Source: Candidatus Gastranaerophilales bacterium
Lineage (GTDB): Bacteria; Cyanobacteriota; Vampirovibrionia; Gastranaerophilales; Gastranaerophilaceae
Direction of reading: 5' to 3'
Assembly: GCA_944325945.1 (NCBI GenBank)
Contig: CALVBW010000031.1
Location: 1-64,000, forward strand
Length of the DNA stretch: 64,000 bases
This document shows positions 1 through 64,000 of this stretch, piece by piece; position 1 is the first letter of the stretch, and the number at the start of each line of letters is the position of its first letter. The notes beneath the pieces were generated by a model. That model was not told the DNA's origin and ran no database searches. It worked only from the letters and a program-made list of their open reading frames with translations. A program made the translations under genes and the position numbers.

Positions 1-162
1 CGTTAAATTGTCACACAAACTCCTTAATTTTATATCTATCTTGTTTACCTGATTTCCCAATGCATCCAACAGCATTCCTCGAGATTTCTCCGATAATTCA
101 TGATTTACTCGCTTTTTCTTTTCTGTATTCTTTAGAATATATATTCCTGCCTCGGCTTTCAT
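1..162 (-). CDS. Partial prophage protein, N-terminal 54 residues
   Basis: The reading frame is open from an ATG at 162 to the left edge, so only the first 54 residues are visible (begins MKAEAGIYILKN). A good Shine-Dalgarno (AGGAG) precedes the ATG. The peptide is Lys-rich and hydrophilic with no recognisable motif. It follows the baseplate-like gene by 19 bp in the same direction, so it is probably the next gene of the late operon. Function unknown. Confidence 0.5.
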   Translation of the reverse strand, partial: MKAEAGIYILKNTEKKKRVNHELSEKSRGMLLDALGNQVNKIDIKLRSLCDNLT

Positions 163-181
163 ATGCTTTTTCTCCTTTCGT

Positions 182-751
182 TTAATAAACAATTTCTTCC
201 AAAAAAACACCATCACCCAGCAACTGCTGAATATATGTGATAGTGTTTTGCGTCAGCACTAACGACTTTCCTGACAGATGTACTTTCAAACTGCAAGGTG
301 CTGTATATGTTACAAAAACTTTATCCGCATTTGTTATTGTTTTTATAATATTTATATTCTCGGCTCTTGTGCCGCAGGATAAATTTGCGCCTATATAGGC
401 ATAAATTTTCTGGATATATTCAGCATCTTCAAGACTCAAAGGCGACTCGGGGTTCTGCCCTGATGTCAGAAAATAAAAACGTTTTTCGGTATTTATATGT
501 TTTCTGTTTACGCAAAAATAATTTCCGAAATCCATTTCATCACGCTGGGCACCAACTTCCGCACCCGCATAATCAAGCCAGACTCCGCGTGCATCCTGTA
601 TACTGTAACTGGTCTCAAGATAACCCGTCGCAGACTGCAAATTCGTAAATCTTGACCCCACTGCCTGTAATATTGTTTTTATATCCTCATTCTGCCTTAA
701 ATACGGAATTATGTTTTGCAATGACATTATCTGATAATCAATTATATCCAT
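182..751 (-). CDS. Putative phage baseplate or tail protein (DUF2612-like)
   Basis: 189 aa. The segment around residues 55-70, GVWLDYAGAEVGAQRD, resembles the 'GVxLDxxGxxVGxxR' signature I associate with DUF2612-type structural proteins of myophage and siphophage baseplates. It is followed by a helix with a GT motif (residues 125-135) and a beta-rich C-terminus. No signal peptide or membrane segment. It lies 15 bp downstream of a head-tail completion gene. Placing a baseplate-like gene directly after head completion genes, with no tube, sheath or tape-measure gene between, is unusual. The family call rests on one motif. Confidence 0.5.
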   Translation of the reverse strand: MDIIDYQIMSLQNIIPYLRQNEDIKTILQAVGSRFTNLQSATGYLETSYSIQDARGVWLDYAGAEVGAQRDEMDFGNYFCVNRKHINTEKRFYFLTSGQNPESPLSLEDAEYIQKIYAYIGANLSCGTRAENINIIKTITNADKVFVTYTAPCSLKVHLSGKSLVLTQNTITYIQQLLGDGVFLEEIVY

Positions 752-766
752 TTTATTCCTTTCTGA

Positions 767-1294
767 TTATTTATTAGTTATATCTATGTCAAGAGCTTTG
801 CCCTGCTCGGGTATGTATTCTTTTATGTCCTCAAATTCAAATACTATACAAATTTCTTTTCTGAACATCTGATTTGTTTCCGCAAAAGAACTTAAATCTC
901 TGACAGGTCCTGCCAGAAGCTCATTAACGGTTATTCCGTCCTCTGCAAGCTCCGCATGGGTTGATGATGTATCAATAAACAATTGTTCCGTATAATCTAT
1001 TATTTCATCGGATTCCTTCTCGGCATCGGAAGGATTCTCATAAAGCGAATATATCGAAAATAAAACATCAATCCTGTATTGCGCGCGTATATACTTCTTT
1101 TCGTCAGCTATAAAACTTTCAAAACGCTTGTTTATCCGGTTTCTTTCTCCGGTTTTTATTACCATATACGGATAAACCGGTACATCCGCACGCAGACGTT
1201 CTCTGAATATTTTCCCCTTTAATTCGGGAAATTTTTCCGTCATTTTTCCGTAAAAAAAACTGAAAAGTTTTGTCTTAAATTCATATGTTTTCAT
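767..1294 (-). CDS. Phage neck or tail-terminator-like protein
   Basis: 175 aa, soluble, mixed alpha/beta. The pattern 'YPYMVIKTGE ... YRIDVLFSIY' followed by a helix of about 30 residues recalls the gp12-like neck/tail terminator fold of tailed phages. Position supports this: it follows a head-closure-like gene, overlapping it by 14 bp (1281-1294), as in head completion modules. No catalytic motif. It could instead be another minor head-tail protein. Translation is probably coupled to the upstream gene. Confidence 0.45.
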   Translation of the reverse strand: MKTYEFKTKLFSFFYGKMTEKFPELKGKIFRERLRADVPVYPYMVIKTGERNRINKRFESFIADEKKYIRAQYRIDVLFSIYSLYENPSDAEKESDEIIDYTEQLFIDTSSTHAELAEDGITVNELLAGPVRDLSSFAETNQMFRKEICIVFEFEDIKEYIPEQGKALDIDITNK

Positions 1295-1610
1295 CTGTTT
1301 TCACCAAATATCCTTTGTAATAACTTAATCCGCGCATCTGCCAGAATTCACTCTCTCGAATTTCAAATAATATTCCGTTTATCTCAATTCTGTCAGCAGG
1401 CGCTAACTTTTCCTCACTGTAAAACACTCCGGTAATTCCGTATTTATTACCCGCCTCTGTTCCTATAAGATTTTCAACGGGCTCGTAATAACCTGAAATT
1501 TCTTTATAAAAATCCCATTTTGAAATACTTGCACCGCTCGTTTCATCAATTTTTACGGTGCGTTTTAATAATTTATATTTTTTATTTGAAAAAAATTTTA
1601 TAATGGACAC
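1281..1610 (-). CDS. Head-tail joining (head closure) protein
   Basis: 109 aa. Small all-beta protein ending in 'DRIEINGILFEIRESEFW...YYKGYLVK', the usual layout of SPP1 gp16 / lambda FII-type head closure proteins (Phage_H_T_join-like). The frame begins at a GTG (1610), with a weak AAGGAA about 12 nt upstream and a second GTG-free stretch before it, so the start is moderately certain. The gene is divergent from the metallophosphoesterase at 1654, separated by only 43 bp. Expression of this and the following phage genes must either read through the antisense phosphoesterase gene or begin in this short gap. Confidence 0.55.
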   Translation of the reverse strand: MSIIKFFSNKKYKLLKRTVKIDETSGASISKWDFYKEISGYYEPVENLIGTEAGNKYGITGVFYSEEKLAPADRIEINGILFEIRESEFWQMRGLSYYKGYLVKTDENI

Positions 1611-1638
1611 CTGTACTATTCCTTTTTTTATAATTTTG

Positions 1639-1653
1639 TGCTATAATTTAAAA
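1639..1653 (+). promoter_or_regulatory. Extended -10 promoter placing the transcript start at the ATG of the phosphoesterase
   Basis: TG-C-TATAAT at 1639-1647 is followed by exactly 6 nt and then the ATG at 1654. There is no Shine-Dalgarno. Transcription normally starts 6-7 nt after the hexamer, which here is the A of the start codon, so the mRNA would be leaderless. The -35 region (1619-1624) is weak. The same geometry recurs at six other genes in this window. Confidence 0.55.
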
Positions 1654-2343
1654 ATGCGGGAAATATTATTAATATCAATTTTGATAATCAGCTGGATATT
1701 TCTGATAGAGCCATCTCTGCTTGTGGTTCAAACATATGAAATAAAGTTTGAAGAACTTGCGGGGAAAAAAGCCGTACTTGCCGGCGATTTTCATTTCAAA
1801 GGCAAACACCGTGTAAATCAGGTCGTCCGAAAAATTAACGAACAAAACGCCGATTATATATTTTACATAGGAGATTACACGGAAAAAGTTCCGGCGGATT
1901 ACGTGACGGAAAAGCTTTCACAAGTTAATGCACCTGTTTATTCCGTTTCAGGAAACCATGACATGCCGGAAGATTTTCAAAAATTACCGAATCTTTTGCG
2001 CAACAGCCATATTGTAAATGACAATATTACAATTGCGGGAGTTGACTACTTTAGCCCGAATATTAAAAAAGCGCTTGAAAACGCAAAAGATCCCGTAATT
2101 CTTTTAAGCCATAATCCGGATATTCTGCCGAAAGTTCCCGGGCGGGTAAAACTTATTCTCTCCGGACACACACATGGCGGACAGGTAACCCTTTTCGGGC
2201 GACCGTTTGTAACTCCTTCGGCATACAAATTCGGCAAAGGGGTTATAAACAACAGGCTGATAATAACGGGGGGAACCGGAACCAGTATTGTTCCGGCAAG
2301 ACTTTTTAACCCGCCCGAAATTACCGTTATAGAATTTAAATAA
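1654..2343 (+). CDS. Membrane-anchored calcineurin-like metallophosphoesterase
   Basis: 229 aa. An N-terminal hydrophobic helix (residues 2-20) is followed by a metallophosphoesterase domain with the expected metal ligands in order: GDFH near residue 45, GDYTE near 72, GNHD near 99, SHNPD near 150 and GHTHGGQ near 172. This is the YkuE/YaeI type of membrane-associated phosphoesterase, acting at the outer face of the cytoplasmic membrane in relatives; the substrate is not predictable. I chose the ATG at 1654 over an upstream in-frame codon at 1558 because the hydrophobic helix starts there and the upstream residues overlap the phage gene. The gene lies antisense between two phage head genes, ending 1 bp from the convergent neighbour, like a phage moron. 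Confidence 0.85.
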   Translation: MREILLISILIISWIFLIEPSLLVVQTYEIKFEELAGKKAVLAGDFHFKGKHRVNQVVRKINEQNADYIFYIGDYTEKVPADYVTEKLSQVNAPVYSVSGNHDMPEDFQKLPNLLRNSHIVNDNITIAGVDYFSPNIKKALENAKDPVILLSHNPDILPKVPGRVKLILSGHTHGGQVTLFGRPFVTPSAYKFGKGVINNRLIITGGTGTSIVPARLFNPPEITVIEFK

Positions 2344-2344
2344 T

Positions 2345-2713
2345 CTATATGCCTATTTTTTTTAATCTTTCGGCTCTGTTTTTTGCATAATCTTGAAAAA
2401 GCAGCCTTAAAAGATCGGCTCTGCTTGCCATAGGATATTTTAGACCGTATTCAATACCGACATCGTTGTTATATTTGTCAATATTCATGTCATCATGACC
2501 TGAAAGAAAGCCGAAAATTTCATTCAGCCCGCCCAGAAATCCGGTAATTTTTTCACCGCGCATCTGCGTAAACACCGCCGCCGCATATTGATGACGCAAA
2601 TCGTTTGAATAAAGCTGCGGAGCATTTGTAACCGATCGCAGGTAATCTCCGACTTCCCGTTCCAAAAATTTTGCGTATTCATTATCAGATATAAGTTCTT
2701 TTAAGCCGTACAA
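2345..2713 (-). CDS. Prophage protein of unknown function
   Basis: 122 aa, mostly helical, no signal peptide. The pattern 'DLRHQYAAAVFTQM' with 'DKYNNDVGIEYG' about 30 residues later looks like the His plus D-x-x-N-N-x-x-G arrangement of some uncharacterised phage and toxin-associated domains (DUF6973-like). I am not certain of that link. Its ATG directly follows the stop of the upstream connector gene, so it belongs to the late operon and may be a head completion or accessory factor. It is the last gene before the interrupting phosphoesterase. Confidence 0.5.
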   Translation of the reverse strand: MYGLKELISDNEYAKFLEREVGDYLRSVTNAPQLYSNDLRHQYAAAVFTQMRGEKITGFLGGLNEIFGFLSGHDDMNIDKYNNDVGIEYGLKYPMASRADLLRLLFQDYAKNRAERLKKIGI

Positions 2714-3163
2714 TTAATATTTCTCCTCATAATAAGTATTTTCAATATCAAAGCCGGTTTTCAAAAGACCTGATAAAAGCAATTTTGTTTCCGAAGAAAG
2801 TTCAAAATTCGCGTTATCCGCAAAAGTTATACTTGCAGCTCCGAGCGAAATTGATTTAACATTTGAAGTATTTTCATAATCATTTGAGAATAATTCAAAT
2901 GTCTGTTCGCACACAGCAGCCTTAATTCTGTTTAAAACATCATACTTTTTGCCGCGTATAATTCTGGGGAAAGACATCTCCTGTTCAGGATCTGCCTTTC
3001 GCCCGAGAAAGGGTTGTATATCTATTTGTCTTGATGCCGTAACGAGAGCTTTCTCTTTTGAAGTTTCGTCAAGATCAGCCCAAAAATCAGCCCCGAGTTT
3101 TTCGTTAAAATACTCGTCGGCTTCTTCAATTGTAACGTATGTATTTTTATATATTTCCAACAT
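2714..3163 (-). CDS. Phage head-tail connector (annotated elsewhere as DnaT-like)
   Basis: 149 aa. It opens with 'YVTIEEADEYFNEKLGADFW' and continues with a helix pair, 'ASRQIDIQPFLGRKAD' and 'FPRIIRG', a pattern typical of phage proteins often labelled DnaT-like ssDNA-binding (DnaT_2). Their gene position beside the capsid argues for the connector/adaptor ring that sits under the portal. The Shine-Dalgarno AGAGGTG lies just upstream. A terminator hairpin separates it from the capsid gene, so it should be made in smaller amounts than capsid, which fits a ring protein. Confidence 0.65.
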   Translation of the reverse strand: MLEIYKNTYVTIEEADEYFNEKLGADFWADLDETSKEKALVTASRQIDIQPFLGRKADPEQEMSFPRIIRGKKYDVLNRIKAAVCEQTFELFSNDYENTSNVKSISLGAASITFADNANFELSSETKLLLSGLLKTGFDIENTYYEEKY

Positions 3164-3174
3164 TTTTCACCTCT

Positions 3175-3201
3175 AAAAAAAAGGCAGGGGTAATCCCTGC
3201 C
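3175..3201 (-). terminator. Intrinsic terminator between capsid and connector genes
   Basis: Read on the minus strand, GGCAGGG pairs with CCCTGCC around a 5-nt loop (3183-3201) and runs directly into eight T residues (3182-3175). It sits 11 bp before the connector ATG and inside the apparent late operon, so it probably acts as a partial terminator that raises the capsid-to-connector ratio. Confidence 0.75.
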
Positions 3202-3234
3202 AAAACCCAAAAGGGGGGTATATATATGGAGTTA

Positions 3235-4182
3235 TTATGATTCTTCCGCCGGTGCAAGAATAGCAAACGGGTAACCTGAAGAACTTTTTCTTGTAACCGG
3301 ATTTGCAATCTGCACACCTAAACGCATAACAACACGCAATGCCACCATATCCTGCTGTGCAAGGTTATAGGCAATGGTGCCGTCTGTATTCTGGATAATC
3401 GCCTCTGTCAAAAGCTTATAGGTGACATCCTGTCTGATTGAGTAAACAGCCTTTGAAAAATCGCCGCAGACCATTAAGGCTTTATCAGTATCAAAAACAC
3501 CGTTGTTGTCATAAACAATAGGTCTGCCGACAAGACTTGAGGCTGTATTTGTCATTAAGGATGAATTGTATAAAAGATTATTATTTTTATCTCTCAAATC
3601 TCTTAAATATGCCTCAAATGTAGCGTCAGCATAAAAACCGTTCACAACGAAACCTGATTTTTCAACCAGCGACATCATCCCGTCAACACCGATAATATCA
3701 GCAGCAACGTCAGTATTAGTACCGAGTGTGATAATTTGTGATTTTGCACTTGCGCCGTCGTAAATTGATGTCGGCCAGCTTGAGGGTTTATTTGTACCGA
3801 AAAGTATAGCTTTATCAATTGCAATTCCCATAGCTTCAACAATCTGCGGCTTAATTTCTTCCCAGATATCAAAAGATGAATCATCAAGAACCGCCTCCGG
3901 AATAGGGACAATTACCGCAAGTTCTTCTGCCGTAAGAGTTAATTTATCCCATTCGGCTCTGGTAGTTTTTTTCTGTGCGGTGTCGCCTGAGAGGAAATAA
4001 GCATCGGGCAGGGCGTTTTGAACCGGCAAAGTTTTTTGTTTTGACGGCATATTAGGCAGCCTTCTCATCAAGGGTAAGAGTTTGGAAGCCTGCGGGGTTT
4101 CTTTAATAATATCTTTGGAAATTTCCAAAGGGATAAGGGCATCCGCCCCTGTTCTGTCAATAATGTTTACATCTGTTGTCAT
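3235..4182 (-). CDS. HK97-family phage major capsid protein
   Basis: 315 aa. The order N-arm, 'LLPLMRRLPNMPSKQKTLPV', 'AEELAVIVPIPEAVLDDSSFDIWEEI', 'AIDKAILFG', and a C-terminal 'NPVTRKSSSGYPFAILAPA' matches the HK97 fold (Phage_capsid): E-loop/spine helix, then P and A domains. About 300 aa is normal for a capsid made without a fused scaffold, and a separate scaffold gene follows the portal gene here. It forms the icosahedral shell. Followed by an intrinsic terminator at 3175-3201. Confidence 0.85.
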   Translation of the reverse strand: MTTDVNIIDRTGADALIPLEISKDIIKETPQASKLLPLMRRLPNMPSKQKTLPVQNALPDAYFLSGDTAQKKTTRAEWDKLTLTAEELAVIVPIPEAVLDDSSFDIWEEIKPQIVEAMGIAIDKAILFGTNKPSSWPTSIYDGASAKSQIITLGTNTDVAADIIGVDGMMSLVEKSGFVVNGFYADATFEAYLRDLRDKNNNLLYNSSLMTNTASSLVGRPIVYDNNGVFDTDKALMVCGDFSKAVYSIRQDVTYKLLTEAIIQNTDGTIAYNLAQQDMVALRVVMRLGVQIANPVTRKSSSGYPFAILAPAEES

Positions 4183-4202
4183 ATTTTTTCCTTTCTGTTT
4201 CT

Positions 4203-4277
4203 TATAGTGAATAGGTGTTATATAGGGTTGAAAAAATCCGGCTCAGATTAATTTCATATACAACTTATTCACTTATA
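4203..4277 (-). repeat. Dispersed palindromic repeat R1 inside the prophage
   Basis: The core GTTATATA ... AGATTAAT ... ACAACTTATT is shared with copies at 26267, 27199, 34987, 35231 and, more diverged, 30610. The outer arms TATAGTGAATA and TATTCACTTATA are near-complementary. It fills the gap between scaffold and capsid genes. Finding a chromosomal repeat here means it inserted after, or independently of, phage integration. Confidence 0.7.
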
Positions 4278-4279
4278 CA

Positions 4280-4711
4280 CTATCTTCCTGCAGCCTGACG
4301 TATGAAAGTATTCATCAATTCAGAGGGGCTGAGGTTATTAATTTGAACCGGTTTAAATCCGCCGCCGTGGTTTTCTTCCTGTTTAAACAAAATGCCGTTT
4401 TCGCGCTTATATTCATCAATCCAGAGCTGAATATCTTGGCAGTCCTCCGGAATAATATTTGCCACGAGATCGGATTTAATACAGCCTGCTTTATCCAGAA
4501 GCAGCTGGCGTTTTACCAGTAAATTTTCTTTTTTTGTAAGTGCAAGTTCTTCCTGCAAAGATTTAAGCTGTTCTTGCGCGGTTTGATTTTCCGCAGAAGA
4601 ATTTTTCGCATTAATTCTGTATTTTGCGGCTTCTTTTCTCAAATCGGCAATTTGATTTTTCAAAGCCTGAATTTCCTGATCAGCACCCGGCTGATTAATT
4701 TCTTTTTCCAT
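4280..4711 (-). CDS. Phage capsid scaffolding protein
   Basis: 143 aa. Residues 10-75 form a strongly charged coiled coil (EIQALKNQIADLRKEAAKYR and on), followed by a Gly-rich linker and a short C-terminal helix (SPSELMNTFIRQAAGR). This is the usual layout of small phage scaffolding (GP20-like) proteins, which guide procapsid assembly through the C-terminal helix. Its position between portal and capsid genes supports the call. It ends 3 bp before the portal-capsid gap filled by repeat R1; Shine-Dalgarno is weak and translation may be coupled to the portal gene 3 bp upstream. Confidence 0.75.
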   Translation of the reverse strand: MEKEINQPGADQEIQALKNQIADLRKEAAKYRINAKNSSAENQTAQEQLKSLQEELALTKKENLLVKRQLLLDKAGCIKSDLVANIIPEDCQDIQLWIDEYKRENGILFKQEENHGGGFKPVQINNLSPSELMNTFIRQAAGR

Positions 4712-4714
4712 AGT

Positions 4715-5905
4715 TTAGTCTCCCCATATAATTTGTACGTCAACCTCTTTATGACCAGCGAAAGCAAGCGCGCATTTAACGGTTTTTATAATGGCGTTAT
4801 TCAAAGAAACCGTTCTTATGTCGTCGACTTTTGCCATAGCAGAGGTAAAAATTTGTTTTAAACTCTCGCCGGACATATTGGATTCTATATCCAGCCCGTA
4901 GGCTTGAGGCGGAGTTTTTGAAAGCATATAGAAAAATTGCATCAAAGTATCAATATGAGATTTTATAGCATCAGCCTGCAAATCCGCCGTAATATATTCG
5001 GGCTTTGCACCGTCGCGGCCGATTGTTATGAAATCCGAATTCGGAAAATGTCTTTCACCCGTTGATGGATCCATTTCGGTGTTTTCAATGCTTCCTGCAA
5101 GTTTTGGATTTGCATGCCGGTTAATTATCTTGGAATTTTGCGAAACCGTCAGCATAATCTCTTCAATTATACTTTCACAGGATTTGTAATCGCTTTCTCC
5201 GTAGTAAGTATCGCTTTCCGTCGTGTTTTTTACCGGAAAAAGTACAAAATCATCCCATTTGTTTGAAAAATCATCAACAGGTTTTACGCCGAACGCGTCA
5301 ATTTCAGGCACGGGGCGCAAAAGTCTGCCGTTAGAGATTTCCCATATTTCGTTTTCTATAAACCCGCCGTGAATTTTTTCAATATGCTTATATATTTTAC
5401 CGTCTTTAACAATATCGTAAAGAAGAATATGCCCTGCAGGATCGTTCAAATTCCCGTTATTAAAAACCGGAAACCAGCAGTCAGGACAGACAGAAAAAAT
5501 TTTAACTTTGTTATTCACATACGCAACTTTAAAAAGTGCATCGCCAAATCTGGAATTATCAATACAAATTTCCTTGATAACCGTTAAAAAATTATTGTCC
5601 GTACTGATTTTTTCCCAATCTTTACGGGCGCTGTCGCTGACTTTTATCTCAAAATTGTTATTTGTAATCAAAAATTTATAAAAATCCGTAAGTGCTTTAA
5701 ACAGATTAACCTCAATCAAACTTTGGGCGGTAGTGTTACTCAAAGGGTATCTCTGTCTGATTTTTCGCAAAACATTAGAAAAAGGTCTGGAAAAATTACT
5801 TCTGTATAAGTCCCTGTATTTTGCGTAATTGCGGAAACGTTCAATATCGTCAGCATTCCATTTTAAACTTTTAAAATTTTCGTTTATGTCAAAAGTTGTA
5901 AGCAT
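4715..5905 (-). CDS. Phage portal protein
   Basis: 396 aa. It contains the helical entry 'YRDLYRSNFSRPFSNVLRKIRQRYPLSN', a beta-rich clip/wing region (NNKVKIFSVCPDCWFPVF) and a long stem-helix region with 'LMQFFYMLSKTPPQAYGLD', a pattern seen in SPP1 gp6-type portals. It forms the dodecameric DNA channel at one capsid vertex. It lies between terL (17 bp upstream) and the scaffold. It is slightly shorter than SPP1 portal (about 500 aa) but internally continuous. Confidence 0.8.
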   Translation of the reverse strand: MLTTFDINENFKSLKWNADDIERFRNYAKYRDLYRSNFSRPFSNVLRKIRQRYPLSNTTAQSLIEVNLFKALTDFYKFLITNNNFEIKVSDSARKDWEKISTDNNFLTVIKEICIDNSRFGDALFKVAYVNNKVKIFSVCPDCWFPVFNNGNLNDPAGHILLYDIVKDGKIYKHIEKIHGGFIENEIWEISNGRLLRPVPEIDAFGVKPVDDFSNKWDDFVLFPVKNTTESDTYYGESDYKSCESIIEEIMLTVSQNSKIINRHANPKLAGSIENTEMDPSTGERHFPNSDFITIGRDGAKPEYITADLQADAIKSHIDTLMQFFYMLSKTPPQAYGLDIESNMSGESLKQIFTSAMAKVDDIRTVSLNNAIIKTVKCALAFAGHKEVDVQIIWGD

Positions 5906-5922
5906 AAAATTCCTTTCTTCAG

Positions 5923-7179
5923 TTAAGATTTTTCCGTAAGATATTTATAAAGTCCGTAGCGTAAAGCGTCCATACAATCGTCATTAAGCTTGACCGGCGA
6001 ATCTTCAGGCGACAGATCATCCTGTTCATACCTGTAAAGTCCGAATTCTTCAAGAGTATGAACGCATTGATCGGATACTATAAGTTTGTCATAATTAATC
6101 AAAGACCTGACAAGCGAAATACTGTCCTCAACCTTTGGTTTTTCTTCGTAAATGACCAGATTGGTATAACGTCTTAATTTCTCGTTCTGCTCAGGGCGTG
6201 CATTATCACAGTTTGCATAGCTGAAAAACTTTTTATACTCCGTTTGTTTCAGGTTAATCCATTTGATAACGCCGTCAGAATCAAGCTTTTGAGAATAAAG
6301 TTCGTCAATGACGTAACACACACCGTCAGGGGTATTTCCCAGAAGCAGGCACGCCGTCGGGTGATTCCAACCCCAGTCAATCCCGAGAAAATATTCCGCG
6401 ACTTCGCCTTTTTGAATTTTTTCAAAAAGTTTTGAATGTTTTACAGTATGCTTTTCCCTGCTGAAAGTATCATAGACAAGTCCTTCCGCAATAACCCAGA
6501 GCCCGTCTATCTTCCGTTTTTTGAAAGCACCTTTGTATAATTTCTCTTGATTTTTAATAAAAACCTCCGACAGATTTGCATTATCATACATAGTGAAATG
6601 CAAATATTCAAAAACCTGCCGGACATTTTCATCACCGTCAAGCCATGGCTTTATTTTTTCAGTATAAAGCCAGTGGTTTGAGCTTTCGGGGTTGCTGTCC
6701 GCAAAAGCTCGTGCATTTGCGGGTGTCAAACGGCTTAATGCCATATTATAAAACGAATAATTGTGTCTCGGAAGCTCATTTGCGTACCAGAAATCCCATG
6801 TTCCGCCCTGAATTGCGTTCAGACTGTCGGATTTGCCGCCGCCCGTAACGTAACAATCATATCTTTTGCCGAAAAGTTTTATTTCCATTTCGCCGTTTGA
6901 ATGATTATACCGGACTTTTCCGCCGAGATAGTCTTCTATAAAAGGTTTTAATTCAATTAATACGTTATTTTTGACGGAATTTCTTGAATATCCGGAAAAT
7001 ACTTTTAAATATTCATTTCCGACAAATTCAAAAATCTGCGGTATTTTTTGAATAATGCTTAAAGTTTTTCCGCTCCTGACAGCACCGTCCAGCAGGGTAA
7101 ACAGCGGAAATTCTTCAGGGGGCTTGCTTAAAAAATTCCGAACCTTTTCACCGTATTTACTATTTTCCCATTTTATCAT
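5923..7179 (-). CDS. terL: Terminase large subunit
   Basis: 418 aa, normal length for a PBSX/T4-superfamily packaging motor. ATPase: Walker A GAVRSGKT at residues 32-39, an acidic Walker B-like strand before 'NELPRHNYSFYN', and the coupling motif 'ADSNPESSNHWLY'. RNase H-like nuclease: 'FLGIDWGWNHP' near residue 268 and 'NDDCMDALRYGLYKY' near the end, giving the catalytic aspartates. It overlaps terS by 20 bp (7160-7179), so translation is probably coupled. It cleaves and pumps DNA into the procapsid. Confidence 0.92.
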   Translation of the reverse strand: MIKWENSKYGEKVRNFLSKPPEEFPLFTLLDGAVRSGKTLSIIQKIPQIFEFVGNEYLKVFSGYSRNSVKNNVLIELKPFIEDYLGGKVRYNHSNGEMEIKLFGKRYDCYVTGGGKSDSLNAIQGGTWDFWYANELPRHNYSFYNMALSRLTPANARAFADSNPESSNHWLYTEKIKPWLDGDENVRQVFEYLHFTMYDNANLSEVFIKNQEKLYKGAFKKRKIDGLWVIAEGLVYDTFSREKHTVKHSKLFEKIQKGEVAEYFLGIDWGWNHPTACLLLGNTPDGVCYVIDELYSQKLDSDGVIKWINLKQTEYKKFFSYANCDNARPEQNEKLRRYTNLVIYEEKPKVEDSISLVRSLINYDKLIVSDQCVHTLEEFGLYRYEQDDLSPEDSPVKLNDDCMDALRYGLYKYLTEKS

Positions 7180-7573
7180 TTGTTAATTCTGACATTGCTT
7201 TTAAATAAGCATCTCTGATTTCTGTATCGTGCGAGGATTCTTTACACATATCGGTTAAATTTTTTGCGGCAAATGCAGTGTAAGTTGCATTGTAAAACCC
7301 GCGAAGCGCAAGATCATTCAACATATCTTTCTGCAAAGCCTGACATTTTTTATATGTGTCGGAAAACTCTTTATGCTCCCTGCACCACATTATAAGATCT
7401 TCTGCGCAAACACCTGTATTCACTGCAAATTTTTCAAATGTAGGCAGGATATTCGGCAATTCTATCAATTTTTCACTCCCGTTTCGTTCAGGAACAAGTT
7501 TTTCGTATGTATGCGGGATATTAAAAAATTCAAACATCCGCCTGCAATATATTTTTTTATATTTCTTTGCCAT
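7160..7573 (-). CDS. terS: Terminase small subunit
   Basis: 137 aa. 'LPTFEKFAVNTGVCAEDLIMWCREHKEFSDTYKKC' is the helix-turn-helix plus helical segment common in DNA-packaging small terminases, followed by 'LNDLALRGFYNATYTAFAAKNL', another recurrent part of this family. It recognises the packaging initiation site. A tandem 10-bp repeat starts 48 bp upstream of its start codon and is a candidate recognition site. It is the first gene of the leftward late operon. Confidence 0.8.
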   Translation of the reverse strand: MAKKYKKIYCRRMFEFFNIPHTYEKLVPERNGSEKLIELPNILPTFEKFAVNTGVCAEDLIMWCREHKEFSDTYKKCQALQKDMLNDLALRGFYNATYTAFAAKNLTDMCKESSHDTEIRDAYLKAMSELTNDKMGK

Positions 7574-7620
7574 ATGTTTCTACATTTTAACTTTAAACCG
7601 TATTCCCGATTTAAACAAGT

Positions 7621-7693
7621 GTGAAATGGTGTTACATGGTGTAATTTGGTGTAACGGGGTGTGAGTTGGTGTGAGTTGGTTTAAGTTGGTGTA
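7621..7693. repeat. Seven-copy 10-bp phased direct repeat, consensus GTnAnnTGGT
   Basis: Seven consecutive decamers run from 7621 to 7690, with a partial eighth. A at position 4 and GGT at positions 8-10 are invariant; TGGT occurs in 6 of 7 and GT at positions 1-2 in 6 of 7. The period matches one DNA turn, so every copy faces the same side of the helix. It lies in the 241-bp gap between terS and a divergent ribbon-helix-helix gene. Likely a protein-binding array: a packaging site, a partition-like site or an operator. Confidence 0.75.
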
Positions 7694-7720
7694 AATTTTC
7701 CTGAAACCCGCTGATAATTT

Positions 7721-7734
7721 AACCCAGCTGGGTT
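7721..7734. promoter_or_regulatory. Perfect 14-bp palindrome, candidate operator
   Basis: AACCCAGCTGGGTT is a perfect inverted repeat without spacer, 80 bp upstream of the ribbon-helix-helix gene and 28 bp after the decamer array. Its size fits a dimeric repressor site. No T-tract follows on either strand, so it is not a terminator. Confidence 0.5.
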
Positions 7735-7814
7735 ATAGACATAGGTATATTAGCATATTATCCTATTTTTATAGAAGTTTAGAGTATATGCCTGAAAATT
7801 TTTAAGGAATACGA

Positions 7815-7943
7815 ATGGAAGAGAAAGTAATCATTAAAATACATGACGAAAAAATAAAAGAAAAACTAAAATTAATACGTAAATCAAACATCAATATAAC
7901 AGATCTTATTTGCAGCTGGATTCTTGAATATACAATTAAATAA
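7815..7943 (+). CDS. Small ribbon-helix-helix DNA-binding protein
   Basis: 42 aa, starting MEEKVIIKIHDEKIKEKLKL. A short beta strand (VIIKIHD), helix A (EKIKEKLKLIRKSN), a turn, and helix B (ITDLICSWILEYTIK) are the Arc/CopG/ParD layout. Shine-Dalgarno AAGGAAT precedes the ATG at 7815. It is too short to be picked up by usual length cut-offs. It sits between the prophage and recN, divergent from terS, facing a decamer array and a palindrome. In this family such proteins bind direct repeats or palindromes as repressors; autoregulation or control of the phage operon is inference. Confidence 0.7.
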   Translation: MEEKVIIKIHDEKIKEKLKLIRKSNINITDLICSWILEYTIK

Positions 7944-7948
7944 AATAC

Positions 7949-7983
7949 TTGCCCATAATGATTTTTACGGGTATTATAAAAGT
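7949..7983 (+). promoter_or_regulatory. Sigma-70 promoter of recN, leaderless start
   Basis: TTGCCC (7949-7954), a 17-bp spacer, TATTAT (7972-7977), then 6 nt to the ATG at 7984. No Shine-Dalgarno lies in the 6-nt interval. The predicted transcript begins at the start codon. Confidence 0.6.
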
Positions 7984-9636
7984 ATGATAAAGCAATTACG
8001 GTTAAAAAATTACATTTTAATAGACGAATTAACCGCGAATTTTGACGGCGGCTTGAATATCATAACAGGTGAAACCGGCGCAGGAAAAAGCATTTTGATT
8101 AACGCAATTGATCTTGCGTTTGCGCCGAGAGTATCAAAAGAGGTTATAAAAACAGGCTGTGATAAAGCCGTGATTGAACTGGTTCTTGAAAACAAAAAGC
8201 ACGATTTAACCGGATTTTACGCGGAAAACGGCATTGATAATCTCGGAGATGAAATCATTATAACAAAAGAAATCACACAAAACGGGGTGCGTTCAAGGAT
8301 TAACGGAACACTTGTGAATACGGAATTATTAAGGAGCCTGAGGGCTTTGTTTGTGGATATTCACTCCCAGCACCAAACATATTCATTTATGCAACCCAAA
8401 TACCATATAACACTTCTGGATTCGTACGGCAAAACCTCTTACGGCAGCAAACTTGAGGAATACAAAACACTTTTTGCGCATTATCAAGAATTGAAATCGC
8501 AACTTGTAACCGCAAAAAATTCCGCTGATATGACAGAATCGCAAATCGAATTTTTAAAATTCCAAATAAACGAAATTGAAACAGCCGAAATCAAATCCGA
8601 AACCGAAGATGAAGATTTGACCCGCGAACTTGAAGTTCTTGAAAACGCGGAAAAGCTCAAAGAATTAACCGGAACGTCCTACTGGGCGCTCAACGGCGAT
8701 GAAGGTTCAATTCTTGAGGGGTTAAATAAAATCAAAGCCAATATTTCAAAAGCCGCAGCCTTTGACCCGAAACTTTCGGATATCGAGCAATGTATAATTG
8801 AGGCGTCCGAAACGCTCAAAGCGGCAGGCAGCGACCTTAACCGCTACAGCCAAAATCTCGAAAACGATACGGAAAGATTAGACCGGATTCAGGAACGCCT
8901 GTTTTTGCTTGATAAATTGAAACGTAAATACGGCGGAACTCTCCTCGATGTCTTAAAAACTTATGACAATTTGAGCCAAGAATTGTCGTCTGTTGAATTT
9001 TCCACCCGAAATATCGAAGAATTGGAACAGAAAATTACGGAAACAGAGCATGAACTTATGCAAAAAGCTCAGGTAATCAGCAATTACCGCAAAGATTTTG
9101 CAAAAGTTCTGTCAGTACAAATTCAGGATAAACTTGAACTTTTGGAGCTGCCGAAATCACGGTTTGAAATATCAGTACGGCAAAAAGAACTTTCACCTGA
9201 CGGAATTGACGATGTAGAATTTTTAATTTCCACAAATGTTTCGGAGGATTTGAAACCGCTTGCAAAAGTCGCGTCAGGCGGCGAGGTTTCGCGTGTAATG
9301 CTTGCGATAAAGACGATTTTTGCGGGAAATGACAACATTGATACCGTTATTTTTGACGAAATTGACACAGGAATTTCAGGAAGGGCATCCCAGAGCGTTG
9401 CGGACGAAATCGTTGCGCTGTCAAAATTCCGCCAGATAATCCTGATTACACATCAGGCAATAATCGCCTCAAAATCAGATAAACATTTTTATGTAAGAAA
9501 ATCCCAAACAGATGAAACAAAAGTCGAAGTCTATGTTCTGACCGGCGAAAACAAGATTAAGGCGCTGGCGGAACTTGCAGGCGGCGAGATTAACCGGACT
9601 TCCATTGATTTTGCCCGCTCACTCGTAAATTCGTAA
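7984..9636 (+). CDS. recN: DNA repair protein RecN
   Basis: 550 aa, usual length. SMC-like ATPase for double-strand break repair: it holds broken ends and assists RecA. Walker A 'ITGETGAGKS' at residues 29-38, a Q-loop region 'DIHSQHQTY', a central antiparallel coiled coil (about 150-400), the ABC signature 'VASGGEVSRVM' near 428, and 'VIFDEIDTGISG' (Walker B) near 455. I place the start at the ATG 7984 because family proteins begin 'MLxxLxIxNx', matched by MIKQLRLKNYILID. An upstream TTG at 7924 would overlap the 42-aa gene and the promoter. Confidence 0.95.
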   Translation: MIKQLRLKNYILIDELTANFDGGLNIITGETGAGKSILINAIDLAFAPRVSKEVIKTGCDKAVIELVLENKKHDLTGFYAENGIDNLGDEIIITKEITQNGVRSRINGTLVNTELLRSLRALFVDIHSQHQTYSFMQPKYHITLLDSYGKTSYGSKLEEYKTLFAHYQELKSQLVTAKNSADMTESQIEFLKFQINEIETAEIKSETEDEDLTRELEVLENAEKLKELTGTSYWALNGDEGSILEGLNKIKANISKAAAFDPKLSDIEQCIIEASETLKAAGSDLNRYSQNLENDTERLDRIQERLFLLDKLKRKYGGTLLDVLKTYDNLSQELSSVEFSTRNIEELEQKITETEHELMQKAQVISNYRKDFAKVLSVQIQDKLELLELPKSRFEISVRQKELSPDGIDDVEFLISTNVSEDLKPLAKVASGGEVSRVMLAIKTIFAGNDNIDTVIFDEIDTGISGRASQSVADEIVALSKFRQIILITHQAIIASKSDKHFYVRKSQTDETKVEVYVLTGENKIKALAELAGGEINRTSIDFARSLVNS

Positions 9637-9699
9637 TTGGCACGACAAGACACTGAACATTAGTGGGACTTACCATGTCATCCTGAAGTTACTATGGTT

Positions 9700-9720
9700 C
9701 CCTCTCCCAGAGGGAGAGGG
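9700..9720. repeat. CCCTCTCCC palindrome R4, copy 1
   Basis: CCCTCTCCC-AGA-GGGAGAGGG, a perfect 9-bp inverted repeat. It touches the 3' end of the DUF559 gene (stop at 9721). Copies at 10099-10119 and 10223-10243 are perfect too; looser relatives lie at 35191, 48583, 54938 and 55829. Confidence 0.8.
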
Positions 9721-10080
9721 TTATAAATTTAAATATTCATTATAGATATATTCCAAAACCGTATCAAGATTATTAGATACATCATTGTTAAATACCCGTA
9801 TGACTTTATACCCTAAGGAATTTAAATATCGTGTTCTTTCATTATCTTTAACAGTATTTTTTTCATCAAGATGCTGAGAGCCGTCAAGTTCTATAATCAA
9901 TTTTTTACCAGATGCGACAAAATCAGCAATATATTTATCTATTGGGACTTGTCTGCGAAATTTTATACCGTTTAAACTTCTGTTGCGTAATCGTGCCCAT
10001 AAAATTGCTTCGGTATCTGTCTGATTTTGTCTTAATTGTTTTGCATTATCTAATGCCTTTTTCATGTAATATCTTTTCAT
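9721..10080 (-). CDS. DUF559 (VSR-fold) endonuclease-like protein
   Basis: 119 aa. Family hallmarks: 'RLRNRSLNGIKFRRQVPIDKYIADFV' then 'KLIIELDGSQHL' and 'RTRYLNSLGYKVIRVFNNDV', giving the E-x-D and following strand of the restriction-endonuclease-like/VSR fold. Biological role of DUF559 proteins is largely unknown. It is bracketed by CCCTCTCCC palindromes at 9700 and 10099, and its extended -10 promoter directly adjoins the right one. The ATG at 10080 is set by the TG-A-TATAAT-N6 spacing; a second Met at codon 6 is possible. Confidence 0.8.
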   Translation of the reverse strand: MKRYYMKKALDNAKQLRQNQTDTEAILWARLRNRSLNGIKFRRQVPIDKYIADFVASGKKLIIELDGSQHLDEKNTVKDNERTRYLNSLGYKVIRVFNNDVSNNLDTVLEYIYNEYLNL

Positions 10081-10095
10081 AAAAGTATTATATCA
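10081..10095 (-). promoter_or_regulatory. Extended -10 promoter of the DUF559 gene, leaderless start
   Basis: On the minus strand TG-A-TATAAT (10095-10087) is followed by ACTTTT and the ATG at 10080. No Shine-Dalgarno is possible in the 6 nt. It lies 3 bp from the palindrome at 10099-10119. Confidence 0.55.
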
Positions 10096-10098
10096 TAA

Positions 10099-10243
10099 CC
10101 CTCTCCCTATGGGAGAGGGGAGTAGTTGTGTGAGCAAAGCGAACTACAACTACGGGTGAGGGTCTCTGACTAAATACCCTCACCCGAATTTTTAAACTCG
10201 CTACGCTCGTTAAAAAATTCTGCCCTCTCCCAGAGGGAGAGGG
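10099..10243. repeat. R4 palindromes copies 2 and 3 with a nested CGGGTGAGGGT inverted repeat
   Basis: Copies at 10099-10119 (loop TAT) and 10223-10243 (loop AGA) flank a longer hairpin in which CGGGTGAGGGT (10153-10163) pairs perfectly with ACCCTCACCCG (10176-10186). All are GC-rich against an AT-rich background. The block continues to 10290 with a CCGGAACAAGTCCGG-type repeat. I see no gene here. Confidence 0.7.
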
Positions 10244-10315
10244 TTATAAATAAAAAAAAACAGATACCGGAACAAGTCCGGTATGACGGATTCGCTATAG
10301 GTAGGGGGACACAAA

Positions 10316-10339
10316 AAAAGGGCGCTTGCGCGCCCTTTT
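10316..10339 (-). terminator. Intrinsic terminator of the prepilin gene
   Basis: AAAAGGGCGC pairs with GCGCCCTTTT around TTGC; on the minus strand it ends in a T run. It lies 22 bp after the prepilin stop. Confidence 0.8.
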
Positions 10340-10360
10340 ATACCTTTATTCAATAAATTA

Positions 10361-11113
10361 TTATTTACCGAACAATACTGCTCTTGCTGAATCTGATGCA
10401 GGTTCAACAGTTTGACCGTGCAAGTATACAGGATAGATATCTGTGATTTCTGAAGATTCACAAGAACCATTTTCAGCATCAGCACAATCAATTACGGTGT
10501 TCGGACCAGTAGAACCGTTGACATCAATGAATGCTAAGCAAGCATTTGCTGTACCAAGAGTACTGTCAGTACAAGTTGCATTTGTAATATCAAAACCAAA
10601 TGCTGTACCGTCAGCAAATGAATAAACTTTTACGGTTGTTGCAGAAGGTGTTAATGTTGCTGCAGTACCTGTTACAGTTTGACCAACTTTGTCAGCCTGA
10701 CCTTTACAAGGGCTTGTGTTATCTTCTCGATCAACAATATTTTCTGCTGTACAAGTAACTTCTGTTTCATAAGTAATCTGAGGAAGTGCAGTTGCACCGA
10801 TACCTTCTGTTGAGAAGTAGTTATCAGTAATGTTTGTAGCAGATTGCATTCTGTCTGTCAACAATTTTGACATAGAACCGTTCGGAGTAGTAGTTGTTGT
10901 TTCAGCTACCAAAGTTGAAAAATCTGTGTCTTCCATTGCAACGTTCATCAATACTGCCTGATTCAATGTTGACAATGCTTTTTTGTAAGCTGTCTTGAAC
11001 TGAGCGCCATTAGTGTTTGAAATCAATGTCGGAATAGTCATGGCAGCAACTACACCGATGATACCCAAAGTGATTAACACTTCGGCCAAAGTAAAACCGA
11101 ATCTTTTTGTCAT
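10361..11113 (-). CDS. Type IV prepilin-like secreted protein
   Basis: 250 aa. The leader MTKRFG ends at the prepilin peptidase site before 'FTLAEVLITLGIIGVVAAM', the class III signal with Glu at mature position 5 and a hydrophobic helix to about residue 28. The mature domain has six cysteines, enough for three disulfides, and ends with 'FIDVNGSTGPNT', a Ca-binding-like motif of pseudopilins. Likely a pilin or pseudopilin of a type IV pilus/type II secretion system. It stands alone, with its own consensus promoter, terminator and Shine-Dalgarno (AAAGGTG), which suggests strong monocistronic expression. Confidence 0.8.
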   Translation of the reverse strand: MTKRFGFTLAEVLITLGIIGVVAAMTIPTLISNTNGAQFKTAYKKALSTLNQAVLMNVAMEDTDFSTLVAETTTTTPNGSMSKLLTDRMQSATNITDNYFSTEGIGATALPQITYETEVTCTAENIVDREDNTSPCKGQADKVGQTVTGTAATLTPSATTVKVYSFADGTAFGFDITNATCTDSTLGTANACLAFIDVNGSTGPNTVIDCADAENGSCESSEITDIYPVYLHGQTVEPASDSARAVLFGK

Positions 11114-11182
11114 AATCTTTTCACCTTTCTTTTTTTTGTACTAATAAAGCTATGAACAATTTTTATCTTTACTAATGCGATT

Positions 11183-11211
11183 ATAATATCAATTTTTTCA
11201 AAAGGTGTCAA
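11183..11211 (-). promoter_or_regulatory. Consensus sigma-70 promoter of the prepilin gene
   Basis: TTGACA (11211-11206), 17-bp spacer, TATTAT (11188-11183) on the minus strand. It leaves a 5' leader of about 65-70 nt before the ATG at 11113. It is among the best -35/-10 pairs in the window. Confidence 0.75.
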
Positions 11212-11239
11212 GCATATGTATGATTTTTAACAAATATTT

Positions 11240-13510
11240 TTATGATTTCAAAAGTTCAAACACGCGAAACTCGCTATTTTTAAGCTCTTTCAGCTCCAAA
11301 TCCGGTTTTGAATTTTCCAAAATAATTTTTTCGAATTTGGCACTTTTGAGAACATGTTCTCCAACTATAGTATAATCCACGGGAAGATGAACAACTTTAT
11401 CAAATACACTTTCGCCCTCAACCCATTCCTGATAATTTTCGCCATGCTCATCAGTTTTTGTAACCTTTTCCACGGGATATTTATAATTTGCAACAACTAA
11501 AAACGCTGTTTTTAAAGGTTCTTTTGTAATAAGCCATGCCGCAAATCCGTCATCATCCTGCACTATTATCTGGGCTTCGCCGTCGGTTATAACGGGCTGT
11601 GACTTTACAAAACAGTCAATTGCATTAAATTTATCATAAAATTCCTGATTATTTTCCCGCGGCATGGAAACTTCTTCGCCGATGGCATGCTCAATACCTC
11701 TTTGCGTAAAGCTTTCATCGCCGTCAACATAAAGCATGGGGCGCTGGGCAAATTTTCCGCCCGGCAAAAATTTATATTTAAACCACTTAAACAAAGCGCC
11801 ATCCTCGCCCAATTGCCCCGGATACTGGTCAATACATCTGAATTCACCGTCTTGATTGTTGTATGTTTTTAAAATTGACAAATAATTTCCGGGTTTAAAT
11901 TTTACGTTGTAATTTGTCAGATACTGATTATCTTCCGTAATCTGTTCGGGCGTTTTGGAGGATTGGGACACAATATCATTTCCCCACAAAATATCAAACG
12001 CCATATCCTCGTGGTATTCTTTATAGAAATTATCCCAGAGCATGTATTCCGCAAGGGTCGCAAAATACGGAATTTTTTCTTTCATTGCTCTGTTCAGCTT
12101 GCCGAGCACCACTCTCGGCGCGCGATAGCTTATCGGGGTTCCGTCAAGCTCGGAAACGTTATCCACAACATGATCAATATGATCCACCCTGAACCCGTCA
12201 AAATTGTATTCGGATTGAAGGTTTTTCATGTAATTTATAAAATACTCAATAACCGGCTCATTAAAGCTTCCGCTCTCCAAAAACGCGAAATAATAAGGTG
12301 TCTGGCAGTCAAGGTTTGCAAAACACGTAACGTCTTCACCTTTGTAATCATAGTGTTTAAATGTCGGATAGCCGCCGCATTCACTCATTTTGTCATAAAC
12401 CGGAACACCTGCCGAACACCATGCCCCGCCCGGTGCCGGCCACAAGCCCTCTTTTATAAGTGTTTGTATAATATCAAGCTGTTTTGTTATATCTTCTTCG
12501 GTTAATTTTTTATCCGCCTTTACATTTTCAAGCTTCGCGACAATTTCTTTTACGCGTTTATAAATTTTTAACTGAGGGGCTTTTTCAAGCATTTTATTTG
12601 AATATTCTTTTTTGAATTCTTCCATTTTGGTTTCAAATTGAGTCAGGATGTTTCTGTAATATTCGCTCAAATCGCCGGATGTGCTGCCCTGTTTATAAAT
12701 CCCTTTGACAACTTCAATATCTTCCGAATCAAAAACGTCCGTCATCAATCTGGAAACTTCCTCAACTTTTGAATCAAGCTCTTTTTGCAATGCGGCTATA
12801 TCAAACCAGCGCGCGATATGGGGATTTGCAAGAACAGCTTTTGAAAATCTTCCGGTCTGCGGCAGAATATCATAAATAACCGGGTGCCCCGCAAGCTGCG
12901 CCATCTGTATAAATGTTTTAACCTGACCTTTTGCGTCAAGCCCCGTAACCTTTTCTACATCTTTATCAAGCAGATTTTCGCTTACTTCGGAACTTTTAGG
13001 CAGATACGCACACCCGAATTCCCGCGGATGAAAAGGTATAAGATAAATCGTTGTGTTATATATATTATTTGCCAAATTGCCTGACGGCAATATTAAAAGC
13101 TGTTTGAGCCAGTCGAAAAATTTGCCGGCTTCGCCTTTTTTATTTCCCAAACCCGCAAGGTTGATTAATTTTATGTCATGACCTTCTTTTTTTATCCAGT
13201 CGGAAGTTTTTTCATTATTACGCGCAAGAACGCTTGATTTTTCAAACGTAAATCTGCCGTCTTTGAAAACGCCTTCTTTTATCCATTTTTCTCTGAGAGC
13301 AAAAAGAGTCTCGGCATCCGTCAATTCATCCAGCGCCTTGAAATAAGGATAAGGCAGATATCCGTTTTCTTTTACGGTATTTTTTAAATATTTCTTTCTG
13401 TCATCGGAAATATTGTCCACCCCGTATTCTTTACAGAGTTTTTCGTAAATCTCATTTAAACTGCTGTCTGCAGGCACGGCTTTTTTACCGAATAAAAAAT
13501 CAAACATCAT
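11240..13510 (-). CDS. GH13-family alpha-amylase-like enzyme
   Basis: About 756 aa. A (beta/alpha)8 catalytic barrel is indicated by GH13 region II 'YNFDGFRVDHIDHVVD' (nucleophile D), region III 'YFATLAEYMLW' (acid/base E) and 'MAFDILWGNDI' (region IV). A long N-terminal part (first 330 residues) and a helical insertion (about 250-345) are unusual. It may act on alpha-glucans or sucrose-type substrates; I cannot assign the subfamily. No signal peptide, so cytoplasmic. The first ATG (13516) is only 1-2 nt from the AGGGAG ribosome site, so the third or fourth codon ATG (13510 or 13507) is likelier. Role with the glycogen-synthase-like gene at 50.7 kb is inference. Confidence 0.75.
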   Translation of the reverse strand: MMFDFLFGKKAVPADSSLNEIYEKLCKEYGVDNISDDRKKYLKNTVKENGYLPYPYFKALDELTDAETLFALREKWIKEGVFKDGRFTFEKSSVLARNNEKTSDWIKKEGHDIKLINLAGLGNKKGEAGKFFDWLKQLLILPSGNLANNIYNTTIYLIPFHPREFGCAYLPKSSEVSENLLDKDVEKVTGLDAKGQVKTFIQMAQLAGHPVIYDILPQTGRFSKAVLANPHIARWFDIAALQKELDSKVEEVSRLMTDVFDSEDIEVVKGIYKQGSTSGDLSEYYRNILTQFETKMEEFKKEYSNKMLEKAPQLKIYKRVKEIVAKLENVKADKKLTEEDITKQLDIIQTLIKEGLWPAPGGAWCSAGVPVYDKMSECGGYPTFKHYDYKGEDVTCFANLDCQTPYYFAFLESGSFNEPVIEYFINYMKNLQSEYNFDGFRVDHIDHVVDNVSELDGTPISYRAPRVVLGKLNRAMKEKIPYFATLAEYMLWDNFYKEYHEDMAFDILWGNDIVSQSSKTPEQITEDNQYLTNYNVKFKPGNYLSILKTYNNQDGEFRCIDQYPGQLGEDGALFKWFKYKFLPGGKFAQRPMLYVDGDESFTQRGIEHAIGEEVSMPRENNQEFYDKFNAIDCFVKSQPVITDGEAQIIVQDDDGFAAWLITKEPLKTAFLVVANYKYPVEKVTKTDEHGENYQEWVEGESVFDKVVHLPVDYTIVGEHVLKSAKFEKIILENSKPDLELKELKNSEFRVFELLKS

Positions 13511-13652
13511 ATACATTCTCCCTGGTAAAGATAATTATATCATAAAATTTATTTTTTTATATTGAGGGTTTAAATAATATTGTCCTGTTGGGTAATGGAA
13601 TTCGCTTTACGGCTATTCTTAAATTGACTTATCAAAGAAAAGAGGTATACAA

Positions 13653-14342
13653 ATGACAAATACTAAAGAAGCAAAAAAAGCTGAACCTATCAAAGTCGTA
13701 ATTGTGGAAGATTTCAAGCTTACGCGTGTCGGTTTAAGATGCGCACTGAATGCCAACCCTAAACTTAATGTAATTGCCGAATCCGAAGATGCCATGGAAG
13801 GACTCAAAATTATTGAACGTGAAAAACCCGATGTAGTTCTTATGGATCTCGGACTTCCCGGTATTAACGGAATTGAAGCCATGCAAAAAATCAGAGAATT
13901 TTCCAACGATATGAAAATAATTGCATTAACCTCTCATGACAGAGAAGAAGAAGTAATAGCAGCACTGAGTTCAGGTGCAAATGCTTATTGTTTGAAAGAT
14001 ATAGACCCTTTAAAACTCGCAGAAGTTATCAAAGATGTATACGCCGGCGTGTGCTGGATTGATCCGGTTGTTGCACAGCTTGCACTCAATTCGCTTCCAA
14101 AAATTGATAACCCCGGATTTTTACCGAACAAATCACAATCAGAAGGCAGAGTTCCGCTCACGGAACGAGAATATGAAGTTTTAAAACACCTTGTTACAGG
14201 CAAAAGCAACACGGAAATTGCTAAAGAATTAATTGTCAGTGTTCACACTGCAAAAGCACATGTCTGCTCAATTTTGCAAAAAATGTGCGTAAACGATCGT
14301 GTTCAGGCGGCTGTCAAAGCCGTTAAGGAAGGCATGGTATAA
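13653..14342 (+). CDS. NarL/FixJ-type response regulator
   Basis: 229 aa. Receiver domain (about 14-130) with acidic pocket 'VEDFKLTRVG', phospho-acceptor Asp in 'DVVLMDLGLPG' (near residue 66), Thr/Ser in 'IALTSHD' and Lys in 'CLKDID'. LuxR-type HTH at about 165-225: 'PLTEREYEVLKHLVTGKSNTEIAKELIVSVHTAKAHV'. The Lys-rich N-terminal tail MTNTKEAKKAE is extra. Shine-Dalgarno AAGAGG 7 nt upstream. No histidine kinase gene lies nearby, so it is an orphan; targets unknown. Confidence 0.9.
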   Translation: MTNTKEAKKAEPIKVVIVEDFKLTRVGLRCALNANPKLNVIAESEDAMEGLKIIEREKPDVVLMDLGLPGINGIEAMQKIREFSNDMKIIALTSHDREEEVIAALSSGANAYCLKDIDPLKLAEVIKDVYAGVCWIDPVVAQLALNSLPKIDNPGFLPNKSQSEGRVPLTEREYEVLKHLVTGKSNTEIAKELIVSVHTAKAHVCSILQKMCVNDRVQAAVKAVKEGMV

Positions 14343-14350
14343 TGCCTGAA

Positions 14351-14382
14351 AATGAATAAGCCTCCGGGCTTATTCATTTTTT
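14351..14382 (+). terminator. Intrinsic terminator of the response regulator gene
   Basis: AATGAATAAGCC pairs with GGCTTATTCATT around TCCG, followed by six T. It starts 9 bp after the stop codon. Confidence 0.85.
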
Positions 14383-14520
14383 AACTGTCATTGAGCGTTC
14401 TTCAGGATGACGAATATAGAGATCCTGCGGAAAAACCGGACATTTTTCACAAAATCGAAGATTTTGGAAAAAGTAGTCAAACAAGTTCAGGATGACAAAA
14501 TACGGCGATGCTATATAAGT
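14383..14520. repeat. Dispersed 'TTCAGGATGACA' repeat R3
   Basis: Several pieces of a common short repeat lie here: 'GTTCTTCAGGATGACGAAT', 'GAGATCCTG' and 'CAAGTTCAGGATGACA'. The same words recur at 16560-16635, 30497-30526, 35137-35170 and 48640-48662, in each case as a short imperfect palindrome (CCTGAA...TTCAGG). Known type of intergenic repeat in many bacteria. No gene seen. Confidence 0.6.
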
Positions 14521-14530
14521 TCCCATTTTT

Positions 14531-15847
14531 TTAATGCGATTTTTTCCAGTTTTTAATTTTTTCCAGCTTATCTTTATACTTAACCTCAAGTCCCTGTTCC
14601 GTCGGGTGATAGTATTCTTTTCCCAATAAAGAATCCGGCAGACACTGCATACTTGTAAGCTTTTCCGCAGTATCATGCGCATATTGATAACCTTTTCCGT
14701 AATTCAATTCCTTCATCAATTTAGTCGGAGCATTACGGATTACAAGCGGTACAGGCTCAGCGAGTTCCTTTATCGCATCGCGTTTTGCACTCTCATATGC
14801 CATATACAACGCATTGGATTTAGGTGCCAGCGACATATATATTACAGCCTCGGTTAAATGCACCGAGCACTCGGGCATTCCTATAAAATGGCATGCCTGA
14901 TACGCCGCAACCGCAATTTCCAGCGCATGAGGATCCGCAAGCCCCACATCTTCACTTGCAAATCTGGTTACCCGCCTTGCCACATACAAAGGATCCTCTC
15001 CTGCCTCAAGCATCCGCGCAAGCCAGTATACCGCAGCATCAGGGTCGGAATTTCGCATGGATTTATGCAAGGCTGAAATTATATTATAATGTTCCTCGCC
15101 GTTTTTATCGTACAAAAGCGATTTTTTGGAAATACACTGTTCAAGAGTCTCTTCCGTTACGGTTATTTCACCGTCTTTTCCCACATCTCCGTTCAATATA
15201 ACCATCTCTAATGTGGAAAGTGCATTTCTGCCGTCGCCGTTTGCGAATTTTGCAACCACTTCCAGCTGTTCACCGGTGATATTAATTTTTTGCCCGCCAA
15301 AACCGCGTTCATCCGTTATTGCCCGTTTCAAAAGTGTTACAAGATCTTCGGTTTTCAGTGCCTGAAGTACAAAAACCTTGCATCTTGACAAAAGCGCACC
15401 GTTGACTTCAAATGACGGATTTTCCGTTGTGGCGCCTATTAAAATGATGCTTCCTTTTTCCACGAACGGTAAAAAGGCATCCTGCTGGGCTTTATTAAAT
15501 CTATGAATTTCGTCCACAAAAACAATTGTCTTCTCACCGAGTTTACGTGCCTGCTCAGCCTGTGCCATAACGGTTTTTATTTCTTTTATCCCGCTTGTGA
15601 CAGCAGAAAAATTTATAAATGCGGAATTCGTTTTGTTTGCAATTATGCTGGCAAGTGTTGTTTTACCGACACCCGGAGGACCCCAGAAAATCATTGACGA
15701 AATCTTATCGTCCTCTATTAGACGTCTTAAAATTTTACCCTCGCCAATCAAATGCGTCTGTCCGACAAATTCATCCAGATTTCTCGGTCTTAAACGCGAC
15801 GCCAGCGGCTGGTTTGTTTCATTTTCAAATAGTGACTGCTGCTCCAT
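14531..15847 (-). CDS. rarA: Replication-associated recombination protein A
   Basis: 438 aa, AAA+ ATPase of the RarA/MgsA/WRNIP1 family that acts at stalled forks with the clamp-loader-like fold. N-terminal '[21 protein letters not shown]', Walker A '[13 protein letters not shown]', Walker B '[19 protein letters not shown]', sensor '[21 protein letters not shown]', and the C-terminal tetramerisation helices with '[19 protein letters not shown]'. I place the start at 15847 ([12 protein letters not shown]), preceded by AAAGGG; an upstream in-frame ATG at 15883 lies inside the mmcQ-like gene. It overlaps nothing but starts 2 bp before that gene's stop, so the two are probably cotranscribed. Confidence 0.93.
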
Positions 15848-15848
15848 T

Positions 15849-16526
15849 TTATCCCTTTGCCGAAAATTTATGACTTTTGTCAATTAAAGCCATTATTTCC
15901 TTATCAGATATTATATCATCAAGTAAAATACTTATCCAGCTTTTTTTATTCATATGATATGCAGGATAGAAACCGCGCTGTTTCAAAAGGTTTTGCACAT
16001 CTTCGACGGAAAGCTTTATATTCAAAACCTCAACTTCACTTTTCAATTTTTTATCGAGTTTTTCTCCAAAAACCCTTAAAATTACGCCATACCACTTCCT
16101 GCTCAAAGGGTTTCTGAAAACTCCGTGACCGGGGAATTTTTCCCACAAAAATTCCGGGGTATCACGGTATTTATCATATATTAATTCTGTAATCCTGTTA
16201 GACTGCTGACAGGTAAAATAGGTATCATTACAGCAGTTTGCCGCTATTTCGTTAAGCGCACTTTCATAGGCTTCCCGAACTTCACCAACAAACGTTCCCT
16301 CTGCATCTTCCACAAGATACAAAGTATATGGTTCGCCGGACATTCTGTCTACAAGGCTTGTTTCAATATCTTTTGCGCTATTTACCCTGAAATATAACTC
16401 AAACTGGTCATCCTTTATATTTTGAGTATACAAAAAGCCATCGCCATCAGATTTAAAACCGAAGTCAGCCATTTTCTTTTCGTCAAATTTTTTGTTCCTG
16501 AATATCCTTTTTACAAAACCGTCCAT
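15849..16526 (-). CDS. MmcQ/YjbR-family protein with N-terminal extension
   Basis: 225 aa. The C-terminal half contains the family core: 'EFLWEKFPGHGVFRNPLSRKWYGVILRV', then 'LNIKLSVEDVQNLLKQRGFYPAYHMNKKSWISILLDD' and a terminal helix. Family members (about 110-120 aa) have a double-wing fold related to DNA-binding domains, but no confirmed reaction. The first 100 residues are an extra domain with an 'LVDRMSGEPYTLYLVEDAEG' beta segment, also seen in longer homologues. It is the first gene before rarA, with a leaderless-type promoter. Confidence 0.8.
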   Translation of the reverse strand: MDGFVKRIFRNKKFDEKKMADFGFKSDGDGFLYTQNIKDDQFELYFRVNSAKDIETSLVDRMSGEPYTLYLVEDAEGTFVGEVREAYESALNEIAANCCNDTYFTCQQSNRITELIYDKYRDTPEFLWEKFPGHGVFRNPLSRKWYGVILRVFGEKLDKKLKSEVEVLNIKLSVEDVQNLLKQRGFYPAYHMNKKSWISILLDDIISDKEIMALIDKSHKFSAKG

Positions 16527-16538
16527 ATTGATATTTTA
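16527..16538 (-). promoter_or_regulatory. -10 box 6 nt before the MmcQ-like ATG
   Basis: On the minus strand TAAAAT (16538-16533), then ATCAAT, then ATG at 16526. No extended TG and only a weak -35 (TTACCA at about 16-bp spacing). GGAG overlaps the hexamer region and is 14 nt from the ATG, too far for a normal ribosome site. Confidence 0.4.
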
Positions 16539-16559
16539 CTCCAAAATAATTCCTTGGTA

Positions 16560-16640
16560 ACTTTATCGGAGATTCTTCGCTTGTGCTCAGAATGACGAAT
16601 GTAGAGACCCTGAAACAAGTTCAGGGTGACATTTTTAACC
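16560..16640. repeat. R3-type dispersed repeats
   Basis: Contains 'GAGATTCTTCGCTTGTG' and 'CCTGAAACAAGTTCAGGGTG', the latter a palindrome CCTGAA/TTCAGG. Same family as 14383-14520. Confidence 0.6.
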
Positions 16641-16754
16641 ATTATTAATAAAATTTATCATACAAGTCCGATAATAAAGGTCTTGACATTAAAAGGAAGT
16701 TAATATAGATTAATTAAAGGCGGCTTTACACGTCTATTGACAACTAAATATGCA

Positions 16755-16935
16755 GGCATGTGGTACTCTGCCGAGCAAAACGATTAAGTATCGTTTTGCG
16801 AGAGGTGGTAGACACGCCTTTGCCGAAGGCAAACTGAAAAATATGGGCATGTGGTACTCTGCCGAGCAAAACGATTGAGTATCGTTTTGCGAGAGGTGGT
16901 AGACACGCCTTTGCCAAAGGCAAACTGAAAAATAT
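16755..16935 (+). repeat. Two 91-bp tandem units: truncated tRNA-Leu 5' copies with a palindrome in the D-arm
   Basis: Each unit repeats the first bases of the intact tRNA (GGCATGTGGT), then a 41-nt insertion (16765-16805 and 16856-16896), then the tRNA again (TGGTAGACACGC), and a spacer hairpin TTTGCC-n3-GGCAAA. The insertion has the stem GCAAAACGAT/ATCGTTTTGC with loop TAAGT or TGAGT, enclosed by CTCT/AGAG. The period is exactly 91 bp from 16755 to 16846 to 16937, where the true tRNA begins. The units differ at only two positions that I see. In the intact tRNA the four bases GGAA occupy the insertion site. Confidence 0.85.
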
Positions 16936-17014
16936 GGGCATGTGGTGGAATGGTAGACACGCTAGTCTTAGGAACTAGTGCTAACGCGTGGGAGTTCGAG
17001 TCTCTTCATGCCCA
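16936..17014 (+). tRNA. tRNA-Leu (anticodon TAG)
   Basis: Acceptor stem GGGCATG pairs with CATGCCC; the anticodon loop CTTAGGA gives TAG (reads CUA and related Leu codons). It has the long variable arm expected of a class II tRNA and T-arm GTTCGAGTC. CCA is not encoded; a T run follows directly and may terminate. TTGACA at 16683 with TATAGA 15 bp on is a possible promoter upstream of the tandem units, so those would be transcribed with the tRNA. Confidence 0.95.
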
Positions 17015-17167
17015 TTTTTTTAATTTTTTAAATATATAACACTTATTTCCTTATTTTAGGATTTTTTTATGATGTCTGCTGAATTTGTCATATAAATCCT
17101 TTTATTCTTGCCCGATGTATTTTTTCATGTAATAATCTAATCATGCGGAATTTTACTGAGGAAGGTT

Positions 17168-18997
17168 ATGGAATATAAATTAAATGATACTGTCTCTAAA
17201 GACGCTTTTCGCTACGGATATTTGATAAAAAAAATATATCCTTATATTAAACCTTTCTGGTTCAGAATTATTCTTAACCTTATAATTGCTGTACCGTTAG
17301 GACTTTTGGACGGCGTTGTCGCGCTTTCACTGCGCCCGTATATGGATCTTGTTATCAACGGTAATCCTTCCGTTACATACACGGTTATGGGGCATAATAT
17401 TCAGGTGCAATCAAGTTTCGCGGCGATAATTCCAATTGGTATTGTTCTTTTTGCAGCTTTTCAGGGAGTTTTGAAATATTTAAGCCATTATCTTACAGAT
17501 TGGCTCGGTCAAAGAATTTCCAACTCGCTTAAAGTCGATTTGTTTAAAAAATTAACCTCGCTTGATCCGCAGTTCTATGATATTAACTCTTCAGGAATTG
17601 TTTTAACAAGATTTTTAACGGATCCTGATACCGCTTCCAAAAATATTATTAATAACCTGCAGAGCTTTATTTCCACCGCTTTCGGTATTGTAGGGCTTGT
17701 TGCGGTATTATTGTATAACTCGTGGCAGCTTGCTATTGTCGGCGTAACTGTTATGGCGCTTGCGATTACACCTGTTACGTTTATCCGCAAAAAGATTAAA
17801 TCCGTCTCTAACGCCACTATGGTTGTCGGCGGTGATATGACTACAAACTTTAACGAAACCTTTGCCGGCAACAAAATCGTTGCAGCATATAATCTTCAAG
17901 AAGATCAGAATAAAAAATTTGAAAGTCAAATCCACAAACAGTTTGATCTGGCAATGTCTTTGACCAAACGCGTCGGCTGGATGTCGCCTATTATGTATTT
18001 TGTATGCTCTATCGGTATTGCACTTGTATTCTGGTACGGCACTCACTTAATTTTAACCGGCGCACTCACGGCAGGCAGCATGATGTCTTTTGTTACGTCG
18101 CTTCTGCTTTTGTATAAACCGGTTAAAAATTTAGGCAATACTCTCACCGGACTCCAGACAACTTTTGTTGCTATGGGACGTGTATTTGAGCTTTTTGATC
18201 TCGTGCCTTTCATCAAAGATAAACAAAATGCCCTTATACTACACGGGCTTAATAATGATATTAATTTTAATAACGTTTCATTTGAATATGAAGAGGGTGT
18301 TCCGGTTTTAAAAAATATTAATCTTCGTATTCAAAAAAATGAAACCATTGCACTTGTAGGCAACTCCGGAGGAGGCAAAAGCACTCTAGTAAACCTTATC
18401 CCGAGATTTTATGACGTAACGCATGGTGCTGTTGAATTTGACGGTGTTGACATAAGAAATTACACCCTCAAATCCCTCCGCAGCTGTATTTCATTTGTTT
18501 TTCAGGATAATTACCTGTTTTCGGGCACTATAAAAGACAATATTCTTATGGGAAATGAAAATGCATCTGACGAAGATATTGAAAAAGTTATAAAAATGGC
18601 CCACATTGATGAATTTATTTCAACACTTGAAAACGGGCTTGATACATACGTCGGCGAAAGAGGAACAACCCTTTCCGGAGGTCAAAGGCAGCGCGTTGCA
18701 ATTGCACGTGCAATGCTAAAAGATGCACCTATTGTAATTCTTGATGAAGCAACCTCCGCTCTGGATAATGAATCTGAAGCTATTGTACAAAAAGCGCTTG
18801 ACAATCTTATGCAGAATAAAACGGTTTTTGTCATTGCTCACAGATTATCAACCATAAAAAATGCCGACAGAATTGCCGTTATTAACGAAGGAGAACTGGC
18901 TGAGCTGGGAACTCATGACGAACTTTTGAAAATTAATAACGGAAAATACAAACACTTATACGAAATGCAATTTAAAACACAAGAGGAATTATGCTAA
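17168..18997 (+). CDS. msbA: MsbA-type ABC exporter (fused membrane and ATPase domains)
   Basis: 609 aa. Six transmembrane helices in residues 30-330 (for example 'FRIILNLIIAVPLGLLDGVV', 'LAIVGVTVMALAITPVTFI'), then a nucleotide-binding domain: Walker A 'GNSGGGKSTLV' near 397, Q-loop 'FVFQDNYLFSG', signature 'TTLSGGQRQRVAIARAML' near 500, Walker B 'IVILDEATSALD' near 521 and the switch His in 'VFVIAHRLSTI'. Half-transporter acting as homodimer; lipid A/glycolipid flipping is the likely role because lpxK and mlaD are also present, but drug export is possible. Shine-Dalgarno GAGGAAGG. The next gene overlaps its end by 7 bp. Confidence 0.85.
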   Translation: MEYKLNDTVSKDAFRYGYLIKKIYPYIKPFWFRIILNLIIAVPLGLLDGVVALSLRPYMDLVINGNPSVTYTVMGHNIQVQSSFAAIIPIGIVLFAAFQGVLKYLSHYLTDWLGQRISNSLKVDLFKKLTSLDPQFYDINSSGIVLTRFLTDPDTASKNIINNLQSFISTAFGIVGLVAVLLYNSWQLAIVGVTVMALAITPVTFIRKKIKSVSNATMVVGGDMTTNFNETFAGNKIVAAYNLQEDQNKKFESQIHKQFDLAMSLTKRVGWMSPIMYFVCSIGIALVFWYGTHLILTGALTAGSMMSFVTSLLLLYKPVKNLGNTLTGLQTTFVAMGRVFELFDLVPFIKDKQNALILHGLNNDINFNNVSFEYEEGVPVLKNINLRIQKNETIALVGNSGGGKSTLVNLIPRFYDVTHGAVEFDGVDIRNYTLKSLRSCISFVFQDNYLFSGTIKDNILMGNENASDEDIEKVIKMAHIDEFISTLENGLDTYVGERGTTLSGGQRQRVAIARAMLKDAPIVILDEATSALDNESEAIVQKALDNLMQNKTVFVIAHRLSTIKNADRIAVINEGELAELGTHDELLKINNGKYKHLYEMQFKTQEELC

Positions 18998-19326
18998 ATT
19001 TAATTATCAGAAAATGGATTGAACCCTATATGCTTTTGGAAACCGTTAAAGAACACGCACAAACCGAAGAATTTTCTTTTGACGGCTCTAATAAAGCTAT
19101 TTTAAAAGAACACTTTTTGAAACAATTGAGAGCGACAAAAGGTTTCGGACTTTACATGAAAAATGTGAATAAGTTCTACCTTTTTAACACTAATGACAAC
19201 ATTAAAGAACTTGTGACAAAACAGTTTGAATTAACAGACAACGACTATGAAGTTACGGAGGACGAACACAAACCTTTTGACATGGTCGATTCAGGCGAAG
19301 CTGAAGCGTCTATTATAACTTATTAA
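18991..19326 (+). CDS. Conserved-looking small protein of unknown function
   Basis: 111 aa, soluble, no motif recognised. It has 'FLKQLRATKGFGLYMKNVNKFYLFNTNDNIKELV' in the middle and an acidic tail. Its ATG lies inside the 3' end of the exporter gene with AGAGGAATT just upstream, so translation is coupled. The overlap suggests a partner or regulator of the exporter, but nothing in the sequence shows this. Confidence 0.6.
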   Translation: MLNLIIRKWIEPYMLLETVKEHAQTEEFSFDGSNKAILKEHFLKQLRATKGFGLYMKNVNKFYLFNTNDNIKELVTKQFELTDNDYEVTEDEHKPFDMVDSGEAEASIITY

Positions 19327-19360
19327 CATTTTGTTACAAAAAGGCAATTATTCCGTAAAA

Positions 19361-19388
19361 ATCCCCTTTATAAATATATAAAGGGGAT
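19361..19388 (+). promoter_or_regulatory. 12-bp hairpin covering the ribosome binding site of the CHAP-like gene
   Basis: ATCCCCTTTATA (19361-19372), loop AATA, TATAAAGGGGAT (19377-19388). The AGGGG Shine-Dalgarno (19382-19386) is wholly inside the 3' arm and the ATG is at 19392. No T run follows, so it is not a terminator. As drawn it would block ribosome access until unfolded. Confidence 0.7.
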
Positions 19389-19391
19389 AAA

Positions 19392-20159
19392 ATGAGTTTT
19401 TGGGGATTGAACAACTTTTATATGCCTGTAATGCCGTCATTTACGCCGACGACATCGTTATTTATGCCGTCAATACCTGAATTACCGGCATATAATCCTT
19501 TTATGAGCAATATGTTACCGCCTTTTCCGCCTTATGCAATTAATAATTATCTGCTCAATCCTTTTGGCGGTTTCAACGACACAAGCTTTTTTGCATATAA
19601 TCCTTTGAATATATTTTCACAGGGCTTAACTCAATATACCCCGCTTATGGATTTTTCACCAACACCGGCGGCGCCTTCCGATAATATTTTCGGATTTTTA
19701 AATTCACAATACGTAACAAATGATATTAAAACTAATATCGATGTTACAAAAAATTCCGCTAAACTGCCTGCTTTAACAACAGCTGGATATAACAGACAAA
19801 AAGGTGAAAAACTTGCAAGACTAATGGGTTCCAGATCAACCGACGGCGGATTTGACAATTACTGCGCAAGAAATGTAAAAGAAGCAATTGAAGATGCCGG
19901 ACTCGGCAGATATGAATCCGGACACGGCTATCAAATGGCAGATATTTTATCCCGAAATAAAAACTTCAAAGAAATTTCAGCTCAAAACTTAGATTTATCC
20001 ACACTTCCTGCAGGCTGTGTACTTGTATATGACCGCGGGGTTGCAGGTTACAGTTCACAATACGGTCACACTGAAATCACACTCGGCGACGGAACAGCCG
20101 GCAGCGGCGGTATTACACATAACATCAGACAAGGCGCAAGAGTGTTTGTACCAGTTTAG
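19392..20159 (+). CDS. CHAP-like (NlpC/P60-superfamily) peptidoglycan hydrolase candidate
   Basis: 255 aa. Residues 1-110 are low complexity, rich in Pro, Phe, Asn and Met (FMPSIPELPAYNPFMSNMLP), without a signal peptide. The C-terminal domain has a candidate catalytic Cys in 'FDNYCARNVKEAIEDAG' (near 155) and His in 'SSQYGHTEITLGDG' (near 220), the spacing and context of CHAP amidase/endopeptidases. It may cut cell-wall peptides, perhaps exported by a non-Sec route. The last 35 bp overlap the convergent coaE gene. Translation is probably restrained by the hairpin at 19361-19388. Confidence 0.6.
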   Translation: MSFWGLNNFYMPVMPSFTPTTSLFMPSIPELPAYNPFMSNMLPPFPPYAINNYLLNPFGGFNDTSFFAYNPLNIFSQGLTQYTPLMDFSPTPAAPSDNIFGFLNSQYVTNDIKTNIDVTKNSAKLPALTTAGYNRQKGEKLARLMGSRSTDGGFDNYCARNVKEAIEDAGLGRYESGHGYQMADILSRNKNFKEISAQNLDLSTLPAGCVLVYDRGVAGYSSQYGHTEITLGDGTAGSGGITHNIRQGARVFVPV

Positions 20160-20706
20160 AAACCTCATCAGACAAATTTTCAAAATCCCCCTCATTATTA
20201 ATTACAAAATCTGACTTTGCAGCTTTTTCCGATTCCGGCAATTGAGATGAAATTCTTTTTAGGGCATACTCTTTTGAATAACCGCTGCGCTTCATCAAAC
20301 GTTCAAGACGCACACTGTCAGGCGTTCTTATGAGTACAATTTTATCAAACAAATTTTCCATACCGCATTCAAACAAAAGCGGTATTGAGACAAAAACAAT
20401 GTTTTTGCCTTCATTTTCCGCAAAAAATTCATCTATTTTTTCACGAATCTGCGGATGGATAATACTGTTTAACTTTTCAAGCAGATTTTTATTGTTGAAA
20501 ACTATCTTGCCGAGCTTTTCACGCGAAATTTTACCGTTTTCCGAAATATCAAAATCTTTGAAAGCCTGAATGACTTCGGAATTATCATCCAGCAAATCGT
20601 GAGCCGCAATATCCGTATCCATGACTTTAAACCCGCTGTTTTCAAGCATTTTCTGAACAACGGTTTTACCTGATGCTATATTACCTGTGATTGCGACTTT
20701 AAGCAT
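20125..20706 (-). CDS. coaE: Dephospho-CoA kinase
   Basis: 193 aa, last step of coenzyme A synthesis (phosphorylates the 3'-OH of dephospho-CoA). P-loop 'VAITGNIASGKTVV' at residues 4-17, 'VMDTDIAAHDLL' (substrate Asp), 'IHPQIREKIDEF', 'FVSIPLLFECGMENLFDKIVLI' and the lid 'RLERLMKRSGYSKEYALKRI' are all present. Its start overlaps rluB by 8 bp; its 3' end overlaps the convergent CHAP-like gene by 35 bp, which puts about 11 codons in antisense conflict. Confidence 0.93.
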   Translation of the reverse strand: MLKVAITGNIASGKTVVQKMLENSGFKVMDTDIAAHDLLDDNSEVIQAFKDFDISENGKISREKLGKIVFNNKNLLEKLNSIIHPQIREKIDEFFAENEGKNIVFVSIPLLFECGMENLFDKIVLIRTPDSVRLERLMKRSGYSKEYALKRISSQLPESEKAAKSDFVINNEGDFENLSDEVSKLVQTLLRLV

Positions 20707-21427
20707 TATTTGAAATCCTGTTTAAAAAATTACGCAATTCTTTAATCTGACCGGGCTTAATCGGCTTAAATTCACCGCGTTTCAATCCGTCAAGCTGAAT
20801 TGTTGCATGCTGAATACGTTTCAGGGATTTTACCTCATATCCGAAATACTCAATCATCTTGCGGATTTGCCTGTTCATTCCCTGATAAAGCACAATCTGC
20901 ATAGTTGTATGTTTACTGTCCAGTTCAAGCACCGTAACATCCGCATAAGCAACTTTGCCCGGTTCAATTTCAATCCCTGAGGCCATCTTTTCAAATTCAT
21001 GAGGATGCATTTGGCTGTCAACCGTAACCAGATAGACTTTCGGCACCTTGACGGACGGATGGGTCAATTCATTAATCAAATCGCCGTCATTTGTAAGAAT
21101 TAAAAGCCCCGTTGAATCCTTATCAAGCCTTCCCACGGGTTTTAGATTATACATACTCTCAGGCAAAAGGTCATAGATTGTTTTTCTGCCTTTTTCGTCG
21201 TCAGAAGTCGTAATATAACCGGCGGGTTTATAGAACCTGTAATATTCGTGTTTAACCGGACGGATAAGCTTGCCGTCAATAACCACTTTATCTTTATCTT
21301 CAACGGAAAAACCGAGTTCCGTAACCTTTTTGCCGTTCACAAAAACTTTGCCGCCTTCAATAAGCTCATCAGCTTTTCTTCTGGAACAAAGCCCCGAGGA
21401 CGCTATAAATTTATTCAAACGGGTCAT
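20699..21427 (-). CDS. rluB: RluB/RsuA-family pseudouridine synthase
   Basis: 242 aa. N-terminal S4 domain 'RLNKFIASSGLCSRRKADELIEGGKVFVNGK' (2-35), then the catalytic domain with 'KPVGRLDKDSTGLLILTNDGDL' (catalytic Asp in GRLD-x-D-S/T-G) and 'GMNRQIRKMIEYFGYEVKSLKRI'. It modifies uridine in 16S or 23S rRNA; the exact position cannot be read from sequence. Middle gene of a three-gene operon with a thioesterase (4-bp overlap) and coaE (8-bp overlap). Confidence 0.9.
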   Translation of the reverse strand: MTRLNKFIASSGLCSRRKADELIEGGKVFVNGKKVTELGFSVEDKDKVVIDGKLIRPVKHEYYRFYKPAGYITTSDDEKGRKTIYDLLPESMYNLKPVGRLDKDSTGLLILTNDGDLINELTHPSVKVPKVYLVTVDSQMHPHEFEKMASGIEIEPGKVAYADVTVLELDSKHTTMQIVLYQGMNRQIRKMIEYFGYEVKSLKRIQHATIQLDGLKRGEFKPIKPGQIKELRNFLNRISNNA

Positions 21428-21831
21428 ACCAGCGCCCTTTCAAAAATTTCGGAAAGCGGAGAGGGCATTTTACGGTACAATTTACCGTCCTCATGAATTG
21501 CAACCACATCAACCGATGCATCAATAAACACTTTTCCTGTCTCTTTTGATAACACCTGCTGTTTGAAAGTTACGCAAAAACCGTTGAACTTTTCAATTTT
21601 AGTTGTAATAACCACATCATCGTTAAGCCTTGCGGAAGCTTTGTAGCGGACATTTATATTAGTCACGGGCAAAAGAATATCGTTATTTTTTAAATCAATG
21701 AGATTATTGCCGGTTTTTTCACACCACATGACTCTTCCCATCTCAAGCCATCTTAAATATGCCCCATGCCATACAACACCGTAAGCATCAGTATCCGCAT
21801 AATAAACTTTTTGTTCAAATTTATGTTCCAT
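21424..21831 (-). CDS. YbgC/4-hydroxybenzoyl-CoA-type thioesterase
   Basis: 135 aa hotdog-fold protein. The start 'QKVYYADTDAYGVVWHGAYLRWLEMGRVMW' has the family pattern, with Asp in YxDTDxxGVVxH as the catalytic residue. The remaining strands 'NINVRYKASARLNDDVVITTKI' fit. Acyl-CoA hydrolase activity is expected; substrate unknown. First gene of the operon with rluB and coaE. Its ATG is preceded by TG-T-TATAAT and 6 nt, with no Shine-Dalgarno. Confidence 0.85.
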   Translation of the reverse strand: MEHKFEQKVYYADTDAYGVVWHGAYLRWLEMGRVMWCEKTGNNLIDLKNNDILLPVTNINVRYKASARLNDDVVITTKIEKFNGFCVTFKQQVLSKETGKVFIDASVDVVAIHEDGKLYRKMPSPLSEIFERALV

Positions 21832-21846
21832 AAATTAATTATAACA
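21832..21846 (-). promoter_or_regulatory. Extended -10 promoter, leaderless start of the thioesterase operon
   Basis: Minus strand TG-T-TATAAT (21846-21838), then TAATTT, then ATG at 21831. The spacing is identical to that of the other leaderless candidates. Confidence 0.55.
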
Positions 21847-21922
21847 TAAAATCGGGTAAGGACGGCAATGTAAATTTTCGGGTAAATAATATAATAATTA
21901 ATAAAAAGAAAGGAGAGAACTT

Positions 21923-22078
21923 ATGCGATTCAGATGTTTGGTATGCGGATGGATATATGATGACAAAAAAGAAGGACGCGATTTTGACGATTTGCCGGCA
22001 GATTGGGTTTGTCCCGTGTGTCATGCCGGTCATGATAATTTTGAATTGATAGATGATGCCTGCGAAGGAGAATACTAA
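21923..22078 (+). CDS. Rubredoxin
   Basis: 51 aa. Two iron-binding pairs: 'RCLVCGWIYDD' near the start and 'WVCPVCHAGHDNFE' about 25 residues later, ligating one Fe(Cys)4. Length and spacing match rubredoxin exactly, and the acidic middle (DDLPADW) is typical. It is a one-electron carrier, in anaerobes often serving peroxide or superoxide reductases, none of which are adjacent. Strong Shine-Dalgarno (AAAGGAGAG) before the ATG. Followed by a two-way terminator shared with the convergent tRNA-Val. Confidence 0.92.
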   Translation: MRFRCLVCGWIYDDKKEGRDFDDLPADWVCPVCHAGHDNFELIDDACEGEY

Positions 22079-22092
22079 ATAATTAAACAAAT

Positions 22093-22123
22093 AAAAAATC
22101 CACATTAATAATGTGGATTTTTT
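22093..22123. terminator. Bidirectional intrinsic terminator between rubredoxin and tRNA-Val
   Basis: AAAAAATCCACATTA and TAATGTGGATTTTTT are perfect 15-nt complements separated by one base, with A/T runs at both ends, so it works for both converging transcripts. Confidence 0.85.
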
Positions 22124-22124
22124 A

Positions 22125-22200
22125 TGGTGGGCGTTGAGGGACTTGAACCCCCGACCCTCTCCTTGTAAGGGAGACGCTCTACCAACTGAGCTAAACGCCC
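22125..22200 (-). tRNA. tRNA-Val (anticodon TAC)
   Basis: Minus strand: GGGCGTT acceptor stem paired with AACGCCC, A discriminator, encoded CCA; D-arm GCTCAGTTGGTAGAGC; anticodon loop CTTACAA (TAC); T-arm GGGTTCAAGTCCC. 76 nt. Confidence 0.97.
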
Positions 22201-22360
22201 TTCGCTTTTTTAAAAAAGCTTGGCAAAATATTTTAAAGGGTATTACGGTAAAATCACCCGCAGAAATAATGTTAGCAACAACAAAAATGTTTGTCAATAT
22301 TTTTTTGAAACATTTCCAATAAAATTTCGTCGAAATAAATTGAGAGAGAGGATAAGGAAG

Positions 22361-23296
22361 ATGAATGAGACTTTATTTAAGGATTTGCAATATACAATAG
22401 AACAGGAAGAACGCGAAGAAGAAGATTTATTGGAGGAGAATCCGAAAACTTTTAACTCAATTTCACACGACAATGACATATTACAGATGTATCTAAAAGA
22501 TATCGGAAAGATAAAACTTTTATCCGGTAAACAGGAGTATGAACTCGGCAGAGAGATTAAAGAGAACAAATCCGAAATAGCAAAACGCAAACTTATACAG
22601 GCGAATTTACGACTGGTAGTTAGCATAGCAAAAAAATATATCGGTCAGGGGGTATTATTTATGGATCTTGTACAGGAAGGCTCGCTCGGACTGATTAAAG
22701 CAGCAGAGAAATTCGATTATTCCAAAAACTTCAAATTTTCAACATATGCGACCTGGTGGATAAAACAGACCATAATCCGTGCGATTTCCAACAATTCGCG
22801 GACAATAAGGATTCCCGTACATATGGCGGACAAAATCCGGAAGTACAAAAAACTTTATACCCACATGTCAATTACACTCGGAAAAGAGCCGACAGATAAA
22901 GAAATAGCCGAAAAAATGGGGATTACGCTAAAAAAATTAACCGCAATAAAAAAAGCAATAATAAAAGAACCGATAAGCCTTGAAACACCCGTAACAGACG
23001 ACTTGAATGTAGGGGACTATGTAGAAGATAAAAGCTACAATTCACCGGAGATACAAACCCGCAACAACATGATAAAAGGCAGTATTGACAATCTGCTTGC
23101 GAGTTTAAGCGAACGGGAACGGAAGATTATCTCATGCCGTTTCGGTATAAACGGAGAAAAAACCAAAACACTGGAACAGCTTGGCGAAATTATGGGGTAC
23201 TCCAAAGAACGCATAAGACAGCTTGAGGACGGTGCTTTGCGTAAAATCCGCGAAAAAGAAGAGTTCCGACATTTCAGAGATTTTATAGAAGATTAA
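22361..23296 (+). CDS. RNA polymerase sigma-70 family factor (RpoD-like, no region 1.1)
   Basis: 311 aa. Region 1.2 '[24 protein letters not shown]'; region 2 '[36 protein letters not shown]' with the core-binding and -10 helices '[16 protein letters not shown]'; region 3 '[15 protein letters not shown]'; region 4 '[24 protein letters not shown]' (HTH for the -35). Region 1.1 is replaced by a short acidic stretch, as in group 2 factors, though it could be the principal factor of this small genome. I use the ATG at 22361 (Shine-Dalgarno GGATAAGGAAG), not an upstream frame extension that overlaps the tRNA leader. Confidence 0.88.
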
Positions 23297-23545
23297 AACC
23301 ATATTGAGAATTAAAATTTTCACAGTCATTGCGAACAACAGGATGGGCAGTGCGGGATGATACAGATATCTCCCCTTTGAGAAGAGTATGCAGGTTGTGC
23401 TTTCGGCTAAACGGGAAAATGTTGGGGTAGAAACCCCAACCTACGTTCTAAAATAGTGGTCTTATATAGGGCACTTGACGAGATGAAATGTTTATCCTAA
23501 ACTAAGAAAGCACAATCGTGTTGATAATTGAATATCACATAGCAT
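23297..23545. repeat. Intergenic stretch with short dispersed palindromes
   Basis: Holds 'GTCATTGCGAAC', 'CAGGATGG' and the perfect hairpin GTTGGGGT-AGAA-ACCCCAAC (23421-23440), all of types commonly dispersed in bacterial intergenic DNA. I see no gene and no tRNA. Confidence 0.5.
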
Positions 23546-23834
23546 GATTTTTGTAAAACTTTTTTACAAAAATCTGATAGGCACACCAACAACCTATATG
23601 TTGTCGTGCCGACTGAAAACCGAATAGGTTCTCCAAAACCGGATGGTTACAGTTTTTTTGTAAAACTTTTTTTACAAAAATCTGATAGGCATACCAACAA
23701 CCAATATGTTGTCGTGCCGACTGAAAACCGAACAGGTTCTCCAAAACCGGAAGGTTACAGTTTTTTTGTAAAACTTTTTTTACAAAAACCGTAAAAGGCA
23801 ACGAACAACCTATATGTTGTCGTGCCTCAGGCAC
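23546..23834 (+). repeat. Tandem 107/108-bp palindrome-rich units upstream of tRNA-Pro
   Basis: Corresponding points (the G of GTAAAAC) lie at 23553, 23660, 23768 and again at 23954. Each unit carries an AT hairpin (TTTTTGTAAA/TTTACAAAAA), a hairpin GGCAC...ACAAC/GTTGTCGTGCC, and AACC-GAATA-GGTT. The third unit diverges after the AT hairpin and ends in GTGCC-TCA-GGCAC immediately before the truncated tRNA copy. No protein gene is supported. Confidence 0.8.
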
Positions 23835-23981
23835 CGGGATGTGGCACTCTGCCGAACAAACGATTAAGTATCGTTTGTGAGAGGTTGGTAGCGCACCCCA
23901 TAACATTGAAAACCGAATAGGTTGACCAACAACCAATATGTTACAGTTTTTTTGTAAAACTTTTTTTACAAAAAAAGTTTT
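23835..23981 (+). repeat. Truncated tRNA-Pro 5' copy with the same D-arm palindrome, plus partial repeat unit
   Basis: CGGGATGTGGC (23835-23845) and TTGGTAGCGCACC (23885-23897) copy the intact tRNA-Pro, but between them is a 39-nt insertion (23846-23884) instead of GCAGC. The insertion begins ACTCTGCCGA and ends GAGAGG like that at tRNA-Leu; its stem is ACAAACGAT/ATCGTTTGT with the same TAAGT loop. A partial repeat unit with the AT hairpin follows up to the tRNA. Confidence 0.85.
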
Positions 23982-24058
23982 CGGGATGTGGCGCAGCTTG
24001 GTAGCGCACCTCGCTTGGGACGAGGGGGTCGCACGTTCAAATCGTGTCATCCCGACCA
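23982..24058 (+). tRNA. tRNA-Pro (anticodon TGG)
   Basis: CGGGATG acceptor paired with CATCCCG, discriminator A, encoded CCA. The anticodon loop CTTGGGA gives TGG; D-arm GCGC...GCGC; T-arm with GTTCAAATC. 77 nt. It lies 33 bp upstream of yidC and may share a transcript with it. Confidence 0.96.
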
Positions 24059-24091
24059 TTTTTTATAAAGCCGAATAAGAGGATTAGGGAA

Positions 24092-25177
24092 TTGGATTTT
24101 ACAACATTAACCATAGAATTTTTAGGTAAACTGGCGTCAATCGTCGGTAGCTACGGCTGGGCAATAATCGTACTAACGATAATAGTACGAGCATTTTTGT
24201 GGCCGCTTAACGTATCACAGCAGCGTTCAATGCGAATGATGCAGACATTGCAGCCGAAATTAAAGGCAATACAGGACAGATACAAAAGCAATCCGCAGGT
24301 AATGCAACAAAAGCTAATGGAATTTTACAAAGAGCATAAATTCAACCCGATGGGCGGATGTATGCCGTTGTTAATCCAGATGCCGATATTCATTTTATTA
24401 TATTCGGCGTTAATGAGTCCGCAATTTATCCAGACAGCGGGGAATGTGCCGTTTTTATTTGTAAACAGACTTGATACAACATTAAGAGCATCCGCCGGAA
24501 TTTCAAACGACGGCGAGATGGGCGTATCCAAGTACGACAGATTTATTGTCGGAAAAACAGCTATAGTATATTTACCGGACGAAACGCTGGAAAACGTAAA
24601 AATATCAAAACCCAATCAGGCATTGGAAATTCAGGGCGAATTAACTCCCGGAGAGCCGATTGATTTTAAAATCAGCCTTGACAATTTGAACTTAAAATTC
24701 AGCCAGCTGCAAAAAATTGAGAAAGCAGACGTAATAATAACCGACGTAAACACAAAAGAGACCGAGAAGATAACCTTTACGCGTCAGGGAGAAATTTTAG
24801 CGGCGTCAGTACCGTCAATAGAAGTAAAACAAGCTTTCCACTTTGACGTATTGCTGTTAATAGTATTGTTCGGTATAACAATGTTTATCTCACAAAAAGT
24901 AATGATGGCGACCTCCAAGACCTCTGAACCGCAGGATCCGACACAGGCGGCGATACAAAAATCAATGGGCACATTTATGCCGGTCATGATTATCGCAACG
25001 TTTGTAATAATCCCGATACCTGCAGGTGTGCTGTTATACCTTGTAACGAGCAATTTAATCCAGATATTACAGACAGTAATTGTCAACAAACAAATGGATA
25101 TAGAGGAAGCGCATAAAAGACAGGTCGTAACCGATACTGACTTAGAAAACGCCAAAAAGATTGATAATAAGGAGTAA
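24092..25177 (+). CDS. yidC: Membrane protein insertase YidC
   Basis: About 361 aa. TM1 'YGWAIIVLTIIVRAFLWPL', the cytoplasmic hairpin 'QQRSMRMMQTLQPKLKAIQDRYKSNPQVMQQKLMEFYKEHKFNPMGG', 'CMPLLIQMPIFILLYSALM', then an insertion of about 120 residues predicted outside the membrane (beta-rich, 'TPGEPIDFKISLDNLNLKFS'), and TMs 'HFDVLLLIVLFGITMFI' and 'VIIPIPAGVLLYLVTSNLIQ'. The insertion between early TMs resembles cyanobacterial YidC as I recall it. Start taken as TTG 24092 after AGGATTAGGGA, because upstream in-frame codons lie in the tRNA-Pro gene. It inserts membrane proteins with or after SecYEG. Confidence 0.85.
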   Translation: MDFTTLTIEFLGKLASIVGSYGWAIIVLTIIVRAFLWPLNVSQQRSMRMMQTLQPKLKAIQDRYKSNPQVMQQKLMEFYKEHKFNPMGGCMPLLIQMPIFILLYSALMSPQFIQTAGNVPFLFVNRLDTTLRASAGISNDGEMGVSKYDRFIVGKTAIVYLPDETLENVKISKPNQALEIQGELTPGEPIDFKISLDNLNLKFSQLQKIEKADVIITDVNTKETEKITFTRQGEILAASVPSIEVKQAFHFDVLLLIVLFGITMFISQKVMMATSKTSEPQDPTQAAIQKSMGTFMPVMIIATFVIIPIPAGVLLYLVTSNLIQILQTVIVNKQMDIEEAHKRQVVTDTDLENAKKIDNKE

Positions 25178-25182
25178 TTGCG

Positions 25183-26286
25183 TTGCAGGTATCGGAATAT
25201 GATTACGAATTGCCTGAAGAATTAATTGCGCAAATGCCTGCCGACAAACGCGAAAACTCCAGAATGCTTGTACTTGACCCTGTAAGCCGCACAATTGAAC
25301 ACAAGCATTTTTACGATATTGTTGATTTGCTGGATGAGAACACATTGCTTGTAATGAATAATACAAAAGTGCTTCCTGCAAGGCTGTACGGCACAAAAGA
25401 CACAGGCGCGCGGATTGAAGTATTTTTGCTGGAACCAAAAGCGGGGGTAAATGAAGGGATAAATAAGGGAGTAAAAGACGGGGTAAAAGGCGGCAAAAAC
25501 TGGTCATGTCTTATAAAACCGTCAAAGCGCATAAAACCCGATACAATAATTAAAATAAGTGATGAATTAAGCGTGCGAGCCATAAAGCGGCTTGAAGAGG
25601 ACGGGGAATGGCTTGTTGAGATGATTTATGACGGGGATTTGTTTGAGATACTGCATAAAGTCGGGAATATTCCGCTTCCGCCGTACATAGAGCGCAAACT
25701 TCAAACCGATGAGATAAAGAAATTTGACACAGAGCGCTACCAGACGGTTTACGCAAAGGATGAAGGTTCGGTTGCAGCGCCGACGGCAGGATTGCATTTT
25801 ACAAAAGAGATATTGAAAAAACTGGAAGAAAAAGGTGTAGAGACGGCTTACGTAACGCTTAACGTAGGTCTCGGGACATTCCGCCCCGTAAAATGCGAGC
25901 GGATAGAAGACCATAAAATGCACTCGGAAACCTTTGAAATAAGCGAAGAAACCGCCGCCATAATAAACCGTGCGAAATCCGCAGGTAAAAAGCTTATAGC
26001 AGTAGGCACAACGACCGTCAGAACTCTGGAGACCGCATACAAACAATTCGGCTGCATAAAGGCCTGTAAAAGTGCGTCGGAATTATTCATTTACCCGCCT
26101 TATGAATTCAAGGTTATAGACGGTTTAATCACAAACTTTCACCTGCCTAAATCAACGCTTTTAATGCTTGTGAGCGCTCTTGCGGGGAAAGAATTTATCT
26201 TTGAAGCTTATAAAGAAGCCGTAAAAGAGCGTTACAGGTTCTTTTCTTACGGGGATTGTATGTTTATTAAGGGAATAAGTGAATAA
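25183..26286 (+). CDS. queA: S-adenosylmethionine:tRNA ribosyltransferase-isomerase (QueA)
   Basis: 367 aa, somewhat long for the family (340-350). It transfers the ribosyl moiety of SAM to preQ1 in tRNA to form epoxyqueuosine. Family motifs: 'YDYELPEELIAQMPADKRENSRMLVLD', 'NNTKVLPARLYGTKDTGARIEVFLL', 'RYQTVYAKDEGSVAAPTAGLHFTKEIL', 'VTLNVGLGTFRPVK' and 'TNFHLPKSTLLMLVSALAG'. Start is TTG 25183, with AAGGAG 9 nt upstream. Near residues 87-105 there is a Gly/Lys/Val/Asn-rich insertion (GVNEGINKGVKDGVKGG) encoded by purine-rich repeated words. The stop codon lies inside repeat R1. Confidence 0.92.
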   Translation: MQVSEYDYELPEELIAQMPADKRENSRMLVLDPVSRTIEHKHFYDIVDLLDENTLLVMNNTKVLPARLYGTKDTGARIEVFLLEPKAGVNEGINKGVKDGVKGGKNWSCLIKPSKRIKPDTIIKISDELSVRAIKRLEEDGEWLVEMIYDGDLFEILHKVGNIPLPPYIERKLQTDEIKKFDTERYQTVYAKDEGSVAAPTAGLHFTKEILKKLEEKGVETAYVTLNVGLGTFRPVKCERIEDHKMHSETFEISEETAAIINRAKSAGKKLIAVGTTTVRTLETAYKQFGCIKACKSASELFIYPPYEFKVIDGLITNFHLPKSTLLMLVSALAGKEFIFEAYKEAVKERYRFFSYGDCMFIKGISE

Positions 26287-26384
26287 GGGAATAGGGGAAT
26301 AAGTGTTATATAAAAAGCAATATCGGAGACATCCCGCACAGATTAATTTTAGAAACAACTTATTCACTTATTCCCTTATTCACC
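26267..26384 (+). repeat. Palindromic repeat R1 at the 3' end of queA
   Basis: Left arm built of GAATAAGGGAATA words (from 26267), core GTTATATAAAAAGC...CAGATTAATTTTAG..AACAACTT, right arm ACTTATTCACTTATTCCC to 26384. The arms are complementary over most of their length. It contains the last codons and stop of queA. Confidence 0.8.
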
Positions 26385-26479
26385 AACTCACCATTTTCCT
26401 TGACATCTTGCGAAAAATCCTTAATTTATATGATACCAAACTTCAATAAAGCGTGTAGAATAAAATTGAGGGTAGGATA

Positions 26480-27199
26480 ATGTTTTCAGAAATGTTACAG
26501 AGAATGCTGAATAGCGGCGGACAGGCTGCGGCAATCCAGCGCGCCGCGCAGATGAATCAATATATAAATAATTTTTATAAGACCAAAAACGTAACACAGG
26601 CGAATATAAATACAATTCTGCCGCCGACAAACCCGAATGTTCAGTCTTTTGAGAATGTACTTTCTTCCGCACAGAAAGTAAACTTCGGCAATCTTCTGTT
26701 AAACCCTGAATCAATGAAAGTTAAGGCGGAACTTGCAAAAACAAATCCGACGGAAAGTTTGAATAATGCTTTAACACAGGCGGCAGCAGCAAATAACAGC
26801 CTCGGGAACATCAATAATCCCTCCAAAAGCCAGATTATGAACATGGTCGAACAAATTGCCAAAAAACACGGAGTAGACGATAAATTAGTAAAAGCGCTAA
26901 TCAAACAGGAATCAGGCTTTAACCCTGATGCAAAATCCAAAGCCGGCGCTATGGGATTAATGCAATTGATGCCGGCGACAGCCAAGGGTTTGGGGGTAAC
27001 TGACGCTTATAATCCAGTCCAAAACGTAGACGGCGGCGTAAGATATTTAAAATCCATGCTTAATAAATATAACGGCAACGTAATTCTGGCGCTTGCGGCA
27101 TACAATGCCGGTCCCGGCGCTGTTGACAAATATGACGGCGTGCCGCCTTATAAAGAAACCCAAAATTACGTAAGAAATATTCTGGCGAATTATTTGTAA
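26480..27199 (+). CDS. Lytic transglycosylase (SLT domain)
   Basis: 239 aa. The C-terminal half is an SLT/goose-lysozyme-like domain: '[49 protein letters not shown]' has the catalytic Glu (KQESGF, near residue 140) and the '[10 protein letters not shown]' signature, then '[17 protein letters not shown]' and '[28 protein letters not shown]'. It would cleave peptidoglycan between MurNAc and GlcNAc. No signal peptide is evident; the first 60 residues are Gln/Asn-rich, as if exported by a pilus or flagellar-type route. Shine-Dalgarno GAGGG. Confidence 0.85.
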
Positions 27200-27320
27200 G
27201 GTAATAAGTTAATAGGGTAATAAGGTAATAAGTGTTATATAAAAAGCAATTTTGGAAAAATCCCACACAGATTAATTTTAGAAACAACTTATTCCCCTAT
27301 TCCCTTATTACCTTATTAAC
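27199..27320 (+). repeat. Palindromic repeat R1 after the transglycosylase gene
   Basis: Core nearly identical to the copy at 26267 (GTTATATAAAAAGCAAT ... CACAGATTAATTTTAG), but the arms are built from different words (GGTAATAAG/CTTATTACC instead of GTGAATAAG). Starts at the last base of the stop codon. Confidence 0.8.
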
Positions 27321-27395
27321 TACAAAACAATAACTTTTTGCATTTAAAAAAGTTTTTTGCTACAATAAAAACGTAGATAACAAATGAGGGATTAA

Positions 27396-28754
27396 ATGAA
27401 GTTCTCGTCATCATTCAAGGTAGGCTTGCTAACCTTAATAGCACTGGTATTATTGTTCGGAGTAGTATTCAAGGTCAAAGGAAGAACCTTTTCCAATGCA
27501 AAAAGGATAGAGATACAATTCAAAGACGTAAACGGTATGAGACCGGGTGCGGGTGTACAGATGATGGGATTAAGAGTCGGTCAGGTGGAAGAAGTAACGC
27601 CCGTTGTAGACGGCGAAAACAATTACGTTAAGGTAAAATTTGTAATCACGGATCCGGATGTAAAAATTCCTGAAGCATCAGTATTTTCAATCCAACAGTC
27701 CGGTCTTATCGGTGAATTATTTTTAGAAATCACCCCGCCCAGAACAAGAACCCTCTATATTCCAATGAAAACCAAAGATTTGTTATACAAAGACGATCCG
27801 GTTGAGATGCAGCTGGATGATAAATATTACGATGTAGGAAAGGTTAAAGCAATTGAGGTAATCTCACGTGCTGCAGTACCGTTTAATTTCAGAGATTCAA
27901 TAGATACGACCTATGCCTATAAAATAGATTATATGGTAGATTTGCCGGGGCTTGTACTTCCGGAATTTATGAAAGGTCAGCCGGTATTCAAAAACGGTGA
28001 GAAAAAATTAAGAATATCCACACTGGATGATACAATTCTGCCATATCCGCCGCAGGATTCGCCATATACAATAATTGAGCCGATGAGGATAGCGGATTTT
28101 ATGGAATGGCAGTACAAAGCGGCGGAATCACTTACCGAAACCAACAGAAAAATCAATGACCTTTTATCTGATGAAGTTATCGCTGAACTTCAGATGTCAG
28201 TCACAAACATCAATTCTTTGACTGCGCAATCAGCCGCAACAATTGCCAAGTTTGACAAACTCATTGACGCGTCAGAAGGCGATTTGAAAGAATTGATGAC
28301 CATGCTTGACAGAACAAGCAAAGATTTTTCAAAACTTTCGGATAACCTTAACAACATAATCGGTGACAGGGAATTCAAATCAAAACTCTATTCCACGGCG
28401 GATTCACTGGAATTGTTAAGCAAAAACTTAAACAAAATTATGGATAACGGCAACGCGGAAGCCATTGCAGCCGATTTGAAAGTCATTATGCATAATGTAA
28501 ATGAAATCAGCACTTACATAAATTCAATGACAAAAGACGATAACCTGAAACACGATTTGACAAGCGCAATCAAAAGCGTAGATAAAGCAATGACGGATAT
28601 CTCAACAACACTTGCGTCAGTAAATCAATTAACGCCCGAAAATAAAACCGAACTCGAAGCGATAATTGATGATGCAGCTGTTACAACCTGCAATTTGAGA
28701 AAATTCTCCGAAAAATTGAATAAAAGATTTTTATTATTCAGACTGATGTTTTAA
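27396..28754 (+). CDS. MlaD/MCE-family lipid transport protein
   Basis: 452 aa. One N-terminal transmembrane helix (SFKVGLLTLIALVLLFGVVF), one MCE domain ('GRTFSNAKRIEIQFKDVNGMRPGAGVQMMGLRVGQVEEV', about 30-125), a linker, and a long coiled-coil C-terminus (about 250-430). This is the form of single-MCE proteins that hexamerise and bridge the periplasm to move phospholipids to or from the outer membrane. Shine-Dalgarno GAGGGA. First gene of an operon with lpxK, 3 bp apart. No mlaE/mlaF genes are in the window. Confidence 0.85.
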   Translation: MKFSSSFKVGLLTLIALVLLFGVVFKVKGRTFSNAKRIEIQFKDVNGMRPGAGVQMMGLRVGQVEEVTPVVDGENNYVKVKFVITDPDVKIPEASVFSIQQSGLIGELFLEITPPRTRTLYIPMKTKDLLYKDDPVEMQLDDKYYDVGKVKAIEVISRAAVPFNFRDSIDTTYAYKIDYMVDLPGLVLPEFMKGQPVFKNGEKKLRISTLDDTILPYPPQDSPYTIIEPMRIADFMEWQYKAAESLTETNRKINDLLSDEVIAELQMSVTNINSLTAQSAATIAKFDKLIDASEGDLKELMTMLDRTSKDFSKLSDNLNNIIGDREFKSKLYSTADSLELLSKNLNKIMDNGNAEAIAADLKVIMHNVNEISTYINSMTKDDNLKHDLTSAIKSVDKAMTDISTTLASVNQLTPENKTELEAIIDDAAVTTCNLRKFSEKLNKRFLLFRLMF

Positions 28755-28757
28755 AAT

Positions 28758-29789
28758 ATGAACCTGAAAACAAAGATAACAAAATTACATTATGACCGGA
28801 ATGCAAAAGGCGTGCTTGTAAGTATATTAGATGGCATGTCATATTTTTACGGGCTCGGAAGCGGTATGAAAAACTGGCTGTATGACAAAAAAATATTACG
28901 CCCTAAAAAAGTCGGCGCATACGTAATTTCGGTCGGAAACATGACCACAGGCGGCGTGGGAAAAACACCCGTTGTTCTGGAAATTGCAAGATATTTACTA
29001 AAAAAAGGCGAAAAGGTCGCAATAATTTCACGCGGCTACGGGGGTAAATTATCAAATAAAAAAGTAAACGTAATTTCAGACGGTCAGTACGTTTTACACA
29101 CAGCGGCAATGGCCGGGGATGAACCATTCTGGCTTGCGCAAAAAGCCGAAGGCGCCTGCGTTTTAACCTGCAAAGACAGATACAAAGCCGCGAAATACGC
29201 AATAGAAAATTTCGGCGCAACAAAAATCATTCTTGACGACGGATTTCAGCATCGCAAATTATTCCGCGACATAGATATAGTCCTGATGGACAGCAAAATG
29301 GGTCTGGGAAATGAAAAGCTGCTTCCCGCAGGACCTTTGAGAGAAGGTGCGGAAGCTCTTGACAGAATTGACAAACTGCTTATCATAAGCAAAGACACGG
29401 ATCACAGAAAAGCCGATAAATTCGCACGGATTATGGAAGAAAGATTGAACATTGAAACAATGGTCTGCGCGATTGAACCGGATTATATATATAATATTAA
29501 AACCGGCGAACATCTGGAGGAAGGAAATGCCGTAACCGCGATGTGCGCAATCGGCCAGCCAAAGCAGTTTTTTAACTTTTTAACAGGGTTTTACGTAAAA
29601 AAAGAAATCGCACTTGACGATCATCACCAGTATTCGCCAATTGACCTTGTGGATATTGACGGAAACATTGTCACAACGGAAAAAGATGCCGTAAAACTTT
29701 TACGATTTGACAAAGATAATATTTATGCGCTGAAACTTCGCACCGTGCTTGATGTTGAAAGGCTTTTGAATGTTAAAAGAAAAAGTTGA
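28758..29789 (+). CDS. lpxK: Tetraacyldisaccharide 4'-kinase
   Basis: 343 aa. Adds the 4'-phosphate in lipid A synthesis at the inner membrane. Hydrophobic N-terminal region, P-loop 'SVGNMTTGGVGKTPVVLEIA' near residues 55-74, 'IISRGYGGKL', 'GDEPFWLAQ', and 'KIILDDGFQHRKLFRDIDIVLMD' containing the catalytic DDGFQH. It shows that the organism makes lipid A, so it has an outer membrane. No clear Shine-Dalgarno; the start is 3 bp after the mlaD stop, pointing to coupled translation. Overlaps nth by 20 bp. Confidence 0.93.
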   Translation: MNLKTKITKLHYDRNAKGVLVSILDGMSYFYGLGSGMKNWLYDKKILRPKKVGAYVISVGNMTTGGVGKTPVVLEIARYLLKKGEKVAIISRGYGGKLSNKKVNVISDGQYVLHTAAMAGDEPFWLAQKAEGACVLTCKDRYKAAKYAIENFGATKIILDDGFQHRKLFRDIDIVLMDSKMGLGNEKLLPAGPLREGAEALDRIDKLLIISKDTDHRKADKFARIMEERLNIETMVCAIEPDYIYNIKTGEHLEEGNAVTAMCAIGQPKQFFNFLTGFYVKKEIALDDHHQYSPIDLVDIDGNIVTTEKDAVKLLRFDKDNIYALKLRTVLDVERLLNVKRKS

Positions 29790-30417
29790 TATAGATAGTG
29801 TCGTAAAAAACTTAAAAGCCGCCCGTCAGCCGCAAAGCGATTTTGTAAAGCTTATGGACGGATTTAAAGACCCGTATCTTGTTTTGATAGCGTGCATTTT
29901 GAGTTTAAGAACAAACGATAAAACAACCTATCCGGCGACATTAAGGATGCTGGAATTAGGCAGAACCCCTGAAGATTTTGCCAAACTCGACCCGAAAGTT
30001 CTGGAAAAAGCCATATACCCGGTAGGTTTTTATGCAAATAAAGCGCGTCAGATAGTTGAATTATCAAAAGAATTGGTGGAAAAATACAATTCACGTGTTC
30101 CTGATGAGATAGACGAGCTTGTAAAATTCAACGGAGTAGGGAGAAAGACCGCGAATTTAGTTTTGAGCGAAGGATTTCACAAACCCGCAATCTGCGTGGA
30201 TATACACGTCCACAGGATTATGAACAGACTCGGATACGTTAAGACCAAAACGCCCGAAGAAACCGAATTTGCGCTGAGAGAAAAATTACCCGTAAAATAC
30301 TGGATAGATATAAATTCACTCCTTGTAACCCACGGACAGAACGTCTGCACCCCGCGTAACCCAAAATGCGAAATCTGCCCCGTCAAAGAATTTTGCGAAA
30401 CTTACCGCGCGAACTGA
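29770..30417 (+). CDS. nth: Endonuclease III
   Basis: 215 aa. DNA glycosylase/AP lyase for oxidised pyrimidines. Helix-hairpin-helix 'LVKFNGVGRKTANLVLSEGF' with the catalytic Lys in 'GVGRKTA', catalytic Asp in 'ICVDIHVHRIMNRLGYV', and the [4Fe-4S] ligands 'CTPRNPKCEICPVKEFC' at the C-terminus. Length as usual. Its 5' end overlaps lpxK by 20 bp, so it is the last gene of that operon. Confidence 0.95.
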   Translation: MLKEKVDIDSVVKNLKAARQPQSDFVKLMDGFKDPYLVLIACILSLRTNDKTTYPATLRMLELGRTPEDFAKLDPKVLEKAIYPVGFYANKARQIVELSKELVEKYNSRVPDEIDELVKFNGVGRKTANLVLSEGFHKPAICVDIHVHRIMNRLGYVKTKTPEETEFALREKLPVKYWIDINSLLVTHGQNVCTPRNPKCEICPVKEFCETYRAN

Positions 30418-30423
30418 GCCATT

Positions 30424-30600
30424 GCTGGTCGGATTATCAGACAGTAAATCCTTAGTGCCTTAGTATCTTAGTATCTTAGTATCCTAGTATCTTTTTCTCG
30501 AGATCCTGAAATAAATTCAGGATGACAAATTGTAGGTCGGATTATCCGACAGTAAATCCTTAGTATCTTAGTATCTTAGTAACTTTTTCTCGAGATCCTG
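30424..30600. repeat. R2 arrays: two units of (CTTAGTAT)n plus palindromic partners
   Basis: Two tandem composites. Each has GGTCGGATTATCnGACAGTA, then three to five CTTAGTAT-type octamers, then TTTTTCTCGAGATCCTGAA and (first unit) TTCAGGATGACA. The octamer number differs between units. Relatives: 48663-48706, 54871-54930 and 54985-55046 (inverted), 55938-55971 and 35341-35370. Confidence 0.75.
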
Positions 30601-30609
30601 AAACACCCG

Positions 30610-30718
30610 GGATAAGACGATAAGTGCATTTCATTAATCAGTCTTAGCGCAATATCACCAAAACAGCTTTTATTAAAGAACTTAACGACTTAACGTCATA
30701 TCGTCTTAACGACTTAAC
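30610..30718 (-). repeat. Diverged R1 copy with GACTTAAC-word arms
   Basis: The core, read on the minus strand, aligns loosely with other R1 cores (TTAATAAAAGC ... TGATTAAT). Arms: GATAAGACGATAAGT on the left, and on the right ACTTAACGACTTAACGTC words with ATCGTCTTA, matching the left arm. Fills the gap before the hydrogenase promoter. Confidence 0.5.
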
Positions 30719-30743
30719 AACTTTTTATCATGCCTAAGGCACC

Positions 30744-30772
30744 TTGATTTATAAAAAAAATTATGCGATAAT
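30744..30772 (+). promoter_or_regulatory. Promoter of the hydrogenase operon
   Basis: TTGATT (30744-30749), 17-bp spacer, GATAAT (30767-30772) with an upstream TG (extended -10). Leader of about 30 nt to the ATG at 30811, which has GAGGAG. Confidence 0.65.
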
Positions 30773-30810
30773 ATGCGTGGGGTAGTCGGCCCTGACAATA
30801 TGAGGAGTTA

Positions 30811-31308
30811 ATGATGACAATAGACACAACCCGCAAAATCAGCACAACAAAACTGGACGAGATTTTGCAGTCTTTTGATTACAAAAAATCAAACCTGATA
30901 GCTATTTTGCAAAAAGTACAGGAAGAATACCGTTATCTTCCGGAAGAAGCTTTAATTTACATCGGGACAAAAATTGAGGGGTTATCGCCCGCAACTGTTT
31001 TCGGTGTAGCAACATTTTACGCGCAATTTTCACTGGAGCCGAAAGGCAAATTTGAAATCAAAGTCTGCGACGGCACTGCATGCCACGTCAGAGGCTCAAT
31101 GCCTGTTTTAAACGCGATAAGAAACAAACTTAACATCAAAGAGGGGCAATTAACAAGCGAAAACGGACTTTTCTCGCTGGAAACGGTAAGCTGTCTCGGT
31201 GCATGCGGACTTGCACCGGTTGTTGTAATTAACGGAAAAGTTCACCCGCAGATGACGTCCGACGCCATCAGTATTGTACTTGACACCCTTTTGAAAGAGG
31301 AAGAATAA
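30811..31308 (+). CDS. NuoE-like [2Fe-2S] subunit of the [FeFe] hydrogenase complex (HndA/HydC type)
   Basis: 165 aa. N-terminal helical bundle then a thioredoxin-like [2Fe-2S] domain with ligands in 'KVCDGTACHVRG' and 'SCLGACGLAP'. Homologous to complex I NuoE and to the small subunit of trimeric, often electron-bifurcating, hydrogenases. It passes electrons between NuoF-type flavin subunit and partners. First of three contiguous genes (1 bp to the next). Start may be 30811 or the next codon ATG at 30814. Confidence 0.88.
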   Translation: MMTIDTTRKISTTKLDEILQSFDYKKSNLIAILQKVQEEYRYLPEEALIYIGTKIEGLSPATVFGVATFYAQFSLEPKGKFEIKVCDGTACHVRGSMPVLNAIRNKLNIKEGQLTSENGLFSLETVSCLGACGLAPVVVINGKVHPQMTSDAISIVLDTLLKEEE

Positions 31309-31309
31309 T

Positions 31310-33172
31310 ATGGAAACAAAAAGCTTGAGTATAGATATAAAGGAAGAACAAAAAAAAGCACAGGAACAGATAAAAAAACAGGGACTGAGAGTTCTTGTCT
31401 GCGCAGGAACAGGCTGCGTTGCGAACGGATCTTTAGGAGTAATCGAAAGATTTAAAGAACTCGGCGCAGATGTATCTGTTTTGACGGATTACGATAAAAT
31501 GACAATAGTTCCGACAGGCTGCCACGGATTTTGCGAACAGGGCGTTCTGGTAAGCATCCCCGACAAGCACGTAACCTATGTCAAAGTCCGCTACAAAGAC
31601 GTTGAAGAGATTTACGAAACGCACATAAGAGGCGGACAGCCGGTTGAAAGACTTTTATACACGGATCCGCAGACAAAAGAACATATTTTTAAGGACGAAG
31701 ATATTAATTTTTACGCAAAACAAAACCGCACCGCGCTTAAAAACTGCGGAAACATAAACGCGGAAAGTATTGACGAGGCAATTGCGGTGAGAGGTTACGA
31801 GGCGCTATATAACGTATTGACCGAAAATAACCCCGAAGGCGTAATTGAAACAATTGAAAAATCAGGATTAAGAGGCCGCGGCGGCGGCGGATTTCCGACC
31901 GGAAGAAAATGGCGCTTTACGGCAGCCAACCGCGGCGGAAAATCTTACGTTGTATGTAACGGTGATGAAGGCGACCCGGGCGCATTCATGGACAGAAGTA
32001 TTATGGAAGGCGATCCGCATAAACTTCTTGAAGGTATGGCAATTGCAGCTTTTGCAATCGGCGCGGACGAAGGTTATATCTACGTAAGAGCCGAATACCC
32101 GCTTGCGATTGAACGTCTGAAAAAAGCAATAAAAGACGCCGAAGAAAGACATTTTTTGGGCGAAAACATAATGGGAAGCGGTTTTTCCTTCACAATTCAC
32201 ATAAAAGAAGGCGCCGGAGCATTTGTTTGCGGCGAAGAAACCGCACTCATAGCATCAATTGAAGGCGAACGCGGGATGCCCAGACCGAAACCGCCGTTCC
32301 CTGCGAATAAAGGTTTGTTCGGCAGACCGACATTGATTAACAACGTTGAAACACTCGCAAACGTGCCTGTTATAATCCTTAACGGCGCTGACTGGTTTGC
32401 ACAAATGGGTACCGAAACTTCTAAAGGCACCAAAACATTTGCACTGACAGGCGAAGTTAATAATACGGGCTTAATCGAAGTTCCGATGGGAACAACGTTA
32501 AGACAAATCATCTTTGACATAGGCGGCGGAATAAGAGGCGGCAAAAAATTCAAAGCTGTCCAAATCGGCGGTCCGTCAGGCGGATGCTTAACAGAAGAAC
32601 ATCTTGATCTGCCTATGGATTACGACAGTCTTATAAAAGCAGGCGCAATGGTCGGCTCCGGCGGTCTGGTCGTAATGGCGGAAGATACCTGTATGGTTGA
32701 AGTTGCAAGATTTTTCATGAACTTTACCAAAAACGAAAGCTGCGGAAAATGCGTTCCCTGCCGCGAAGGTACAAAAAATATGCTCAAAATCCTTGAAAAA
32801 ATAGTTGCGGGAAAAGGCGAACTTTCGGATTTGGATTTGCTGGAAGAATTGGCGCACACTGTTAAAGAAGGTTCATTGTGCGGGCTTGGAAAAACAGCCC
32901 CGAATCCTGTTTTGTCAACCTTAAAATACTTCAGGGACGAATATATAGCACACATTGTCGATAAAAAATGCCCTGCAGGGGTTTGTACGGCAATGAAAAA
33001 GGTTGTTATCAACCCCGAAAAATGTAAAGGATGCACAAAATGTGCAAGAACCTGTCCTGTAGGCGCTATTGAAGGCACGGTAAAACAACCGCACCACATA
33101 GATCAGGAAAAATGTATTAAATGCGAGGCATGCCTCAAGAGCTGCCCGTTTAAGGCAATTGAATTACAATAG
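31310..33172 (+). CDS. NuoF-like flavoprotein subunit of the hydrogenase complex (HndC/HydB type)
   Basis: 620 aa. Order: N-terminal thioredoxin-like [2Fe-2S] domain ('CAGTGCVANG', 'CHGFCEQG', residues 25-110); NADH site 'LRGRGGGGFPTGRKW'; FMN site 'GDEGDPGAFMDRSIMEGDPH'; SLBB region; [4Fe-4S] 'ESCGKCVPCREGT'; C-terminal two-cluster ferredoxin domain 'CKGCTKCARTCPVGAI' and 'CIKCEACLKSCPFKAI'. The C-terminal ferredoxin is typical of HydB/HndC rather than of NuoF. It oxidises NAD(P)H or reduces NAD(P)+. Follows the NuoE-like gene by 1 bp. Confidence 0.9.
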   Translation: METKSLSIDIKEEQKKAQEQIKKQGLRVLVCAGTGCVANGSLGVIERFKELGADVSVLTDYDKMTIVPTGCHGFCEQGVLVSIPDKHVTYVKVRYKDVEEIYETHIRGGQPVERLLYTDPQTKEHIFKDEDINFYAKQNRTALKNCGNINAESIDEAIAVRGYEALYNVLTENNPEGVIETIEKSGLRGRGGGGFPTGRKWRFTAANRGGKSYVVCNGDEGDPGAFMDRSIMEGDPHKLLEGMAIAAFAIGADEGYIYVRAEYPLAIERLKKAIKDAEERHFLGENIMGSGFSFTIHIKEGAGAFVCGEETALIASIEGERGMPRPKPPFPANKGLFGRPTLINNVETLANVPVIILNGADWFAQMGTETSKGTKTFALTGEVNNTGLIEVPMGTTLRQIIFDIGGGIRGGKKFKAVQIGGPSGGCLTEEHLDLPMDYDSLIKAGAMVGSGGLVVMAEDTCMVEVARFFMNFTKNESCGKCVPCREGTKNMLKILEKIVAGKGELSDLDLLEELAHTVKEGSLCGLGKTAPNPVLSTLKYFRDEYIAHIVDKKCPAGVCTAMKKVVINPEKCKGCTKCARTCPVGAIEGTVKQPHHIDQEKCIKCEACLKSCPFKAIELQ

Positions 33173-33200
33173 TGCGGAATAATTTACGAGGAAAATAGAA

Positions 33201-34949
33201 ATGACAGATAAGAAAACATTATTTATAGACGGTAAAGAAGTAGAATTCACGGATGAACCGAATTTATTGGAAGTAATCCGAAAAGCGGGAATGAATGTTC
33301 CGACATTCTGCTACCGCCCTGATTTAACCTCATTCGGCGCATGCAGAATGTGTGTTGTGGAAGTAGAAGGCAGAGGAATACAATCCTCCTGCACAATGCC
33401 GCCGGAAGCGGGTTTAAAAATTCATCTTAATACAGAAAAGACCAGAAGAATAAGGAAAACAGTTCTGGAATTATTGCTGGCAAACCACGACAGAAGCTGC
33501 TTGACCTGCGAAAAATCAGGCGACTGCGAACTTCAAAAATACGCTGAAGAGTACGGAATTACAAAAATCAGATACGCCGAAAAAGAGGATTACCTGCCGA
33601 TAGACGACAGCTCCCCCTCAATAGTCAGAGATCCGAACAAATGTATTTTGTGCGGTGCGTGCGTAAGAGCCTGCTCTGAATTTCAGGGGCACTCTGTACT
33701 CGGTTTTGCAAACAGAGGCTCAAAAACAGTCGTAGAACCAATGAACGGCAGACCGCTCGGGCAGGTTGACTGTGTAAACTGCGGACAATGCGTTGCAGTT
33801 TGTCCGACAGGCGCATTAACGATTAAATCATCACTGGATGATGTCTGGGCAAGGATTACAAACCCTGAGGTGAAAGTTATCGCGCATATGGCACCGTCAG
33901 TCAGGGTTGCACTGGGCGAAATGTTCGGACTTGAACCCGGTGAAAACACTATCGGAAAAATTGATGCCGCGCTCAGAAGAATAGGTTTTGACATGGTATT
34001 TGATACCAATTTCGGGGCGGACTTAACGATTATGGAAGAAGCAACGGAATTTATAGACAGACTCAAATCAGGTCAAAATCTTCCGTTATTTACATCTTGC
34101 TGTCCTGCGTGGGTTAAGTATCTTGAGATGATGCACCCTGATATGCTTAATCATCTTTCAAGCTGCAAATCACCTATGTCAATGCAGTCGCCGGTTCTGG
34201 TCGATTTAATTCCGAAAATGCTGGGAATTCCGCGCGAAAACTTGACGGTCGTTGCAATAATGCCGTGTACAGCGAAAAAATATGAAGCTTTGCGCCCTGA
34301 ATTAAGCCAAAACGGACGTCAGGACACGGATTTTGTACTTACAACAAAAGAACTCGGTAAAATGATAAAGAGTGCGGGAATTGATTTTAATTCGCTGGAA
34401 CCCGAAGCACCTGATTCACCGTTCGGGGAATATACAGGCGCCGGAACAATATTCGGCGCGTCAGGCGGGGTTGCGGAAGCAGCTGTCAGAACGGCTTATG
34501 AATTTGCAACCGGCGAAATTCTCAAAAACGTTGATATCAAAGAAATGCGCGGCACAACAAGCAGGTGCAAAGATGTTGAAATCGACATCAAAGGCACAAA
34601 AGTTGTCGTAAGGGTAGTGTCAACGCTTAAAGAGGCTGAAAAATCAATTAAAGAAATCAAAGAAGGAAAAGCACAATTCCAGATGCTTGAAGTTATGGCA
34701 TGCCCCGGAGGCTGCATAAACGGCGGCGGACAACCCGCAAGCTTTAATGACAGCAAAATCAAGCAGGAACGCGCTGAAGGATTATACAAAGAGGACGAAC
34801 AGCTTCCTATACGTAAATCGCACATGAATCCTTCAGTTCAAAAACTTTATCAGGAATTTTTGGAACATCCGAATTCCCATAAGGCGCACGAAATCCTGCA
34901 TACCGTATACACGGACAGATTCGCGGGTTCATATAAAGATATTAAGTAA
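33201..34949 (+). CDS. hydA: [FeFe] hydrogenase catalytic subunit (HydA/HndD type)
   Basis: 582 aa. N-terminal [2Fe-2S] ('CYRPDLTSFGACRMCVVE'), His-ligated [4Fe-4S] ('HDRSCLTCEKSGDCELQ'), two [4Fe-4S] ('CILCGACVRACSE', 'CVNCGQCVAVCPTGAL'), and the H-cluster domain with the three signatures: 'TSCCPAW' (L1), 'MPCTAKKYE' (L2) and 'EVMACPGGCINGGGQP' (L3). All H-cluster cysteines are present, so it should be active. With the NuoE- and NuoF-like partners it forms a group A trimeric enzyme, likely coupling NADH and ferredoxin to H2. Maturases HydE/F/G are not in the window. Confidence 0.94.
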   Translation: MTDKKTLFIDGKEVEFTDEPNLLEVIRKAGMNVPTFCYRPDLTSFGACRMCVVEVEGRGIQSSCTMPPEAGLKIHLNTEKTRRIRKTVLELLLANHDRSCLTCEKSGDCELQKYAEEYGITKIRYAEKEDYLPIDDSSPSIVRDPNKCILCGACVRACSEFQGHSVLGFANRGSKTVVEPMNGRPLGQVDCVNCGQCVAVCPTGALTIKSSLDDVWARITNPEVKVIAHMAPSVRVALGEMFGLEPGENTIGKIDAALRRIGFDMVFDTNFGADLTIMEEATEFIDRLKSGQNLPLFTSCCPAWVKYLEMMHPDMLNHLSSCKSPMSMQSPVLVDLIPKMLGIPRENLTVVAIMPCTAKKYEALRPELSQNGRQDTDFVLTTKELGKMIKSAGIDFNSLEPEAPDSPFGEYTGAGTIFGASGGVAEAAVRTAYEFATGEILKNVDIKEMRGTTSRCKDVEIDIKGTKVVVRVVSTLKEAEKSIKEIKEGKAQFQMLEVMACPGGCINGGGQPASFNDSKIKQERAEGLYKEDEQLPIRKSHMNPSVQKLYQEFLEHPNSHKAHEILHTVYTDRFAGSYKDIK

Positions 34950-34953
34950 AATT

Positions 34954-34982
34954 AAGGGTCGGGTTAATCTCCGGCCCTTTTT
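34954..34982 (+). terminator. Intrinsic terminator of the hydrogenase operon
   Basis: AAGGGTCGG pairs with CCGGCCCTT (one G-U), loop GTTAATCT, then T-rich. It begins 5 bp after the hydA stop. Confidence 0.8.
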
Positions 34983-34986
34983 CTAA

Positions 34987-35057
34987 AGGTAATAAAGGAA
35001 TAAGTTGTATCATAGATTAATCTGTGCGGAAGTTCTCCAATGTTCATTTTTTATAAC
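34987..35057 (-). repeat. R1 copy, one arm poorly preserved
   Basis: Inverted orientation: arm GGTAATAAAGGAATAAGTT, then TAGATTAATCTGTGCGG and TTTTTTATAAC of the core. The second arm is lost or very diverged. Confidence 0.6.
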
Positions 35058-35370
35058 GAATGACATAAAACCTCACGCCACTCAATTTACTCACTTTACT
35101 CACTCTAAAAACTTCTTATTGCACTAGTATCTTTTACTTGAGATCCTGAAATAAATTCAGGATGACAGGATTATTGTCGTGGCTTTTGCTCCATCTCCCT
35201 GCGGGAGAGGGAAGGGTGAGGGGGTGGCATAGTGAATAAGGAAATAGGGAAATAAGTTGTATCTAAAATATATCTGAGCGGATTTTTTCAATATCCGCTT
35301 TATATAACACTTATTCCCTTATTTACTTATTTACTTCTTACTGCCTTAGTATCTTAGTATCTTAGTAACA
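35058..35370. repeat. Intergenic cluster of R3, R4, R1 and R2 repeats
   Basis: In order: R3 (GAGATCCTGAAATAAATTCA, near 35140), a CATCTCCCTGCGGGAGAGGG palindrome (R4-like, near 35192), a complete inverted R1 copy at 35231-35334 with GTGAATAAGGAAATAGGG and its complement as arms, and short CTTAGTAT octamers of R2 (35343-35370). Four repeat families within 300 bp; no gene. Confidence 0.7.
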
Positions 35371-35394
35371 TTTATCAAAGATTCTAAAAAACTG

Positions 35395-35423
35395 TTGACA
35401 AGAAAATTTGTTCTTGATAGACT
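35395..35423 (+). promoter_or_regulatory. Promoter of tRNA-Lys
   Basis: TTGACA (35395-35400), 17-bp spacer, TAGACT (35418-35423), 34 bp before the tRNA. Confidence 0.6.
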
Positions 35424-35457
35424 AAAAACATTGACAGTCGAAATGAATAGCAAATAA

Positions 35458-35530
35458 GCGCTTGTAGCTCAGCAGGTAGAGCACTCCCCTTTTAAGGGAT
35501 AGGTCGCGCGTTCGAATCGCGCCAAGCGCA
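35458..35530 (+). tRNA. tRNA-Lys (anticodon TTT)
   Basis: GCGCTTG paired with CAAGCGC, D-arm GCTCAGCAGGTAGAGC, anticodon loop CTTTTAA (TTT), T-arm GCGCGTTCGAATCGCGC, discriminator A. CCA is not encoded. 73 nt. Confidence 0.97.
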
Positions 35531-35771
35531 AAATAAAAGAGGACATAATGTCCTCTTTTATTTTGCTGTTTAGCCAAGATGAGAATGCTTATTGCGTTCG
35601 AGCGGATTTTGCGTAGTGCGCCGTGTGAGCGAAGCGAACCCAGCACGAAGTGGCGCGGAGCTAACGAACGGAATTTTTACTAAGTAAAAATGAAGTGAGT
35701 GACAGCGTAGCGTGAAGCAATAATCCAAGACCACGTGAAGCAAATCCAAGACGAATCGCGCCAAGCGCAAA
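35513..35771. repeat. 20-bp direct repeat of the tRNA-Lys 3' end flanking about 220 bp
   Basis: CGAATCGCGCCAAGCGCAAA occurs at 35513-35532 (tRNA 3' end) and again at 35752-35771. The enclosed DNA has the tRNA terminator and then GC-richer sequence (GTGTGAGCGAAGCGAACCCAG and similar) without a supported gene. The layout is that of attL/attR left by a tRNA-targeting element. Confidence 0.6.
35530..35564 (+). terminator. Intrinsic terminator of tRNA-Lys
   Basis: AAAATAAAAGAGGACAT and ATGTCCTCTTTTATTTT are perfect complements with a one-base separation, T-rich at the end. Confidence 0.85.
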
Positions 35772-35833
35772 TTTTTTACCCCTATTATCAAAAATGTTCA
35801 CAAAATGCTTACAGTTGCAGCTTATTTATTATC

Positions 35834-36397
35834 TTACTTAATATGCACGAATTTTTTAGCGCAGTCGAACATGGAGTTTACAAGCGCGGCATTTGAATAA
35901 ATATTCATACCGTTGACCTCGAGAACCTGCTTCATTCGTTTTTCCCACATATTATAAACCTCGTCGACCGTCAAATCCAGAACCTGACCTATCATTGACA
36001 ATTCCTTAAAATCAATGGGCACAGGCATTACACCGCGCAAAATATCCACAATATCCAGACGTTTTTTTCGCGGAAAAGCTTTCAAAAAATTCACGACAGA
36101 CATCTTTTTAGACATTAGAGCATCTTTTATAAATTCCACGGAATCATCTAATAAAACCGGCTCCTGAGGGATTTTATATTCCTCAAATTCTTCAGGCTCA
36201 ACCTCCATAACCGTTGCAATCCGCTCCAGCGTAGTGCCGCGCGTCGAAAACGGGATTGATTCGTCTATCAAGTTATATACATACGAAAGCGTTACCCCTA
36301 TCATTTCCGCGAAATCTTTCTTGTGCAAAGCGTTTTTTTCAAGAAATCTTGCGACTTTTTCCGAACTTTTTTGTTGAATTATCTGTTTATCTTTCAT
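35834..36397 (-). CDS. XRE-like helix-turn-helix regulator
   Basis: 187 aa. Residues 12-70 form a Cro/CI-type HTH: 'VARFLEKNALHKKDFAEMIGVTLSYVYNLI', then 'TTLERIATVMEVEPEEF'. The C-terminal 110 residues are helical with 'KRLDIVDILRGVMPVPIDFKELSMIGQVLDLTVDEVYNMWEKRM', perhaps a second HTH-like or dimerisation domain. Single-domain CI proteins lack this. Shine-Dalgarno GAGGA. It lies alone, divergent from pth. Targets unknown; it is not near any phage lysogeny gene here. Confidence 0.75.
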   Translation of the reverse strand: MKDKQIIQQKSSEKVARFLEKNALHKKDFAEMIGVTLSYVYNLIDESIPFSTRGTTLERIATVMEVEPEEFEEYKIPQEPVLLDDSVEFIKDALMSKKMSVVNFLKAFPRKKRLDIVDILRGVMPVPIDFKELSMIGQVLDLTVDEVYNMWEKRMKQVLEVNGMNIYSNAALVNSMFDCAKKFVHIK

Positions 36398-36527
36398 AAT
36401 TTAATCCTCACAATTGAACTTACCTTCAAAATACGTTTATTTTATCAATTTGTTAAGCGAAATGTCGGTAAATCGACACGGTAATATTTATTTACGTTAA
36501 AATAATAAATATAAAAGGTTTTTGAAA

Positions 36528-37085
36528 ATGAAATTAGTTACAGGATTAGGAAATATCGGAGAAAAATACTGTTTCACACGCCACAACGCAGGATTTATGG
36601 TTGTCGACAAATGGGCGCTTGAAAATAATCTGCAATTCAGGGAAGAAAAAAAATTCAAATGTCTTATGACAAAATTCAATTTCAACGGCGAGGATATAAT
36701 TATCGCGAAACCCACAACATTTATGAACCTGTCTGGTGAAGCTGTCGGCGCTCTTTGTAATTTCTACAAAATAGATATAAAAGATGTTTTGATAATTTTT
36801 GACGATATAGCACTGGATTTGGGGAGGCTGAGGTTCCGCAAAACAGGCTCTGACGGCGGTCATAACGGGATTAAATCAATTATAAAGCATCTGGGGACAA
36901 CTGATTTTGCGAGATTAAAAGTGGGTATAGGCCCGCAGCCGCCGATTCCGTCGGAGAATTATGTCCTCGGGACTTTTACAAAAGAACAGGCGGGAATCTT
37001 GAAACCAACGCTTTCGCGCGCCGTAAGCGCGGTTGAGTGTTATCTCACGGACGGAATTGAAAAGGCTCAGAATATTTTCAATTAG
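36528..37085 (+). CDS. pth: Peptidyl-tRNA hydrolase
   Basis: 185 aa. Recycles peptidyl-tRNA by ester hydrolysis. 'LVTGLGNIGEKYCFTRHNAGFMVVDKWA' contains the catalytic His (TRHN, near residue 20), followed by 'KPTTFMNLSGEAV' (Asn), 'IIFDDIALDLGRLRFRKTGSDGGHNGIKSI' (Asp, Asn-Gly) and 'DFARLKVGIGPQP'. Length normal. Start at ATG 36528 with AAAAGG upstream; a TTG two codons earlier is less likely. Confidence 0.95.
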   Translation: MKLVTGLGNIGEKYCFTRHNAGFMVVDKWALENNLQFREEKKFKCLMTKFNFNGEDIIIAKPTTFMNLSGEAVGALCNFYKIDIKDVLIIFDDIALDLGRLRFRKTGSDGGHNGIKSIIKHLGTTDFARLKVGIGPQPPIPSENYVLGTFTKEQAGILKPTLSRAVSAVECYLTDGIEKAQNIFN

Positions 37086-37141
37086 CCGGTTGGACTTTTC
37101 AAACAAAATATTTTGTGTATAATGAACTCAAGGAGTATAAA

Positions 37142-38539
37142 ATGAGCATACAAACAGCAGAACAATTTGAAGCCAACGAACAATACGAACAGGCTTATGA
37201 AGAATATAAAAAAGAACACGAAAAACGCCCGAATGATTTGAGTATAACCGAACGACTCGGACACTTAGCCATGATGCTTAACAAAAAAGACGAAGCAGCG
37301 GGTTATTATACACAAATTCTCGAAAAAGACATGACAAATACGCTTTGCTATGAACAGCTCATGGATATTTATGTTGATACAGACAGATACAAATACTATA
37401 TCTACCGCGGGAATTTGCATTCTGTTGAGCATAAACTTGAACATGCAATAAATGACTACAAAAAAGCCCTTAATCACGCGGAAAACGAACGCGATATTGT
37501 TATGACGCGCTTTACGCTTGCCAATTTGTACGACCAGACAGGAAATACAACAAAAGCAATCGACGAATTTTTGAAAACGCTTGAATATGAAGAAAACCAT
37601 GAAGAAGTTTTCCTCAAACTCGTGGATTTGTATCTGAAAGAAGATATGCTCACAAGCGCAATCGACGTTCTTGAACGCGCTCAAAAACGCTTTGATACGG
37701 ACAACATCAGAGAAAATCTTGCAAAACTGTATCTTCGAAACAATCAGCCCGAACTTGCAAAAGATTTGACTAAAGACGATTTATTAAAAATTAAGTGTAT
37801 GCTCCAATCCGGCGAAGATACTGACGCGGATAAAAACCTTCAGTCAATTGAACCGTTTTATAAAAACAATCCCGAATATTACGCCCTCAGAGCGGAATAC
37901 TATTACACACAGGGCGAATACGACAACGCGCTTGAATACGTTGAAAAATACAACGAGCTTAACAGAAATTCAGCCCTTGCCTACCAGATGCGCGCTTTGA
38001 TTTTTGAAGGTAAAAACGACGAATACAGCGCTCACCTCAACTGGGGTAAATATAACCTTGTCCGCGGAAATAAAGACATTGCGGTCAATGAATTTTTGAA
38101 CGCATGGCAATTAAAAGAAGATGACGTGGATTTGATGAACACCCTTGCTGTTTTACTGGAAGAAACAGGGGACAAAAACCACGCTGTTGAGTTCTGGGAA
38201 AGGATTTCAAACGCTGAACCGACAAACAAAAAAGCACTTGAAAAGCTTGCCGATTTCAGAGAAAATATAGGCGATTACAGAGCGGAAGCGGATTATCTTG
38301 AAAAGTGGTACGAACTTGATAAACGCAATGCGATTGTAGTCAGACGGCTTGCAAAAGTTTACGAAAAAATAAAAAATAAGCCTGACGCCGTCGAATTTTA
38401 CAAAAAATACCTTGAGCTTGCAAAAGGCGCTCAGGATTATGCACAAATCGAGCAAAAACTCCAAAAACTTGAACATACGGAATTTGTCCAGGAAGATGAG
38501 GGGCTTTTAGATAAAATAATGCGATTTTTTAACAAATAA
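37142..38539 (+). CDS. Tetratricopeptide repeat protein
   Basis: 465 aa, nearly all helical, with about ten TPR units (for example 'AEQFEANEQYEQAYEEYKKE', 'DRYKYYIYRGNLHSVEHKLE', 'NPEYYALRAEYYYTQGEYDN', 'KPDAVEFYKKYLELAKGAQD'). No signal peptide or membrane segment, so a cytoplasmic scaffold. The start is 37142 after AAGGAG. It ends 9 bp before the next small gene, so they are cotranscribed. Partner proteins not predictable. Confidence 0.85.
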   Translation: MSIQTAEQFEANEQYEQAYEEYKKEHEKRPNDLSITERLGHLAMMLNKKDEAAGYYTQILEKDMTNTLCYEQLMDIYVDTDRYKYYIYRGNLHSVEHKLEHAINDYKKALNHAENERDIVMTRFTLANLYDQTGNTTKAIDEFLKTLEYEENHEEVFLKLVDLYLKEDMLTSAIDVLERAQKRFDTDNIRENLAKLYLRNNQPELAKDLTKDDLLKIKCMLQSGEDTDADKNLQSIEPFYKNNPEYYALRAEYYYTQGEYDNALEYVEKYNELNRNSALAYQMRALIFEGKNDEYSAHLNWGKYNLVRGNKDIAVNEFLNAWQLKEDDVDLMNTLAVLLEETGDKNHAVEFWERISNAEPTNKKALEKLADFRENIGDYRAEADYLEKWYELDKRNAIVVRRLAKVYEKIKNKPDAVEFYKKYLELAKGAQDYAQIEQKLQKLEHTEFVQEDEGLLDKIMRFFNK

Positions 38540-38548
38540 GGAGAATTT

Positions 38549-38956
38549 ATGCAGGTAAACAGAATAAATTCGGCATATACCCCGTCATTCGGAGTTAAAA
38601 TACCGACCAGAGAACTTATCGGATTTGTATGTAAAGCTTCAACAACCGATAATAAAATAGCATCGTCCGCATTAACTGTTACAAAGCTGACCAACGGAAA
38701 AGTTGAAGGACTGCATATTCCCGTTATGGATATGTGGAAAATTTGCTGCGACTTTACGGACAAAATTAAACTAAAATACCCTGAGATTAAAGACGCTGCT
38801 GAATCCGTAGATAAGTATGCCTCAAAACTTTTGCACAGAAATAATATTTCTCAGCCTGAATATTTATCAAAACTAAATCGAAAACTGAACCATTTTGAAA
38901 AACAACTTGGCAAAGAATACGACATTACAGACTTTGAAAACACCGTACTCGCATAA
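38549..38956 (+). CDS. Lineage-type hypothetical protein with N-terminal PSFG motif
   Basis: 135 aa. It begins MQVNRINSAYTPSFGVKIPT, a short polar lead with 'SFG' that I associate with many Gastranaerophilales proteins; the rest is helical and Lys-rich with 'WKICCDFTDKIKLKYPEIKDAAES'. No signal peptide, no known domain. AAGGAG lies 6 nt before the ATG. Last gene of the TPR operon, followed by a terminator. Confidence 0.6.
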   Translation: MQVNRINSAYTPSFGVKIPTRELIGFVCKASTTDNKIASSALTVTKLTNGKVEGLHIPVMDMWKICCDFTDKIKLKYPEIKDAAESVDKYASKLLHRNNISQPEYLSKLNRKLNHFEKQLGKEYDITDFENTVLA

Positions 38957-38958
38957 AA

Positions 38959-38985
38959 AAAAGAAAACCGCAGAGGTTTTCTTTT
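38959..38985. terminator. Terminator between convergent TPR operon and flagellar genes
   Basis: AAAAGAAAACC pairs with GGTTTTCTTTT around GCAGA, with A/T runs on both sides, so it can act in both directions. Confidence 0.8.
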
Positions 38986-39004
38986 AAGAAATGGAGTTTA
39001 ATTA

Positions 39005-39841
39005 TTAGCTGCCGACAAGCCTCAAGGCTTCCTGCAGCAATTCTTTGTTGCTGGAAATAAGCTTATTTGTAATTTCCATCTGGAGTTTTGCCATCTGATA
39101 GTAAGAAATATTTGCCTTAAAGTCGGCATTTGAGAGTTCCAAAAGACCTGACCTTATTTCACCGTAGCCGATAACAGGTTTTCCTGATTCTTCAGTCTCA
39201 ATAAACTGACCGTCATTGAACTCATACAGCCCTGCCGCATTATGGAAATTTCTCGTTGTAATTCTATACAAAGGCACCATACGTTTTCCGCCGTCAGCTT
39301 TACCGTAGATAGTACCGTCGCCTTTAATTTCAAAGTCGTCGTATTTGCCGAGATATTTACCGTTGTTCGGGTCAATCCACATTTTTATATTAGTGGTCGG
39401 GATATCAAGAGAGCCGCCTTTCAAAGCTGTCTGCTGATACAAATCATCACTGATTGATTTTGTACCCTGCATAATTTCACCCTTGTCATTCAGAATATAG
39501 CCCTGCACGGTATTACCGTATTTATCACGGTAAACGCCTTCTCCGTCGAACTTAAATTCGCCGAGACGGGTATAAATGCTTTTACCCTCGGCATTTTTCA
39601 CAAGGAAAAATCCTTTGCCTTCCAAAAACAGGTTTTCAACGGAAGTACCGGGTGTAGATTTCCCCTGACCGAGGTTTTTGTTGTAATCATCCGCAACAGC
39701 ACCGCCTAAAAAAGTCTTAAAATTCACCTGTTTTTCGCGGAAACCTGGAGTGTAAACGTTTGTCATGTTGTCAGCGATTACATCCATCCAGTTATTTGTC
39801 GCAAACTGCGTATTCAATGCCGTGATAAATGAATCATTCAT
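39005..39841 (-). CDS. Flagellar hook-basal body protein (FlgE/F/G family)
   Basis: 278 aa. N-terminal 'MNDSFITALNTQFATNNWMDVIADNMTNVYTPGFREKQVNF' is the rod/hook family signature (N-helix, ANNxANxxTPGFK type); then 'LEGKGFFLVKNAEGKSIYTRLGEFKFDGEGVYRDKYGNTVQGY' and C-terminal helix 'ELSNADFKANISYYQMAKLQMEITNKLISSNKELLQEALRL'. The position next to fliK suggests the hook protein, the length suggests FlgG. Start at 39841 (AAGGAG 7 nt upstream). It overlaps fliK by 8 bp. Confidence 0.8.
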   Translation of the reverse strand: MNDSFITALNTQFATNNWMDVIADNMTNVYTPGFREKQVNFKTFLGGAVADDYNKNLGQGKSTPGTSVENLFLEGKGFFLVKNAEGKSIYTRLGEFKFDGEGVYRDKYGNTVQGYILNDKGEIMQGTKSISDDLYQQTALKGGSLDIPTTNIKMWIDPNNGKYLGKYDDFEIKGDGTIYGKADGGKRMVPLYRITTRNFHNAAGLYEFNDGQFIETEESGKPVIGYGEIRSGLLELSNADFKANISYYQMAKLQMEITNKLISSNKELLQEALRLVGS

Positions 39842-40679
39842 TATCATTCTCCTTATTATTATTTCTTCGATTTTGATTTTGTTTTTGCCGTGAATATGAC
39901 AGATCTCTGTAAGAAAGCTCCTGATCGTCAAATCTCTGGCGAAGCGTTGAGATGTTTTGCCTCAAATACTCTTCCACAGCCTTATCTCCGGGAATAAACG
40001 TTGCGGAAAGCGCCCCGTCTTTATCAACTTTTATAATGATAGAAACATCTTTGTCAAGGTTAATTCTCACGGGCTGATTGGATTTGACCGCATTATTCAA
40101 GGCATCCATCAAAGTCGCGGAAACTTTTACATGCTGAGTCGTTTTTTGAACATTTTGTTCAACACCGCTTTTCAAATCATCCATAACACCCTGCAGAGTT
40201 TTATCGGTATTCTGCACCAGATCAGAGAAAAATTTTGCGTCATCGGCAGACATATTTATACCGGAATAATCAACTTTTGTTTCGGAAATTCTTCCGCTCA
40301 AACCCGCAATATCAATAAGCCGTGCGTTTGCATCCATCAGCGCCTGAACATTATTATTTTGCAAATTTTGATTATTAATCTGCTGATTTGTGATTATACT
40401 ACCTTGCAGAACTTTATTTTGATCGGTTTTAAAATCATTTTTGTCATCTGATTTTTCATCAGTTTTGCCGGCTTCAGCGTGAGTTTTGTTATCGGTTTCT
40501 TTTTCCGATTTATCAGAATTTTCAGTTTTATCGGTTTTTTCAGTATTTTCAGACTCGGAAACCTTCTGCATCTCATCTTTAAAAGAGGAGTCGCTTTTTT
40601 CACGGGTGCGGGAGGAAGTTGTTGTGCTGACTTCCGCTGTTGCCGCCGCTGCTGATGTTGTTGTTGAACTAATATCCAT
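39834..40679 (-). CDS. fliK: Flagellar hook-length control protein FliK-like
   Basis: 281 aa. N-terminal half is disordered, rich in Ser, Thr, Lys, Asp and Asn; residues 165-255 form the Flg_hook-like domain with 'VRINLDKDVSIIIKVDKDGALSATFIPGDKAVEEYLRQNISTLRQRF'. The gene order fliJ-fliK-hook protein and short overlaps (11 and 8 bp) support the call, since sequence conservation in FliK is low. It measures hook length and switches export specificity. Confidence 0.75.
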   Translation of the reverse strand: MDISSTTTSAAAATAEVSTTTSSRTREKSDSSFKDEMQKVSESENTEKTDKTENSDKSEKETDNKTHAEAGKTDEKSDDKNDFKTDQNKVLQGSIITNQQINNQNLQNNNVQALMDANARLIDIAGLSGRISETKVDYSGINMSADDAKFFSDLVQNTDKTLQGVMDDLKSGVEQNVQKTTQHVKVSATLMDALNNAVKSNQPVRINLDKDVSIIIKVDKDGALSATFIPGDKAVEEYLRQNISTLRQRFDDQELSYRDLSYSRQKQNQNRRNNNKENDNE

Positions 40680-41166
40680 CGCTACCTTCTATTTTCTTTA
40701 ATTCGTTAAGAATATCCTGTTCTTCCTGCTCGAGTTTTTCCTGATTTTGTCTGAAAAATCTTGTAACGCCGAGTTCGGAATATTGTTTTAATTCAGCGGC
40801 TTTTTCTTCTTCAATATAGATTTCTCTGTGCCGCTCTTTGTGTTTTTCAAGAACTTTAACCGCCTGCTCAAGCTTTACGAGCTTTTCTTTTTCAATATCA
40901 AGCTGTTCCTGTGCCTGAACACGAATTTGTTCAAGTTCTTCGGCTTTTTCCCAGAGATGATTAAGGTACTTATCATATGCCTCAAACATCATGGGATCCG
41001 CCTTTCTCAGACCGTCTTTTGTTGCCTGAATTTCAGCCTCGTTTTTTCTGATATTTTCTTCTGCTATGTAAACTGCCTGTTGAGCCTTTTGCACTACCGG
41101 CAGCTGCTCTTCTTTTTTACGGATTCTGAAATCCAGAACTTTTTGTAGACGGTATCTGAATGGCAT
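40669..41166 (-). CDS. fliJ: Flagellar export chaperone FliJ-like
   Basis: About 165 aa, one continuous charged coiled coil beginning 'MPFRYRLQKVLDFRIRKKEEQ', the characteristic FliJ entry. FliJ escorts export substrates and contacts FliI and FlhA. Upstream ATG at 41187 is possible, but AAGAAAG lies before 41166. First gene of a three-gene flagellar operon; fliH/fliI, which usually precede it, are absent here. Confidence 0.75.
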   Translation of the reverse strand: MPFRYRLQKVLDFRIRKKEEQLPVVQKAQQAVYIAEENIRKNEAEIQATKDGLRKADPMMFEAYDKYLNHLWEKAEELEQIRVQAQEQLDIEKEKLVKLEQAVKVLEKHKERHREIYIEEEKAAELKQYSELGVTRFFRQNQEKLEQEEQDILNELKKIEGSDGY

Positions 41167-41281
41167 ATTACACTTTCTTGCATTCATTATGAATGATTAA
41201 GTCTATGTAATAAACATCTGTTTGTATGAGATTTAATGATTTTACAAAAAAAGTCAAACTTATAAAAAAATTCGGGCATTA

Positions 41282-42082
41282 TTACGGCAGAATATGCACA
41301 CCTGCGCCGGTATCGCCGAAACGGCGTCCCCAGCTTTGTCTGTAGGATCCGTTTACTCTCTGCGTACTGCGGGGACTGTAACCGTTATAAGGATTTCCGT
41401 AATAGCCGTGATAACCGTTCACGTAAGGCGAATAAACCTGCGGAGAAAATCCCGTGGGCATCCCGACAAACTGCCTGTTCATAAAATCCGTGAAAGAACC
41501 AGCAAGGCTTCTTATACCGCCGGATGCAGGCGGAAGAGAAAAATACGGATCATCAGGAATTGAATAAGAATAACCTCCGCTATAGTGCGGAACCGCCTTT
41601 GATAACATTGCTATACGGCTGTTCAAGTCTCCGCTTTGAATTGTACCGAATACCTCTTCCTCAAGCCTTGAAATCCTGTTTTCGGGAAAATCTCTTTCAA
41701 ACGTGCTTTTGAAAACTTTTTTTTCCATTTTATTAAGCTTTTTGGAAAGCTCTTTATCCGCAGAAATATTATTGTTTTTGTAATTTACGATAATATTATT
41801 CATTCTCTGCTCGTATGACATTTTGGGATAAGTCCGATTAAAAACCGTACGTTCAAGCCTGTTAAGCCTGACATCTATATGCTGGTTTTCATAAGTTTCT
41901 CCGAGAATACTCTGCTCTGCCTGCGTAATTTTATTGTAATTTAATTTGTTATAGCTGTTTTTTTCAAGAGCTTTAACCTCTTTTTTAAGCGGCGGAAATC
42001 CGTCTTTTGCATAATCAATCACCTGTGCGTACGCACAAACCTGAATGAACAATAAACCCAGTATTAAACAAAATTTCTTCAT
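41282..42082 (-). CDS. Secreted repeat protein of unknown function
   Basis: 266 aa. A signal peptide (MKKFCLILGLLFIQVCAYAQ) is followed by three or more imperfect units of about 40-45 residues with the pattern 'RLNRLERTVFNRTYP...RMNNI', 'KLNKMEKKVFKSTFERDFPENRISRLEEEVFG'. The C-terminus is Tyr/Gly/Asn/Pro-rich (GYHGYYGNPYNGYSPRS). Such 'RLxRLExxVFG' repeats are common in Melainabacteria and cyanobacterial secreted proteins, to my knowledge without function. Shine-Dalgarno GAGGG. Confidence 0.65.
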   Translation of the reverse strand: MKKFCLILGLLFIQVCAYAQVIDYAKDGFPPLKKEVKALEKNSYNKLNYNKITQAEQSILGETYENQHIDVRLNRLERTVFNRTYPKMSYEQRMNNIIVNYKNNNISADKELSKKLNKMEKKVFKSTFERDFPENRISRLEEEVFGTIQSGDLNSRIAMLSKAVPHYSGGYSYSIPDDPYFSLPPASGGIRSLAGSFTDFMNRQFVGMPTGFSPQVYSPYVNGYHGYYGNPYNGYSPRSTQRVNGSYRQSWGRRFGDTGAGVHILP

Positions 42083-42183
42083 ATGTAACCCTCACTACAA
42101 TGCGAAATTAATATAAAAATTCACCGACCGCATTACACACAAGGGGAATACAATAAGGTAAAAATTTAATGGATCGAAGTTTA

Positions 42184-43116
42184 TTATAAATCTACAAAAT
42201 TTAATTGTATATTAGAGGCTTCTTTAGCTTGATATTTTTTACAAACATCATCCATAAATTCAGATACTGCACTTTTATGGTTGTTTAAAAACCATTTTAT
42301 ATGTTTTTGTATATATTCAAGACGTACATTATCATCATTTAAATCATTAGGACACCTTTTCATTCTTGTGTCAATAGAATCAAAACCATAAAATGGCTCT
42401 GCAAGCCGTTTTTTTACTAATTCCACATAATTTTCGTTAATTTCAATACCAATACCTTGTCGATTTATCTGCTGGCATACTCTTAACAAGGTTCCGCTGC
42501 CCACAAAAGGATCTAAAACAACATCATTTACATTTGAACTTGCCAGAATCATCCTTTCATAAAGTCCTTCCGGCTTTTGGGTCGGATGTTTATATCTGTT
42601 ATTATTACAATAATGTACATGACTAAATTCCCAAACATTTCCGGGATTTGCACCACGCATATTATTTACACTCCTGTAATATTTTTGCGGAATTCTTACA
42701 CTATCTAAGTTAAATGTATATTTTTTCTCATCCTTTGTAAACATAAGAATATCATCATGTCTTGGAGAAAATCCCCTTGTTTTTCCAATACCTTGAGTAT
42801 AATACCAGGTTATCCAACTATTGAAATACAATCCCAATTCTTGTTCTAAAATTGTATAAATATAAGAAATATATCTCATCCCCATAAAAATATATATGGT
42901 TCCTGTTTTAGACAAAACTCTCTTACATTCTTTTAGCCATTGCCGACTAAAATCTAAATATTCGTTAAATTGCAAAGAATCTTTTGTTTTTTCATAATCT
43001 TTTTTTAAATTATAAGGCGGATCTGTTACAATTAAATCAACAGATTCATCAGGAATATCTTTTAATTTTGTGATAGCATCACCACAAATTAATGTTTGAT
43101 TATCTATTTTATCCAT
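42184..43116 (-). CDS. Type II DNA methyltransferase, beta class
   Basis: 310 aa. Motif IV 'VDLIVTDPPYNLKKDY' near residue 31 precedes motif I 'VVLDPFVGSGTLLRVCQQINRQGIGIEIN' near 200, the order of beta-class N6-adenine/N4-cytosine methylases; 'SPRHDDILMFTK' and 'HPTQKPEGLYERMI' (motif X) fit. The C-terminal 60 residues are extra. It overlaps the endonuclease gene by 13 bp and modifies the same site to protect the genome. More AT-rich than its neighbours, consistent with horizontal gain. Recognition sequence cannot be read. Confidence 0.88.
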   Translation of the reverse strand: MDKIDNQTLICGDAITKLKDIPDESVDLIVTDPPYNLKKDYEKTKDSLQFNEYLDFSRQWLKECKRVLSKTGTIYIFMGMRYISYIYTILEQELGLYFNSWITWYYTQGIGKTRGFSPRHDDILMFTKDEKKYTFNLDSVRIPQKYYRSVNNMRGANPGNVWEFSHVHYCNNNRYKHPTQKPEGLYERMILASSNVNDVVLDPFVGSGTLLRVCQQINRQGIGIEINENYVELVKKRLAEPFYGFDSIDTRMKRCPNDLNDDNVRLEYIQKHIKWFLNNHKSAVSEFMDDVCKKYQAKEASNIQLNFVDL

Positions 43117-43865
43117 TTATTCTTTACCGCCTCACGATAATAATCTTCAAAAGTTCTCCTGCTGCTATGCAAATATTTATAATCCAATAACTTACACATA
43201 TCCCAGGTTGTCCTGTATTGATAAGCAACATAATGAATATCCTTTATTTGAATTTGACCGGTGCCTAATGCAGGATTATAATTAATATCCTCGTCACTTA
43301 TGAATTTTAAATCATAAGCATTGTAATCTACAATTTGCATAATACCGTCCATTAAACAGGTTTTGGGATTACGTTGGACATAAACTCTATGCTTAATTGA
43401 CAAAATAATAAACATAAAATCAGGATCTTCCACATAAGCAGTTCTAATTCTGGAAAAACTGGTTATATTTGGTCCTTTTCCACTATTCGGAATATCATTT
43501 GCAGTTGCTTTTACATCAATATTACCGGTTAATATTTGTTTATCTTTTTTAAATTGTAAAACAATATCCGCAATTCCAAGACGTTCCTGCGCTTCCACAT
43601 TAATTAAATTATATTTATTATCAGTATCATCTCTTATTTCTGAAAAGACTTCCACTGCCCATGCCTCTATCATAGGTCCGGCAATTTTATTAATATTTTC
43701 TAACGGAAGCCCCATCCTTAAATTTGTATTAATTATTATTTTATCATCATTTACTTTTTTTCTACAATCTAATATACTGATTATTTTGTCAATAACATAT
43801 TTTGAATCTTCTTTATACGATTCAGATTCTATAGGGACTTTAAACGTTAAATCTTCGTATTTCAT
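43104..43865 (-). CDS. Type II restriction endonuclease partner
   Basis: 253 aa. Candidate PD-(D/E)xK site: 'GIADIVLQFKKDKQILTGNIDVKATAND' (residues 110-140) with Asp in 'ADI' and 'DVK'; surrounding strands fit. It precedes and overlaps the methylase gene, the usual type II arrangement, and shares its AT-rich composition. The identity comes mainly from the partner gene. Shine-Dalgarno AGGAG. Expression order (nuclease first) would need a delay or control mechanism not visible here. Confidence 0.75.
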   Translation of the reverse strand: MKYEDLTFKVPIESESYKEDSKYVIDKIISILDCRKKVNDDKIIINTNLRMGLPLENINKIAGPMIEAWAVEVFSEIRDDTDNKYNLINVEAQERLGIADIVLQFKKDKQILTGNIDVKATANDIPNSGKGPNITSFSRIRTAYVEDPDFMFIILSIKHRVYVQRNPKTCLMDGIMQIVDYNAYDLKFISDEDINYNPALGTGQIQIKDIHYVAYQYRTTWDMCKLLDYKYLHSSRRTFEDYYREAVKNKWIK

Positions 43866-43979
43866 TCATATTCTCCTATAAAATAATATTACCACAGATA
43901 TATCTGTTTGTTGATTTTGTTACATTTTTACAATTTTCAAATAGATATAAACAACTATATAAGTCTCCACCCCTGCCAC

Positions 43980-44008
43980 TTGAAAGTTTTTAGGATTTGA
44001 TATATAAT
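43980..44008 (+). promoter_or_regulatory. Sigma-70 promoter of clpC
   Basis: TTGAAA (43980-43985), 17-bp spacer, TATAAT (44003-44008), about 24 nt of leader with AGGAG before the ATG at 44038. I see no CtsR-like heptad repeat. Confidence 0.7.
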
Positions 44009-44037
44009 TTATAGCATAGGAAGAGATAGGAGAAAAA

Positions 44038-46542
44038 ATGTTTGAACGTTTTACTGAAAAAGCTATCAAGGTCATAATGCTTGCCCAGGAAGAGGCAAGG
44101 AGACTCGGTCATAACTTTGTAGGTACGGAACAGGTACTGCTCGGACTTATAGGTGAAGGAACAGGCGTTGCTGCAAAAACGCTCAAATCAATGGGCGTAA
44201 CTCTAAAAGACGCAAGAGCCGAAGTCGAAAAAATAATCGGACGCGGCTCAGGATTTGTAGCCGTTGAAATACCTTTTACCCCGAGAGCAAAACGTGTTCT
44301 GGAACTTTCATGGGATGAAGCCAGACAATTAGGTCATAATTATATAGGCACGGAACACCTTTTATTAGGCTTGATAAGAGAAGGGGAAGGCGTTGCCGCA
44401 AGAGTCCTCGAAAACCTTGGAGTTGACTTAAATAAAATCAGAAGCAATGTTATAAAAATGCTTGGAGAGACCAAACCGCAGGTTTCAAGCGGTTCATCAT
44501 CAAGCTCATCTTCAAGTTCGTCTTCGTCCGGCAAAACAAAAACCCCGAGTCTGGATGAATTCGGACGTGACTTAACCCTTGCCGCACAGGAATTGAGACT
44601 TGACCCTGTTGTCGGCAGAGAAAAAGAAATTGAACGTGTTATACAAATTCTTGCGAGAAGAACAAAAAACAATCCTGTATTAATAGGTGAACCCGGTGTC
44701 GGTAAAACAGCCGTTGCAGAGGGGCTTGCAATAAGAATTGTTAATGCGGAAGTGCCTGATATTCTTGACGGCAAAAAGGTAATCCAGCTTGATATGGGAC
44801 TTTTGGTCGCAGGTACAAAATACAGAGGCGAGTTTGAAGAACGTCTTAAAAAGATTATGGACGAAATCAGACAGGCCGGTAATATTATCCTTGTAATCGA
44901 CGAAATGCACACACTTATCGGCGCAGGTGCAGCTGAAGGTGCGATTGACGCCGCAAATATCCTTAAACCCGCGCTCTCAAGAGGCGAAATTCAGGTAATC
45001 GGCGCCACAACGCTTGATGAATACAGAAAATACGTTGAAAAAGATTCAGCACTCGAAAGACGCTTCCAGCCGGTTATGATAGACGAGCCGACGGAAGATG
45101 AATCTATTGAGATTATCAAAGGGATTAAAGGTAAATACGAAGAACACCACAACCTTATTATCTCTGATGAGGCTGTAGTTGCGGCGGTTAAATTATCCAA
45201 TAAATACATTACCGACAGATTTTTGCCGGATAAAGCAATTGACGTTCTTGATGAAGCAAGCTCTAAAGTCAGATTGAAGGTTTCAACGCTTTCTCCTGAA
45301 GGCAAAGAAATGGAAAAAGAACTCAGAGCTTTGATAAAAGAGAAAGAAGACGCAATCCGCAATCAGGAATTTGAAAAAGCTTCTCAATTAAGAGACGATG
45401 AAGCAGATATGCGTGACAGAATCCGCGAAATGTCAGCAAAATGGAAGGAAGAGCACGAAGCTAACAAACCGACCGTAACTGCGGAAAATGTTGCGGAAGT
45501 TATCGCGACAATGACAGGCGTTCCCGTTACTAAACTGACGGAAGGCGAAAGCGAAAGACTTCTTAAACTTGAAGAAACACTTCACGCACGTGTTATCGGT
45601 CAAAATGACGCGGTTGTGGCTATTTCAAAAGCAATCAGACGTGCGCGTGTAGGCTTAAAATCACCCAACAGACCAATCGGAAGCTTTATCTTCTGCGGTC
45701 CGACAGGCGTCGGTAAAACAGAGCTTGCAAAAGCGCTGGCTGAGGCTGTTTTCGGCTCTGAAGATAACATGATAAGAGTTGATATGTCCGAATTTATGGA
45801 AAAACATTCAACCGCAAAACTTATCGGCTCTCCTCCGGGCTATGTAGGCTACGATGACGGCGGGCATTTGACTGAATTAATCCGCAAAAAACCTTATTCT
45901 GTCGTGCTTTTTGATGAAATTGAAAAAGCACATCCGGATGTATTCAATATTATGCTCCAAATCCTCGACGACGGACGTCTGACGGATTCAAAAGGACGCC
46001 ATATCAACTTCAAAAACACAATTATAATTATGACGTCAAATGTGGGCGCAAGCATGATTACAAATACGTCTAAACTCGGCTTTACAACAGGCGAAGACGA
46101 ATCAAAAGATAAATACGAAAAACTCAAAGAAACCGTTACCGAAGAGATGAAAAAAGCCTTCAGACCGGAATTCTTGAACCGTATTGACGAAACAATCGTA
46201 TTCTCTCACCTGAGCAAAGAAGAAATCAGACAGATTGTTGATTTGATGCTGAAAGACTTGTTCAAACGCCTGCAGGAACGCGAATTGTCCGTTGAGGTTA
46301 CGGATGAAGTCAAAGACCACCTTGCGGAAAACGGTTATTCCGAAGCCTACGGCGCAAGACCTTTGAGAAGATTAATCCAGCGCAAAATCGAAGATGAACT
46401 CGCTGAAGAAATCCTCTCCGGCAAATATGCCAACGGCGATACCGTAAAAATCGTTCTCAAGGACGGAAAAATCGCGTTTGAAAAAGGCAGACGAAAATCC
46501 AAACCCAAAGAGGAAAAAGAAGAAGAAACAGTTCAACAGTAA
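44038..46542 (+). CDS. clpC: ClpC-type AAA+ unfoldase
   Basis: 834 aa. N-terminal double repeat ([19 protein letters not shown] / [19 protein letters not shown]), a linker with about 14-16 serines (near 155-170), D1 with '[15 protein letters not shown]' and '[21 protein letters not shown]', a UVR/M-like coiled coil '[25 protein letters not shown]' (near 440), D2 with '[16 protein letters not shown]' and '[14 protein letters not shown]', and the ClpP-loop region 'GFTTGEDES'. It unfolds proteins for ClpP. The UVR segment and lack of ClpB middle domain separate it from ClpB/ClpA. Followed by an intrinsic terminator. Confidence 0.94.
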
Positions 46543-46543
46543 T

Positions 46544-46569
46544 AAAAAAAGCGCTCCGGCGCTTTTTTT
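46544..46569 (+). terminator. Intrinsic terminator of clpC
   Basis: AAAAAAAGCGC-TCCG-GCGCTTTTTTT, two bases after the stop codon. Confidence 0.9.
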
Positions 46570-46630
46570 ATTGGAAATCACAACACGTCATTTTGAATTT
46601 ATTTCGGGATAATAATTCATCATTGAAGAT

Positions 46631-46665
46631 TTGCACCGTACAGAAAAATATGCTAAAATCAGGTT
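46631..46665 (+). promoter_or_regulatory. Promoter of the GH38 gene, leaderless start
   Basis: TTGCAC (46631-46636), 17 bp, TAAAAT (46654-46659) with upstream TG-C, then 6 nt to the ATG at 46666. The CAGGTT interval has a weak AGG but at too short a distance to act as a ribosome site. Confidence 0.6.
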
Positions 46666-48573
46666 ATGAAAAAGAAAGTAATCGCATATCTGCATACGCA
46701 CTGGGATAGGGAATGGTACAGAGAATTTGAAGTTTTCAGGCTTAGACTGCTGAGAGTTTTCGACAATGTGCTTGAGATGCTGGAAAATCATGAAATTCCG
46801 TCATTTTATTTTGACGGACAGGTTGCGGCACTTTTGGATTACCTTGAATTAAGACCGGAAAAAGAAGCTCAGATACGGAAGTTTATAGCGGAAAAAAGAC
46901 TTTTTATAGGTCCTTTTTACTGTCTTGTGGATGAATTTTTAACTGACAAAAAATGTTTTGAAAAGAATTTGGAAATCGGTTTAAAGATATCGAAAGATTT
47001 CGGATGTGAGGATTTTATCGGATATCTTGCGGATACATTCGGGCACAGCAAAAATGTTCCGCCCGTTCTGCAAAAATTCGGGATAAATAAGGCAATGGTC
47101 TGGCGCGGGGTTGGCGATTTGCCGGCGGATTTTATTTTTAACGGAGTAAATACAGTAAACCTTATCCGCGGATATTTTATGGATATATTTTCAGCCCCGA
47201 TTTCTATTGAAGAAAAGGCCGGCTGGCTGGAAAAAGATCTGGATAAAATTGCCGAAAAAGCTTCGGATTACATTCTTATGCCCATCGGTGCCGATCACCT
47301 CGGGGTTGAAAAAGATATCCAAACACAGATAGAGGATGTGAATAATTTGCTTAACAATTACGAAATAACTCTCGGCTCGCCTTTTGACTACTTTGAAAAA
47401 GTTAAATTTGAAACCGAATTTGACGACGAATTGCGTGATAATTCAAAAACCTTTATTCTTCCGGGTTCTTATTCCGCGCGGACAAAGCTCAAACAGTATA
47501 ACGTAAAATGCTCTTATCTTCTGGAAGAAACCGAAAAACTCCAAAAATTCTACGGTGCAAAATATGATGCTGTTATTGAATACGCCTATAAGCTTTTACT
47601 TCAAAACCAGGCTCACGACAGCATTTGCGGATGTTCTACGGATTTGGTGCACAGGGAAAATATTACCCGCTACGAAAAAATTATCCAAATCGCAAACACA
47701 ATTATTGAAGAATTAAGACTTGAACACAATTTTGAAACGCCGGTTATGCATACAACCGAGCCGATTTCAGGTTATGAGGTCGTAAAAACCGAACAGGGAT
47801 TTGACAATAAAATTTTGTATGATACTCAAAAAATTCCCGTAACGGAAGACTACAGGACGATTTATACACTCAAAAAATCTCCGAAAACGCGAACAAATTT
47901 GAATATTCACCTCACGGACGGCAAACTGTTTGCGGGCGCAGTTCAAATTGAGTTTGTAATCCGCGAGGACAAAGGCGACACCTATAATTTCGGTGCTGTC
48001 GAGGGCGATTACGGAAAGACGGCAGAGATTTCAGAATTAACCGGAAACACAATAAAAACAAGCTTTTTTGACGTTAATTTTGAACGCGGCGAAAATCTTA
48101 TTAACTTTACGATAAATTGGGAAAACAAGTTAAAGAATAAATTATGGCAGGTAAGATTTTTGCTGCCGGAGCCTGTTAGGGAAACGTATTCCGAGGATAT
48201 GAATACAATTATCCGCCGTGAATTTGACCCTGATTACGATATGCTGAAACATCTTCCCAAAAAACACGGCATTGAGGTTAAAACAAACTTTGCCCCTATG
48301 CAAAGATTAGTCTGGACGCAGGGTTTCGGCGTAATTACAAAGGGTTTGACCGAATACGAAGTTTTCAAAAACGGACTTTCAATAACGATTTTGAGAAGCA
48401 CGGGAGTAATCTCAAATCCGCATAACCCGTCCCGCTCAACCCCCGCAGGTCCGCCGATTGAAGTTCCGGAAGCACAGCAATTGGGCGAAAATACAGCGGA
48501 ATTTTCCGTCGGATTTTTTGACATTAAAGATTACGAAAAATATATTAAGGAAGTTTTTCCGCCGTTGATTTAA
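46666..48573 (+). CDS. GH38-like alpha-mannosidase
   Basis: 635 aa. 'AYLHTHWDREWYREF' near residues 7-21 gives the metal-binding His and Asp of GH38; 'GYLADTFGHSKNVPPVLQKFGI' near 120-140 holds the catalytic Asp; 'LLQNQAHDSICGCSTDLVHRE' near 310-330 is the second conserved metal/His region. Beta-rich C-terminal domains follow. Shorter than E. coli MngB (about 880 aa), but the catalytic half is complete. No signal peptide, so it probably acts on imported or internal mannosides. No PTS or transporter gene adjoins. Confidence 0.85.
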   Translation: MKKKVIAYLHTHWDREWYREFEVFRLRLLRVFDNVLEMLENHEIPSFYFDGQVAALLDYLELRPEKEAQIRKFIAEKRLFIGPFYCLVDEFLTDKKCFEKNLEIGLKISKDFGCEDFIGYLADTFGHSKNVPPVLQKFGINKAMVWRGVGDLPADFIFNGVNTVNLIRGYFMDIFSAPISIEEKAGWLEKDLDKIAEKASDYILMPIGADHLGVEKDIQTQIEDVNNLLNNYEITLGSPFDYFEKVKFETEFDDELRDNSKTFILPGSYSARTKLKQYNVKCSYLLEETEKLQKFYGAKYDAVIEYAYKLLLQNQAHDSICGCSTDLVHRENITRYEKIIQIANTIIEELRLEHNFETPVMHTTEPISGYEVVKTEQGFDNKILYDTQKIPVTEDYRTIYTLKKSPKTRTNLNIHLTDGKLFAGAVQIEFVIREDKGDTYNFGAVEGDYGKTAEISELTGNTIKTSFFDVNFERGENLINFTINWENKLKNKLWQVRFLLPEPVRETYSEDMNTIIRREFDPDYDMLKHLPKKHGIEVKTNFAPMQRLVWTQGFGVITKGLTEYEVFKNGLSITILRSTGVISNPHNPSRSTPAGPPIEVPEAQQLGENTAEFSVGFFDIKDYEKYIKEVFPPLI

Positions 48574-48960
48574 GAGTATTTTCTCTCCTCAAGGGAGGGA
48601 GTGGGGCATACCTGCATAAAGTGCATGCTGCAGAGAGCCGGAAACCAGTTCAGGATGACACATTGTAGGTCAGATTATCCGACAGTAAATCCTTAGTATC
48701 TTAGTAACTTCTACAAAATAAAAAACCCTATCTTTCGATAGAGTTCGGAATTCTTTTTCGTAATTCCTCGTGTGTAGAAGGTTAGTGTGTAGTAGGTAGT
48801 GTAATATATATCTCGTGTTTATTTAATCAATCCTTACATATTAATAAAGTATTTCTATAATATATAATTGCTATATACATTTAATATCGTTACAAAACTT
48901 AATAATTATTTTAAATGAATAGAAAAATGTCACAATAGGTTAATAAAAGGAAAAAAAATC
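48574..48960. other. Intergenic region with R4/R3/R2 repeats and two hairpins upstream of glnA
   Basis: Holds an R4-like CTCTCCTCAAGGGAGGGA near 48583, R3 CAGTTCAGGATGACA near 48650, R2 (GGTCAGATTATCCGACAGTA, CTTAGTATCTTAGTAAC) at 48663-48706, then two hairpins CTATC-TTTC-GATAG and GGAATT-n9-AATTCC (48728-48767), and GTGTGTAG-type GT-rich words to 48810. After that it is AT-rich without features. The hairpins lie upstream of the glnA promoter, so they are not its leader. Confidence 0.55.
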
Positions 48961-48989
48961 TTGACCTTTTTGAAAAAAATTTATATGCT
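48961..48989 (+). promoter_or_regulatory. Promoter of glnA
   Basis: TTGACC (48961-48966), 17-bp spacer, TATGCT (48984-48989). The predicted start near 48996 leaves an 18-nt leader with AGAGGGG before the ATG at 49014. Confidence 0.65.
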
Positions 48990-49013
48990 AAGAATATGGA
49001 AAGAGGGGCAGAG

Positions 49014-50378
49014 ATGAAAGAATTTAAACACACAAGATTAGACAACAGACAATTTACGGAAGAAGATGTAAAGGGATACATAAAAGAATACAACATAAAG
49101 TTTATAAAACTTCAATTTGTGGATTTAAACGGTCAGGTAAAGAATCTAACGATACCGTCAGAGCATATAAGCAAAGCACTTGCGAACGAAATGATGCTGG
49201 ACGGCTCATCAATTAAAGGTTTCAGAAGCATAGAGACATCCGATATGTTTTTCTATCCTGATATAAATTCATTTCAGATACTGCCGTGGCGTGAAAACGA
49301 CGGAATAACGTCCGCGAGATTAATCTGCGACATACACAATTCCGACGGAACACCGTTTGAAGGCTGCCCGAGATGCAATCTCAAACGTGTTATGAAAGAA
49401 GCCGAAAAAATCGGATTTTCAATGAACGTAGGACCCGAGGCGGAATTTTTCTTATTTGAAAAAGATCAAAACGGAAAAATCACAACAACAACGCAGGATC
49501 GTGCCGGTTATTATGACGTCGGTCCTGAGGATTTGGGAGAAGATGTAAGAGAAGAAATTGTATTAACGCTTAAAGAAATGGGATTTGATATAGAAGCATC
49601 CCACCACGAAGTAGCAGACGGTCAGCACGAAATAGATTTCAGATACGCTGATATCTTAACGGCGGCGGATAATGTCGTGACTTTCAGAATAGCAGTAAAA
49701 GCGCTTGCCGCAAAACACAATCTTCTTGCTACATTTATGCCAAAACCGATTTACGGAATAAACGGATCAGGAATGCATTGTAACGTTTCGCTGTTTAAAG
49801 ACGGTCAAAACGCTTTTTATGACGAAAAGAACGAATACCAGTTGTCAGATGTCGCAAAATATTCAATAGGCGGAATGCTCAAACACGTAAAAAGTATTAC
49901 CGCAATAACAAACCCGACCGTAAACAGTTACAAAAGATTGGTACCCGGTTATGAAGCTCCGGTATACCTTGCCTGGTCTTTAGCCAACAGAAGCGCCCTT
50001 TTGAGAGTACCGGCAAAACGCGGCAACGCAACAAGAGTTGAACTCAGATCACCTGATCCTGCATGCAACCCGTATCTTGCATTTGCAGCGATTTTGGAAT
50101 CATGTCTGGATGGCATTAGAAACAAAATAGATCCGCCGGCACCTGTTGAAAGTAATATTTACCAGCTGACAACAAAAGAACGCAAAAAACAAAGAATAGA
50201 TTCTCTCCCCGGCAGCCTTGCGGAAGCTCTTGAACACCTTGATAAATCCCTTGTTGCCAGAGCTGCACTCGGAGAACATATTTTTAATGAATTTATGTCA
50301 ACCAAACGCAAAGAATGGGATTCTTTCAGAACCTATGTTTCAAAATGGGAACTCGACAGATATCTCGAAAGATACTAA
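49014..50378 (+). CDS. glnA: Glutamine synthetase type I, alpha subgroup
   Basis: 454 aa. Ammonia assimilation: glutamate + NH3 + ATP to glutamine, as a dodecamer. Motifs: 'EMMLDGSSIKGF' (N-domain), 'NVGPEAEFFLF', 'ASHHEVADGQHEIDFRY', 'GINGSGMHCNVSLF', 'ITNPTVNSYKRLVPGYEAP', 'RVELRSPDPACNPYLAFAAIL'. The region of the adenylylated Tyr (NLYxLPPEE in GSI-beta) is 'NIYQLTTKERKKQR', and length is about 450, so it is GSI-alpha and not adenylylation-controlled. Start set at 49014 by AGAGGGG; an ATG at 48996 coincides with the predicted transcript start. Confidence 0.95.
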   Translation: MKEFKHTRLDNRQFTEEDVKGYIKEYNIKFIKLQFVDLNGQVKNLTIPSEHISKALANEMMLDGSSIKGFRSIETSDMFFYPDINSFQILPWRENDGITSARLICDIHNSDGTPFEGCPRCNLKRVMKEAEKIGFSMNVGPEAEFFLFEKDQNGKITTTTQDRAGYYDVGPEDLGEDVREEIVLTLKEMGFDIEASHHEVADGQHEIDFRYADILTAADNVVTFRIAVKALAAKHNLLATFMPKPIYGINGSGMHCNVSLFKDGQNAFYDEKNEYQLSDVAKYSIGGMLKHVKSITAITNPTVNSYKRLVPGYEAPVYLAWSLANRSALLRVPAKRGNATRVELRSPDPACNPYLAFAAILESCLDGIRNKIDPPAPVESNIYQLTTKERKKQRIDSLPGSLAEALEHLDKSLVARAALGEHIFNEFMSTKRKEWDSFRTYVSKWELDRYLERY

Positions 50379-50687
50379 AAATCAGTCGTATAGCTGTCCG
50401 CCGGAAATAATTCTGACGGACAGCCGTATTAATAAATTCCGTAAGGGTTATAAAATAAAAAAGATTTTTCAGGCTAAAGCGCTCAGAATGACGGGCTTGT
50501 TTTAATATCTGCGGAGTTTGCCACATAAGCCCGTTAAATATTGACATGCCTGTATATTTGATGTATAAAATAAATACTTTTAGTGTTTAATTTATAGAAT
50601 TTTGTAACGAATTGTATAGTTACAGCGGCTTAAACCGCAAAATTTATTTTGACATGAGTTTTATACATGGGAATCAAAGGAGTCAGT
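50379..50687. other. glnA downstream hairpin and promoter region of the glycogen-synthase-like gene
   Basis: GCTGTCCG (50393-50400) pairs with CGGACAGC (50417-50424) after glnA, without a clear T run. TTGACA (50541-50546), 17 bp, TATAAA (50564-50569) is a strong promoter, leaving a leader of about 110 nt that includes the small hairpin GCGG-CTTAAA-CCGC. No gene in the interval. Confidence 0.6.
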
Positions 50688-53507
50688 ATGTCGTCAGTAC
50701 ACAAAATCAGTTTTCGAGGTGAGAACACGAATTTATTAAGCAAAGCATCCGGCAAATCAACATTTGCAACACAGCCTGCAGCCGTAACAGGAGTGCAGCT
50801 GACAAGCCCCGCAGCGGTTTCAGACACTACGGAAAAACCTGTGAAGAAAAAATTATCAGGGGAAAAGATTGCCTACGTAAGTTCGGCAATTGCAATAGTG
50901 TCACTCGGGATTTCAACCGCCTACGGAATAAAAAGCGGCAGATTAAGCAAAAAACTGGCGGCAGTCGCAAAAGAAGGTCAGGATATAGCGGCAGAAATTA
51001 CCGGAAAAATTGAAAAAGGTCTAAGCGAAAGCGACGAGATAGCTAATAACCTGACCGGTAAAACTCAAAAAGAAATAGACAAAATTAAAGAAGAGGTAAA
51101 AGGTCTCGGCAAATGGCAGGACGGGCAAATTGACGGAGTAAGAAAAGAATTATCCGAAAGGATTTCTCAAATAGCGTCCTCCGTCAAATCACCAAATGCT
51201 GAAGAAATTCTCGTATCGCCGGTAAACGTCAACGGCATGGAGCTTAATCTTGCAAGTGTCATGAACGGATACGGTAAATATACGGGAGAACTGGAAAAAT
51301 CACTTCAAAGCGAATCCGCAAGACGTATCTTCGGTATAGTTGACAGATCAAAATCAGTTATACGTGATGACGTAATGATAAGAGTTCCAACGTCAGAATT
51401 CAAAACCTACATAAGCACAGGCGGCATGTCAACCGTTCCGCGTGAAGTCATTGCAAACCTCGGCGGAATTATTAACCAGAAACAAAATGCACGTCTTGTT
51501 GTTGATATGCCAATGTATCTGGGACAGGTGTCAGATGACGCATATTTTTCAATTACAAAATTGAAAAACGGATTGTTTGAATACAGATCAAGCAAAGAAG
51601 CATCTCCGCTTGCGACACTGGAACACATAAATACCCTGCAAATTCCTATATACACGGATAAAGGCAAAACAACAGAGCTCGTTGATATGTATATAGCAAG
51701 AGGGAAAACTCAGGAAGTTGATCTTGAGCTTATGAAACCATGGCTTGAAAAAGGACTGGCTCAGGAGCTTAATGCCTCAATAAAATCCGGCGAACCTTTT
51801 GTTATTGACCGCAATCTGTTCAGAATAGAATACAACCCTGCGGATAATCCGAAACCTGTTGCAAAAATTAAATACGACACGGTATTTTATAAGCATAACA
51901 AATTCCTTATGGATGGTCCGGTTGAAGAAGGCAAAGCAAAAACAATTTATAACAATCTGACACATGAATCCGGAGAAACCGAAAGATTTATGTATTTTGA
52001 TAAATTTTTCTACGAAGGGCTTTTGCATAATGCCGAAACTTCTACGGAAAATTTACGCGCTGACCTCATTATAGGTAATGACTGGCAGACAGGCGGTATC
52101 AGCGCAATGATGAAATTGCTGACCACAGCTAAAAAATACTTCGGACTTGACCCGAAAGTGGCTGACAAAATGTATAATACACCGGTTATTACAATTATGC
52201 ACAATGCAGGGCTTATGGGTAATGTATGGCACAGTCAGGCAAAATTATTGAATATACTTTTCGGTGAACATTCTGCAATGATAACAAAAAATGCCTGGAT
52301 GCCAAAGGGCTCTTCTTTGAATGCTGACTCGCTCAACGGGCTTTTCCACGGTCACAGTTTCAACCCGCAGACAATGGCAGCAGCATATTCAGATACAATT
52401 ATCCCCGTATCAAAAGGTTACGGTCATGAAATGGCATCCCATAGCGGATTTGGACGGGATAATCATGATATATTCAGAATGAGAGCCAGATACCACGAAT
52501 ACGGCGATATGGAACATTTGAAATACATAGCAAGACAAAATAACCTTGATCCGTCGCAGATTTCAGATGTTAATATAGCATACAGACCGATTACAAACGG
52601 AAGCGACAGAATCAGCAACAAAATGGTTCCTAAAAAGCTCCGCGAAGTAGAAGGATTCCTCAACCTTGAGCCAAAATCACTCCGCATGCCTGACGAATGC
52701 AGTTCAATAGTTGAATGGCACAACCATAACAAACAGGTTTACCTGAATAAAGTTTTGGAAGACCTGAATAAAGCCAAAACAGGTCAGGGCAACCCGATGA
52801 ATATAGAGCTTGCCGAATTAACAAACCTTGACGGAGTTACAAAAGACACAATGATTGTATCTACCGCAGGACGTATTGTTGACCAGAAGGGTCTGGATAT
52901 CTTTGCGGAAGCCATTGATGAATTTTTATCAAGACATAAGGGCGAAGATTATCCGGTATTCTATGCTCAGGGCGTAGGTGATAAGGTATATATCAACAAA
53001 TTGCTTGAAATAAAACGTAATGCCGCACAAAAATACGGTCAAAAAGCAGCTGACCGAATAGTATTTGCAAGACTGTTTTCCGAAAAAGGCAGATACGAAG
53101 GCTGCAAAATGATGTCAGACTTTACTGTTATGTCAAGCTGGTTTGAACCGTGCGGACTCGTTCATAAAGAAATTGCCTCCTATAGCGGCGCAATTCCTAT
53201 TGTCAATAAGGTCGGAGGCTTAACTGACGGCTTGTCTGACGGCGTTAATGCTATTTTCTCAGAAATGAGACCTAAATATGAAAAAGAATTTGATAAAGAC
53301 GCCCTTGACTTTAACCGTAAAGCTTTTGCGGACGCACTCGACAAAGCCTATAAAATATTCAAAGATAAAGAAAAATTCACACAAATGCTTGAAAATTCTT
53401 TCAACGCAGACCACAGCTGGCTTAAACCGGGCGGACCTATGGAAGAATACGCAAGGCTTTTTGCGGATTTAAGAGTCCTTAATCAAGATGTTCTAAGACA
53501 CAATTAA
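50688..53507 (+). CDS. Glycogen/starch synthase-like GT5 protein with N-terminal membrane segment
   Basis: 939 aa, about twice the normal 470-500. N-terminal part: short motif MSSVHKISFRGEN, a hydrophobic segment 'KIAYVSSAIAIVSLGISTAYGI' (about 60-82), a coiled coil (80-170). The GT-B fold follows: 'STGGMSTVPREVIANL' aligns with the KxGGL motif but has Ser for Lys; 'LIIGNDWQTGG' (HDWHTA), 'PVITIMHNAGLMG', 'TIIPVSKGYGHEM', 'VSTAGRIVDQKGLDIFAEAI', 'WFEPCGLVHKEIASYSGAIPIVNKVGGLTDGL'. The latter keeps EPCG-x3-E. It may add glucose from a sugar nucleotide at the membrane, or have a different donor. AAGGAG before the ATG at 50688. Confidence 0.75.
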   Translation: MSSVHKISFRGENTNLLSKASGKSTFATQPAAVTGVQLTSPAAVSDTTEKPVKKKLSGEKIAYVSSAIAIVSLGISTAYGIKSGRLSKKLAAVAKEGQDIAAEITGKIEKGLSESDEIANNLTGKTQKEIDKIKEEVKGLGKWQDGQIDGVRKELSERISQIASSVKSPNAEEILVSPVNVNGMELNLASVMNGYGKYTGELEKSLQSESARRIFGIVDRSKSVIRDDVMIRVPTSEFKTYISTGGMSTVPREVIANLGGIINQKQNARLVVDMPMYLGQVSDDAYFSITKLKNGLFEYRSSKEASPLATLEHINTLQIPIYTDKGKTTELVDMYIARGKTQEVDLELMKPWLEKGLAQELNASIKSGEPFVIDRNLFRIEYNPADNPKPVAKIKYDTVFYKHNKFLMDGPVEEGKAKTIYNNLTHESGETERFMYFDKFFYEGLLHNAETSTENLRADLIIGNDWQTGGISAMMKLLTTAKKYFGLDPKVADKMYNTPVITIMHNAGLMGNVWHSQAKLLNILFGEHSAMITKNAWMPKGSSLNADSLNGLFHGHSFNPQTMAAAYSDTIIPVSKGYGHEMASHSGFGRDNHDIFRMRARYHEYGDMEHLKYIARQNNLDPSQISDVNIAYRPITNGSDRISNKMVPKKLREVEGFLNLEPKSLRMPDECSSIVEWHNHNKQVYLNKVLEDLNKAKTGQGNPMNIELAELTNLDGVTKDTMIVSTAGRIVDQKGLDIFAEAIDEFLSRHKGEDYPVFYAQGVGDKVYINKLLEIKRNAAQKYGQKAADRIVFARLFSEKGRYEGCKMMSDFTVMSSWFEPCGLVHKEIASYSGAIPIVNKVGGLTDGLSDGVNAIFSEMRPKYEKEFDKDALDFNRKAFADALDKAYKIFKDKEKFTQMLENSFNADHSWLKPGGPMEEYARLFADLRVLNQDVLRHN

Positions 53508-53526
53508 GGTTAATTTTTATCACATT

Positions 53527-53563
53527 TAAAAAACAAAGGCGTTTATTATACGCCTTGTTTTTT
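53527..53563 (+). terminator. Intrinsic terminator of the GT5-like gene
   Basis: AAAAAACAAAGGCG pairs, with one bulged A, with CGCCTTGTTTTTT. The -10 box TATAAT (53565-53570) for the next gene begins right after the T run, so terminator and promoter nearly overlap. Confidence 0.75.
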
Positions 53564-53600
53564 GTATAATAATTTTGTAAAAATTTTTATAAGGGTTAAG

Positions 53601-54872
53601 ATGGACAGATTTTTTGGAATTTTCGGGATAATACTAATTTTTGCCATAGCATTTTTAATGTCAAACAACAAAAAGGCAATAAATTACAAAACGGTTGTAA
53701 CCGGTTTTGTTTTGCAGATATTACTGGCTGTATTTGTATTTAGAGTGCCGCTCGGTCAGAAATTATTTCTTGCGATAGGGGAATTCATACAAAAAATTCT
53801 GGTATTTGCCAGAGAAGGCGGACAGTTTGTATTCGGCGGATTAATGGACGGCAAATGGGAACTTGCAAACGGCGGACAAATTTTTGCGCTGCAATTGATA
53901 AGCTCCATAATCTTTATGATGATACTTGTAAATATGCTTTACTATTACGGCATAATGCAGCGGATAGTAGCAGTTCTTGGCAAAGGAATGAACAAATTAA
54001 TGTCAGTATCCGGCGCCGAAGCGCTTTCAAACGTAGCAAGCGCATTTGTGGGACAGATTGTAGCGCAGATAATGATAAAACCTTATCTGCCTAAGCTTAC
54101 CAGATCAGAACTTCTTGCATCAATGGCAGGAAGCATGGCGTGTATTTCAGGGGCAACAATGCCTTTATATATAGGGATGGGGATTCCTGCGCAATACATA
54201 CTGGCATCATCAATAATGGCGGCTCCGGGAGCGCTTGTGATATCAAAAATAGTTTATCCCGAGGTTAATACGCCGGAGACGAGCGAAAATTTTCAGGTCA
54301 ATTTCAGTAAACGTAAAAGAACACACGCAAATGTATTTGACGCGATTTCAGCAGGCGCATCAGAGGGTATGAAAGTTGCCATAAACGTTATTGCAATGAT
54401 TCTTGCGCTTGTGGCGCTTGTGGCGTTGATTGACTGGGTTTTAGGCGGCGTAGGAAGCTTGATTGTGAAATATCTCCATATAAATTCATTTTTAGGAATG
54501 GATCTTGCACATTTGTCATTAAAAATGATTTTAGGCGAAATTTTTGCGATATTTGCGTTTTTAATGGGGGTACCTCTGAGTGAGGCAACGACAGTCGGAA
54601 GTTTAATGGGGACAAAACTTGTATTAAACGAAATGGTTGCTTATGTTGACCTGACGCATCTGCCGGTTGCTCTGACAGACAAAAGCTTTTTGATAGCAAG
54701 TTTTGCGCTTTGCAGTTTCGGAAACTTCGGCTCTATTGCAATACAATTAGGCGGGATAGGCGAACTTGCTCCAAACCAGCGCAAAAACCTCGCCAGATTA
54801 GGTTTAAGGGCGCTTATCTGCGGGACTTTAACCTGCTATATGTCAGCAGCTATCGCAGGAATTCTGTTTTAG
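53601..54872 (+). CDS. Concentrative nucleoside transporter (CNT/NupC family)
   Basis: 423 aa with about 8-10 transmembrane segments. Family motifs: 'GVPLGQKLFLAIGEFIQKILVFAREGGQFVFG', 'LYYYGIMQRIVAVLGKGM', 'MSVSGAEALSNVASAFVGQ' (the (G/A)xE nucleoside/cation site), 'ITMPLY...GIPAQYILASSIMAAPGAL' and 'GNFGSIAIQLGGIGELAPNQR'. It imports nucleosides with H+ or Na+. Start at 53601 with AAGGG; an earlier in-frame ATG at 53562 lies upstream of the -10 box. Its stop codon abuts repeat R2. Confidence 0.9.
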   Translation: MDRFFGIFGIILIFAIAFLMSNNKKAINYKTVVTGFVLQILLAVFVFRVPLGQKLFLAIGEFIQKILVFAREGGQFVFGGLMDGKWELANGGQIFALQLISSIIFMMILVNMLYYYGIMQRIVAVLGKGMNKLMSVSGAEALSNVASAFVGQIVAQIMIKPYLPKLTRSELLASMAGSMACISGATMPLYIGMGIPAQYILASSIMAAPGALVISKIVYPEVNTPETSENFQVNFSKRKRTHANVFDAISAGASEGMKVAINVIAMILALVALVALIDWVLGGVGSLIVKYLHINSFLGMDLAHLSLKMILGEIFAIFAFLMGVPLSEATTVGSLMGTKLVLNEMVAYVDLTHLPVALTDKSFLIASFALCSFGNFGSIAIQLGGIGELAPNQRKNLARLGLRALICGTLTCYMSAAIAGILF

Positions 54873-55060
54873 ATACCAGGATACTTAGGCACCAAGGATT
54901 TACAGTTGGGCTAAATGCCAAACCTGCATACTTTGGTCCCCTCCCTCCTTGAGGGGGAGGGTAAGGGTGGGGGGAAACTCAAGTAAAAAGATACTAAGAT
55001 ACTAAGGCACTAAGAATTTACAGTTGGACTAAATGCCCGACCTGCAAAAATTTGTACTGC
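54871..55060 (-). repeat. Two inverted R2 copies around an R4 palindrome
   Basis: 54871-54930: ATACTTAGGCACCAAGGATTT and a GGCTAAATGCC-type partner. 54938-54961: CCCCTCCCTCCTTGAGGGGGAGGG. 54985-55046: GATACTAAGATACTAAGGCA then TTTACAGTTGGACTAAATG. The R2 copies are reverse complements of those at 30424. No gene to 55171. Confidence 0.7.
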
Positions 55061-55171
55061 AGATTCCCGAATTTGCATACTAATATACCCTGCTCACTTT
55101 TAGTGAACAAGTTGTATGAGCCTACAGTCAGATATCGCGGCTATCTTTTTTAAAACAGATAGCCGGAAGAA

Positions 55172-55486
55172 TTATTTTTTCGGTAAATAGTTCTGCCAGT
55201 GCTCGTCTAAGTTTTGAATAAATTTATGCGCGTCAATTACGTCGTCATAATTGATTGCGTCAGGTCCTTGCTGCACTTCAAGCGGTTCTTCATCGCCTTT
55301 TAACGGTATTCCGCCTGAAAATCCGACAAAGGCTACTCCATAACCGCGTCCGCAGTTTTTGCATTTGAGCTGAGCTACAATTAAATCCTGTTGATAACGG
55401 CTGATGAATATTGAATCTTCGTCAAATCCCGTTCTGCATGTTGCACAGCATAAATTCTCAAATAATTTTTTGATATTCTTTTTCAT
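55172..55486 (-). CDS. Small protein with two zinc-knuckle cysteine pairs
   Basis: 104 aa. 'NLCCATCRTGFDED' and 'LKCKNCGRGYGVAF' are two CxxC pairs 25-30 residues apart, a zinc-ribbon pattern. The rest is acidic with 'IDAHKFIQNLDEHWQNYLP' at the end, possibly a binding helix. No family recognised; zinc binding is inference from the cysteines. AAGAGG lies upstream, and TG-T-TATAAT is a good promoter. Divergent from the 31-aa gene at 55597. Confidence 0.65.
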   Translation of the reverse strand: MKKNIKKLFENLCCATCRTGFDEDSIFISRYQQDLIVAQLKCKNCGRGYGVAFVGFSGGIPLKGDEEPLEVQQGPDAINYDDVIDAHKFIQNLDEHWQNYLPKK

Positions 55487-55596
55487 ATTACCTCTTTATT
55501 ATAACAAATTTTTCTGATTTTTTCATTATTTCTTTAAATTATGTTAATAATTATAACAAACTGGGAATAATATACATGTGACAAAAGGAGCGTGTC

Positions 55597-55692
55597 ATGG
55601 AAGCAATTAACTTAATCCTATTTGGTTTTATCGTTTACACTGCGTTAATCGTAGTTCCGAGCATTTGGGAAGAATTAACAACAGAAGGATAA
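55597..55692 (+). CDS. 31-aa single-pass membrane peptide
   Basis: Sequence begins MEAINLILFGFIVYTALIVV and ends with PSIWEELTTEG; a transmembrane segment at residues 5-22 and an acidic tail. AAAGGAG precedes the ATG by 9 nt. The length and layout resemble small membrane subunits of larger complexes. No homologue recognised. Coding is supported by the ribosome site and the clean hydrophobic helix; the gene is below usual length limits. Confidence 0.55.
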   Translation: MEAINLILFGFIVYTALIVVPSIWEELTTEG

Positions 55693-55947
55693 AACTTCTA
55701 AAATCTAAGACGTAAATTTTCCGGCGTTGTTCCGGCGCCAATCAGGGAAGTGTAGAGAGTAAAAAGTGTTTGTTGTACGCTTAATTAAATAAGCGTTATT
55801 TGTCGTGCGAAAACGGCATTCTTTGATCCCCTCCCCCCTTGAGGGGGAGGGCAACAAAACCACGAAAATAACCCGGAAATTGTAGATTGGGGTTTACACT
55901 TATTCCCTTTAGTCGTGCGAAAGTTGTATCATAAGTATCTTAGTACC
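55693..55947. other. Intergenic region with CGGCG hairpin and R4/R2 repeats
   Basis: Contains CCGGCG-n6-CGGCGCC-type inverted bases (55730-55745), an R4 palindrome CCCCTCCCCCCTTGAGGGGG (55829-55852), and then the R2 octamers at 55938-55971 that run into bioA. No gene. Confidence 0.5.
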
Positions 55948-57303
55948 TTAGTATCCTAGTATCTTAGTAACTTCTTCCGTACATTCAAGCGCAACGTCCG
56001 TTACAAAATCCATGTCCTGTTTTTCGATTATCAAAGGCGGGTTAAAGTAGATTACGTTGCCCAGAGGTCTTAAAAGCACCCCGCGTGTAAGGGCTTTTTT
56101 GTAAATTTGATAACCCACACGCAAATCGCTTTCAAACGGCTCTTTTGTGTTTTTATCTTTCACGAGTTCTATTGCATTAATAAGTCCGATTGAACGGACT
56201 TCCCCGACATTTTTGAGCGGAAGGAATTTTTCTTTAATAATTTTATTAAAATACGGCGCCTTTTCGTTTGCTTTTTGAATAATATTTTCATCTTCAAGAA
56301 TATTCAGGACTTCGCACGCTGCGGAAGCGGCAAGAGGGTTCCCGCTATAAGTATGGCTGTGCATAAAGGCTTTACCTTTATTGTAATCTGCATAAAATGC
56401 GTCATAAATCTTCCGGGTAGTAATAAACACCGCCATCGGCATATATCCGCCTGTCAAACCTTTTGAAAGACACATTATATCAGGCGAAACACCGGCATGG
56501 TCGAACGCAAACATCTTGCCTGTTCTGCCGTAACCCGTTGCGATTTCGTCCGCAATCAAATGAACGTTGTATTTGTCGCACAACCCGCGTAATTTTTTCA
56601 AATACAGCGGCGGATAAATCTTCATTCCCGCCGACCCCTGCAACAAAGGTTCAACAAGAATTGCAGCGGTTTCGCCGCCATAGCGCGCAAAAGTTTTTTC
56701 CGCATTTTCAAAACACTCACAATTACAGTTGTCGCGGCATTTGCCGTAAGGGCATCTAAAACAATCCGGTCCGTCAATTCTCACTATATCAAGCAAAATA
56801 GGTTTGTAAATTTCGGAATACAAATCCACGCCGCCGACAGATAGCGCTCCGATGGTTTCACCGTGATAAGCGTCTGACAGCGCCATAAAACGTTTTTTCT
56901 GCGGGTTTCCTGTCTGGTAATGGTACTGAAAACTAACCTTCATCGCAGCCTCAATCGCAGATGAGCCGTTATCCGTAAAATTAAATTTACAAAGCCCCTC
57001 AGGCAAAACTTTTGAAAGCTTTTCACACAAATTTATAACAGGCTTGTGGGTAAAATTTGCGAAAATAACGTGTTCAAGCCGGTCAATCTGTGATTTTACG
57101 GCAGAGTTAATTCTCGGATTGCAGTGCCCGAGAAGATTACACCACCACGAACTCACAACATCCGCGTAGCTTTTCCCGTCAACGTCATACAGATATAACC
57201 CATTGCCGTGGTCAATCACAATAGGCGGCAAATCCTCGTAATCCTTCATCTGGGAACAAGGATGCCAGATATATTCCAAATCCTTTTCCTGCCATTCGTT
57301 CAT
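55948..57303 (-). CDS. bioA: Adenosylmethionine-8-amino-7-oxononanoate aminotransferase
   Basis: 451 aa. PLP enzyme converting KAPA to DAPA in biotin synthesis with SAM as amino donor. 'YIWHPCSQMKDYEDLPPIVI' (BioA N-terminus), 'SSWWCNLLGHCNPRIN', 'GSSAIEAAMKVSFQYH', 'HGETIGALSVGG', 'HLIADEIATGYGRTGKMFAFDHAGVSPDIMCLSKGLTGGYMP' (catalytic Lys). Full length. The last ten codons (EEVTKILGY and stop) are built of R2 octamers. Its ATG directly follows the bioD stop, with AAGGAG inside the bioD end. Confidence 0.95.
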   Translation of the reverse strand: MNEWQEKDLEYIWHPCSQMKDYEDLPPIVIDHGNGLYLYDVDGKSYADVVSSWWCNLLGHCNPRINSAVKSQIDRLEHVIFANFTHKPVINLCEKLSKVLPEGLCKFNFTDNGSSAIEAAMKVSFQYHYQTGNPQKKRFMALSDAYHGETIGALSVGGVDLYSEIYKPILLDIVRIDGPDCFRCPYGKCRDNCNCECFENAEKTFARYGGETAAILVEPLLQGSAGMKIYPPLYLKKLRGLCDKYNVHLIADEIATGYGRTGKMFAFDHAGVSPDIMCLSKGLTGGYMPMAVFITTRKIYDAFYADYNKGKAFMHSHTYSGNPLAASAACEVLNILEDENIIQKANEKAPYFNKIIKEKFLPLKNVGEVRSIGLINAIELVKDKNTKEPFESDLRVGYQIYKKALTRGVLLRPLGNVIYFNPPLIIEKQDMDFVTDVALECTEEVTKILGY

Positions 57304-57984
57304 TTAATAAATCTCCTTAAACAAACTTAACAATTCGTCTTTTTCAATTCTCAAATCATTAGCGCCTGATTTAACCTGTGCTACGACCTTTACGCCGGTT
57401 AAATTCTCAATGACAAGCTTATTATCCGTATGCATTATATTATTTTCGTCAAAATTATTTAAAATTATGCCTTTTATGTTAATTCCGAGTTTTTTTGCAT
57501 ACTCAACCGTCAAAAATGTTGAATTAATAGTCCCCAAACCGGCCGGTGCAACAATTAAAATATCCATCTCCAGAGCTTTTATAACATCCTGCAAAAGAAT
57601 TTTTTCGCCGCCGTCAAGCTTAAACGGACATGCAATCCCTCCCGCGCCTTCTACTACCACATAATCAAAGGCATGCCGAATTTTTGTGAAATCAGCTTTA
57701 ATTTTTTCTATAGTAACCGGCTGTTCCGCCATTTTTGCCGCAAGATGAGGGGACAGAGCAGGTTTATACGCATAACTTACAAAATCATACGGATCAGCAT
57801 CAATTTTTGCGGTTTTCAAAACAAAATCGACATCTCCGGGGCATCCGTCGGTCAGCCCGCTGAGAACGGGTTTGTAGTATCCGCAATTCATGCCGAATTC
57901 GCGCATTTTTTTTACGATAAGCCCTGAAACATAAGTCTTTCCTGTGTCCGTTCCCGTTGCTGTAATGAATATACCTTTTGACAT
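57304..57984 (-). CDS. bioD: ATP-dependent dethiobiotin synthetase
   Basis: 226 aa. Forms the ureido ring from DAPA and CO2. P-loop 'FITATGTDTGKTYVSGLI' at 5-22, 'GYYKPVLSG' (Lys), 'VEGAGGIACPF' and 'IVAPAGLGTINSTFLTVEYAKK' are family motifs. Shine-Dalgarno AGGGAAAGG. Upstream partner of bioA in a two-gene operon; bioF, bioB and bioW/H are not in the window, so precursor supply is located elsewhere or taken from the environment. Confidence 0.95.
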   Translation of the reverse strand: MSKGIFITATGTDTGKTYVSGLIVKKMREFGMNCGYYKPVLSGLTDGCPGDVDFVLKTAKIDADPYDFVSYAYKPALSPHLAAKMAEQPVTIEKIKADFTKIRHAFDYVVVEGAGGIACPFKLDGGEKILLQDVIKALEMDILIVAPAGLGTINSTFLTVEYAKKLGINIKGIILNNFDENNIMHTDNKLVIENLTGVKVVAQVKSGANDLRIEKDELLSLFKEIY

Positions 57985-58002
57985 TGCCTTTCCCTAAGAA
58001 CA

Positions 58003-58028
58003 AGCGATAACTTGGAAAAGTTATCGCT
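58003..58028. other. Perfect 11-bp hairpin between the TpsB-like gene and bioD
   Basis: AGCGATAACTT-GGAA-AAGTTATCGCT. On the minus strand a weak T-rich stretch follows, so it may terminate the porin transcript. It could also be an operator for bioD; it does not resemble the BirA site (TTGTAAACC/GGTTTACAA). Confidence 0.5.
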
Positions 58029-58058
58029 AAAATGAATATATATGAAGATTAACATCTT

Positions 58059-60029
58059 CTATAATGCGCCGGCACCATCTAAGAAGTAATCATAATGCCG
58101 TACATCATCATAATTGTTGATAAATTCTGCTTCAACTTCTTTTTGAACCTCAGGAACAACTTTCGCTGCAACTGATCTGCTCTTTAATATTTTATCAATA
58201 TTTGGTTCTAATGTCAACTCAAAATGAAAACGTCCGTATTTTCTATCCTGTTCATATGCGGTATTGATGAGCGGATAGCCCCAGTATAGCCTTGCGCTCA
58301 AATCGCCCGGAAGCTGTACTCTTAACCCCATACCGACTGATGCTAAGAAATAACTTCCGCCGCCACTGCCCATCATCATTGTATCTGTTCTTGCGTCAGG
58401 GAATACGCCGGCATGATCCACGAACACAACGCCCTGTACGTATTTACCTAAGAACGGAATTTTTTCGCCTGATCTCGGGCTTGTAATCTGTCTCGGCAAC
58501 AGCGGGAATATCAAGTCAGCACTTGCAAAGTAACCGCTTTTACCAATCATAATACCTTCCGAATAACCTCTTACGGTCAACATACCGCCTGCCTGGAACT
58601 GGTCAATATACGGAATGTATTTGTTGTTAGGAATTATCTGGTAATTGCTGCGAACCTGTGCATAGACACCGTGTGAAAAGTCATGCAATCTTAACAATCC
58701 GCCTGAATATTTGAAGTAGCTTGATTGACTGTCAAATATAGGGAATGCCATAGACGCGTTCTGGTTAAAATACCATATACCGCGCTGGGTGTCTTTTCTT
58801 ATGTTGAACCCGACATCGGCACTCGTGACTTCATCAAGAGACAACTGTGAAGTACCGTTGCCAAGGTCTTTTAAAATATCCATGCCTGTATATACACGTT
58901 TATAGTTGATAGATCCGTAACCTTTAAGCTCAAACCCTTGAGTACGTTTGATAGGCTGTGAATAATACAATGAATAGATGTAAGATCTTGTATTCAAGCC
59001 ATACGGAGCATATTCACCCCATTTAACTTTAGCAAACGTAGACGCGTAGCTGAAACCTATACGACCGTCGTATTTATTAACAGGGATGTTATAATCAAAG
59101 AACGGGCTTATTGAACCGCCGCTGAAATATGAACCTAAGCTCATTCTGTCACGGTAGCCGAACAAGCTGTCCGCAATCAACATCGGACCGCCTCTTAATT
59201 TACCGGTCTGGTAACGACCTGCGTTATCCATCACACCGATTAAGTGGAACGGGAATTTTTCTTCCGCAGAAAGTTCTATATCAGTTGTACCGGGTTTTTC
59301 ACCGGCTTTTAAGTTTGCGGAAAGTTTTACGCCTTCGTTATATCTGTTAAAATCAAGTACGTCTTTTTCTAATTTTACAATATCAAACAACTGGTGTTCT
59401 TCATCCGGAATTCTATCGAGAATGTAGTTTGATTTAGTCCATTTGTTGCCGTCAATTGTAACTTTACCGATACGGCTTTCTATCAAATCAATATATATAG
59501 CACCGTTTTCAACCTGTTGTTCCGGCAAATATGCCTTTGCGGTAACAAAACCTTTTTTGGCATAAAGCGCGTTAATCTCGTCAATCATTGACTGAATATC
59601 AGTTATGAAAAGGTTTTTGCCTGCGTATTTTGAAATAATCGGTTCAATTTCTTCTTTAGTTAAAATTTCAGAAGGTGCGACTTCAATAGAATCAACATAA
59701 ACGCCTTTAGTTTCGAGTTCCTCTACTTTTGCGCGGATAACGTCACCTGAGCCTTCGGGCGCCCCATGAATTACCGTGCTGCCCTTAGTCCCGCCTTCTT
59801 CACGTTCCTCCTGATATCTTTGATAATCTGATTGAATATTCTGGCGTTCCTGCTCAAAACGTCTTGTATCAAAATCGTGTTTTACGTTCGAACCGGTGTC
59901 ACGAATCATATTCATTGTATCTTGAATGCTTGGCATTTCGACCGCAAACCCGCTCTGCGGCACGCAGCACAAAACCGCCAGCGACACTGCCGTGCTTAGA
60001 AATATCTTCTTTGAAATCACCTTTTTCAT
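58059..60029 (-). CDS. TpsB/ShlB-type two-partner secretion outer membrane protein
   Basis: 656 aa. Signal peptide (KKIFLSTAVSLAVLCCVPQSGFA), a charged coiled-coil plug-like region (40-90), two POTRA domains ('VDSIEVAPSEILTKEEIEPII...LFITDIQSMIDEINALYAKKGFVTAKAYLPEQ' and 'IGKVTIDGNKWTKSNYILDRI'), then a beta-barrel with 'GMLTVRGYSEGIMIGKSGYFASADL' (the VRGY motif of Omp85/TpsB proteins) and a terminal strand. It would export a large TpsA-type protein, but none is adjacent. It could instead be an Omp85-like assembly factor. Followed by the hairpin at 58003. Confidence 0.85.
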   Translation of the reverse strand: MKKVISKKIFLSTAVSLAVLCCVPQSGFAVEMPSIQDTMNMIRDTGSNVKHDFDTRRFEQERQNIQSDYQRYQEEREEGGTKGSTVIHGAPEGSGDVIRAKVEELETKGVYVDSIEVAPSEILTKEEIEPIISKYAGKNLFITDIQSMIDEINALYAKKGFVTAKAYLPEQQVENGAIYIDLIESRIGKVTIDGNKWTKSNYILDRIPDEEHQLFDIVKLEKDVLDFNRYNEGVKLSANLKAGEKPGTTDIELSAEEKFPFHLIGVMDNAGRYQTGKLRGGPMLIADSLFGYRDRMSLGSYFSGGSISPFFDYNIPVNKYDGRIGFSYASTFAKVKWGEYAPYGLNTRSYIYSLYYSQPIKRTQGFELKGYGSINYKRVYTGMDILKDLGNGTSQLSLDEVTSADVGFNIRKDTQRGIWYFNQNASMAFPIFDSQSSYFKYSGGLLRLHDFSHGVYAQVRSNYQIIPNNKYIPYIDQFQAGGMLTVRGYSEGIMIGKSGYFASADLIFPLLPRQITSPRSGEKIPFLGKYVQGVVFVDHAGVFPDARTDTMMMGSGGGSYFLASVGMGLRVQLPGDLSARLYWGYPLINTAYEQDRKYGRFHFELTLEPNIDKILKSRSVAAKVVPEVQKEVEAEFINNYDDVRHYDYFLDGAGAL

Positions 60030-60270
60030 ATAATATTCTTACCTTTTGAATTTTTAGTCCGGCAATTATATTTTCCTACTATAAAACCCGGACATAAAGT
60101 TTTTTTGTATTTTTATTACAATTTAGTAACAAAAATTTATTTTTTGACACAAATAAGTGTTCACCTGCTATTATTATAAAGTATTATTTTGTTCTTGTAA
60201 ACAATATGACGAAAATTTAACGTTTTTACTTTAACAAAAATAAAAAAATCATACATTTAGTGGAGGAGTT

Positions 60271-60717
60271 ATGGAAATTAAAAAAATCGCTATTATGGCA
60301 GCCGCAGCAATATTTTGTACAAATTCAGTACTGGCGGCAGGGGTTGCAAGTGTAGACACTCAAAAAGTTCTTGCCGCATCAGCAAAAGTTGCTGCTCTGC
60401 AGAAAAAAGAAGCGGCAAATGACAAAGAATTATACAATTTTCTTGAAACCGCAAACAAAGAAATCGCAAAAGTTTCTGATGTAAAGAAAAAGGAAGACTT
60501 ACAAAACAAATACAGCAAACAATTAAGCGATAAAAAAGAAAAAATGGCAAAGGAACACGTTGCACAGATTAAAAAAATTGACGAAGAAATCTCAAAAGTT
60601 ATAGCCGATCAGGCAAAAGCAAAAGGCTATGATATGGTTATCACAAAAGGCGTAGTCCTCTATAGCGCCAACGATATTACGGAAGATGTGGTAAAGGCTG
60701 TTAAAAGCATAAAATAA
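60271..60717 (+). CDS. Periplasmic OmpH/Skp-like chaperone
   Basis: 148 aa. Signal peptide (KKIAIMAAAAIFCTNSVLAAG), then 'VASVDTQKVLAASAKVAALQKKEAANDKELYNFLETANKEI' and a Lys-rich coiled coil, ending in 'GYDMVITKGVVLYSANDITEDVVKAVK', the Skp pattern. It holds unfolded outer-membrane proteins in the periplasm, so it may serve the divergently transcribed TpsB-like porin. GAGGAG before the ATG. The 240-bp gap to that porin contains only AT-rich DNA. Confidence 0.85.
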   Translation: MEIKKIAIMAAAAIFCTNSVLAAGVASVDTQKVLAASAKVAALQKKEAANDKELYNFLETANKEIAKVSDVKKKEDLQNKYSKQLSDKKEKMAKEHVAQIKKIDEEISKVIADQAKAKGYDMVITKGVVLYSANDITEDVVKAVKSIK

Positions 60718-60729
60718 CCGTTTTTTTTG

Positions 60730-60744
60730 TGTTATAATCCTTTT
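60730..60744 (+). promoter_or_regulatory. Extended -10 promoter of folE2, leaderless start
   Basis: TG-T-TATAAT (60730-60738), then CCTTTT, then ATG at 60745. It sits in the 27-bp gap after the Skp-like gene. No ribosome site is present. Confidence 0.55.
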
Positions 60745-61527
60745 ATGAAAGATATTCAAAATCTGGAAGATACAAGAGAAGTCGACATTCAAAAAGTAGG
60801 CATAAAACACATTGAGCTGCCGCTTATAATCCAGCGGAAAAACAATTCAAATCAGGTTGTCTGTGCAAAAGCCCGTGTAAATGTTTCTTTGCCCCAAAAA
60901 TACAAAGGAACGCATATGTCACGATTTGTGGAAGTTTTGAGTGAATGGCAGACCAAAAATCTTCTGGGGGTCGACATAAAAGGCTGCCTTGAAAAAATTA
61001 TAAAAAAATTACACGCACAAAGCGGAGAGCTGGAATTCAAGTTCAAATATTTTATTGATAAACCGGCGCCTGTCACGGGATTTCCCGCACCTATGAGCTA
61101 TGAATGTTCTTTTGAAGGCAGAATATATGACGGAATATACAAATTTATACTCGGAGTTGTAGTACCTGTTACAACGCTTTGCCCGTGCTCCAAAGAAATT
61201 TCCGAAAACGGCGCGCACAATCAACGCGCATACATCTCCGTCAAAGTTTCTTATGACGAAAATGACCACATCTGGCTTGAAGATTTGATAGAACTTATTG
61301 AAAATTGCGCATCCTGCCCTGTTTATCCGCTTTTAAAACGCAAAGACGAAAAATTCGTTACGGAAAAAGCATGGGACAACCCGAAATTTGTCGAAGATGT
61401 TCTGCGCGACGTTGTTGTCAAGCTGCGCAAACACCCAGTTATTAAAGAGTTTGAAGTTGAATGTGAAGCTTTTGAAAGTATCCACAACCATTCCGCCTGG
61501 GCTTACCAAAAAGAAATCCTGCGTTAA
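60745..61527 (+). CDS. folE2: GTP cyclohydrolase FolE2
   Basis: 260 aa. Type IB enzyme producing 7,8-dihydroneopterin triphosphate for folate and queuosine. 'VTTLCPCSKEISENGAHNQRAYISVKV' holds the zinc/metal Cys and His ligands in the FolE2 signature; 'IELIENCASCPVYPLLKRKDEKFVTEKAWDNPKFVEDVLRDV' and 'FEVECEAFESIHNHSAWAYQ' complete it. Length normal. The queA gene at 25 kb is in the same queuosine route. Start at 60745; an upstream TTG at 60727 lies before the -10 box. Confidence 0.94.
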   Translation: MKDIQNLEDTREVDIQKVGIKHIELPLIIQRKNNSNQVVCAKARVNVSLPQKYKGTHMSRFVEVLSEWQTKNLLGVDIKGCLEKIIKKLHAQSGELEFKFKYFIDKPAPVTGFPAPMSYECSFEGRIYDGIYKFILGVVVPVTTLCPCSKEISENGAHNQRAYISVKVSYDENDHIWLEDLIELIENCASCPVYPLLKRKDEKFVTEKAWDNPKFVEDVLRDVVVKLRKHPVIKEFEVECEAFESIHNHSAWAYQKEILR

Positions 61528-61534
61528 TTATAAA

Positions 61535-61775
61535 TTTCCAAAAGCCGCTTCCCTCTCAAAGAGTCACTCCACCCTTTAAAGCCGCTTTCCCAACTCCGAA
61601 AACAGCTTTCCCTTCAAAGAACCACTCCCTCCATTGAGTGAACCGTTTTTCCCCTCCGAGAACCGCTCACCCCTCAGAGAGCTGACCTCCCCCGGTGAAC
61701 CGCTCCCCTTCCGAAAACCGCTCCCCCTCAGAGAGCTGACCTCCCCCGGTGAGCCGCTCCCCTTGCGCAGAGCCG
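61535..61775. repeat. C-rich imperfect tandem repeats between convergent genes
   Basis: AACCGCTCCCC-like words recur about every 20 bp; the clearest unit has a 54-bp period (CTCAGAGAGCTGACCTCCCC at about 61673 and 61727). The plus strand is strongly C/T-rich, the minus strand G/A-rich, much richer in GC than neighbouring genes. A minus-strand frame of 67 codons crosses it but looks like a repeat artefact. Confidence 0.7.
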
Positions 61776-62648
61776 TCAAATTTTATTCACTCTTTTTTTG
61801 AGTCTTGCACCGTAAGTTTCGTGAACATCCACAATCGACATGAACGCATTGGGGTCAATTTCGCGGACGATTTCCTTCATTTTTGACATCTCAAGTCTGG
61901 AAATTATGCAGTAAATCATAGTTTTATCAATTTTAGAATAGCCGCCCTGCCCGTAGATATAAGTGATTCCGATATCCAGCCTGTCAATCAGCGCCTGACC
62001 GATTTCGTAAGACTTGTCGCTTATGATACGGACGGATTTTGAGCTATTCAGCCCTTCAATAACAATATCAATAACCTTAAACGCAATAAAATACGTAAGC
62101 ATTGAATACATGGCTTTTCCCCAGCCGAAAACAAGCCCCGCACCGGAATAGATAAAAATATTCATCCCCATGATAAATTCTCCGACCGAAAATCCCCATT
62201 TTTTGGATAAAACAAGCGAAAGGATTTCCGTTCCGTCAAGAGAGCCTTCATTTTTAAGAATTATACCGACGCCGGTCCCGAGAATAATTCCGCCGAATAC
62301 AGTGGCAAGCAAAAGATCATTGGTTGCATGATGTCCGTGAAAAACATTCAGCGCAAGTGAAAAAACTATAATTGCAAAAAATGTCTGTAATACAAATTTT
62401 TTCCCCATTTTTGTAAACGCAAGACAAATAAACGGGAAGTTAATCAAAACAACGAGCAGACCGAGATTTTTGCCGGTAAGATAACTTGCTATCATAGAAA
62501 TACCGATTACACCGCCGTCAATAATGTTATTCGGAAGCAAAAAACCTTCAATTGCCGCAGCCGCAATGAATGCCCCGATAGTCAAAAATAACATTTTGCG
62601 GATTATTAAAAGTATTCTGATTTTTAATGGTATAGGTTTTGTCTGCAT
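61776..62648 (-). CDS. YitT-family membrane protein
   Basis: 290 aa. Five hydrophobic segments in residues 10-165 ('LFLTIGAFIAAAAIEGFLLPNNIIDGGVIGI', 'LLVVLINFPFICLAF', 'LATVFGGIILGTGVGIIL') then a DUF2179 cytoplasmic domain ('YGQGGYSKIDKTMIYCIISRLEMSKMKEIVREIDPNAFMSI'), which is the YitT layout. Function not established; a transporter-like role is presumed. Follows cdaA by 3 bp in the same operon. Confidence 0.88.
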   Translation of the reverse strand: MQTKPIPLKIRILLIIRKMLFLTIGAFIAAAAIEGFLLPNNIIDGGVIGISMIASYLTGKNLGLLVVLINFPFICLAFTKMGKKFVLQTFFAIIVFSLALNVFHGHHATNDLLLATVFGGIILGTGVGIILKNEGSLDGTEILSLVLSKKWGFSVGEFIMGMNIFIYSGAGLVFGWGKAMYSMLTYFIAFKVIDIVIEGLNSSKSVRIISDKSYEIGQALIDRLDIGITYIYGQGGYSKIDKTMIYCIISRLEMSKMKEIVREIDPNAFMSIVDVHETYGARLKKRVNKI

Positions 62649-62651
62649 AAA

Positions 62652-63536
62652 TTATTTCTTTTTAATTGTAATAAAATTATTTATTTTAAAAACAGTTTTT
62701 TCGTCATTATCGTCTACCGGCTGCACCCCGAGAATATTTTCGAGATCAGTTTTGAGAGTAACAAGATCTTCATAGCGTTTTAGGGTCCCGTCAATACAAA
62801 TAGAGACATCGCCGGTTTCTTCCGACACAACAAGGCAGGCAGCGTCGCTGACTTCTGACATTCCGATTGCCGCGCGGTGGCGTGTACCGTATTTCCAGCT
62901 TAATTTCGGGTCCTCGGTGAGCGGCAGAAGAACACCTGCAGAGATAATTTTGTCACCGTTAATCACAACCGCGCCGTCATGCAGCGGAGTATTCGGGTGG
63001 AAAATCGTCAGCAAAAGCTCCGTAGAAACATCGGCGTTCAATTCTGTTCCCACATCGTAATATGTGTTGCTTAAATCGTCCTGAAATACTATCAGGGCAC
63101 CGGTGTGGGATTTGGAAAAATATTTTACGGCTTCCACAATCTCTTTCACAACATCAATACGCTTGTTGTCAGCTTTTTTAGAGTTATTAAAAAGTTTGTT
63201 TACAAAATCGACCTGCCCCAAAAATCCCAAAAAACGTCTTAATTCCGGCTGGAAAATTACGATTAAACTCAATGAGACAAGGGTTACTACGGATTTCAAG
63301 AAAACACCGATTATCTTGAGGTCAAATCTTATTAAAATCTCACTGAAAATCCATAAAAATACCAGAAAAAACGCACCTTTTACAAATTTTTCCGACTGGG
63401 TATTTTTGATAAATCTTTTATAGAAAAACCACAAAATTGCAATGATAACGCATATTTCCGCCAGATTTGTCCAGTTAAATGCCAATTCCATCGGCGCTAT
63501 TAAACTTTGAAAATATGCTGCAATTTCTGATATCAT
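62652..63536 (-). CDS. cdaA: Diadenylate cyclase CdaA
   Basis: 294 aa. Two to three N-terminal transmembrane helices (LAEICVIIAILWFFYKRF, ...), then the DAC/DisA_N domain: 'LHDGAVVINGDKI' (DGA) and 'YGTRHRAAIGMSEVSDAACLVVSEETGDVSI' (RHR), the two catalytic signatures. It makes c-di-AMP from two ATP. c-di-AMP controls potassium, turgor and cell-wall state. Its ATG overlaps the lysA stop by 4 bp (ATGA). Usually paired with CdaR, which is not seen here; yitT follows instead. Confidence 0.93.
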   Translation of the reverse strand: MISEIAAYFQSLIAPMELAFNWTNLAEICVIIAILWFFYKRFIKNTQSEKFVKGAFFLVFLWIFSEILIRFDLKIIGVFLKSVVTLVSLSLIVIFQPELRRFLGFLGQVDFVNKLFNNSKKADNKRIDVVKEIVEAVKYFSKSHTGALIVFQDDLSNTYYDVGTELNADVSTELLLTIFHPNTPLHDGAVVINGDKIISAGVLLPLTEDPKLSWKYGTRHRAAIGMSEVSDAACLVVSEETGDVSICIDGTLKRYEDLVTLKTDLENILGVQPVDDNDEKTVFKINNFITIKKK

Positions 63537-64000
63537 ATTAACTCATCCAAAATAACATCACGTGAGATTAAATCCTCTAACGTCTCTCTATATACTATAA
63601 TATCAGATTGTGAATTATTTACAAGTACCATACAGGATTTTTGTACGCGATTGTAATTAGATGACATGGAAAAATTATACGCACCCGTGTTAAACACGCA
63701 TAAAATGTCACCTTTTTCGGGATTAGGAAGTACTATATCTTTGATTAAAATATCGCCTGACTCACAAAATCTGCCGGCAATTGTTACAGTTTGTAAATTT
63801 TTTGCAGAATTTGCTTTATTTGCAATTTGCGCGGAATACTGAGCCTGATACATTGAGGGACGCGGATTATCAGCCATTCCGCCGTCAACGGCGACATATT
63901 TTGTACCGTGGGGAACCTGTTTTTGGCTGCCTACCGTGTAGAGGGTAACGCCGGAGGTGGAAATAATGCTTCTGCCCGGCTCTATGTAGATAAAAGGCGC
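63533..64000 (-). CDS. lysA: Diaminopimelate decarboxylase, C-terminal part
   Basis: 155 residues visible, open to the right edge. PLP-binding EPGRSI near the start of the visible part; 'KYVAVDGGMADNPRPSMYQAQY' (Gly-Gly-Met-x-Asp) and 'GRFCESGDILIKDIVLPNPEKGDILCVFNTGAYNFSMSSNYN' (substrate Cys-Glu-Ser and Tyr) are typical LysA motifs. Last step of lysine synthesis. Upstream gene of the lysA-cdaA-yitT run, overlapping cdaA by 4 bp. The start codon is outside the window. Confidence 0.95.
   Translation of the reverse strand, partial: APFIYIEPGRSIISTSGVTLYTVGSQKQVPHGTKYVAVDGGMADNPRPSMYQAQYSAQIANKANSAKNLQTVTIAGRFCESGDILIKDIVLPNPEKGDILCVFNTGAYNFSMSSNYNRVQKSCMVLVNNSQSDIIVYRETLEDLISRDVILDELI

Follow-up and report, generated by a model that had tools for sequence, protein, structure and literature searches.

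What is the function of a strictly phased array of short direct repeats that lies between a phage-type terminase gene and a very small divergent gene, and which protein would occupy it? This question is raised by a locus of a Gastranaerophilales bacterium, whose order represents a non-photosynthetic sister lineage of Cyanobacteria. We analysed a stretch of 64,000 nucleotides (here, the window) from its genome (1.63 Mb in 32 contigs, labelled G000), together with a genus sample of 16 genomes, nine of which carry the structural gene cluster that begins with terS and seven of which do not. The elements surrounding the array are as follows:

7160-7573 (- strand): terS, small terminase subunit gene, the first gene of the structural cluster (phrog_3064, E 2e-20)
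7590-7595 (- strand): -10-like hexamer TAAAGT in the terS promoter, separated from the -35 by 17 bp, as in all nine genomes
7613-7618 (- strand): -35-like hexamer TTGTTT in the terS promoter, contiguous with the array, recognized by sequence
7619-7698 (no strand assigned): array of eight 10-bp units, conserved in nine species
7721-7734 (no strand assigned): palindrome AACCCAGCTGGGTT just upstream of the -35 of the small gene, a possible operator
7736-7764 (+ strand): promoter of the small gene, TAGACA-N17-TATCCT, with a conserved spacer (GTATATTAGCATA) and the same arrangement in nine of nine genomes
7815-7943 (+ strand): gene of a 42-aa ribbon-helix-helix (RHH)-like protein, candidate binder of the array

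The array is composed of head-to-tail units in the order GTGTGAAATG GTGTTACATG GTGTAATTTG GTGTAACGGG GTGTGAGTTG GTGTGAGTTG GTTTAAGTTG GTGTAAATTT, which follow the consensus GTKTRANNNR (that is, GTKTRA and four further bases), the last one being decayed. The initial annotation had described seven GTnAnnTGGT decamers in perfect 10-bp phase. The array is real and the phase exact; yet only five of these decamers match that pattern fully, the other two being one base off, and the region is better described by eight GTKTRANNNR units. Three such units in succession, with at most one mismatch, were matched six times in the window, in every case inside the array, and never in 100 dinucleotide shuffles of the window. 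Counting an overlapping ATTTAA before unit 1, hexamers spaced by 10 bp form a run of nine, whereas no run in 30 windows simulated with a Markov model exceeded four.

We found that the array is retained throughout one Gastranaerophilales clade, in nine of nine species. Both the number and the phase of the repeats had been expected to recur in relatives: the 10-bp step is indeed constant in nine of nine species, but the number of units at terS varies from three to eight, and the bases in the middle of the unit drift. In a set of 55 units, positions 1, 2, 4 and 6 carry 1.8–2.0 bits, positions 3, 5 and 10 are partly conserved and position 7 is random (0.06 bits). As judged from the aligned units, this per-position pattern is that of a selected binding site and not just of recent duplication, and the proposal that the array forms a regular scaffold for protein binding is well supported. 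Arrays of the GTKTRANNNR type do not occur above chance in sister-genus clusters, and viral contigs with a capsid gene (821 kb in total) contained neither arrays nor the RHH gene. The intergenic array region had no match in a phage collection, and an Rfam scan of the window and four related loci returned tRNAs only.

The position of the array is set by the terS promoter. In nine of nine genomes it adjoins the -35 element (TTGTTT in eight, TTGTTA in G009), which is followed after 17 bp by TAAAGT or a variant of the TAxxGT type, the distance from array to -10 being exactly 23 bp (the 6-bp -35 plus 17) in each. The distance from the array to the terS start codon ranges from 45 to 90 bp, and that to the -35 of the RHH gene from 15 to 376 bp, without phase; in G007 an insertion is present on the RHH side of the array only. 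Because the promoter spacing is fixed while the distances to terS and the RHH gene vary, we assign the array to the terS promoter. The G007 insertion (contig C90, locus L009) consists of ~340 bp of repeat-like sequence between the array and the RHH promoter. A second candidate -10 hexamer, TAAAAT, is located directly downstream (7584-7589); it was our first guess and was dropped after the pilT promoter, described below, had given the shared 23-bp spacing. The presumed terS 5' leader of four loci (L003, L004, L008, and L009) contains a GC-rich hairpin of the AGGACCC...GGGTCCC type, possibly an attenuator, which is absent in the window.

A search of all 16 genomes located a second array site, flush on the -35 (TTGTCA) of the promoter of pilT, a gene followed downstream by recO with overlapping ends. 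Of the nine genomes with the cluster, six have two or more units there, as does none of the seven others; G007, G009 and G015 lack the pilT array, and several genomes carry a short or decayed one. In the window's own genome it is found on another contig than the terS array (G000:C17:80274-80293). The distance from array to -10 is again 23 bp in every cluster-bearing genome with a pilT array, and the core pilT promoter is present in most of the 16 genomes, with or without the array. In G007, a dicarboxylate-type symporter gene is preceded by a third site, at 23 bp from a TATGAT -10. The fixed register of array, -35 and -10, as expected of an activator-dependent sigma-70 promoter, is shared by terS, pilT and one symporter gene. 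Within the 16 genomes, ACAAGTGTRANNNNGTKKRA is matched exactly at the terS or pilT promoters of genomes with the cluster and nowhere else in the genus. Beyond the 10-bp array, T-rich repeats (TTTATC-type) and 11-bp repeats (AAAGGGTTTGC) are common to the regions upstream of pilT (L127) and of the symporter gene (L128) in different genomes, which gives the impression of a composite intergenic element that has changed its place.

The reading that we prefer, and to which we give a probability of roughly 55%, is that the array acts as an upstream activating sequence occupied by an RHH-like binder, with terS and pilT-recO in one shared regulon and the structural cluster a relic resembling a gene transfer agent (GTA). 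The binder would be a small protein, most probably the 42-aa RHH-like one, that occupies neighbouring units along a single face of the helix, the first RHH dimer settling next to the -35 and others loading along the phased units. The bound protein would then recruit RNA polymerase to the terS promoter with its poor -35 and turn on the terS-terL-capsid-tail cluster, and the number of units would tune promoter strength. Through the array at pilT-recO, pilus retraction and recombination would enter the cluster's regulon in most of the nine species. Protein binding, the identity of the binder, and activation rather than repression are what we infer here.

The 42-aa gene is preceded by a sequence resembling a ribosome-binding site, is intact in nine genomes and has a dN/dS of 0.22; on this evidence it is genuine and under purifying selection. 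The protein is encoded once in each of the nine cluster-bearing genomes, that is, together with the array in nine of nine and in none of the seven others, and nowhere else above chance level among 288 genomes of the family. Since the nine genomes form one clade with one shared origin, the joint presence of gene and array is a weak argument that the two are physically linked. RHH proteins of the MetJ/Arc/CopG type have a core of 40–50 aa in which a strand precedes two helices, and as dimers they insert a beta ribbon into the major groove. The sequence of the 42-aa protein opens with a conserved strand-like KxIIIKL segment, followed by helices at 12-23 and 28-38; the monomer was modelled with a pLDDT of 84, and the strand needs the dimer for modelling. 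Pairwise hhalign comparison with CopG gave a weak alignment (E 0.007, 40 columns, probability 5%). An RHH fold is likely, to go by sequence and model, and the protein is plausible as the leading candidate binder. The initial proposal that this protein binds the array thus keeps the divergent neighbourhood, the strict co-occurrence and the RHH-compatible sequence and model on its side, but not an RHH profile match: searches of Pfam, NCBIfam, PHROGs, PDB sequences and Foldseek yielded none.

The array might instead be bound by an OmpR/PhoB-family two-component regulator of the host (e.g., RpaB-like) that activates terS and pilT-recO, the RHH protein acting elsewhere, for example as its own repressor. 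Direct repeats adjoining -35 elements are the targets of OmpR-family proteins, and the cyanobacterial RpaB site, with two (G/T)TTACA(T/A)(T/A) repeats 2 nt apart, has a 10-bp period (PMC9241938). Every genome of the genus encodes two to three strong OmpR-type proteins, and two units, one OmpR-type dimer's worth, seem to be sufficient at pilT. OmpR-type sites normally have fewer tandem units than eight. Such regulators are present in all 16 genomes, yet the array is confined to those nine that carry the cluster, and exact matches to the array-start pattern are restricted to terS and pilT. We regard a host regulator, the main rival, as unlikely, while granting it a real chance; because the array is confined to cluster-bearing genomes, a factor encoded by the cluster is favoured as the binder.

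The preferred reading also covers the nature of the cluster. Apart from terS, the window contains the following parts of it and of its flank:

182-751 (- strand): baseplate gene at the contig end (phrog_1160), the tail genes running off the contig
767-3163 (- strand): head-tail connector genes (2714-3163, 2345-2713, 1281-1610, 767-1294)
1558-2343 (+ strand): metallophosphoesterase gene, interrupting the head-tail genes
3235-4182 (- strand): major capsid protein gene, HK97 family (Phage_capsid, E 3e-34)
4280-4711 (- strand): gene of a scaffold-like protein, between the portal and capsid genes (weak phrog_233 match)
4715-5905 (- strand): portal protein gene (SPP1_portal, E 6e-17)
5923-7179 (- strand): terL, large terminase subunit gene (phrog_2, Pfam Terminase_6N/6C)
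7949-7977 (+ strand): recN promoter, TTGCCC-N17-TATTAT
7984-9636 (+ strand): recN, host DNA repair gene, the fixed flank of the cluster (SMC_N/RecN)

The left end of the cluster is visible in one genome only (G015), where a spanning contig holds ~19.7 kb from an M15 endolysin gene to terS, with lysis, tail, head and terminase genes, between flanks of host genes (Hsp20 and an RNA methyltransferase; recN). The right edge falls between the RHH stop codon and the recN promoter, which is also present in most cluster-free genomes. The metallophosphoesterase gene sits inside the head-tail genes in nine of nine genomes and has a weaker relative in g13 clusters.

GTAs (viriforms) are defined as consisting of proteins from tailed phages, endogenized in the host genome, often across several loci, and inherited mostly vertically, and as packaging mostly random host DNA, being unable to package the whole of their own genome, and delivering DNA to recipient cells (PMC9662315). 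The terminase subunits, portal, capsid, adaptors, sheath, hub, baseplate and endolysin are all phage-derived, of the contractile-tail type. With terS in nine of 16 genomes, the order terS - array - RHH gene - recN is the same in all nine, the recN locus is fixed and no mobile form was found. The nine genomes form one clade with a support of 0.99 (host genes recN, pilT and recO), which implies one acquisition and no loss of the cluster. The structural genes are intact and show dN/dS values of 0.04–0.16 and a dS as high as that of the host genes recN and pilT; capsid identities of 92–98% between the window's genome and the rest of the clade compare with at most 66% on viral contigs and 50% among named phages. 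Cluster distances correlate with those of recN (Mantel r 0.42–0.83) and mostly not with those of pilT, recN and pilT being themselves uncorrelated, and the divergence of recN does not agree with that of the phage genes for G000/G010.

The cluster might also be an ordinary prophage that prefers recN as its site of attachment, with the array as its late-gene control region. Its complete head, tail and lysis genes, and capsid relatives up to 66% identical on viral contigs, speak for this. However, the cluster is present in all nine clade members, and integrase, repressor and replication genes are missing from the complete G015 copy and its flanks, the contigs of the other genomes ending inside the cluster. 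Moreover, close TerS relatives are absent from the viral contigs, and in sister genera homologues of the capsid, portal and terminase genes stand in a different order with other genes interspersed, a comparison limited by contig breaks. A mobile element is rather unlikely on these grounds, and the cluster is probably a domesticated, vertically inherited, GTA-like relic of a contractile-tailed phage. The array's first description as lying at a "prophage edge" is accordingly probably wrong, the flank being the conserved recN locus.

Homologues of capsid (80–82%), portal and adaptor genes were also noticed on a 5-kb contig of a more distant member of the genus that lacks terS and the array (G008:C42, L088), and from these the ancestor may have had the cluster at another location. 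Four sister-genus loci (L027, L029, L030, and L033) possess a conserved leader of ~85 nt about 350–450 bp upstream of terS, with a two-part stem (CCCGGTAAAAC...GTTTTACAATACGGG) whose inner helix shows compensatory changes in four pairs. It precedes a zinc-ribbon-like ORF and then terS, has no Rfam match in the loci scanned, and is possibly another kind of switch by which this cluster is controlled.

The initial annotation had further offered TerS itself as binder, the array being its packaging (pac/cos) recognition site. Pac sites are often near terS, the array is upstream of this gene, and in the TerS model the helix pair 46-66 could be a helix-turn-helix and hence a possible DNA binder. Nevertheless, the distance of the array to the promoter is fixed and that to terS variable, so its position is not tied to the gene as that of a pac site would be; it also recurs at pilT-recO on another contig, and TerS relatives of the sister genus, 55–62% identical, are not accompanied by a GTKTRANNNR-type array. 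The fixed place of the array at the promoter and its recurrence at pilT-recO favour an activator scaffold over a packaging site, which we abandoned as leading reading and consider improbable.

Still less credit can be given to the array as operator for autorepression by the RHH-like protein, or as partition-type binding array. Autorepression through repeats is known for RHH proteins such as omega, ParG and CopG, and the RHH gene adjoins the array. Yet the variable, unphased distance to the RHH promoter and the G007 insertion in between disfavour an autoregulatory operator, and this promoter has a conserved palindrome and spacer of its own: the palindrome-like motif is found at the matching position in most of the nine genomes, most clearly in six, and no further copy of the promoter with its conserved spacer exists in the genus. 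A partition function lacks a partner ATPase and a plasmid context. Finally, slippage does occur in the array, as the near-identical units of G003 demonstrate, but invariant bases 1, 2, 4 and 6 beside a random base 7 in nine species, the fixed promoter spacing and the second target operon leave a neutral, functionless slippage product hardly credible.

Other repeats were seen in the window as well. Pairs of 8-bp tandem arrays (e.g., TAAGGGAA, CTTAGTAT) occur at 26268-26303/26358-26383, 27197-27232/27288-27317, 35235-35367 and 55926-55973, several of them inverted around a short spacer, and tandem repeats of ~108 bp (23548-23826) and 91 bp (16746-16946) adjoin tRNA-Pro and tRNA-Leu genes, respectively.

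It is possible, if doubtful, that gut Gastranaerophilales possess a GTA and that a 42-aa RHH-like activator, acting on the arrays, co-switches particle production and pilT-recO; here we infer both particle production and gene transfer. We found no GTA report for this lineage, and literature searches on GTAs in Melainabacteria and prophages in Gastranaerophilales returned nothing relevant. If true, common uncultured gut bacteria would harbour a candidate GTA with a compact switch, DNA export and DNA uptake/recombination would belong to one regulon, and the arrays would be a rare sequence-level clue coupling the making of transfer particles with a pilus-retraction/RecO operon, the link between donor and recipient functions being a debated one for GTAs. 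In addition, the array offers a specific motif for finding further regulon members.

Several known systems resemble parts of this arrangement. CopG, omega and ParG, which bind repeats cooperatively, share the strand-helix-helix pattern with the 42-aa protein; known RHH operators, however, usually have a period of 7–9 bp, against 10 bp here, these proteins typically serve autorepression, and the 42-aa protein matches no RHH profile. BldC of Streptomyces is likewise a very small protein that binds cooperatively and head-to-tail to a variable number of short direct repeats, but it is MerR-like and its repeats are of 9 bp, whereas our candidate is RHH-like with 10-bp repeats (PMC5859096). The RpaB/HLR1 system has direct repeats of 10-bp period positioned for activation as well, though with two repeats of core KTTACA, in contrast to two to eight of core GTKTRA restricted to cluster-bearing genomes (PMC9241938). 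The fixed phage structural cluster inherited with the host recalls the GTAs of Brachyspira, Bartonella and Rhodobacter, which are unrelated clusters in other phyla, for which DNA packaging and transfer have been shown (PMC9662315). In the Caulobacter crescentus GTA, a degenerate -35 is served by the dedicated activator GafY with IHF, which also acts on ~18 peripheral promoters (PMC11150451). The likeness extends to the phage-derived cluster, the poor -35 and the further promoters with an array; in contrast, GafY binds far upstream and needs bending by IHF (PMC11150451), while here tandem 10-bp units abut the -35, and the 42-aa RHH-like candidate is unlike GafY/GafZ. The putative activator array and the GTA-like cluster are variants of known things, with a specific candidate regulon.
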